Below are positions 1 to 33,405 of a DNA stretch of 33,405 nucleotides, in pieces. A program made the position numbers and the translations under genes. Source of the stretch: Cytophagales bacterium (GTDB lineage Bacteria > Bacteroidota > Bacteroidia > Cytophagales > UBA9547). The notes beneath the pieces are model-generated. The model did no database searches. It saw only the letters and a program-made list of their open reading frames with translations, and had not been told where the DNA came from. The stretch spans positions 1 to 33,405 of the forward strand of contig REAG01000123.1 of assembly GCA_004294265.1 (NCBI GenBank), in the 5' to 3' direction. How positions within the stretch are numbered: position 1 is the stretch's first letter; each line of letters starts with the position of its first letter.

Positions 1-67
1 AAAACCCCTTTCTTATTTCCCCAATGGGGAAAAGTTAAAAAGGAATTGTAATTATTTATTTGACTTT
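1..67. repeat. MITE-like palindromic element, copy A (left end cut by window)
   Basis: The first 22 bases are identical to bases 26092-26113, and similarity continues with small differences to a terminal GACTTT at 62-67. The core holds a small hairpin, TTCCCC-AAT-GGGGAA, around 17-31. The right end, read in reverse complement, begins AAAGTC and resembles the left arm of copy B. The element is therefore probably a short inverted-repeat element whose left arm lies outside the window. There is no coding capacity. Confidence 0.65.
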
Positions 68-319
68 ATATAATAATCTTTCAATTTTTTAAAAAAATTT
101 CTTTTTAATCTCTAAATGCGTTAATACAATATTTTTTAATTTTTATACCATAAAAAATGATTTAAGAAATTAATTTGATAACAATTACTTAAATACTTCA
201 AAAAAATATTTATTTATTTTTTAAAATACCTATTGAAAATTAAGCATAAATACTTATTTTTATAAATTATAATCAAAAACTCATTCATTTTTGAACTTAG
301 TTTATAAAAAAAATAGCAA
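1..319. other. Gene-free leader upstream of nitrate reductase
   Basis: Very A+T-rich sequence with no credible open reading frame. Bases 1-67 are the right part of a MITE-like repeat (separate entry). The rest must hold the promoter of the nitrate reductase gene. The nearest Bacteroidetes -7-like box is CATTTTTG at 286-293, which matches TAnnTTTG at 7 of 8 positions but has no matching -33 box, so the promoter is not fixed. I see no other structured element. Confidence 0.6.
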
Positions 320-3300
320 ATGTCTAATTCTTTCGATAAAAAATCCTATAAATCTACCTGTTCTTATTGTGGTGTTGGCTGTGGAATTATTGTTCACAAA
401 GAAACCAATGGAAAAATCAAAATAGAAGGCGATAAAGACCATCCTGTTAATAAAGGAATGCTTTGTTCTAAGGGAATGAATTTACACTATACCGTAATGG
501 ATAAGTCAGATAGAATTTTTTATCCAGAAATGCGTTGGGGTAGAAATCAACCACGCCAAAGAGTTAGCTGGGATCAAGCATTGGATAGAACTGCCGCCAC
601 ATTTAAGACTTTTATAGAAAAATATGGACCTGATTCGGTTGGCTTTTATGTTTCAGGACAATGTCTCACTGAAGAGTATTATGTAATAAATAAATTAATT
701 AAAGGATTTATTGGTTCAAATAATATTGATACAAATTCTAGATTGTGTATGAGTTCGGCTGTGGTTGGTTATAAGCTTAGTTTGGGCGAGGATGCCGTTC
801 CTGTTTGTTATGATGATATTGAAATTGCAGATACTTTTTTTGTAACTGGTGCAAATCCTGCGTGGTGCCACCCGATTTTATGGCGAAGAGTGGAAGCTCA
901 CAAACAAAAAAATCCTGATACAAAAATAATTGTGGTTGATCCACGAAAAACGCAAACGGCTGCCATCGCAGATTTGCATTTGCAAATCAATCCTGGAACG
1001 GATATTGTTTTGTATCATGCCATTGGAAGATTATTAATAGAAAAAGATGCTGTCGATTTAGACTTTATTACTAATTATGCAGATGGTTTTGAAAAATATA
1101 AAGAAATAGTTTTCCTTAAAACTTTGAAAGAATCTGCCACTATTTGTGGTGTTCGAGCGGAAGATATTCGTTGGGCAGCCGAATATATCAGTCGTGCCAA
1201 AGGTTTTATAACAATGTGGACGATGGGTTTGAACCAATCTGTGATTGGAGTGAATAAAAATTTGGCTTTAATTAACTTAAATTTAATTACAGGTCATATT
1301 GGTAAACCTGGTTCTGGACCGTTTTCGCTCACTGGTCAGCCCAATGCGATGGGAGGCAGAGAAGTTGGTGGATTAGCAAATTTATTACCAAACCATCGAG
1401 ATTTATTAAACCCCGAACACCGCAAAGCGGTGGAGGATTTTTGGAAAAGTCCTGTTCAAATTGCATCAAAACCGGGTCTGACTGCAACTGAAATGTTTGA
1501 GGCTTTGGCAGATGGCAGAATGAAAGCCATTTGGATTGTTTGCACAAATCCATTGGTAAGCATGCCTGATGTGCGAACGGTAGAAAAGGCTTTAGAAAAG
1601 GCAAAATTCGTGGTTGTTCAAGATTGTTCTTGGCTTTCGGACACTACAAAATATGCGGATGTGATACTTCCTGCGGCTTCATGGACAGAAAAAGAAGGCA
1701 CAATGACAAATTCCGAACGCAGAATAACTTACTTAAATAAAATTGTAGATGCACCAGGAGAAGCTCTGCCTGACACAGATATTATTTTGAAATTTGCCAA
1801 AAAAATGGGTTTTGGCAATTCATTTAATTATAAAAATTGCGAAGAAGTTTATGCAGAACATGCTGCACTTTCCGAAGGTACAAATACTGATATTTCAGGA
1901 TTAAATTATGAAATTCTAAAAGCAAATACTTCCGTTCAATGGCCATTTCCGAAAGGAGAATTATTGGGAGGAAAAGAAAGATTATTTGAAAATAAAATAT
2001 TTTATACACTAAATAAAAAAGCTCAAATTCATGCGGTATCTGATGTCAATTTATCTGAATCATTATCAACTGAATTACCTCTTATTCTTACCACAGGAAG
2101 AATAAGAGATCAGTGGCATACAATGACAAAAACTGGAAAAGTAAATAAACTAAAACAACATATTGAAGTTCCATATTTAGAAATTCATCCATCTGATGCA
2201 GAAAAAAGGCATATTTTGGAAGATAGTATTGTAGTTATCAATAATGCAAGAGGCGAAGTTAGAGCAAAAGCAAAAGTAACTACTGATATAAAAAAAGGAG
2301 TTGTATTTTTACCTATGCACTGGGGAAAAACAATGAATAATGATTTTGGAAGAGCCAATAATCTTACCAATAATTTGGTTGATGCTCGCTCCAAAGAACC
2401 TGATTTTAAGTTTGCTGCTGTTCAGGTCGCTTTATTTAAAAAACCAAAACAAAAAATCGTAATAGTGGGTGCTGGTGCTGCTTGTTTTGGCTTTTGTAAA
2501 TCCTACAGAGAGCTGAATAAAGAAGACGAAATTCATATTTTTTCAAAAGAATTATGGCCTTTTTATAACCGAGTTATGTTGCCTGATTATATTTCGGGGC
2601 ATCAAGTGTGGGAACAATTAGTTAAGTTAAAAGATGAGGAAATTCCTGATTGGGATTTGCATGTTCATAGAGAAACTTTGATTTCAAATATTGATAGAAC
2701 TAATAAAACCATCACTGACGATAAAGGAATTGTACATAAGTATGATATTTTATTTTTAGGCATGGGAAGCCGTGCTTTTATGCCAAAAGAAGTCCCTATT
2801 GGCAAAATGGCTGGTATTTTCAATATGAGAAGTAGAATTGATGCCGACAAATTATTGCCTTATTGTTTGCCAAATGCACATATATTAATAGTCGGAGGTG
2901 GACTTTTGGGCTTAGAATTGGCAGCTTCTTTAACACAAATGAAAGTTAAAATTACAGTTGTCAATCGAACGGACAGGTTAATGGAACGGCAATTGGATAG
3001 TTTAGGAAGTCAATTACTTTTAGAAGAATATCAAGAACGTAATATTCAGTTTTATTTTAATGATGAAGTTCAGTCATTTTTTGGAAATGAACACATCGAA
3101 GCTGTAACTTTAAAATCTGGAAAAAGAATTGAATGTTCAGCTGCAGTTTTTGCTATTGGCACAACGCCAAATGTGGAACTTGCAAGAGCTTCCGGGATTG
3201 ATGTAAAGCGTGGAGTTGTAGTGAATGAATATTTGCAAACTTCAGATTCTAGTATTTACGCAGCAGGAGAAATTGCAGAATTTAAAGGCATGATGTGGGG

Positions 3301-3862
3301 AATTACTGCTGCAGCCGAGCAACAAGCCGATGTGATTGCAAAGCATCTTTCGGGCGATTTGAGTGCCATTTATAAAGGTTCTACTTTTATGAATATCTTA
3401 AAAATGGAAGGATTGCAACTTTGTTCGATTGGTTTTCCAGAAGCTCCGCCCGATGATCCCACTTACGAAGAGGTGGTTTTTATAGATAAATCGCAACGCT
3501 ATTATAAAAAATGTGTTATTCACAACGACAAATTAATTGGAGCAATTTTAATTGGAGATAAATCAGAATTTATAGAATTTAAAGATTTAATTAGTAATAA
3601 AATTGAACTTTCGGATAAGCGTTTGGAATTACTTCGTTCCAATAAAAAAGCCGAACCTGTACTTGGAAAATTGGTTTGCTCTTGCAATAGTGTTGGAGAA
3701 GGAAATTTGGTAAATAAAGTAAAAGCAGGATGCAAAGACTTTACGGCTTTATGCAAAGAAACAGGTGCTGGCATGGGTTGCGGTAGTTGCAGACCCGAAG
3801 TTAAAGGAATTTTAGAACGTGAATATAAACCCGAAAAAGCAGGAAAATTAGAAATGGTTTAA
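320..3862 (+). CDS. Assimilatory nitrate reductase, catalytic subunit fused to FAD/NAD and BFD-like [2Fe-2S] domains
   Basis: A 1180-residue cytoplasmic enzyme expected to reduce nitrate to nitrite with NAD(P)H. The N-terminus carries a [4Fe-4S] motif (C14, C17, C21, C49) and a molybdopterin oxidoreductase domain. C143, in the context NSRLCMSS, is the likely molybdenum ligand, as in the NapA/NasA/NarB family. The molydopterin-binding C-terminal fold ends near residue 705. A second half follows: a pyridine nucleotide-disulfide reductase-like module with dinucleotide motifs near 713 (VGAGAACFG) and 854 (VGGGLLGLE), and an AAGE FAD motif near 980. It ends in a BFD-like [2Fe-2S] domain (CSC near 1120, CGSC near 1153), as in the N-terminal half of NirB. 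The fusion would carry electrons from NAD(P)H to molybdenum in one chain. moaA and moaD downstream fit its cofactor need. The start ATG follows an A-rich leader. Confidence 0.9.
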   Translation: MSNSFDKKSYKSTCSYCGVGCGIIVHKETNGKIKIEGDKDHPVNKGMLCSKGMNLHYTVMDKSDRIFYPEMRWGRNQPRQRVSWDQALDRTAATFKTFIEKYGPDSVGFYVSGQCLTEEYYVINKLIKGFIGSNNIDTNSRLCMSSAVVGYKLSLGEDAVPVCYDDIEIADTFFVTGANPAWCHPILWRRVEAHKQKNPDTKIIVVDPRKTQTAAIADLHLQINPGTDIVLYHAIGRLLIEKDAVDLDFITNYADGFEKYKEIVFLKTLKESATICGVRAEDIRWAAEYISRAKGFITMWTMGLNQSVIGVNKNLALINLNLITGHIGKPGSGPFSLTGQPNAMGGREVGGLANLLPNHRDLLNPEHRKAVEDFWKSPVQIASKPGLTATEMFEALADGRMKAIWIVCTNPLVSMPDVRTVEKALEKAKFVVVQDCSWLSDTTKYADVILPAASWTEKEGTMTNSERRITYLNKIVDAPGEALPDTDIILKFAKKMGFGNSFNYKNCEEVYAEHAALSEGTNTDISGLNYEILKANTSVQWPFPKGELLGGKERLFENKIFYTLNKKAQIHAVSDVNLSESLSTELPLILTTGRIRDQWHTMTKTGKVNKLKQHIEVPYLEIHPSDAEKRHILEDSIVVINNARGEVRAKAKVTTDIKKGVVFLPMHWGKTMNNDFGRANNLTNNLVDARSKEPDFKFAAVQVALFKKPKQKIVIVGAGAACFGFCKSYRELNKEDEIHIFSKELWPFYNRVMLPDYISGHQVWEQLVKLKDEEIPDWDLHVHRETLISNIDRTNKTITDDKGIVHKYDILFLGMGSRAFMPKEVPIGKMAGIFNMRSRIDADKLLPYCLPNAHILIVGGGLLGLELAASLTQMKVKITVVNRTDRLMERQLDSLGSQLLLEEYQERNIQFYFNDEVQSFFGNEHIEAVTLKSGKRIECSAAVFAIGTTPNVELARASGIDVKRGVVVNEYLQTSDSSIYAAGEIAEFKGMMWGITAAAEQQADVIAKHLSGDLSAIYKGSTFMNILKMEGLQLCSIGFPEAPPDDPTYEEVVFIDKSQRYYKKCVIHNDKLIGAILIGDKSEFIEFKDLISNKIELSDKRLELLRSNKKAEPVLGKLVCSCNSVGEGNLVNKVKAGCKDFTALCKETGAGMGCGSCRPEVKGILEREYKPEKAGKLEMV

Positions 3863-3871
3863 CAATAAATG

Positions 3872-3903
3872 TTTGTAAATAAGTATAATATTTTATATAT
3901 TTG
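3872..3903 (+). promoter_or_regulatory. Bacteroidetes-type promoter for the 51-aa/DUF6169 cassette
   Basis: TTTG at 3872-3875, then 20 bases, then a perfect TAnnTTTG box (TATATTTG) at 3896-3903. This matches the known -33/-7 consensus of the Bacteroidetes primary sigma factor. The first ATG after it is at 3924, giving a short leader. It suggests the genes after the nitrate reductase can be transcribed separately from it. Confidence 0.7.
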
Positions 3904-3923
3904 AATAAAATAAAAAAAAGAAA

Positions 3924-4079
3924 ATGAAAAAAGATAAAACATTAAATTCTGTTGGAGCACCTTTTTTTCAAAAAATGTTGGATATTAAAAAGGCTTTATC
4001 TACTCATTATGCCAAAAATGGAACTAATGAAGGTGCAAAAAAAATAATAGAAGATGCTAGAACCTTATCTATTCAATAA
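3924..4079 (+). CDS. Small uncharacterised protein, 51 aa
   Basis: This short reading frame encodes a basic 51-residue protein starting MKKDKTLNSV and ending ARTLSIQ. It has no signal peptide or membrane segment and is probably mostly helical (KMLDIKKALSTHYAKN, then EGAKKIIEDA). Support comes from its place as the first ATG after a good promoter, the A-rich leader before it, and its 26-base overlap with the next gene, which suggests coupled translation. I do not recognise the family. The arrangement, a tiny gene overlapping a DUF6169-like gene, resembles two-gene modules such as toxin-antitoxin pairs, but that is only inference. It could also be a non-functional leader frame. Confidence 0.55.
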   Translation: MKKDKTLNSVGAPFFQKMLDIKKALSTHYAKNGTNEGAKKIIEDARTLSIQ

Positions 4080-4533
4080 GTTAGAAGATTTGATTTATGT
4101 ATTTAAAACAACTAATAACATTGAATACAAAATAAATTTATTTTCTTTTGATTATATGTTTCATCAATATCCACACATTTCAAAATATATTTATTCTTTT
4201 GATTTAAGTTTAGTTGGTGAACATAAAAAAACGCCTCTAGACCCAAGAATAGGAATAACGGTAGCATATATACTAGGAGATTTTTTTCAAAATGAAGAAA
4301 ACGCTATTATATATGTGTGCGAAAGTTTGGATAACAGGCAAAAAGCTCGAAAAAGAAAGTTTGATGAATGGTTTAATAAATACAAAGGAAAAAAAATACT
4401 TCAAATTAATATGACAGCTTATATTGAAGGTCTTGAGATTTTAAATTCTTTAATTTTACATGTAAATAATCCAAATTTCAAAGAAATTGTTGTTGCATTT
4501 GCTGAATTGAACAATAACGCAGAAGAAAAATAA
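4054..4533 (+). CDS. DUF6169-like protein of unknown function
   Basis: A 159-residue soluble protein. It opens with EPYLFNKLEDLIYVFKT, has a central DPRIGITVAYILGDFF stretch, and then IIYVCESLDNRQKARKRKFDEWF. This pattern (N-terminal P-Y-x-F, then D-P-R-I, then C-D/E-S-x-D-x-R-Q-x-x-R-x-x-x-F-x-x-W-F) matches what I recall of the Bacteroidetes family DUF6169; the assignment is from memory. Function is unknown. No enzyme motif is clear, although the conserved charged motif near 105-120 could be functional. The start overlaps the 51-aa gene by 26 bases, and the retropepsin-like gene begins 4 bases after its stop, so the three look like one transcription unit. Confidence 0.7.
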   Translation: MLEPYLFNKLEDLIYVFKTTNNIEYKINLFSFDYMFHQYPHISKYIYSFDLSLVGEHKKTPLDPRIGITVAYILGDFFQNEENAIIYVCESLDNRQKARKRKFDEWFNKYKGKKILQINMTAYIEGLEILNSLILHVNNPNFKEIVVAFAELNNNAEEK

Positions 4534-4537
4534 AAAT

Positions 4538-4936
4538 ATGAGTATAATTAAATTGCCAATTTCTTACGAAGGTGATATTTCAGACAAAATTCTTTATACT
4601 TTGTTTGATAGTGGTTCTACTTATTCGTGCATTCATCCTGATATGCTCGAAAAGTTGGCAAATCCTATAAAATTTAAGCGTCCTATGCTTTTTGGAACAG
4701 CTTCAGAAGGAAACTTTATTGAAGTAAGAGAGGCTTGTAGATTAGATTTCTATTTAGAAGACGTTCGGCTTACGGACGAGTTTTATGTTGTTCCTGGTTT
4801 ATCGGAAGATGCGATTATTGGAGCTACAACGATGCAAAAATGGCGAATAAATCTTGATTTTGAACTTGATAAGCCTATTATAGATCCTAAAGTTGCAAAA
4901 TTAATTTTAATAAATTTAATTAGAAAAGAAAACTAA
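4538..4936 (+). CDS. Retropepsin-like aspartic protease (clan AA)
   Basis: A 132-residue protein with the half-pepsin fold signature. The catalytic D-S-G triad is at 24-26 within LFDSGSTYSCI, the flap-like region (FGTASEGNFIEV) lies around 52-63, and the hydrophobic-hydrophobic-G segment AIIGATTMQKWRINLDFE lies at 92-109. Such proteins act as homodimers with one Asp from each chain. There is no signal peptide, so it should be cytoplasmic. The gene is 4 bases from the DUF6169-like gene and 3 bases from the rubredoxin-fusion gene. Its substrate cannot be read from sequence; the neighbours are obvious candidates. Fold assignment is good, and protease activity is inferred from the intact triad. 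Confidence 0.75.
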   Translation: MSIIKLPISYEGDISDKILYTLFDSGSTYSCIHPDMLEKLANPIKFKRPMLFGTASEGNFIEVREACRLDFYLEDVRLTDEFYVVPGLSEDAIIGATTMQKWRINLDFELDKPIIDPKVAKLILINLIRKEN

Positions 4937-4939
4937 AAT

Positions 4940-6391
4940 ATGAATCATATCGTAAAATTTAATGCCATTGGCGGTATTTTTACGCCACGTGTTTTGCAAG
5001 ATATTGTAGAAATTGCCTATTCAGAAAAAGTTGAAAATATCAATTTTGGACCTAGGCAAGAAATATATTTGAATGTTAAAAATGAATACATTTTAAGTTT
5101 TCAAAATCAGTTACACGAAAAAAATATTTCTTACGAATTAGATAAAGATGAATATCCAAATATTGTGAGTTCGTATGTGGCTGAAAGTATTCTTTCGCCC
5201 GATAATTGGCTTACAGAAGGAATTTATAAAGATATTTTTGATCAATTTGATTTTGATCCAAAATTAAAAGTAAATATCTGCGACTCTGTTCAAACTTTAG
5301 TTCCGTTTTTTTCTGGTGAATTGAATTTTATTGCTTCTGAAACTTACCAATATTGGTATTTATATCTTAATTTTGAAGGACAAGAAAACGTAATTCTTTG
5401 GAATAGACTAATTTACACCACCGATATTCCTAAAATTTGTAAAGAAATAGAAGAATTATTTTTAAACAATAAAATTACAAATGGCAACCAAATAATGGCA
5501 ACTGTAAACGAAAATACGATTTTTCTTTTTGAGAATATTACAAAAGATTTAAAATTACCTCGATTTGTATTTCCTTATTATGAAGGAATGGTAAAATATG
5601 GTGATAAATATTGGCTTGGCGTTTACCGCAGAGATTATCTTTATCCAATTCCGTTTATCTTTGAATTATGCAAATTATGTAACCATACCGATATTGGTCA
5701 GTTGTGCATCACACCATGGCGTACTTTGATTGTAAAAGGTATAGAATCTAAAGACCGTATTTATTGGGAGAAAATATTAGGAAAACATGGAATTAACCTC
5801 AGACACTCTTCAAACGAACTTAATTGGATTGTGGATGATATAAATTCGGAAGAAATTGAAATCAAAAAACATATCATTCGGGCTTTTGACAAAGACGATG
5901 TGCGTACTTTTGGATTAGTTTTTGGCATAAAATTAAATCCATCTAAGTTTATCCCAGCTTCCATTATCATTGAAAAGTGCAAAACTGAAGATAACAGTTT
6001 ACCATCTTTTGATATTTATTATTCAGATAATTTTAATCCTAATAATCCAAACAAAAATATATTTGCACATGGAATTTATAAAAATGAACTTTCTGCTAAA
6101 TTATTAGAATTAAGTAAAAAATTTTTTAGTAACCTAAACGAAATAGAAAAAAGTAAACCTATCGGAAAAAATGTAATTTCTAAAACAACTTCCGAAAAAA
6201 TTGATCTAGATTTACATCAATGTCTATCATGTTTTACAGTTTATGACGAACGATTTGGTGATGAAATGCAAGGTATTAAAAAAGGAATTAAATTTGAAAA
6301 TTTACCAATATCTTACTGTTGTCCGACTTGCGAAACACCTAAAAATAAATTTATTAAAATAAATATTGAAAAAATATTGAATAATAATTGA
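4940..6391 (+). CDS. Rubredoxin-domain protein with degenerate nitrite/sulfite-reductase-like half-domains
   Basis: A 483-residue cytoplasmic protein. Residues 1-65 (GGIFTPRVLQDI...INFGPRQEIYLNV) resemble the ferredoxin-like half-domain of nitrite/sulfite reductases, and a second such repeat appears near 220-268 (IGQLCITPWRTLIVKGI). The region that should hold the siroheme/[4Fe-4S] cysteines (KVNICDSVQTLVPFF, 110-124) lacks a C-x5-C motif, and no C-x3-C follows. Catalytic nitrite reduction is therefore unlikely. Residues 425-471 form a rubredoxin with C428, C431, C461 and C464, including GDEMQGIKKG and FENLP. I recall rubredoxin-annotated proteins of this length beside nitrate reductases in flavobacteria. 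A role in electron delivery or assembly for nitrate/nitrite reduction is an inference. It sits 3 bases after the protease gene. Confidence 0.75.
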   Translation: MNHIVKFNAIGGIFTPRVLQDIVEIAYSEKVENINFGPRQEIYLNVKNEYILSFQNQLHEKNISYELDKDEYPNIVSSYVAESILSPDNWLTEGIYKDIFDQFDFDPKLKVNICDSVQTLVPFFSGELNFIASETYQYWYLYLNFEGQENVILWNRLIYTTDIPKICKEIEELFLNNKITNGNQIMATVNENTIFLFENITKDLKLPRFVFPYYEGMVKYGDKYWLGVYRRDYLYPIPFIFELCKLCNHTDIGQLCITPWRTLIVKGIESKDRIYWEKILGKHGINLRHSSNELNWIVDDINSEEIEIKKHIIRAFDKDDVRTFGLVFGIKLNPSKFIPASIIIEKCKTEDNSLPSFDIYYSDNFNPNNPNKNIFAHGIYKNELSAKLLELSKKFFSNLNEIEKSKPIGKNVISKTTSEKIDLDLHQCLSCFTVYDERFGDEMQGIKKGIKFENLPISYCCPTCETPKNKFIKINIEKILNNN

Positions 6392-6418
6392 CATTTGTCT
6401 AAATAATTACGACATTTG
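6388..6418 (+). promoter_or_regulatory. Promoter of the Xre/RES pair with direct-repeat operator candidate
   Basis: TTG at 6388-6390, 20 bases, then GACATTTG at 6411-6418, which matches TAnnTTTG at 7 of 8 positions. The nonamer GACATTTGT occurs twice, at 6390-6398 and 6411-6419, exactly 21 bases apart (two helical turns), and overlaps both promoter boxes. This is where an autoregulating antitoxin would be expected to bind. The probable start codon at 6439 lies 20 bases beyond the -7 box. Confidence 0.55.
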
Positions 6419-6438
6419 TGTTGTTAAAAATAAGCAAA

Positions 6439-6906
6439 ATGAAAAAATCAAAATTTATTGACACAGAAGAGCAAGATATATCCGTTGTAAGTGAGCCACA
6501 AATTTCCTACCATACAACTGCAAATCCTAATTTTTATAATCCATATAAAATGATAGATACAGCTCGAAGTGGCGTATCAAAAAAGAAACTTTTGGAACTT
6601 TCTTATTCTACTAATATTGATATTGTAGAAATGGCAAAAATGCTTCATGTTTCAGTTCGTACTATTCAACGATATTCAGACAATGACAAACTAGACACGC
6701 ACATCAGTGAGCATATTTTAATGATTGAAAAGCTTTATCAAAAAGGTAATTCAACTTTTGATTCTCCAAATGGTTTTCATAATTGGATGAACACAGAGCT
6801 TTTTGCACTTAACTTTCAAAAACCTATCAGTTTTTTGGATACCTTATCAGGTGTTGAATTAGTTTACAACAAAATTGGGCAGTTTGAGCATGGCATTTTT
6901 GCATAA
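6439..6906 (+). CDS. Antitoxin of the Xre/MbcA/ParS family (partner of RES toxin)
   Basis: A 155-residue protein from the ATG at 6439. A GTG at 6418 is in frame but lies within the -7 box, so the ATG is preferred. Around residues 45-80 there is an Xre-like helix-turn-helix (LLELSYSTNIDIVEMAKMLHVSVRTIQRYS). The C-terminal 60 residues (FDSPNGFHNWMNTELFAL...LDTLSGVELVYNKIGQFEHGIFA) match the MbcA/ParS/Xre toxin-binding domain (DUF2384), which inserts its C-terminal end into the RES toxin's active site. The RES gene starts 6 bases after its stop. It is expected to neutralise the toxin and repress its own promoter. Confidence 0.88.
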   Translation: MKKSKFIDTEEQDISVVSEPQISYHTTANPNFYNPYKMIDTARSGVSKKKLLELSYSTNIDIVEMAKMLHVSVRTIQRYSDNDKLDTHISEHILMIEKLYQKGNSTFDSPNGFHNWMNTELFALNFQKPISFLDTLSGVELVYNKIGQFEHGIFA

Positions 6907-6912
6907 ATATCA

Positions 6913-7362
6913 ATGAAAGTTTATAGAATTGCAAAAAAAAACTTTGCCAAAGATTTAACTGGTGAAGGAGCTAGATTATACGGAGGAAGATGGAATTTTA
7001 TCGGAGATACAATGCTTTACACAGCAAGTAATGTAGCTTTAGCGGCTTTAGAGGTGGTTGTAAATATGCAATTTGTAAATATTCCTTCAGATTATAAAAT
7101 AGTGGTTATTGAAATACCTGATATTTTAAAAGTTTATTCTATGGAAATGGATGCAGACATAAATTGGACTAAAAATATAACTATATCTCAGTATTTTGGA
7201 CAGCAATGGTTAAATTCTAAAGTGTCTTTGTTAGCTGAGGTTTCTTCAGTCATTGTTCCGATTGATAAAAATATTTTAATAAATCCTTTGCACCCTGATT
7301 TTTCTAAAGTAAAAATTATTGACGTACAAGATTTTAATTTTGATAAAAGACTTATAAAATAA
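6913..7362 (+). CDS. RES-domain toxin (NAD+-degrading family)
   Basis: A 149-residue protein of full family length. It shows the RES pattern: R5 in VYRIAK, the GARLYGGRWNFIG motif at 19-31, E47 in ALAALEVV, a serine at 111/112 (EVSSVIVP), and the closing NILINPLHPDF at 120-130. RES toxins studied elsewhere (for example MbcT) deplete NAD+ and stop growth. The key residues appear intact, so it is likely active. It forms a standard antitoxin-first pair with the gene before it. The unusual point is the location between nitrate-assimilation and molybdopterin genes, with moaA translation beginning 2 bases after its stop. Confidence 0.88.
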   Translation: MKVYRIAKKNFAKDLTGEGARLYGGRWNFIGDTMLYTASNVALAALEVVVNMQFVNIPSDYKIVVIEIPDILKVYSMEMDADINWTKNITISQYFGQQWLNSKVSLLAEVSSVIVPIDKNILINPLHPDFSKVKIIDVQDFNFDKRLIK

Positions 7363-7364
7363 AT

Positions 7365-8321
7365 TTGATTATTACCGATTCATATTCTCGTATTTTTAAA
7401 ACTTTGCGTGTTAGCCTTACCAATACTTGTAATTTGGCTTGTACGTATTGTGTAAACGAAAATGCTGATTATAAGCAAGTTAGTAAATTTGAAAATCAAA
7501 TTTTAAAAACGGAAAATCTATTAGAAATAATCATTAAATTACACAAAATCTTACAATTTAAAACTATTAGACTTACAGGTGGAGAACCTACTTTGTATAA
7601 AAATATTGTGCCTTTAATTCAACAATTATCAAGTCTAGACGTTAAAATCAAACTAACAACCAATGGATTTTTACTTAAAAATTTAATAGATAAATTAAAT
7701 ATAAATGAATTAGACTCTATTAATGTTTCGTTGGATGCCATGGATGAAGACATATTTTTTAGAATTAGCAAACGCAGAAGTTTATATAAAATCTTGGAAG
7801 GTATTGAAGCAGCAAAATCAAAAAATATTCATGTAAAATTAAATGCTGTTATTTTAAAAAACATAAATAGCTCACAGATTTTACCCTTATTAGAATATTC
7901 GTTTTCAAAAAATATATCTATTCGTTTTTTAGAATTAATGAAAATGGGACACATAAAAGATGGTAATTTTGATAATTTTTTTAGTCAAAAAGATATTTTA
8001 AAAGTAATAAAATCTAAATATGAATTTAAAAAAATACTTAGAGAAGATGCTGCAACTGCCAATTATTGGCAAACAAAATCAGGGAATACTTTTGGAATCA
8101 TCGCCAATGAGTCTGAACCATTTTGTGCTGACTGCAATCGTTTACGCTTAGACAGTTCCGGTAATATTTTTGGTTGTCTGAGTTCAAATACGCCTTTAGA
8201 TATTTCACAAATTTATGAAAATGACTATTTACTAGAAGAAAAACTTAATCTTGCGATGGCTCAAAAGCAAGTTTTAAAGTTTACAGGTAGTAATTTAAGT
8301 ATGCTTGAAATTGGTGGTTAA
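7365..8321 (+). CDS. moaA: GTP 3',8-cyclase MoaA
   Basis: A radical SAM enzyme that, together with MoaC, converts GTP to cyclic pyranopterin monophosphate, the first step of molybdenum cofactor synthesis. The N-terminal cluster is C22-x3-C26-x2-C29 (CNLACTYC). The GGEP motif follows near residue 70. The second, GTP-side [4Fe-4S] cluster is C254, C257 and C271 (C-x2-C-x13-C). The C-terminus ends in the Gly-Gly that is essential in this family. Length (318) is normal. There is no in-frame ATG after the upstream stop at 7344-7346 before the radical SAM motif, so the start must be the TTG at 7365 (or another rare codon). That codon is 2 bases past the RES stop, which suggests translational coupling. 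Confidence 0.93.
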   Translation: MIITDSYSRIFKTLRVSLTNTCNLACTYCVNENADYKQVSKFENQILKTENLLEIIIKLHKILQFKTIRLTGGEPTLYKNIVPLIQQLSSLDVKIKLTTNGFLLKNLIDKLNINELDSINVSLDAMDEDIFFRISKRRSLYKILEGIEAAKSKNIHVKLNAVILKNINSSQILPLLEYSFSKNISIRFLELMKMGHIKDGNFDNFFSQKDILKVIKSKYEFKKILREDAATANYWQTKSGNTFGIIANESEPFCADCNRLRLDSSGNIFGCLSSNTPLDISQIYENDYLLEEKLNLAMAQKQVLKFTGSNLSMLEIGG

Positions 8322-8333
8322 AAATTAAAATAG

Positions 8334-8567
8334 ATGAAATTAAAAACATTTGCTGTCATTAAAGATATTATTGGAGATGACATTATTATAGATAAAAATT
8401 TACATACAATAGGAGATTTAAAGTATTATTTAATAGAAAAATACCCCAAAATCATTTCTTTAATAGAAAGTTCTCGTTTTGCAGTGGAAATGCAAATTGT
8501 TAATTTAGATTTTAATATTTCAGAAATTTCAACAGTTTATATTATCCCTCCTAGTAGTGGTGGTTGA
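8334..8567 (+). CDS. moaD: Molybdopterin synthase sulfur-carrier subunit MoaD
   Basis: A 77-residue ubiquitin-fold protein ending in Pro-Pro-Ser-Ser-Gly-Gly. The terminal Gly-Gly is adenylated and thiocarboxylated so that MoaD can donate sulfur to cyclic pyranopterin in the MoaD-MoaE complex. It begins 12 bases after moaA and is the last gene of the rightward run, facing panB. MoaE, which completes the enzyme, is not in this window. The sequence is diverged in the middle, but size, context and C-terminus make the call firm. Confidence 0.85.
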   Translation: MKLKTFAVIKDIIGDDIIIDKNLHTIGDLKYYLIEKYPKIISLIESSRFAVEMQIVNLDFNISEISTVYIIPPSSGG

Positions 8568-8625
8568 GGTAATAAATTATTATTATTAAATTAAAAAAAT
8601 GATAAACTATTAGTAATAAATTTAT

Positions 8626-9447
8626 TTAATAACTCTCATTGTTATTAGGGAAATCTTCTAATTTAACGTCTTTCACATAGTTGCGAACTGCATTAGTAAT
8701 TATATCGTTTAAATTGGCATATTTCCTTAAAAATCGTGGTTTGAATTCGTTATTTATACCCAACATATCATGTGTAACTAGTACTTGTCCATCAACATCA
8801 GGACCTGCACCAATTCCAATAACAGGAATTCGTAAGTTAGAAGCAACTTTTTTAGCTAAACTTGCAGGGATTTTTTCTAAAACCAATCCAAAACAACCTA
8901 AATCTTGTAGCACTTGGGCATCTTCAAATAATTTTTTTGCTTCCTCTTCTTCTTTTGCTCGTACAGTATAAGTTCCAAATTTATAAATTGATTGAGGTGT
9001 AAGTCCCAAATGACCCATAACAGGCACACCAGCAGATAATATACGAATTATTGAGTCTTTAATTTCAGAGCCGCCCTCAACTTTAATAGCGTGAGCACCA
9101 GATTCTTTCATAATTCTAATTGCACTTCTGAGAGCTTCAGAAGAGTTGCCTTGATATGAACCAAATGGAATATCAACCACAACTAGGGCACGTTGAACTG
9201 CACGAACTACTGCCGAAGCATGTGAAATCATTTGATCTAAAGTAATTGGAAGCGTAGTTTCGTGTCCGTGAATTACATTTGATGCTGAATCTCCCACCAA
9301 AAGTATATCTATTCCTGAAGAATCTAAAATCTTGGCAATAGAATATTCGTAAGCAGTTAGCATAGTGATTTTTTCGCCACGACCTTTCATTTCTTGAATT
9401 TGATGTGTCGTAATTTTTTTTATTTCTAGTTCTGGAAATATAGACAT
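8626..9447 (-). CDS. panB: 3-methyl-2-oxobutanoate hydroxymethyltransferase PanB
   Basis: This enzyme transfers a hydroxymethyl group from 5,10-methylenetetrahydrofolate to 2-oxoisovalerate, giving ketopantoate for pantothenate and coenzyme A. The 273 residues form a TIM barrel of typical length. Visible signatures are [20 protein letters not shown] (D53), the metal-binding aspartate in [12 protein letters not shown] (D92), IKVEGG (K122, E124), GHLGLTPQS, the catalytic glutamate E191 in VLEKIP, and [21 protein letters not shown]. The gene is convergent with moaD across a 58-base gap that has no strong terminator. A GATATTTG box, 7 of 8 to the -7 consensus, lies at 9470-9477 upstream of its start. 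Confidence 0.95.
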
Positions 9448-9776
9448 TTTAAATTTTTAGATATAATGGCAAATATCTAAAAAAAATAAAATCTATTTGA
9501 TAGATTTTAAAATAAAAATGAATATTTAGATTTTGTTTATTTTAATAAAGACTGATTTGAATGTTTTATTCCTAATTCAAAAAACAAAACTAAAAATTAT
9601 AAAATATACCTTTTAGTACAATAAACCTAATTCAAAAATAATATTATTTTTATAAATTGAATTTATCTTAACCAATTAGAAAAAGACTTAAATAACAATT
9701 TGTTAAGATTTAAAATTAAGTTTAAAAATCAAAATTCATAAATATATCCTATATTTGTGGCTTAATAAAGATTGCA
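9448..9776. other. Divergent panB/der intergenic region
   Basis: Contains the leaders of panB (left) and der (right). A 13-base direct repeat, CCTAATTCAAAAA, occurs near 9571 and again near 9629. A loose inverted repeat (TCTTAAC ... GTTAAGA) lies around 9667-9710. The der -7 box is listed separately. I see no reading frame worth calling and no RNA gene. Confidence 0.5.
9750..9757 (+). promoter_or_regulatory. der promoter -7 box
   Basis: TATATTTG, a perfect TAnnTTTG box, lies 19 bases before the der start codon. I found no good TTTG at the usual -33 spacing. In such A+T-rich sequence a single box can occur by chance, so the call rests mainly on its position. Confidence 0.5.
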
Positions 9777-11105
9777 ATGGTAAATGTAGTAGCAATTGTT
9801 GGACGCCCAAACGTAGGAAAGTCCACTTTTTTTAACCGATTAGTTGGAGAAAGAAGAGCCATCATGGACAATGAAAGTGGGGTAACGAGAGATAGACATT
9901 ATGGCGAAAGTGAATGGTTAGGACATGAATTTACAGTAATAGATACAGGCGGTTATGTGGTTGGAAGTGAAGATATTTTTGAATCAGAAATAAGAAAACA
10001 AGTAAAACTAGCGATGGAAGAAGCAACCGTGATTTTATTTATGGTTGACATTGTTGATGGTATTAATGATTTAGATAAAGAGTTTGCAAATCATGTACGT
10101 AGGACAAAAAAACCGACTTACATTATTGCAAATAAAGCCGATACACCCGATAAAACACACTATATTGCTGATTTTTATGGATTAGGAATAGGTGGAGATG
10201 AGATCTATGCAATCTCTTCTCAGACGGGCTCGGGTACTGGTGATTTGTTAGATCAAGTTATAACTCATTTCAAAGAAGAACTAGAACTAACAGAGGAGCA
10301 AATTAAAGCTCCTAAAATCCCAAGAATTGCCATAGTTGGCAGACCCAATGTAGGCAAATCTTCACTTCTAAATGTGCTTTTAGGTACTGAAAGAAGTATT
10401 GTAACCGATATTGCAGGTACAACCAGAGATGCCATCGACACAAGATACAAGGCATACGGTTTAGATATTATTTTGACAGATACAGCTGGAATTCGTAAGA
10501 AATCTGTCGAAAAGGATGATATAGAATTTTATTCAAGTATGCGGTCTATAAAAGCAATCGAAAAATCTGACATCTGTATTTGTATGTTGGATGCCGAGAG
10601 AGGACTTGAAAGCCAAGATATGAGCATTATCGGCTTGGCAGTAAAATACAAAAAAGCAACCATAATTGCAGTCAATAAATGGGATTTAATTGAAGATAAA
10701 GACTCAAAATCAACAAAAGAATGGGAGGACTTTATTAAAAAGAAACTCTCTCCAAACGATTTTTTGCCTGTTATTTTCACTTCTGTGATTAATAAACAAC
10801 GTATTCATAAGGTTTTAGAAAAAGCTGTTGAAATTTTTAATAACAAAACAAAGAAAATTCCTACATCGGTTTTGAATGACAAAATGCAAGAAGCAATAGC
10901 TCAATATCCACCACCAGCCGTCTCTGGAAGGTATGTTAAAATAAAATATATTACTCAATTACCAATCAGAAACCCTACATTTGCCTATTTTTGTTCAAAT
11001 CCAAGATATGTAAACGAACCTTATAAAAGATATTTAGAAAATAAAATGAGAGAATATTTTGGTTATGAAGGTATTAGTATTACATTAGTTTTTAGACAAA
11101 AATAA
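9777..11105 (+). CDS. der: Ribosome biogenesis GTPase Der (EngA)
   Basis: An essential GTPase acting late in 50S ribosomal subunit assembly. It has two tandem G domains. The first has GRPNVGKS at 9-16, DTGG near 60 and NKAD near 120. The second has GRPNVGKS near 189, DTAG near 236 and NKWD near 301. A C-terminal KH-like domain runs from about 355 to 442 (PTSVLNDKMQEAI ... PRYVNEPYKRYLENKMREYFGYEGISITLVFRQK). Length and motif order are typical. The gene appears monocistronic, since a new promoter precedes the next gene. Confidence 0.97.
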   Translation: MVNVVAIVGRPNVGKSTFFNRLVGERRAIMDNESGVTRDRHYGESEWLGHEFTVIDTGGYVVGSEDIFESEIRKQVKLAMEEATVILFMVDIVDGINDLDKEFANHVRRTKKPTYIIANKADTPDKTHYIADFYGLGIGGDEIYAISSQTGSGTGDLLDQVITHFKEELELTEEQIKAPKIPRIAIVGRPNVGKSSLLNVLLGTERSIVTDIAGTTRDAIDTRYKAYGLDIILTDTAGIRKKSVEKDDIEFYSSMRSIKAIEKSDICICMLDAERGLESQDMSIIGLAVKYKKATIIAVNKWDLIEDKDSKSTKEWEDFIKKKLSPNDFLPVIFTSVINKQRIHKVLEKAVEIFNNKTKKIPTSVLNDKMQEAIAQYPPPAVSGRYVKIKYITQLPIRNPTFAYFCSNPRYVNEPYKRYLENKMREYFGYEGISITLVFRQK

Positions 11106-11115
11106 AAAATATATT

Positions 11116-11145
11116 TTGTATATTTAAACTTATTCTATATATTTG
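11116..11145 (+). promoter_or_regulatory. Promoter of the alanine-rich lipoprotein gene
   Basis: TTG at 11116-11118 (within TTTTG), 19 bases, then a perfect TATATTTG at 11138-11145. This is a full match to the Bacteroidetes -33/-7 consensus. It lies right after the der stop and 29 bases before the lipoprotein start codon. Confidence 0.7.
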
Positions 11146-11174
11146 CGTATTGTTAAATTTTAAAAATAAATAAT

Positions 11175-11378
11175 ATGAAAAAAGTATTTGCGTTATCAAT
11201 CGTGGCTGGTGCATTAGCATTGGCGTCTTGTAAAAAAGCTGAAACTGCTTCTACTGAAGCTGCTGGAGATGTAGTTGCTACTGTAGATTCAGCTGCTAAT
11301 GCAGTTGTTGATTCTGCTGCTGCAGTTGTTGATTCTGCTGCTGCAGTTGTTGATTCTGCTGCTGCTATAGTAAAATAA
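11175..11378 (+). CDS. Small alanine-rich repeat lipoprotein
   Basis: A 67-residue predicted lipoprotein. Residues 1-18 form a signal sequence (MKKVFALSIVAGALALAS) followed by lipidation cysteine C19 in LASC. The mature part is low-complexity, with heptad-like copies of AVVDSAA (three nearly identical plus earlier variants TVDSAAN and VVDSAAA). It is likely a long amphipathic helix anchored to a membrane, somewhat like the small Lpp-type or entericidin-like lipoproteins, but I do not recognise a family. It has a strong promoter and its own terminator, so it is probably a highly expressed single gene. The opposite strand carries a long open frame here only because of the repeat; it is not a gene. 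Confidence 0.8.
   Translation: MKKVFALSIVAGALALASCKKAETASTEAAGDVVATVDSAANAVVDSAAAVVDSAAAVVDSAAAIVK
11301..11363 (+). repeat. Coding 21-bp tandem repeat (3 perfect units)
   Basis: Three identical 21-base units, GCAGTTGTTGATTCTGCTGCT, lie back to back at 11301, 11322 and 11343. A diverged unit precedes them (11280-11300). Each encodes the seven residues AVVDSAA. Identity at third codon positions points to recent expansion by slippage or recombination. Unit gain or loss would keep the frame. Confidence 0.9.
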
Positions 11379-11723
11379 TTTACTATATATTGCAAGAACA
11401 AAAAAGGCTATCTCTTAAAGATAGCCTTTTTTGTTAAATTTTATTTACTGTAAAACCTATTTAACTTTTTGTAAATAGCAAAACTAATTACCCATTCTGA
11501 AACTAAAACTTAAAATTCAAAAGTTATGAAAACATTCCGTTTTATATAATATTAATAAGTATATATTAAAATAAAAAATGAAATATTACTAATTATAATA
11601 TTTAATTTAAACGAAAAAATATTTCAAGAATAAATATTAGAATCAATTAATCATCAACATAATTTAAAATAACTTTAATTATTACTTTGAATTATGCTTT
11701 TAAGAAACTTAAATTTTAAAATT
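11379..11723. other. Intergenic region between lipoprotein gene and aldo/keto reductase
   Basis: Contains the terminator at 11401-11432. The remaining bases up to 11723 are about as A+T-rich as the rest of the spacers, without a credible reading frame, hairpin or repeat that I can see. Confidence 0.5.
11401..11432 (+). terminator. Rho-independent terminator of the lipoprotein gene
   Basis: The stem arms AAAAAGGCTATCT (11401-11413) and AGATAGCCTTTTT (11419-11431) are perfectly complementary over 13 bases around a 5-base loop and run into a T tract. It lies 22 bases after the stop codon. Confidence 0.92.
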
Positions 11724-12719
11724 TCAAGACAATATGATGTCAATTTCTTGAAGTAGCTCATTAGTAAATGCCGAATTGTCAAGACATTTAACTGAATCTT
11801 CCAATTGAGCAACCGAACTGGCTCCAATCAAAACACTAGTTACGGTTTTTTGTCTTAAAACCCAAGCCAATGCCATTTGTGCTAAGGTTTGTCCTCTCGA
11901 AACAGCAATAGAATTTAACTTTTCAATTTGAGAAATTACTTTGGGTGTAACTTGATCTTGCTGTAAAAAGCCATGCGACTTTCCAGCTCTAGAATCTTTT
12001 GGTATTCCTTTTAAATATTTATTTGTTAATAATCCTTGAGCTAATGGCGAAAATGGAATACATCCTATTTTATTTTTGTCCAAAACATCAAATAAACCAT
12101 TTTCAGGTGTACGTACAAACATAGAATATTTGGGTTGATGAATCACACAAGGTGTTCCTAATTTATTCAAAACTTCAATTGCTTTTAATGTTTCTTGAGG
12201 ATCATAATTTGAAATACCTACATATAATGCCTTACCCTGTCTTACAATTAAATCTAAAGCACCCATAGTTTCTTCAATAGGCGTGTTTGGGTCAAAGCGA
12301 TGCGAATAAAAAATATCAACATAATCTAGCTGCATTCGGCTTAAACTTTGGTCTAAACTAGAAATTAAATATTTTTTCGACCCCCAATCTCCATAAGGTC
12401 CATCCCACATAGTGTAACCAGCTTTTGTAGAAATGATTAATTCATCTCTAAAACCATTAAATTGTTTTTTAAGTACAATTCCAAAATTTATTTCTGCAGA
12501 TCCCGGAGGCGGTCCGTAATTATTTGCTAAATCGAAATGAGTAATTCCCATATCAAAGGCTCTTGTAAGTGTTTTTTTATACACGTGTGCATCATCTACA
12601 TCTCCGAAATTATGCCATAATCCAAGTGAAACCGCTGGCAAAAGTAAGCCACTGTTTCCACAACGATTATATTTCATTTTATCATACCTTGAAACCAAAG
12701 GTTTATATTCTATTGCCAT
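11724..12719 (-). CDS. gpr: Aldo/keto reductase, YghZ type (L-glyceraldehyde 3-phosphate reductase)
   Basis: A 331-residue NADPH-dependent oxidoreductase with an (alpha/beta)8 barrel. The catalytic tetrad is visible as D63 and Y68 (HFDLANNYGPPPGSAE), K99 (ISTKAGY) and H140 (FYSHRF). The NNYGPPPGSAE motif and close agreement along the whole chain with E. coli YghZ as I recall it (SLGLWHNFG, DIFYSHR, GKALYVGIS, PLAQGLLT, VTSVLIGAS) identify the subfamily. That enzyme reduces L-glyceraldehyde 3-phosphate and methylglyoxal. This copy lacks the C-terminal tail of about 15 residues. It may share a transcript with osmC and fabG upstream, but the 80-base gap leaves this open. Confidence 0.88.
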   Translation of the reverse strand: MAIEYKPLVSRYDKMKYNRCGNSGLLLPAVSLGLWHNFGDVDDAHVYKKTLTRAFDMGITHFDLANNYGPPPGSAEINFGIVLKKQFNGFRDELIISTKAGYTMWDGPYGDWGSKKYLISSLDQSLSRMQLDYVDIFYSHRFDPNTPIEETMGALDLIVRQGKALYVGISNYDPQETLKAIEVLNKLGTPCVIHQPKYSMFVRTPENGLFDVLDKNKIGCIPFSPLAQGLLTNKYLKGIPKDSRAGKSHGFLQQDQVTPKVISQIEKLNSIAVSRGQTLAQMALAWVLRQKTVTSVLIGASSVAQLEDSVKCLDNSAFTNELLQEIDIILS

Positions 12720-12799
12720 TTTTAATAATTTTTATTTTAAAATTAGTTATATTTATTATTTTAGAAAAATATTTAAAATTGAATATGATTGAAAAGTAA

Positions 12800-13210
12800 T
12801 TAATTAAAATTAAAATCTATAATCTGCTTAATTTCAGGATCTAAACTTAATGATACTGGGCAAGTTAGTGCCGTATTTTTTAATTTAATTTGTTGATTTT
12901 CGTTAAGGTAAATATCATTAAAATTAAATGAAATATGTATTTCTGAAATTGCTCGAGGTGGTTCAGTTGTCATTACTTTTTTAATTTCCATTCCTACGCC
13001 TTTCAAATCAAGATTTTCTCGCTCCCCTACTATAGCCATAGTTGTAAGCATACAAGCTCCCAAAGCAGTTGCTACTAAATCAGTTGGAGAAAAAGCTTCA
13101 CCTTTCCCGTGATTATCTGTTGGAGCATCAGTTAATATTTCAGAATTTGATTTTAAATGAATGCATTTAGTGCGTAAATCACCCAAATAAATTGATTTTG
13201 AAGTTGCCAT
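12800..13210 (-). CDS. OsmC family protein (peroxide reductase-like)
   Basis: A 136-residue OsmC/Ohr-fold protein. The two redox cysteines of the family are present: C53 in ALGACMLTTM on the long helix and C117 in LTCPVSLSL. The motif GEAFSPTDLVATALGAC is typical of the broad OsmC/YhfA group. Members reduce organic hydroperoxides with thiol donors in the cytoplasm; this group's exact substrate is uncertain. The ATG at 13208-13210 lies only 4 bases from a heptamer repeat array, so the array forms the leader and ribosome-binding region. Confidence 0.88.
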   Translation of the reverse strand: MATSKSIYLGDLRTKCIHLKSNSEILTDAPTDNHGKGEAFSPTDLVATALGACMLTTMAIVGERENLDLKGVGMEIKKVMTTEPPRAISEIHISFNFNDIYLNENQQIKLKNTALTCPVSLSLDPEIKQIIDFNFN

Positions 13211-13214
13211 TTGT

Positions 13215-13256
13215 TTAGTTGTTAGTTGTTAGTTGTAAATTGTTAGTTGTAAATTG
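13215..13256. repeat. Heptanucleotide tandem array in the osmC leader
   Basis: Six 7-base units, read on the + strand: TTAGTTG three times, then TAAATTG, TTAGTTG, TAAATTG. The array ends 4 bases before the osmC start codon (minus-strand gene), so changes in copy number would alter its 5' untranslated region by 7 bases each. Confidence 0.85.
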
Positions 13257-13315
13257 ATAGTCATAATACATTATTTTTTAAAATAAAATTTATAATAAAA
13301 AATTAATTCTAAATT

Positions 13316-13385
13316 GATAACTCATAATTCATAATTCATAATTCATAATTCATAATTCATAACTCATAATTCATAACTCATAATT
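13316..13385. repeat. Heptanucleotide tandem array abutting the fabG stop
   Basis: Ten 7-base units: one GATAACT, then nine of CATAATT or CATAACT. The last unit runs into the fabG stop codon (TTA at 13384-13386 on the + strand). Two unit variants are mixed, as in the other two arrays of this window. Confidence 0.88.
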
Positions 13386-14130
13386 AAGTTAACAATCCGC
13401 CATCAACTTGCAAAACTTGACCAGTAATATAACTACTCATATCAGAAGCCAAAAACACACAAGCATCAGCAACTTCTTGCGGTTGACCACCACGCTTTAA
13501 AGGTATTCCAGCTCTCCAACTTTCAACCACTTTTTGATCTAAAACTGCTGTCATTTCGGTTTCGATAAAACCAGGTGCTACTGCATTACATCGTATATTT
13601 CGTGAGCCTAATTCAAGAGCTACAGATTTTGTAAATCCAATAATTCCTGCTTTTGATGCAGCATAATTTGCTTGACCTGCATTGCCTTTCAAACCAACAA
13701 CTGAAGTTATGTTTATTACACTACCATATTTTTGTTTCATCATAATTTTGGTTGCAGATTTGGTAAGGTTAAATACAGATTTCATATTCACTCTTTGAAC
13801 TTCATCCCAATTTTCTTCTGTCATTCTCATCAGCAAACCATCTCTGGTTATGCCTGCATTATTTACAACAATATCTATTTTTCCAAACTCAGCTTGAGTG
13901 ATGTTTGCCAGTTCTTCAGCAGAAATATAATCTGAAGCATCAGATTTGTATCCTTTTATTTTAGTGCCATATTGAGCCAATTCTTTTTCGAGTGCCTCCC
14001 CTTTTTCTACACTTGATAGATAAGTAAAAGCGACCGATGCACCATGTTTGGCAAAACTTTCAGCAATAGCTCTACCAATTCCTTTGGATGCACCTGTTAC
14101 TAATGCAACCTTTCCTCCTAATAATTTCAT
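13384..14130 (-). CDS. fabG: 3-oxoacyl-[acyl-carrier-protein] reductase FabG
   Basis: A 248-residue short-chain dehydrogenase that reduces 3-oxoacyl-ACP with NADPH in fatty acid synthesis. It shows TGASKGIG (12-19) for cofactor binding, NNAG at 90-93, and the active-site S143, Y156 and K160 (NYAASK) with N115. The C-terminal segment NAVAPGFIETEMT and the ending YITGQVLQVDGGLLT are typical of FabG rather than of a general dehydrogenase. There is no acyl-carrier gene beside it, which weakens the context but not the sequence match. A CATATTTG box (7 of 8) lies at 14204-14211, 73 bases before the start. Confidence 0.92.
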   Translation of the reverse strand: MKLLGGKVALVTGASKGIGRAIAESFAKHGASVAFTYLSSVEKGEALEKELAQYGTKIKGYKSDASDYISAEELANITQAEFGKIDIVVNNAGITRDGLLMRMTEENWDEVQRVNMKSVFNLTKSATKIMMKQKYGSVINITSVVGLKGNAGQANYAASKAGIIGFTKSVALELGSRNIRCNAVAPGFIETEMTAVLDQKVVESWRAGIPLKRGGQPQEVADACVFLASDMSSYITGQVLQVDGGLLT

Positions 14131-14230
14131 ATTTTTAATTATACTATAAATTTAATAAAAATGTATTTAAAATCTTAAAAATGTATTTTAATATTTAATT
14201 ATGCAAATATGCTATTTCATTTTATATTAA

Positions 14231-14269
14231 AATAAAAAAGGGTAGCAAATTTGCTACCCTTTTTTATTT
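14231..14269 (-). terminator. Terminator of the PUL (CBM9-like gene)
   Basis: A perfect 20-base palindrome, GGGTAGCAAATTTGCTACCC (14240-14259), is flanked by A and T tracts on both sides. It lies 15 bases beyond the stop of the CBM9-like gene. The flanking tracts are nearly symmetrical, so it could also work for + transcription. Confidence 0.9.
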
Positions 14270-14283
14270 TAATTTAAAATTAT

Positions 14284-16464
14284 CTATTTTTCGATAATTA
14301 ATTTTTTAGTTAAACGACTTCCATTTTTCAACTGAGCAGAAACTATATAAATTCCTGCCGCCAAATTACCCGTAGAAATTTTGGTCTCTCCACTTGAAAC
14401 CGTAACAGATACCACTGGCATACCAACCAAACTATAAATAATTACAGAAGATAAACCATTTGCAGAAACTGTAACCGACTCAGTTGCTGGATTAGGGAAA
14501 AGACTCAAAGAAGAAATTTCTTCAGATTGAGAAGTTACCCCAGTTAAAGTATGAGTCCCGCCACAACCCAATGGTGGTGCATTATTAATGCTAAACACAT
14601 TACCATTACAAGTTGAAGTAATCGTATTTCTATTTGTTGATGCAGTCATAACAACAGTATATCTTAAAGAAGGATTATAAATATACGAACCTGAAAGTGT
14701 AATAACAATAGTTGAAGATGAAAGCGATAGTATATGAGCATCTGGTGTTGAACTCAATGCAGATCTACCAACACCTAGTGGAGTACCCAAAACTGATAAA
14801 GTTGTAAATTCTCTTGGAATAATTCCAGGACCTGTCGTATTAAAAATATCAGAATATTCAAAATTAAAAGACATTTTATCACTAGTAGAATAACTTCCAG
14901 CTCTCATAGTATAATATCCTAATCCATTTAAGGTATTTGGATATTTTGAACATTGATTAATAAACTGATATGAATTTAAAGAAAAACAATTAACAGGTAC
15001 TTGATTATTAATTAAAATCTCTTTAGACTTTTTTAAACCATTTGCTAAAGAAGTTGCTGTTACAGTAATAACTGAATTTTCAGTTAAAGATTTTGAACGA
15101 ACAGAACCTGTAATTGAATTTATTGTTGCACTCTCTAATGAAACAGGATCTAAAGAATAAGTCACATTTTGAGGAGTAAATGCAGGCAATACAGTTGATA
15201 CTACGTTTGAATAACCCCAATTTGATGTAATATTAGGTGCATCAATTGAAATATCCGTTGGAACAGGTTGATTAGAAATTTCTACAACAACAGATTTTGT
15301 ATAAGATCTATTTCCTACAGAAGTAGCAGTTACAGTTACAGAACCATCACTAAACGGAGTAATGACACCTAACTCATTAATAATTGCTAAAGGAAAACCC
15401 AAATTTGAAATTCCTTGTACTGTCCATTCAACAATAGGATTTGCACCACGTGGAGTAATAATTGATTTTAAAGTTAAGTTTTCTCCTGCATTGGAGATAA
15501 CGAATGGACTACCATTTTTAGTTACTACATCAATGCCAATTACTGAAATAACACCAGGAACACCTTTAAGAACCATTACACCAAAATGTTTAGAAATAGT
15601 CCAATTACAATTCCAGCAACATTGATTCCACATGAGTTGTCCTCTTCTAATATAATTATTTTCAGGATTTTTATCTGTTGTTGCAATGTTGTTAGAAATA
15701 TCAAAACCTAAAGGTTTACGAGTATTACTAGGTTTGGAAGCTTGTGCAGCAGGAGTCGTACCATAATCGAGAGTTAAATCATCAATAAACTCTTTGTTAA
15801 TGCTTTTCCAAGGAATTCTGCACTCAATAATATATCCTTCTGTAGTATTTTTACAAACAGCAGATGAGCCTTCTAAAAGCATACCATGACCCAAACCTTT
15901 AGCAGGTATGATAGAAACATCGGGAGTGTTTTTGTAGCTCAAAACCATTTGAGCATCTCTTAAAGCATTATAAATTTGAGGAAAATTAGGCTCTCCAGGA
16001 TTTATAGATGTTCTAGCTTCACCATTATTAAGAAAAAGCTCTAATGCTTCTGCTGATTGTTCAGTAGGTTTTGCGTTTCTAAAAGCTACAGATGATGGAG
16101 ATTTTACTTTAGCTGCCATATACAAATACGTTTCATCCCAAGCTGTTGAAAAAGAAGTTACTTGATTGTTGCGATCATTTGGAAAAGGTTTTACTCCATC
16201 TGCGTCAATGGTAATCATATTATTCAAAAGATTTTTAAACAATCCAGAAGAATTGTCTATAATATTTTGAGAATTGTCTTCTCCAAGAATATTAGATTCT
16301 GTCCAACAATAATCATCTAACTCACCATCTAAAGTAGGTGGTGCGGGTGTAAATACAGGAAAAACTGTAAGGTTACTATTATTGATAACCTGCGAAAAGG
16401 AAATCAGTGGTAAAGAGAACGCAAGTGCTGCGATTTTCGATAATAAATGTACTTTTTTAAACAT
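14284..16464 (-). CDS. Secreted CBM9-like/Ig-like protein with T9SS sorting domain
   Basis: A 726-residue secreted protein, taken from the ATG at 16462-16464 because the signal peptide starts there (MFKKVHLLSKIAALAFSLPLISFS). An upstream in-frame ATG would add 10 residues that spoil it. Residues about 35-302 form a carbohydrate-binding family 9-like/DOMON-like domain (PTLDGELDDYCW, AWDETYLYMAAKV, EALELFLN, GYIIECRIPWKSI, PLGFDISNN). Two Ig-like (Big_2-type) domains follow at about 305-400 and 405-495. The last 75 residues are a type A T9SS sorting domain (SLFPNPATESV ... GIYIVSAQL ... KKLIIEK). No catalytic motif is seen. It is the last gene of the PUL, 97 bases after susD, and probably holds glycan at the cell surface. 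Confidence 0.85.
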   Translation of the reverse strand: MFKKVHLLSKIAALAFSLPLISFSQVINNSNLTVFPVFTPAPPTLDGELDDYCWTESNILGEDNSQNIIDNSSGLFKNLLNNMITIDADGVKPFPNDRNNQVTSFSTAWDETYLYMAAKVKSPSSVAFRNAKPTEQSAEALELFLNNGEARTSINPGEPNFPQIYNALRDAQMVLSYKNTPDVSIIPAKGLGHGMLLEGSSAVCKNTTEGYIIECRIPWKSINKEFIDDLTLDYGTTPAAQASKPSNTRKPLGFDISNNIATTDKNPENNYIRRGQLMWNQCCWNCNWTISKHFGVMVLKGVPGVISVIGIDVVTKNGSPFVISNAGENLTLKSIITPRGANPIVEWTVQGISNLGFPLAIINELGVITPFSDGSVTVTATSVGNRSYTKSVVVEISNQPVPTDISIDAPNITSNWGYSNVVSTVLPAFTPQNVTYSLDPVSLESATINSITGSVRSKSLTENSVITVTATSLANGLKKSKEILINNQVPVNCFSLNSYQFINQCSKYPNTLNGLGYYTMRAGSYSTSDKMSFNFEYSDIFNTTGPGIIPREFTTLSVLGTPLGVGRSALSSTPDAHILSLSSSTIVITLSGSYIYNPSLRYTVVMTASTNRNTITSTCNGNVFSINNAPPLGCGGTHTLTGVTSQSEEISSLSLFPNPATESVTVSANGLSSVIIYSLVGMPVVSVTVSSGETKISTGNLAAGIYIVSAQLKNGSRLTKKLIIEK

Positions 16465-16561
16465 GATTATAAAGATTAAATTATATGGAAACAAAATTAA
16501 TAAAAAAAATTATATTAAACAAAGAAATTATTATATTTTTTTTCTAAATATCATTTATAAA

Positions 16562-18529
16562 TTAATACCCTGGATTTTGAGTTAAGGTTTCACGACTTAA
16601 ATCAATTTGATTTTGTGGTATTGGGCATAAATTATGAATTGTATTAAGATATTTTTTTTTGTTATCAGGTTCATTTTTTAAACTAAATACAATGCTAGCT
16701 GAACCAGGATGGTCTTTTTCATCTAATGCCTCCCAACGTCTTAAATCTAAAAATCTATGGTATTCAAATGCTAACTCTACACGCCTTTCTCTAACAATAG
16801 CATCTCTTAATCCATATTTTTTATCTTCAAACATTCTTATGGGAAATAAACCTAGTTCTGGATTTAAAAAAGCACTTTCTGCGTTTGTTACACCATAATT
16901 TAAAGGTTCATTATTTTCTGTTAATGTAGCATAAGGAAATTCAGAAAGAATTTTAAGAGATGATTCGCCAACAACTAAATTATTTGGTATGTCTAATTCC
17001 ACAGTATTAGGAAAACCAGCATACATAACCGTTGCGTCACTTGCATTGGGGCGTTTAGGTAAATGATTAGGAATATTTTGTCCATCATAAATAAAACCAC
17101 CAAATGTTACTATAGGGGTAGGTACATCATCCATTACCAAACGTCTTTTAATTGTTAAATATTGACTTGATAATCCTCTTGCTCTTTCTCTTACTTTATT
17201 AAGATATTCAGTTGCTTTTGTTAATTCGCCAGTTTCTAAACAAGCTTCTGCATACATCAATAAAACATCTGAGTAACGTATCATTTTATAATTCATTTCA
17301 CCAAATGCTCCACCAGGTCCACTTGCCCCAAAGTTATCAACTCCTTTTTTTACATGAAAGAACTCGCCAATAGTATTTGATCTATTTTCTTTTACATCTC
17401 TCGCCATTCCTGCTTCATAGGATTTTCCAGTAACTTTTGTAGTTTTATCATCACCTACGCCACTAAAATCATTATCATATAGAAATCTTAAAGATTGTCG
17501 GATGCGAGGATCTCCCATTTCACAACTGTTAGCCCATTCTTGAGTAGCAATTAATTCGCCATAACCTTGAGATATGCCTCCTTGAACACCAAATCTTAAA
17601 TCTCTTTGTTGATTTTCACTTGCTATTCCAACATCGTGTGTCCAACCGAAATTTCCATATTTTGAATAAGTTATTTCAAAAATAGACTCTGAGTGATATT
17701 CTTTTTCAAATATATCTTTCCATGCAGTAGGTCCAGTTAATAAACTAAACTTTTTACTATCAATAACTTTAAACAAATAATCTTTAGCAGATTGAAAATC
17801 ACTTTCTCGTGTGGCAGCTATATAACAAGCTTTATGCAAATAAATTTTACCAAGAAGTGCATTTGCAGCATGTAGGGTTATACGTCCTTGATTTATATCA
17901 GACCAAGTTGGAGGTAAAAGATTGGTTGCCATTTTTAAGTCTTCAACTGCTTGATTAAAAACCTCTTGCCTTGTACTTCGCTTTACATAAAGCGGACCTG
18001 GAAAACTAGCACTTTGAGGAGTTTCAGTAAGGATTGGTGCACCACCAAAAAGTACAGCCAAATTAAAATAGTGTAACCCTCTTAAAAAATAGGCTTCTCC
18101 CAAAATGGCATTTCTATCTACCTCACTTTTAAATGGAATTTCAGACTTTTTATCTCTCCGGGTTTTAGAAACATTTTCGAGTACTAAATTTGTTCTGTAA
18201 ACACCTTCGTACATAAACCTCCAAAGATCTCTAAATTGAGGTTCACCACCTGCATCTTGGGTTGCAGACCAGTTAAAGTCATCAATGGCATCAGTTAAAT
18301 TTTTTGTTGTGATATCATCACTTGCCATTTCTACAACTTGAAAATAGGAACTACCATAATAGGCTACATGTTGAATATTAGAGTAGCAAGCCATGATTGC
18401 AGAAAAAGCATCTTGTTCTGTTTTGTAAAAGTTTTCAGCTAGAATATCATTTTTAGGGTCTAAATAGATGTAATTTGCACAACCAGTAGTGAGTAAGAAA
18501 ACAATTGAAGCTATAATTAACTTTTTCAT
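16562..18529 (-). CDS. SusD/RagB family outer-membrane lipoprotein
   Basis: A 655-residue surface glycan-binding partner of the SusC porin. It begins with a lipoprotein signal (MKKLIIASIVFLLTTGC; C17 lipidated). The N-terminal SusD-like helical region includes EQDAFSAIMACYSNIQ and YFLRGLHYFNLAVLFGGAPIL. The C-terminal domain has the usual MNYKMIRYSDVLLMYAEA, YLNKVRERA and RERRVELAFEYHRFLDLRRW, and ends in NPGY. Length is somewhat above the family norm because of an insert around residues 460-560. The gene starts 27 bases after susC, as is normal for the pair. Confidence 0.95.
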   Translation of the reverse strand: MKKLIIASIVFLLTTGCANYIYLDPKNDILAENFYKTEQDAFSAIMACYSNIQHVAYYGSSYFQVVEMASDDITTKNLTDAIDDFNWSATQDAGGEPQFRDLWRFMYEGVYRTNLVLENVSKTRRDKKSEIPFKSEVDRNAILGEAYFLRGLHYFNLAVLFGGAPILTETPQSASFPGPLYVKRSTRQEVFNQAVEDLKMATNLLPPTWSDINQGRITLHAANALLGKIYLHKACYIAATRESDFQSAKDYLFKVIDSKKFSLLTGPTAWKDIFEKEYHSESIFEITYSKYGNFGWTHDVGIASENQQRDLRFGVQGGISQGYGELIATQEWANSCEMGDPRIRQSLRFLYDNDFSGVGDDKTTKVTGKSYEAGMARDVKENRSNTIGEFFHVKKGVDNFGASGPGGAFGEMNYKMIRYSDVLLMYAEACLETGELTKATEYLNKVRERARGLSSQYLTIKRRLVMDDVPTPIVTFGGFIYDGQNIPNHLPKRPNASDATVMYAGFPNTVELDIPNNLVVGESSLKILSEFPYATLTENNEPLNYGVTNAESAFLNPELGLFPIRMFEDKKYGLRDAIVRERRVELAFEYHRFLDLRRWEALDEKDHPGSASIVFSLKNEPDNKKKYLNTIHNLCPIPQNQIDLSRETLTQNPGY

Positions 18530-18556
18530 TTTTTTATAAATTTAAATTGTATAGAA

Positions 18557-21500
18557 TTAAAATGTGAATTGTAAACCAACAGAATAAGTGCGTGGTTGAG
18601 GATAAGAACCTCTGTCGTAACCAGCAACTTGAGAAGAAATGACATCTCTTCCATTTGCATCTTTACCTAAGTTAGCTAATTCTGGATCAAAACCTTTGTA
18701 AGCGGTTAAAGTTATTAAATTTTGAGCTTGAATATAAAAACGTAATGAAATTTGATCATCCGTTTTAAACATTTTAGTTAGTAATTTAGCAGGAATACTA
18801 TACCCAATTTGAATGTTTTTAAGCCTTACAAAACTTCCATCTTCAACCCACCTTGATGAAGGTCTAGAATTTTGAGCAGGATCTTTAGTGTAAGCCAAAG
18901 GCATATTTGTTGGTTTAGCCCTTGTAGATCTGTCAAGGACAGATACCAATTGATTTTTATCTTGAGGTCCCCCACCATTATCCATAGCCTCTAAACCTTT
19001 TCTTTGGTTATTATAAATTTCTTGACCAAAAGAACCTTGTAAAAATAGTTTGAAATCAAAACCTTTATAGGATGCATCAGCAGAAAATCCAAAATTCATA
19101 AAAGGAATAGGATTGCCAATGTTTACTCTATCTTTACTATCTAAAACACCATCATTGTTAACATCTTTAAACTTTGCATCCCCAACACCTTTTTTAACAT
19201 TTACTCCTAAATCAGCTAAACCACCACCTGCAATTGTTTGATTTCCTACATAGGAATCAGCTTCAGACTGAGTTTGAATTACTCCATCATATACATAACC
19301 TCTAAAGTAAGAAACTGGTTCATTAACCTCTATATAAGAAACACCATTAAAATCAAATATTGGCTGACCTGGTTTGTCAGTAGCTAATGCGGTAACTTTA
19401 TTTGAAATAAAAGATACATTTGGGCCAAGAGAATATTTGAATTCTCTACTTTCATTTCTGTATAAAATTGCAATTTCTAAACCTTTATTTGAAATTGAAC
19501 CAATATTAGTAAAATAACTTACCCTTTCGTAGTAAGGAGCATCAGTTGCACCAGAAAGCGCAGGTATTGAAACTGGCACCAACATATCGTAAGAATTTTT
19601 CATGTAAGCATCAATATTTAATAGAACCCGGTTTTTATAAATACCTACATCAACACCAGCATTAAACTGTTGTGCAGACTCCCATTTTAAGTTTGGATTA
19701 GCCAAACCTCGGGTTGGTGCTATTCCAGGATATACCGTATTTCCAAGTGAATACCTAATAATATCTGTACTTATAACTTGAGCGTATCTAAAGTTTCCAA
19801 TTTCCTGATTTCCAGTTAAACCCCAGCCTACCCTTAATTTTAATTCTGAAATTATTTTGATATTTTCCATAAATTTCATATTTGAGATTCTCCAACCAAG
19901 AGAAATTGATGGGAAAAAACCATATTTAAAGTCATTAGCAAATCGGGAAGAACCGTCATATCTAGCATTGATTGTAGCCATGTAAGTGTTTTTGTAAGCG
20001 TAATTTATACGACCTAAAAAACCATACAAGCCATTTTCGAGAATTTTTCCGTCTGGTCTTAAATACACACTTGATTGAGTTGCACCAATGGTATATAATC
20101 CTTGAGGAAAATCTTGTGCAGTAGCAACTAAAGTTTTATTTCTAAAATATTGTGCATCCATACCTACAGTTACACCTAGGTCATGATCATTGGCGAAAGA
20201 TTTGTTATACATAAGCAAATGATTAACTACGTTTGAAAAATTAGTTCTTTCGGTTTGAGTTACTTCAGTTCTATCAATTCTATCAGCAGATAGTCCCCCC
20301 TCAAATTTATCCCTAATAGCTTGTTTTGATTCTGTAAAAATATCTACACCAAAACTTGAACGCCATTTCAATCCTTCAATAGCTTTAATTCCTAATGCTT
20401 TAGAAATATCTATTTCAGCATATACATTTCCAAAAATACGATATTTTTCTGTTAAATCTCTAATAAAAGTATTGGCAGCTACAGGATTTCTAAAATCATT
20501 ATTTCCAATAATCGTACTATTTTGTGCGTTTAGTCTCGAAAAAGCATTTGGTTGATTAATTAAAGGTAAACTAGGGTCATATACAGTAGAATAGGGCGTA
20601 ATTGAGTTTGCAGAAGTATATTCAGTATTATACACAGGCATTAATGGGCTTCCAGTAAGAGCACCGTCAGCAAAATCAATTCCTTTTTTACTAGTTTCAC
20701 GAGCAAAAGAAAGCGCCTCTCCCACTTTGAGCCATTTTTTTGGTATAATATCAGAATTTACTCTAAAAGTATATCTATCATATCCATTTCCTTTTTGAGT
20801 TCCTTGTTGATTAAAATAACCAAGACCAACAGCGTAATTTGCATTTTCGTTACCACCTGAAGCTCTGATATTGTAATTTTGAATAGTACCCGTTTGTAAT
20901 AATTGATCTAACCAGTTAGTGTTACCTTGTTTTGCAATAATAGCAGGATCTTTTGTTGTATAGGCTTGATTAACACCAGTTGCAGTTGCATCGCCAGAGT
21001 TTGTGTAAACATCTTTCATAAAGGCTTTATATTGGTCAGCATTTAAAACATCTAGTTTATTCCAAACATTTTGAATACCAGCCATTGCATCAAACTCAAT
21101 TCTCCCTTTACCGCTTTTTCCTCTTTTGGTAGTGATAATAACAACCCCATTAGAACCTCTTGAACCATAAATTGCAGTAGCTGCTGCATCTTTAAGTACC
21201 TCCATGCTTTCAAAATCGGCTGGATTGAAATTTGAAAGATTTCCTTCTGAAACATCTAAAGGTACACCATCAATCACATAAAGAGGTTGCGAACCATTAA
21301 TAGAGCCTACACCACGAATATTTACGGAAGATGCTGCTCCAGGAGCACCTGAAGTTTGTGTTACATTAACACCTGCTGCTCTCCCTTGCAATGCAGATGC
21401 TGCATCTACATTGATTGTTTGCTCCATAGATTTACGACTTACGGATACATTTGAACTTGTAACTTGAGATGTTTTGATAGTACCATATCCAATAGCTACT

Positions 21501-21868
21501 ACTGGAGGTATTTCAATGGCATCAGTTTGAAGGCTAATGTTAAATTCTGTTTTAGAACCATCAATTTTAATTATTTCATTTTTGTAGCCAAAAAATGAAA
21601 TTGAAATACTAGAATTTTCTGATACCTCTACATTTTTTAATATAAAGTTTCCATCATAATCTGTCGTAGTTCCTTTGGTTGTTCCTACCACAACAACAGT
21701 AGCTCCAACAACTGGGTCTCCTTTAGAAATACCCATACTTTTGTCATCTATACCTGATAAAACTGTACCTTTTATATCAACAGTTTTTTTTAATTGTTCT
21801 TGGGCAAAAGTTAGACTTGCTAGTAAAAGAAAAACAAATTTTAATTTTATAAAAACTTTTAATTTCAT
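18557..21868 (-). CDS. SusC/RagA family TonB-dependent outer-membrane transporter
   Basis: An 1103-residue TonB-linked outer-membrane transporter that imports oligosaccharides held by SusD. Signal peptide is residues 1-22 (cleavage after LTFA). A carboxypeptidase-regulatory-like beta domain covers about 30-125 (VDIKGTVLSG ... DYDGNFILKNV). The plug follows, with the SusC signature VVAIGYGTIKTSQVTSS, QGRAAGVNV, LYVIDGVPLD and IYGSRGSNGVVIITTKRG. The rest is the 22-strand barrel, ending in SVGLQFTF with the terminal Phe of outer-membrane barrels. A -7 box lies in the leader. Substrate is unknown; the PUL genes suggest a hemicellulose- or pectin-type glycan, but this is speculative. Confidence 0.96.
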   Translation of the reverse strand: MKLKVFIKLKFVFLLLASLTFAQEQLKKTVDIKGTVLSGIDDKSMGISKGDPVVGATVVVVGTTKGTTTDYDGNFILKNVEVSENSSISISFFGYKNEIIKIDGSKTEFNISLQTDAIEIPPVVAIGYGTIKTSQVTSSNVSVSRKSMEQTINVDAASALQGRAAGVNVTQTSGAPGAASSVNIRGVGSINGSQPLYVIDGVPLDVSEGNLSNFNPADFESMEVLKDAAATAIYGSRGSNGVVIITTKRGKSGKGRIEFDAMAGIQNVWNKLDVLNADQYKAFMKDVYTNSGDATATGVNQAYTTKDPAIIAKQGNTNWLDQLLQTGTIQNYNIRASGGNENANYAVGLGYFNQQGTQKGNGYDRYTFRVNSDIIPKKWLKVGEALSFARETSKKGIDFADGALTGSPLMPVYNTEYTSANSITPYSTVYDPSLPLINQPNAFSRLNAQNSTIIGNNDFRNPVAANTFIRDLTEKYRIFGNVYAEIDISKALGIKAIEGLKWRSSFGVDIFTESKQAIRDKFEGGLSADRIDRTEVTQTERTNFSNVVNHLLMYNKSFANDHDLGVTVGMDAQYFRNKTLVATAQDFPQGLYTIGATQSSVYLRPDGKILENGLYGFLGRINYAYKNTYMATINARYDGSSRFANDFKYGFFPSISLGWRISNMKFMENIKIISELKLRVGWGLTGNQEIGNFRYAQVISTDIIRYSLGNTVYPGIAPTRGLANPNLKWESAQQFNAGVDVGIYKNRVLLNIDAYMKNSYDMLVPVSIPALSGATDAPYYERVSYFTNIGSISNKGLEIAILYRNESREFKYSLGPNVSFISNKVTALATDKPGQPIFDFNGVSYIEVNEPVSYFRGYVYDGVIQTQSEADSYVGNQTIAGGGLADLGVNVKKGVGDAKFKDVNNDGVLDSKDRVNIGNPIPFMNFGFSADASYKGFDFKLFLQGSFGQEIYNNQRKGLEAMDNGGGPQDKNQLVSVLDRSTRAKPTNMPLAYTKDPAQNSRPSSRWVEDGSFVRLKNIQIGYSIPAKLLTKMFKTDDQISLRFYIQAQNLITLTAYKGFDPELANLGKDANGRDVISSQVAGYDRGSYPQPRTYSVGLQFTF

Positions 21869-21900
21869 ATATTATTATTTTTAATGATTTATATATTTCA

Positions 21901-21908
21901 CAAAATTA
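21901..21908 (-). promoter_or_regulatory. Candidate susC promoter -7 box
   Basis: On the minus strand this reads TAATTTTG, a match to TAnnTTTG, 32 bases before the susC start. No clear -33 box is seen. The terminator just upstream at 21986-22019 makes an independent susC promoter necessary unless readthrough occurs. Confidence 0.45.
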
Positions 21909-21985
21909 TGATAACTTTTCTAAAAAAAATAATATTTCCGAAAATATATTTTAATTAAAATAAAAAAAAATATTATTTCAAAAAC

Positions 21986-22019
21986 AAAAAGGTTGATAAT
22001 TCTATTATCAACCTTTTTT
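21986..22019 (-). terminator. Terminator of the glycosidase gene
   Basis: Fully complementary 15-base arms AAAAAGGTTGATAAT (21986-22000) and ATTATCAACCTTTTT (22004-22018) close a 3-base loop, with A and T tracts on either side. It follows the stop of the glycosidase gene by about 20 bases and separates that gene from susC. Confidence 0.92.
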
Positions 22020-22038
22020 GAATATTAATTAATATTAA

Positions 22039-25000
22039 TTAGTTTGTTATAACTATTTTCTTAGAAGTTGTTCCATATTTAGAACTGAACTTAGCAATAT
22101 ATATACCTGGTTCAAGATTTAAAATAGATTTTTTAGAATTTTGATTAAACTCTGTTTGATAAATGACAGAACCTTGAATGTTAGTAATTACAACAGAACC
22201 ACTCAAATTAGCAGTTAATGTAACCGTTCCTTCAGAAGGGTTTGGAGAAACATTAAAATTAACCAAATTTTGAATATTAGTTTCATTAATTTTAGATGTA
22301 GGACATGGTAGTAAATTATCTAAATTAACTACTTGATTAGTTATTGTAAATGTTCTTGTAAAAGAAAACAAATTAGGATTATCCATTAATTCTCCAACTA
22401 CAGTTACTGTACCAATGCTTGAACAGTTTTGAGCTTGGATATTAAGCTGAGATCCGTTATTTTTTTCCTGTATATCTATCTCCATAGTTGGGCTAGATTT
22501 GAATATTTTCCACTGTAATCTTTTTGATTCTTCATAAACATTTGAAGGAACAAATGAGGTTTTAAATTCCATTGTACCTAAAGGAGTTTCAATATTTGGA
22601 CTTAAAGATGGAGCTTCTTCAACTGATAGAGAAACACTTGTGGGTTTTCTATAATTTGTGTAACCGACTGTTAACTCTCTATTTGTAAGCGTATTACCAG
22701 AAAATGTTAATAAAACTAACGTATATTTAGGTACTGTTACAATCAATTTATTATTTACCACTACATTTTCAGAATCCAAAATTGTACCTTTTGAATCAAA
22801 ATTTGTTTCAGGTCTTAAGATATATTTTTTTCCAGAACTTGCAACAGGTGTAATGCCTGCAGGTAAATTTAATTGAACTTCAAAATCATGTTCAAAATCT
22901 TTACTTACTAATAAAACAACATATTTTCCATCTTTATGATAGGCATTCATAGAAACTGGATCAGGATCTTGACTTACGTTACCATCTGATTTCAATAATA
23001 CCTCTTTTGTTCGACCCGAAACACCCAAAATATTGGATTTAACAAATCTATTTAGAAGTTTCATTACATAATATCTAGGCATTTTTATAGTTCCCGATTG
23101 GAACAAACCCCATTGACTATCACCTAACGCGAAATTTAAAGGTGAAATTTGTCCTAATTTAAGAGATTGCATGTGGAAATCAGCCATTAAAATTGCTTGT
23201 CCAAATTTTTTATTGATAGTTTCACTACTCATGTCTGTTTCATAAAAAATAGAGGGCCTTAATTTTGGTTGTCTTGGATTTCCATTAACAGCAGCCGTTA
23301 AATCTATGTTCATTGTAAGTTTAAGACCTGCCAATTTTTTAAAAATCTGCTCTCTAGCATTTTTAAAATAATCTAATTCGCTTTTACCAACTTCGATTTC
23401 TTTAACATAACCTAAATTTCCACCTACATATCCTCCTAATGTATAACCATCAAGCCTGTCTGGTCCTGGAGAAAAGAACATATCTTCATGCAATTCTTTT
23501 GACCCATATTCAGTAGGATGTGGTTCTCTGCCAGAATAATACAATTTAATTCTTGTTGAATCAAAGCCTGGAATAGCTTTTGCTGCATTTGCTAATTCTC
23601 TTGCCCATAATGCATAAACTTTATAATCATTGAACCCTCCAGCATTGTGATCTACTCCTACCCCATTGCTAGTGCCTCCCCAAGGTTCGCATCCAAACTC
23701 AATGTAAACATTAGTAGTAGAATTATCATAAAGGGGTGGATTTATAAAACCTTCTTCTAACCTTCTAGCATATCCTAAATTATATTGTGGAAAACCTGCA
23801 ATTGTTTTTGTTCCTTGAATATAACCTATAAATCTTTGCATTGTATTCGTAGGATTGGCACGCCAATCAATTTCTGGATTATCATCAGTGCCTATGGCAA
23901 TTTCTGCATGTGCTTTTAAAAAAGTTGCAAATTTTATAAATTCTGAAAATGTAGCGGAATTTGGTCTATTTTTAGCTACCAATCCAGAACGACCAGAAAA
24001 AGAAACAAGATTAGCATCTAAAGAACCCCAACGAACCATACTGGGAGCTAAATCTGTGTGAATATCCAAAGTACTTCCTAGAAAATCATTTCTATTAAAT
24101 GCAGCACCGTTCAAACCAATACCTTCGCTTTTTCCTACATAATCCGTAGTAATATCCATAGCAACTTTTTTTACACCCGGAGAGTTTAATAAATGATCAA
24201 AGCCTAAAGTTGTAAATACCTGAGTTACACTTGGTAAAGATTCGTTTAAAGAACCATCCAAAGCTGTTACATAATATTCATGAACTGTATTGGGTTGGTA
24301 TGTTTTTAAAATTTGATTTGTTTTGCTTAAAATTCCTAAAGCACTTGTATTATATTTAATACCATCCACAAATAGGTTATATCCAAATATAGCAGACTCT
24401 ACATCAGTAGCTCCAGACCATGCAACATTGATACTCATATCTCCTAAGCCCAAAACTGTAAATGAATTTGGTGGTGTAGGTTTATTAGTTTCGGCAGTAT
24501 ATGTAGTTTCGTTTATTACGTTGCTTGGAAAAGACTCATTGCCATTTTTGTCAAAACAAGTATAAAAAATTGAGTAATTAGTAACCTCATCTAATCCTGA
24601 AAGAACGTAAGAAGTATTATTTTCTCCTTTCAATATTTTATTTAATTTACCATCAACATAAATTTTATATCCAAAAATTCCTGAATTTGACTCCTCGTCA
24701 GGATCAACAGCTTTTTTCCAAGTTATATATATTTTATTATTAGATTTTCTTAAAAAATTAAGTGTTTCAGTTAGAATAGGTTTTTTAAAATCAGAGTAAG
24801 GGGTTATTTGATTTCCTGACATAACAACTGGATTTGCCCCAGCAACACTTGGCGTGTTGTAAACACCATTACCAGAAACTGGAACAATATTTGGAGGATT
24901 TGTACCTAGATAAGCAACACTAATATCCCAAATATTATTATCATAAGCACTTCCAGATGCTAGAAAGCCATAAGTATTTCCACCTGATAAAGTAGTTACA

Positions 25001-25722
25001 AAGGATATTTTATTTGTTAAGCTAAGAACTTCAATTTCTTTTTGAAATCTACCATAGACATTAACAGGTAATATTTCGTTATTTTTATACAAATTCATTT
25101 GCACACCTTGTGGAGCATTTCCAACAAACAAATAATAACCAGTTGATGGTGGTGTATAATAACCTTTGAGTCTTGTAGTTATAGATATTCCATATTTTGA
25201 ACCATTTGGACCACCTTGAGTTAGGGGCAAACCTTTATAAATTCCATTTTCATCATCCTGCATATTGTTTGCAGATGTTGGAACAATAGTATCTAAAACC
25301 GACTCAGTAGTTAATGAGGGGAGATTATTTGTCCAAAAAACAATATCATAAATACTTAGCATACAACCTTTTCTATAAAAATCTCCTACATTAATTGTGA
25401 AAACTTTATCTGTTTGTGAACCATTATCGGCAGTTACAGTTAAATTAACAGAACCCGAATTTCCGAATTCTTTTACATTAATAATAGCCACTTTTTGAGG
25501 CGATGTATATTTTACACCTGTTACGCTCAAAATTGCATTATTAGAAGATGAGGCAGATATTGTGATTGCTCCAGAACCAGAAATTCCATTGACAATAATA
25601 TAACCATCGCCACTACCTATATTTAAATTATTTGATGTTACAGTACCAATCATAGGTTGTGCAAACAAATGAAAGGCTGAAAAAAGCCATATTGAAAGGA
25701 GAATTTGTAATTTAGTTTTCAT
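22039..25722 (-). CDS. Secreted clan GH-A-like glycosidase with FnIII and T9SS domains
   Basis: A 1227-residue secreted multidomain protein with signal peptide 1-21 (ending LFAQ). Residues about 25-112 are Ig-like, about 120-275 look like a PA14-type beta domain (GYYTPPSTGYYLFVGNAP), and two fibronectin III domains lie at about 315-408 and 413-506. Residues 510-895 resemble a (beta/alpha)8 glycosidase of the GH51/GH39 type. MVRWGS near 562 sits like the R-y-P-G-G strand. E679 in IEFGCEPWGG fits the NE-W acid/base, with Cys replacing the usual Asn, and E828 in IFYETDMS could be the nucleophile. A beta-sandwich (about 895-1010), another beta domain, and a T9SS sorting domain (1155-1227) follow. 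An arabinofuranosidase-like role is possible. The fold call is by eye and the substrate is not known. Confidence 0.65.
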   Translation of the reverse strand: MKTKLQILLSIWLFSAFHLFAQPMIGTVTSNNLNIGSGDGYIIVNGISGSGAITISASSSNNAILSVTGVKYTSPQKVAIINVKEFGNSGSVNLTVTADNGSQTDKVFTINVGDFYRKGCMLSIYDIVFWTNNLPSLTTESVLDTIVPTSANNMQDDENGIYKGLPLTQGGPNGSKYGISITTRLKGYYTPPSTGYYLFVGNAPQGVQMNLYKNNEILPVNVYGRFQKEIEVLSLTNKISFVTTLSGGNTYGFLASGSAYDNNIWDISVAYLGTNPPNIVPVSGNGVYNTPSVAGANPVVMSGNQITPYSDFKKPILTETLNFLRKSNNKIYITWKKAVDPDEESNSGIFGYKIYVDGKLNKILKGENNTSYVLSGLDEVTNYSIFYTCFDKNGNESFPSNVINETTYTAETNKPTPPNSFTVLGLGDMSINVAWSGATDVESAIFGYNLFVDGIKYNTSALGILSKTNQILKTYQPNTVHEYYVTALDGSLNESLPSVTQVFTTLGFDHLLNSPGVKKVAMDITTDYVGKSEGIGLNGAAFNRNDFLGSTLDIHTDLAPSMVRWGSLDANLVSFSGRSGLVAKNRPNSATFSEFIKFATFLKAHAEIAIGTDDNPEIDWRANPTNTMQRFIGYIQGTKTIAGFPQYNLGYARRLEEGFINPPLYDNSTTNVYIEFGCEPWGGTSNGVGVDHNAGGFNDYKVYALWARELANAAKAIPGFDSTRIKLYYSGREPHPTEYGSKELHEDMFFSPGPDRLDGYTLGGYVGGNLGYVKEIEVGKSELDYFKNAREQIFKKLAGLKLTMNIDLTAAVNGNPRQPKLRPSIFYETDMSSETINKKFGQAILMADFHMQSLKLGQISPLNFALGDSQWGLFQSGTIKMPRYYVMKLLNRFVKSNILGVSGRTKEVLLKSDGNVSQDPDPVSMNAYHKDGKYVVLLVSKDFEHDFEVQLNLPAGITPVASSGKKYILRPETNFDSKGTILDSENVVVNNKLIVTVPKYTLVLLTFSGNTLTNRELTVGYTNYRKPTSVSLSVEEAPSLSPNIETPLGTMEFKTSFVPSNVYEESKRLQWKIFKSSPTMEIDIQEKNNGSQLNIQAQNCSSIGTVTVVGELMDNPNLFSFTRTFTITNQVVNLDNLLPCPTSKINETNIQNLVNFNVSPNPSEGTVTLTANLSGSVVITNIQGSVIYQTEFNQNSKKSILNLEPGIYIAKFSSKYGTTSKKIVITN

Positions 25723-25757
25723 GAGAATAAAATTAAGTTAATTTATAAAGAATAATG

Positions 25758-25765
25758 CAAATATA
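25758..25765 (-). promoter_or_regulatory. Glycosidase gene promoter -7 box
   Basis: Read on the minus strand this is TATATTTG, a perfect TAnnTTTG box, 35 bases before the start codon. A -33 box at standard spacing is not evident. Confidence 0.5.
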
Positions 25766-25994
25766 TATAAATAAAATACAATAAAAAAAATATACTAAAA
25801 TATTTTTAAAAAAGTTTATGAGAAAAAAACCATTAATAATTTCTTATTAAAATTTTTGAAAATCTTTTATAGAAAAGAGCACTTAAATATTTCAAAAAAA
25901 AATGCCCCACCCCTAACCCAATTTCTGCTACGAAACCGCAGAATTCAGTAGGAGGTAATTGTCATAATTTTATTAAATATTACTAATGTATTTA

Positions 25995-26014
25995 TTAATT
26001 AATTAATTAATTAA
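25995..26014. repeat. TTAA microsatellite, 5 units
   Basis: Five perfect TTAA units in the gene-free region, self-complementary as a whole. It may be a replication-slippage product. No function is suggested by position. Confidence 0.8.
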
Positions 26015-26057
26015 TAAAAGTTAAAATACTTATCTGGGCTTATCTAATCTTGTACAA

Positions 26058-26158
26058 AAAGTCCACTAAATATTTACAATTATATTTTTAGAAAACCCCT
26101 TTCTTATTTCCCCTATGGGAAAAGTTTACAAGGTATTTATAAATATTTATTAGACTTT
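26058..26158. repeat. MITE-like palindromic element, copy B (complete)
   Basis: A 101-base element bounded by imperfect inverted repeats of 22 bases. The left arm at 26058-26079 begins AAAGTCCACTAAATATTTA, and the right arm at 26137-26158 reads AAAGTCTAATAAATATTTA in reverse complement. The middle (26092-26125) is the conserved core shared with window bases 1-34 and contains a hairpin, TTTCCC-CTAT-GGGAAA. It has no coding capacity, and I could not see a clear target-site duplication. Confidence 0.65.
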
Positions 26159-26191
26159 AGATGAAAATAGCAAAAAAAGTTTACCTTTAAC

Positions 26192-26228
26192 AAAAAAGCC
26201 TTCAATAAAATTTATTGAAGGCTTTTTT
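26192..26228 (-). terminator. gltD terminator
   Basis: Arms AAAAAAGCCTTCAATAAA (26192-26209) and TTTATTGAAGGCTTTTTT (26211-26228) are complementary over 18 bases. It starts 2 bases beyond the gltD stop codon. Confidence 0.93.
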
Positions 26229-26230
26229 AA

Positions 26231-27691
26231 TTAATAAACGCTGGATAAAATTCCTGTGTCTTTGGTTTCTAATTTGGAATCTCCCATGAGGTATTCGTCC
26301 AGTTTTCTAGCACATTCTCTGCCTTCAGAAATTGCCCACACAACCAAGGATTGTCCCCTACGCATATCGCCCGCAGAAAAAACTTTTGGGTTCAATGTTT
26401 GGTAATTATTAGTTTTTACATTGCCACGCTCATCATATTCTACACCTAAATCATTCAACATTCCTTCGTGTTGAGGATGCAAAAATCCAGCAGCAATCAA
26501 AGCTAATTCGCAATCAATAGTTTTTTCCGTACCCGGTCTTTCTACCATTTTTGGTTTACCGTTTTCCATTGCCCAATCCACTTCCACTATTTTTATGCCT
26601 TTCAAATTACCATTCTCATCGCCCACAAATTCTTTGGTATTGATTGCCCATTGGCGTTCGCAACCTTCTTCGTGCGATGAGGAAGTTCTTAAAATCATGG
26701 GCCAATTTGGCCAAGGCGTATTGGTGTTTTTGCCTTCTGGCGGTTTGCTCAAGAGTTCAATTTGCGTTACAGATTTTGCTCCATGTCTAATAGAAGTACC
26801 TACACAATCCGAGCCTGTATCTCCACCACCAATTACAAAAACATTTTTATTAGTGGCTTTCAAATCTTTAGTAACGGCTTTATTTGAAACCCGTCTATTT
26901 TGCTGAGGCAAAAATTCCATGGCAAAATAAACGCCATTCAATTCACGACCTTTAATAGTAACATCTCTAGGAATTGTAGAACCACCTGCCAAAACTACAG
27001 CATCGTAATCATTTAATATTTCTGATACTTTAATATCTTTTCCTACATTTGTTGAAGTTTTGAAAACAACGCCTTCTTCTCGCATCACATTTACTCTTCT
27101 TTCGATAACCCATTTTTCTAATTTGAAATCAGGGATTCCATATCGTAGCAACCCACCAACTTCATCATCTCTTTCAAAAACTGTTACAGAATGTCCTGCA
27201 TAATTTAATTGAGCAGCAGTAGCTAATCCAGCAGGTCCAGAACCTATTATAGCAATATTTTTACCAGTTCTTTCTGTAGGAATTCTTGGTTTTACTAAAT
27301 TATTTTTAAAAGCAGTTTCAATAATTGTTTTCTCGATTTGTTCTATCGTTACTGCTGGTTGGTTTATTCCCAAAACGCAAGATGCCTCGCAAGGTGCGGG
27401 ACAAATTCTACCTGTAAACTCAGGAAAATTATTGGTTGAAGTTAATATTTCATACGCTTCTTCCCAATTTTTTTGATACACCGCATCATTAAATTCAGGA
27501 ATAATATTACCTAGCGGACAGCCACTATGGCAAAAAGGAATGCCACAATTCATACATCTGCCCGATTGTTGGTTGGTTTGCTCATCCGACCAATCCGCAA
27601 CAAATTCTTTGTAATGCTCTGTTCGTGAACCTGGCTTTTCTTTGCCTGGCATTTCACGGGTTTTTTCTAGAAATCCGGTTGGTTTACCCAT
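26231..27691 (-). CDS. gltD: Glutamate synthase small subunit GltD
   Basis: A 486-residue FAD/iron-sulfur protein. In the GltBD complex it passes NADPH electrons to the large subunit for glutamate formation from glutamine and 2-oxoglutarate. The N-terminal [4Fe-4S] ligand cysteines are C46, C49, C54 and C58, and C97, C101 and C105. The FAD motif is IIGSGPAGLATA near 149-160, the NADPH motif is VIGGGDTGSDC near 287-297, and the closing FAD region is FSAGDMRRGQSLVVWAISEG. In many bacteria gltB lies immediately upstream, but here a 349-base spacer and the divergent yggS occupy that place. gltB must be elsewhere, or this subunit serves another partner. Confidence 0.93.
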   Translation of the reverse strand: MGKPTGFLEKTREMPGKEKPGSRTEHYKEFVADWSDEQTNQQSGRCMNCGIPFCHSGCPLGNIIPEFNDAVYQKNWEEAYEILTSTNNFPEFTGRICPAPCEASCVLGINQPAVTIEQIEKTIIETAFKNNLVKPRIPTERTGKNIAIIGSGPAGLATAAQLNYAGHSVTVFERDDEVGGLLRYGIPDFKLEKWVIERRVNVMREEGVVFKTSTNVGKDIKVSEILNDYDAVVLAGGSTIPRDVTIKGRELNGVYFAMEFLPQQNRRVSNKAVTKDLKATNKNVFVIGGGDTGSDCVGTSIRHGAKSVTQIELLSKPPEGKNTNTPWPNWPMILRTSSSHEEGCERQWAINTKEFVGDENGNLKGIKIVEVDWAMENGKPKMVERPGTEKTIDCELALIAAGFLHPQHEGMLNDLGVEYDERGNVKTNNYQTLNPKVFSAGDMRRGQSLVVWAISEGRECARKLDEYLMGDSKLETKDTGILSSVY

Positions 27692-28040
27692 TATAATAAA
27701 GATTTTATCAAGATTTTACTTAGTAATATTTTATTTATTTTAGTATAATTTATCAATTTTAAATTACTAAAAAGCTAATATATTTAATATTTTGATAATA
27801 TTAAATTCAATATTTTTGTTTAAATTTAAATCAATGTTAAAAAATACTTAAAATTGTATTTTAGATAGAAAAATTTATATAATTTTAATATATTTAATTT
27901 ATTTGTAATCAATATAAAAAATATTCACAGTACTACTTTAGAAATATTGATTTTTTTTAAAAAAATGTATATTTTAAAATAGTGAAATATTGAAAATCTA
28001 AAAAAAATAACAAACAATTTAAAAATTTCGCTTTTATAAA
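27692..28040. other. Divergent gltD/yggS promoter region
   Basis: A 349-base, extremely A+T-rich spacer between the start codons of two divergent genes, so both promoters should be here. A TATTTTTG box at 27811-27818 (+) fits TAnnTTTG but lies over 220 bases from yggS and its upstream TTTG is 16 bases away, so I do not call it. No repeat or RNA gene is visible. Confidence 0.45.
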
Positions 28041-28694
28041 ATGAACATCCAAAAAAACATTATAAATATTAAAAACGCTTTATCAAATAGTTGTAAACTA
28101 ATTGTAGTAACAAAAACAAAGCCGATTGAGGTTTTAGAAAATGTTTATGCCACAAGCGAACGAGCTTTTGGAGAAAATAGAGTGCAAGAATTGGTTGAAA
28201 AATACGAAAAATTGCCAAAAGATATTCAATGGCATTTAATCGGACATTTGCAAAGTAATAAAGTTAAATATATTGCCCCTTTTATTTCTTGCATACATTC
28301 GGTGGAAAGCATGAATTTATTAGAAGAAATTAACAAACAAGCCTTAAAAAATAACCGCATTATTGAATGCTTATTGCAAATTTATATTGCCAAAGAAGAA
28401 ACTAAATTTGGACTTTCGGAAACTGAAGCTTTAGAAATTTTGAATTCCGAAAAAATAAACCTACTAAAAAATATCAAAATCATTGGACTAATGGGAATGG
28501 CTACCAATACAAACGATATTTCAATTGTTAAAAATGAATTTTCAAGATTAAAAACTTTTTTTGACTCTTTTCATTCCATAAAAAAAGAAAATATTGAAAT
28601 AAAAGAACTTTCAATGGGAATGAGCAACGATTATGCCCTTGCATCCGATTTGGGTAGCACTATGGTAAGGGTAGGAAGTGCTATTTTTACATAA
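28041..28694 (+). CDS. yggS: YggS/PROSC family pyridoxal phosphate-binding protein
   Basis: A 217-residue PLP-binding barrel protein of the COG0325 family. It helps balance free PLP and so affects amino acid and keto acid pools rather than catalysing a known reaction. The PLP lysine is probably K25 in LIVVTKTKP. Other signatures are RAFGENRVQEL, IQWHLIGHLQSNK, CIHSVES, GLMGMA, and the phosphate-binding tail ELSMGMSNDYALASDLGSTMVRVGSAIF. Length is typical. It is a single gene followed by its own terminator. Confidence 0.93.
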   Translation: MNIQKNIINIKNALSNSCKLIVVTKTKPIEVLENVYATSERAFGENRVQELVEKYEKLPKDIQWHLIGHLQSNKVKYIAPFISCIHSVESMNLLEEINKQALKNNRIIECLLQIYIAKEETKFGLSETEALEILNSEKINLLKNIKIIGLMGMATNTNDISIVKNEFSRLKTFFDSFHSIKKENIEIKELSMGMSNDYALASDLGSTMVRVGSAIFT

Positions 28695-28732
28695 AAAAAG
28701 GCAATAATTTACAAAAAATCATTGCCTTTTTT
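28694..28732 (+). terminator. yggS terminator
   Basis: Arms GGCAATAATT and AATCATTGCC pair with one mismatch, flanked by A7 on the left and T tract on the right, directly after the stop codon. The near symmetry would also let it serve the small minus-strand gene that ends at 28744. Confidence 0.88.
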
Positions 28733-28743
28733 AAAAAAATATA

Positions 28744-28929
28744 TTAAAAAGTTATCACTTTTGCCATATTACTTTTATATGCTTTCAAATCATAACCAGC
28801 CATATTTGAATACGAACCAGCCAATATTTTTTCTGCATATTTTTGTGCAACTTCATCTTTTCCATCGAAAAGATCGGTATTTGAAATAAATTTACTTATT
28901 TGAGAAATACCATAATTTTTGTCTTCCAT
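28744..28929 (-). CDS. Small uncharacterised protein, 61 aa
   Basis: A 61-residue acidic-to-neutral soluble protein starting MEDKNYGISQISKFISN and ending KSNMAKVITF. The same open frame continues upstream to 29034, but those extra 35 codons run through a perfect hairpin and are unusually basic and hydrophobic. The ATG at 28927-28929, preceded by an A-rich leader (AAATAAAAAA), is the likely start. No domain is recognised. The sequence has a plausible helical N-terminus and LFDGKDEVAQKYAEKILAGSY in the middle. It ends 11 bases from the yggS terminator, which it may share, and has no obvious link to mdh. Confidence 0.6.
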   Translation of the reverse strand: MEDKNYGISQISKFISNTDLFDGKDEVAQKYAEKILAGSYSNMAGYDLKAYKSNMAKVITF

Positions 28930-28978
28930 TTTTTTATTTTTAAATATATTTAAAATTAATTTTTTTACCAATCTGTAT

Positions 28979-29006
28979 GTAGATACAAGGTATGCCTTGT
29001 ATCTAC
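28979..29006. repeat. Perfect 12-bp hairpin (REP-like)
   Basis: Arms GTAGATACAAGG (28979-28990) and CCTTGTATCTAC (28995-29006) with a TATG loop. It lies between mdh and the 61-aa gene without a T tract, so it looks like a dispersed palindrome rather than a terminator. Confidence 0.85.
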
Positions 29007-29040
29007 CAAATATAAACGATTTGTGATTTATCATTTACAA

Positions 29041-29060
29041 AGACGCCAAGCATGGCGTCT
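29041..29060. repeat. GC-rich 8-bp hairpin (REP-like)
   Basis: Arms AGACGCCA (29041-29048) and TGGCGTCT (29053-29060) with loop AGCA. Its G+C content stands out from its surroundings. Similar GACGCC-type palindromes followed by CTAC are, from memory, common intergenic repeats in Bacteroidetes and cyanobacteria. Confidence 0.8.
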
Positions 29061-29063
29061 CTA

Positions 29064-29110
29064 CATTAACAATTAACCATTAACAATTAACCATTAACAA
29101 TTAACAATTA
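29064..29110. repeat. Heptanucleotide tandem array abutting the mdh stop
   Basis: Units alternate CATTAAC and AATTAAC (CATTAAC, AATTAAC, CATTAAC, AATTAAC, CATTAAC, AATTAAC, then AATTA). The final part unit overlaps the mdh stop codon (29108-29110). Confidence 0.88.
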
Positions 29111-30037
29111 TTTCGTGTTATCCAAAACACCCATAACAACCTTAACGGCTTTTTCTGAATCTTTTAATAATTGTAATTCGGCATCGTTGAGTTTTACTTC
29201 AAAAATACGTTCTACGCCATTTTTTCCTAAAACTACTGGAACGCCTAAATAACAATCCGAAATTCCAAATTCGCCTTTTAATTGCATACAAACTGGGAAA
29301 ACTCTTTTTTGATCTTTTACAATCGCTTCAACCATCTGAGCAGCTGCCGAACCTGGTGCATACCAAGCCGAAGTTCCCATTAATTTTACACATTCGCCAC
29401 CGCCTCTTTTTGTTCTTTCTAAGATACCTTGCAATTTATCAGCATCTATAAGTTCGGTAACCGGAATTCCACCAACAGTTGTGTATCGTGGCAAAGGCAC
29501 CATCGTATCGCCATGTCCGCCCAACAATACGGCTTGAATATCTTTTGGAGATACATTTAATTCTTCCGCAATAAAAGCTCTATAACGAGCAGTATCCAAG
29601 ATGCCAGCCATTCCAATTACTCTATTTCTAGGTAATTTTGAAGTTAAATGTGCTTGATAAGTCATTACATCCAAAGGATTTGAAACCACAATAATAATGG
29701 CATTTGGAGAATATTTAACAACATTTTCAGTAACAGTTTTTACAATTCCTGCATTGATTGAGATTAAATCATCTCTTGTCATACCCGGTTTGCGAGGCAA
29801 ACCCGAAGTAATTACTACCACATCAGAGTTGGCAGTTTTTGAATAATCATTGGTAGAACCAACAACTCTTGTATCGTACAAATCGATAGGTGCTTTTTGA
29901 TAAATATCCAAAGATTTTCCTTCAGCAACGCCATCTTTAATATCTAATAATACAACTTCGTTTACAATATCTTTGTAAGCTAATACATCAGCACAGGTAG
30001 CTCCTACGTTACCAGCACCTACTACGGTTACTTTCAT
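29108..30037 (-). CDS. mdh: Malate dehydrogenase
   Basis: A 309-residue NAD-dependent enzyme that interconverts malate and oxaloacetate in the citric acid cycle. VVGAGNVGATCA (5-16) binds NAD, with D32 selecting NAD over NADP. R82 in GLPRKPGMTRDD marks a malate rather than lactate enzyme. The catalytic histidine is H175 in GGHGDTMVPL and its partner aspartate is D148 in GILDTARYR. It is of the LDH-like type, as expected in Bacteroidetes. It stands alone, with an unusually long gap upstream and a heptamer array at its stop. Confidence 0.95.
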   Translation of the reverse strand: MKVTVVGAGNVGATCADVLAYKDIVNEVVLLDIKDGVAEGKSLDIYQKAPIDLYDTRVVGSTNDYSKTANSDVVVITSGLPRKPGMTRDDLISINAGIVKTVTENVVKYSPNAIIIVVSNPLDVMTYQAHLTSKLPRNRVIGMAGILDTARYRAFIAEELNVSPKDIQAVLLGGHGDTMVPLPRYTTVGGIPVTELIDADKLQGILERTKRGGGECVKLMGTSAWYAPGSAAAQMVEAIVKDQKRVFPVCMQLKGEFGISDCYLGVPVVLGKNGVERIFEVKLNDAELQLLKDSEKAVKVVMGVLDNTK

Positions 30038-30386
30038 GTTAAATCTTTAATGTATAAATGATAAAAAACTCTTTTTTTTAATTATTTTGTAAAAATAGAA
30101 AGCTATTTTGATTATAGAAATATTTTATAAAATTTGTTTATTAAAATAGGTAAATATTTTTAGATAAAATATTATTGAAAAGTATTTAAAATTTTAATTC
30201 TTTATTATAAAATACCAAAACAGTTAGAATCAATATTAACCTAAACCACTGCAACTCATAACCCAATATCAGCTTCAATGCAACTGAATTATAAGGAAGT
30301 AAACTAAATATGAAATTAAAACATCTATTTGTTAGTTTTATTTTAAAAAAAAAGATTCTATTGCTAGAATCTTTTTTTAATAAATT
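30038..30386. other. Gap between mdh and the cytochrome oxidase operon
   Basis: Must hold the mdh promoter; I see no good box. A C-richer stretch lies around 30239-30290, without a clear structure. The operon terminator is at 30347-30379. The + strand open frame beginning at 30310 runs through that terminator and antisense to subunit IV and is not a gene. Confidence 0.5.
30347..30379 (-). terminator. Terminator of the cytochrome oxidase operon
   Basis: Arms AAAAAAAGATTCTA (30347-30360) and TAGAATCTTTTTTT (30365-30378) pair fully around the loop TTGC. It lies just beyond the stop of the subunit IV gene. Confidence 0.92.
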
Positions 30387-30740
30387 TTATTTAATCCATT
30401 TAAGGAAAATATGTCCACCTTCAGTAAGCATAGCAGTTATAAACCATATTATAAAGATAATTGGAATAACAATAGAAAGTATTAAACTTTTTACTTCGTA
30501 TTTTAAGTGCATAAATTCAGCCACTATATAAAAAGCCTTTACCAAAGTAAGTGTAACAAAAATTACTATAACTAACCATTTTCCTAATCCTAAAGGTCCT
30601 TTAGTAAAAGCGATTAAAAACTCAAAAGCAGTTATGGCAAGAAGCAAATAAAATACTTTCCAAATATTTTTTCTAGTTTCTACCGAATGAGGATCTGTTT
30701 CTGGCGTAAACTGTGCAGTGTGTCCGTGTGAATGTTCCAT
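30387..30740 (-). CDS. Cytochrome c oxidase subunit IV (caa3-type) family protein
   Basis: A 117-residue membrane protein. A His-rich N-terminus (MEHSHGHTAQF) precedes three transmembrane helices, at about 29-45, 53-75 and 84-107. The segment LVKAFYIVAEFMHLKYE is typical of the prokaryotic subunit IV family, a small accessory subunit of haem-copper oxidases. It is the last gene of the operon, 46 bases after the second subunit III gene. Confidence 0.88.
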   Translation of the reverse strand: MEHSHGHTAQFTPETDPHSVETRKNIWKVFYLLLAITAFEFLIAFTKGPLGLGKWLVIVIFVTLTLVKAFYIVAEFMHLKYEVKSLILSIVIPIIFIIWFITAMLTEGGHIFLKWIK

Positions 30741-30786
30741 TTATATATATATTATGTATTAAATTATTTTTATTTTATTATTTAAA

Positions 30787-31503
30787 CTAAACAAGATAGA
30801 AGAATGTAAAAACAAACACCCAAACTAAATCTACAAAATGCCAGTAAAGACCAACTTTTTCCACCATTTCGTAATGTCCTCTTTGTTGATAAGTTCCCAT
30901 GACCGTATTATAATAAATGATAATATTTAAAACAACGCCTGAAAGTACGTGTGTGCCATGAAAACCTGTGATAAAGAAGAATAAATCTGCAAAAGCAGGA
31001 GGACCGTAAGGATTATCTTTAAGATTTGCATGCCATCCATCAATTCCTTCAATAAATATTGACCATTCCCAAGCCTGAGAAGCCAAAAAGCAAATACCCC
31101 CAAAAATTGTCCAAAGCATCCATTTTTCTACTGATTTCTGATCCATTCTATGTCCAGCCTCAACCGCTAAAACCATTGTAACGGAACTCATAATCAAAAT
31201 AAAAGTCATTAAACCTACGAAAGCCAAAGGAGCATTTACACCATGAAGAAAAGGAAAATGTGTAAAAACTGCCTCTGGAATAGGCCAATAAGAACCTGAC
31301 ATCACAAAATTTTCTATTGCACCATCGTAAGAAGGGAAACTAAATCTTATTAAACCATAGGTTATGAGAAGTGCTGAAAAAGTAAAAGCATCTGAAACTA
31401 AGAAAAACCACATCATTAGTTTTCCATAACTTGACTTCATTGGTTCTGCATTTCCAAGCCAGATATCTTGAGAAGGCGAAATTATTGTAGCTGTTGCTGC
31501 CAT
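30787..31503 (-). CDS. Cytochrome c oxidase subunit III (longer copy)
   Basis: A 238-residue membrane protein of the haem-copper oxidase subunit III family. Helices begin with KLMMWFFLVSDAFTFSALLITYGL. The conserved SQAWEW (glutamate in helix III), GFHGTHVLSGV, and VGLYWHFVDLVWVFVFTFFYLV near the C-terminus are all present. The loop after helix II is long (SYWPIPEAVFTHFPFLHG). The subunit stabilises the oxidase and supports proton uptake. A TAAATTTG box at 31539-31546 (minus) could be an internal promoter, but no -33 box is seen. Confidence 0.93.
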   Translation of the reverse strand: MAATATIISPSQDIWLGNAEPMKSSYGKLMMWFFLVSDAFTFSALLITYGLIRFSFPSYDGAIENFVMSGSYWPIPEAVFTHFPFLHGVNAPLAFVGLMTFILIMSSVTMVLAVEAGHRMDQKSVEKWMLWTIFGGICFLASQAWEWSIFIEGIDGWHANLKDNPYGPPAFADLFFFITGFHGTHVLSGVVLNIIIYYNTVMGTYQQRGHYEMVEKVGLYWHFVDLVWVFVFTFFYLV

Positions 31504-31543
31504 TTTTTGTATTAGGTTGTTTTAAAGTTATATAAATGCAAAT

Positions 31544-32131
31544 TTAACGGTTCAATATTAAGAATAAAAATAAATAAAGCCAAAGACCATCTAAAAAATG
31601 CCAAAAAGTTGTGCATATTTCTATCCATAACATTTTTTTTGAGTGTATTTTATCTTGAAAAACCATTATAAAAACGATTAAAAGAAAAATAACTCCGGCA
31701 ATTATATGAGCTCCGTGCAAACCGCTTAATATATAAACAAAAGAACCAGCGGGATTTCCCACTAAAAACACTTTGTTATCTACTAAAGCAATCCAGCCGT
31801 AAAATTGTAAAATTAAAAATCCAATTCCTAATATTGCAGTAAAAAAAATTCCAATTTTTAATTGAGTGAAATTATCTTTTTTCGCTTGTAAGTAACTAAA
31901 GTGCATGGTAACACTACTTAAAAGTAATAATACAGTGTTATACCAAAATAAAATTGGCAATTCAAATTCGAGCCAATTACCTTCAGAACGCCTTACTATA
32001 AATGCACTTGTAAGGGATGCAAAGACCATGATAATACTTACAATAAAAAGCCATGCCGAAAATTTGAGTGGGTTCATTCCTAAAGGTCGAAAAGCAGGTA
32101 TTTCTTGTTCTTTTGATACTACTGAATTCAT
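31544..32131 (-). CDS. Cytochrome c oxidase subunit III-like protein (shorter copy)
   Basis: A 195-residue protein of the same family as its downstream neighbour, with five transmembrane helices. It retains LSGLHGAHIIAG and FWHFLDGLWLYLFLFLIL near the C-terminus but lacks the first two helices of a seven-helix subunit III, as in bacterial short forms. Its start overlaps the ctaB stop by 4 bases (ATGA), giving translational coupling. Two subunit III genes in a row are usual in Bacteroidetes caa3 operons, so this is a paralogue, not a broken copy. Confidence 0.9.
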   Translation of the reverse strand: MNSVVSKEQEIPAFRPLGMNPLKFSAWLFIVSIIMVFASLTSAFIVRRSEGNWLEFELPILFWYNTVLLLLSSVTMHFSYLQAKKDNFTQLKIGIFFTAILGIGFLILQFYGWIALVDNKVFLVGNPAGSFVYILSGLHGAHIIAGVIFLLIVFIMVFQDKIHSKKMLWIEICTTFWHFLDGLWLYLFLFLILNR

Positions 32132-33021
32132 ATTCTATCTAATATTAGTGCTATTTGTAAAATTGGTAAATAAATAAAACTTCCAAACATTAACATTTTT
32201 GCAGCCTTATCTGTTTTGGTTTTTAATAAATAAATGGCTTGAGCCACAAATAAGAGTCCAATAAAAGTAATAATTCCTGCCGAAATGATGCCTGTAAATC
32301 CTAATTTCATAGGTATTAAACCAATAGGAATCATAAATAAAGTGTAAACCAATATTTGAAAAGCACTTTGAGTAGATTTACCTGAGCTTGTTGGCAACAT
32401 TTTAATTCCTGCCTTGCTGTAATCCGCATCTAACACCCAAGCAATCGCCCAAAAATGCGGAAATTGCCACATAAATTGAATACTAAACAATACCCAAGCC
32501 TCAATTTGAAGGTTATTGGCGTAAGCTGCCCAACCGATAAGTGGCGGCATTGCTCCTGGAAAAGCTCCAATCAAAACCGAAAAAGGTGTAACTTTTTTCA
32601 TGGGTGTATAAACAAAAGCATATAAAATAACGGAAATAAAAGTAAGAAATGCTGTTAAAGGATTTGTAATAGATAATAAAATCAAAAAGCCGCTTAGAAC
32701 GAGAAATACACAAAAAGTTAGGGCTTCATTGATAGAAATTAATTCGGTAGGTAAAGGGCGTGAAGTTGTGCGTTTCATCAAAGCATCCGAATCTTTTTCA
32801 AGCGCTTGATTTAAAATATTGGCAGCACCTGTCATTATAAAACCGCCTAAAAGTAAGCTACACAAAGTAATATAATTTATTTCGCCTTTTGCTGCAAATA
32901 AATAACCAAAACCAGCTGAAATCACAACTGTTAGGGTTAATCTTGGTTTTAGCAAAGCCACAAAGCCTTTCAATTTTAAGGCTAAACTTATAGGTTTTGA
33001 GGTTGGAGTTGATATATTCAC
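32128..33021 (-). CDS. ctaB: Protohaem IX farnesyltransferase (haem O synthase)
   Basis: A 297-residue UbiA-superfamily membrane enzyme that farnesylates haem B to haem O for the oxidase. The first Asp-rich motif reads NILNQALEKDSDALMKRTTSRPL (about 68-90), with D77, D79, R84 and R88; the second is VLDADYSKAGIKMLP. About eight to nine hydrophobic helices are present. Gene order with two subunit III genes and subunit IV after it is standard for Bacteroidetes. Oxidase subunits I and II would lie beyond the window on this strand, although the 384-base gap upstream suggests the transcript may begin here. Confidence 0.94.
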   Translation of the reverse strand: MNISTPTSKPISLALKLKGFVALLKPRLTLTVVISAGFGYLFAAKGEINYITLCSLLLGGFIMTGAANILNQALEKDSDALMKRTTSRPLPTELISINEALTFCVFLVLSGFLILLSITNPLTAFLTFISVILYAFVYTPMKKVTPFSVLIGAFPGAMPPLIGWAAYANNLQIEAWVLFSIQFMWQFPHFWAIAWVLDADYSKAGIKMLPTSSGKSTQSAFQILVYTLFMIPIGLIPMKLGFTGIISAGIITFIGLLFVAQAIYLLKTKTDKAAKMLMFGSFIYLPILQIALILDRI

Positions 33022-33405
33022 GTTGCAAATCTAATACATAATATTAATTAAAAGTGTAAATATTTAGAGTTATTTTAACTTAAAATGCTGGTTTTATGAT
33101 TTTATATAAACAAAAAACAGTATTTGTAACATTCAAATTGGATTAAATGTTTAAAACTTTAAAATCATATAAATATTAGCCCACATTTTAACTGTCCTTT
33201 AAAATTATTGTATTTTTTTAACAAATCACATCAATTTTCAAAGATAATAATTTTTATTTTTTTTACAAAGTCGATTTAGAGGAAAATAAGGCATTTAATA
33301 AACTCAAAAAGTGATTTGTAGTACACAAAGATACTTATAAGTATCAAAAATTTTACTAAATTTGTATTATCAACAAAAATAACGCAAATCAGAATTATAA
33401 GAAGT
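33022..33405. other. Gene-free right edge of the window
   Basis: No reading frame worth calling. On the minus strand a TAGATTTG box at 33026-33033 fits TAnnTTTG but lies only 4 bases before the ctaB start. On the + strand TAAATTTG at 33357-33364 could serve a rightward gene beyond the window. Neither has a proper -33 partner. A short palindromic run, ATACTTATAAGTAT, lies at 33331-33344. Confidence 0.45.

Follow-up and report, generated by a model that had tools for sequence, protein, structure and literature searches.

A divergent lineage of probable GH51-like enzymes in Cytophagales, some of which have replaced the asparagine before the proposed acid/base glutamate

The locus and its genes

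The window analysed here is a stretch of 33,405 nucleotides from a freshwater Cytophagales bacterium. On its reverse strand, at 22039-25722, lies an ORF for a large enzyme of 1227 aa, with an ATG start and no internal stops. Family scans of the whole protein return only a T9SS tail and fibronectin type III (FN3) matches; its core, submitted as a single sequence, has no match in Pfam, NCBIfam or PDB, and 84,980 species genomes, scanned with this one protein, contained no matches. Judging from the analyses below, the protein is probably a secreted, GH51-like multidomain enzyme; its parts are all given on the reverse strand. The translation opens with a signal-peptide-like N-terminus, MKTKLQILLSIWLFSAFHLFAQ (25657-25722, recognised by eye), and continues with a putative PA14-like region at about residues 115-275 (24898-25380), assigned by likeness to the relative L042, which itself has PA14/GLEYA matches. 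Residues 315-505 (24208-24780) comprise FN3 repeats, the first of which matches Pfam fn3 with an E value of 4.7e-5, slightly below the gathering score, while the second was called from the repeat pattern. The predicted catalytic core, residues 506-1012 (22687-24207), consists of a barrel and a C-terminal beta-sandwich and is GH51-like according to AlphaFold2, Foldseek and hhalign. A T9SS type A C-terminal sorting domain (residues 1158-1225, 22048-22251; TIGR04183, E 9e-11) ends the protein, which is presumably exported by the T9SS.

The enzyme gene has its own start region behind a glutamate synthase small subunit gene, and the stretch TATATTTG, some 35 bases upstream, resembles by eye the Bacteroidetes -7 element. 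It is separated by a terminator-like hairpin of 15 pairs (21986-22018, reverse strand) from a gene for a SusC/RagA TonB-dependent transporter (18557-21868; TIGR04056, 806 bits), ahead of which TAATTTTG can be seen by eye. Then follow genes for a SusD-family outer-membrane lipoprotein (16562-18529; PF07980, E 6e-43) and a CBM9-like protein with a T9SS tail of its own (14284-16494; PF06452, E 3.9e-8, and TIGR04183), all likewise on the reverse strand. The label 'PUL enzyme' given in the initial annotation is thus borne out, with the SusC/SusD pair of a PUL and the CBM9 protein adjoining the enzyme gene. This four-gene order of enzyme, SusC, SusD and CBM9 protein recurs in another genome from the same genus (L012), where the identities to the window proteins are 48%, 73%, 50% and 39%, respectively, and where dN for the enzyme pair is 0.49 against a near-saturated dS of 1.45. 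The association of CBM9 with the GH51-like core recurs, since the two are fused in a 2252 aa protein (L045:5960-12718) that also has PA14, four Big_2 domains and a T9SS tail, and since a CBM9 protein is encoded near the lineage member of L047.

Several other features of the window are worth recording in their own right. A forward-strand gene at 320-3862 encodes an 1180 aa fusion of molybdopterin oxidoreductase, pyridine-nucleotide disulphide oxidoreductase, rubredoxin reductase C-terminal and BFD [2Fe-2S] domains that may be a nitrate reductase complete in itself; a gene downstream encodes a protein of 483 aa whose C-terminal part is a rubredoxin. At 6418-7362 (forward strand) genes for an Xre/MbcA/ParS-type antitoxin and, 6 bases on, a RES-domain toxin form a typical toxin-antitoxin pair, flanked on one side by a rubredoxin-containing gene and on the other by a MoaA-like molybdenum cofactor gene. 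Two tandem arrays of 7-base repeats, at 13215-13261 (TTAGTTG) and 13304-13385 (TAATTCA, 11.7 copies), lie just downstream of a short-chain dehydrogenase gene.

Relatives and their distribution

Two other genomes of the genus hold four relatives of the enzyme (L012-L015). A five-row profile run against 391 genomes of the order retrieved eight additional members or fragments outside the genus, in genomes G551, G578 and G585 and, weakly, in G405; the weak G405 member was scored at E 2.4e-119 by the later 12-row profile, which already contained its own row. Twelve relatives were found in all, eleven with full-length cores and one partial, so that the lineage counts 13 members (one partial) in 7 genomes, every one of them within the order of the window. 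The 12-row alignment used below (A3) comprises the window core and the eleven other full-length cores. Samples of the class and the phylum yielded only GH51-type matches above background and no new lineage members, family searches centred on three of the distant hosts brought no further member, plasmid and viral-contig searches found no relatives, and a viral fold search gave nothing informative. Two 'CEPWGG' matches elsewhere in the phylum look GH13-type, and their likeness was put down to chance. No Alpha-L-AF_C gene could be recognised in the genome of the window.

Members of the lineage that keep the asparagine (N-type) have an unusual neighbour in two genomes: secreted proteins with AhpC/TSA-like, chitobiase C-terminal-like and F5/8-type domains and T9SS tails (L047:9578-13324 and L049:1172-2755), in which a thioredoxin-like fold is oddly paired with glycan-binding domains. 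A GH30-type gene beside L049 was considered as a clue to the substrate and dropped, as several GH30 activities matched it only weakly.

Kinship with GH51

In the PDB the 12-row profile matches GH51 alpha-L-arabinofuranosidases (best E 3.7e-6), with the acid/base columns of the two lined up, and hhalign joins the profile to GH51 proteins of the same phylum with a probability of 98.8% and an E value of 5.1e-17 over 415 columns. With a genus-only profile, E828 of the YE pair aligns with the GH51 nucleophile, in an alignment of lower probability (85%). The AlphaFold2 model of the core (pLDDT 84.7, pTM 0.87) points the same way: among the Foldseek matches the top 44 are all GH51, with E values from 1.6e-22, TM scores of about 0.70 and 12-15% identity. 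GH79 and GH44, also of clan GH-A, come next with lower scores and with no sequence match found, and all listed top matches are clan GH-A-type glycosidase folds. In the model E679 lies three residues after the fourth barrel strand (core residues 167-171) and E828 directly after the seventh (319-322), the places at which the catalytic glutamates of a clan GH-A barrel are found; the loop right behind the acid/base motif (core residues 176-186) has a pLDDT under 50. As a control, the asparagine-keeping member L046 was modelled with AlphaFold2, and its best match is MgGH51 across the full length of L046. The profile of the N-type group aligns end to end with large GH51 proteins (E 1.7e-14).

The likeness to characterised GH51 enzymes (MgGH51, 6zps; TxGH51, 2vrk; GsAbfA, 1pz3) extends to the barrel and beta-sandwich with a first strand from the N-terminus, to the aligned acid/base and nucleophile glutamates and to a conserved R...G stretch ahead of the motif. 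In MgGH51 (PMC7604909) the sandwich is inserted after the first strand, an arrangement shared by the compact N-type members of the lineage. There are also differences: the Pfam model Alpha-L-AF_C does not match the window protein and reaches at best E 0.006 among the 12 members, short of its gathering score, and the maximum-likelihood tree separates the family from the sampled GH51 proteins with 100/100 support. Unlike GH51, the window protein also carries the T9SS tail and the PA14-like and FN3 parts, and it has CBM9 partners. Taken on profiles and predicted folds, the proteins form a deeply divergent GH51-like lineage within clan GH-A; they are not filed as members of GH51, since the sequence model of that family does not recognise them and the window protein lacks the asparagine discussed below. 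The placement in clan GH-A and the pair of catalytic residues that had been expected from the sequence, E679 as acid/base and E828 as nucleophile, hold up in these comparisons, as does the suggestion of a new subfamily, here an unclassified lineage. There is precedent for such a case in GH148, which was established as a family of clan GH-A from weak similarity together with glutamate mutants (PMC5725463). The GH148 motif INNEN keeps the asparagine and its nearest family is GH42, whereas the present lineage is nearest to GH51 and has lost the asparagine in the window group.

The altered acid/base motif

The proposed acid/base motif, VYIEFGCEPWGGTSNG, reads G677-C678-E679-P-W-G-G683 (23674-23694, reverse strand), with C678 encoded by TGC at 23689-23691 and E679 by GAA at 23686-23688; the candidate nucleophile E828, within FYETDMS, is encoded by GAA at 23239-23241 on the same strand. 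These codons, read from the ORF, confirm the residue numbers of the initial annotation. In GH51 the asparagine preceding the acid/base (Asn350 in MgGH51), a feature of clan GH-A, binds O2 of the substrate; O5 is bound by Tyr402 and O3 by Glu23 (MgGH51 numbering; PMC7604909). Loss of this asparagine is notable because of its contact with the sugar, and every one of the 32 GH51-type proteins sampled reads GNE at the aligned place. The Asn-to-Cys change singled out at the outset is real. The residue is cysteine in the window protein, L012 and L013, serine in L014 and threonine in L015 and L042; asparagine is found in six more distant members (L043-L048). A sequencing error can be set aside for the cysteine, as it is common to two relatives in other genomes.

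On the aligned sequences, then, the altered motif is a trait of a clade within the GH51-like lineage and not a one-off. In the maximum-likelihood tree a single loss of the asparagine suffices, with three changes in total, and the cysteine, serine or threonine state of the six members would be best explained by one such loss. L015 and L042 are placed with the window group at moderate support (92/96, plus an open fork), support is weak at some internal forks, and the branch of L048 is long; L015 additionally lacks the Arg of the RWG motif.

The remainder of the putative active site is well preserved. Both E679 and E828 are kept without exception in the 12 aligned cores, which are 20-51% identical to the window core, a pattern beyond chance, and they belong to about 20 invariant columns that also include N571, D619, R654, W681, G683, Y765 and Y827. 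Tyr765 lines up by eye with a conserved GH51 tyrosine. The place of the O3-binding glutamate appears by eye to hold Asn538, in a part of the alignment that is not reliable, and the histidine that precedes the strand-6 tyrosine of GH51 is, again by eye, apparently absent. R732 (23527-23529, reverse strand), an arginine located where strand 5 ends, is present in 6/6 members without the asparagine versus 1/6 members with it, and may compensate for the lost residue; because this pattern follows the tree, it does not count as independent evidence.

Probable mechanism and alternative explanations

The protein most likely works like a retaining enzyme of GH51 and clan GH-A, to judge from its sequence and predicted structure. 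The fuller reading, which we regard as probable, is that of a T9SS-secreted, surface-acting retaining glycoside hydrolase from a divergent GH51-like lineage of clan GH-A that lost the asparagine once. E679 as acid/base and E828 as nucleophile would occupy the usual double-displacement positions in the barrel and support retaining catalysis. The O2-holding asparagine would have given way once, in the ancestor of the window group, to threonine, cysteine or serine, all of them smaller and polar, and part of its role has probably passed to R732 or to other changes in the second shell. The enzyme would trim or cut a glycan at the cell surface, SusD and SusC would import the products and the CBM9 protein may help to hold the substrate. 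A name matching one related genome of the genus, Cytophagales 18, occurs in a study of Microcoleus river biofilms (PMC7367855), and by virtue of this tie a mat polysaccharide is a reasonable first guess at the substrate.

The initial annotation had also raised the option of a binding protein, which in its strict form would be a catalytically dead surface glycan-binding protein of the PUL. Such a role could account for the loss of a normally fixed active-site asparagine and for the additional binding-type domains, but a dead enzyme is expected to lose its glutamates, and here all that has been lost is the asparagine, exchanged for small polar residues; E679 and E828, together with W681, G683 and Y827 beside them, are kept throughout 12 very divergent proteins. 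A dead binding protein appears unlikely because both glutamates are invariant in all the aligned cores, and we hold it to be very improbable. An ordinary GH51 alpha-L-arabinofuranosidase that has merely diverged, with a neutral cysteine and with arabinan or arabinoxylan as substrate, would agree with GH51 as the best match by profile and fold and with the alignment of Tyr765. That reading is difficult to reconcile with the low identity, the failure of Alpha-L-AF_C to match, the full support for a group apart from the sampled GH51 proteins and the absence of the O2-binding asparagine and, by eye, of the O3-binding glutamate and the histidine before the tyrosine as well; we consider it quite unlikely.

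A further proposal is a more specific form of the retaining-hydrolase reading. The exchange of Asn for Cys, Ser or Thr might fit a sugar substituted at O2 by a sulfate, a methyl group or a branch, or else a uronic acid, and R732 would then bind the group that has been added. The O2 contact of the GH51 asparagine, the distribution of R732 and the related genome from the Microcoleus study are all consistent with this, yet the PUL has no sulfatase gene, the R732 pattern tracks the phylogeny and the proposal is pure inference from these clues, so that it is best regarded as unlikely.

Implications for the family

The predicted retaining glycosidase described here belongs to a small lineage (13 members in 7 genomes) without a database model of its own. 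There is some small chance that it represents a new GH family beside GH51, one branch of which has dispensed with the Asn-to-O2 contact and re-made it with an arginine from strand 5; the target would then be an O2-modified sugar or one unlike arabinofuranose, in a cyanobacterial or diatom mat polysaccharide. As the lineage holds both an asparagine form and a Cys/Ser/Thr form, it offers a natural set of variants for asking to what extent the contact of asparagine with O2 is dispensable in a retaining enzyme of clan GH-A. It also supplies a likely mechanism for those PUL enzymes in which family scans recognise no catalytic domain.
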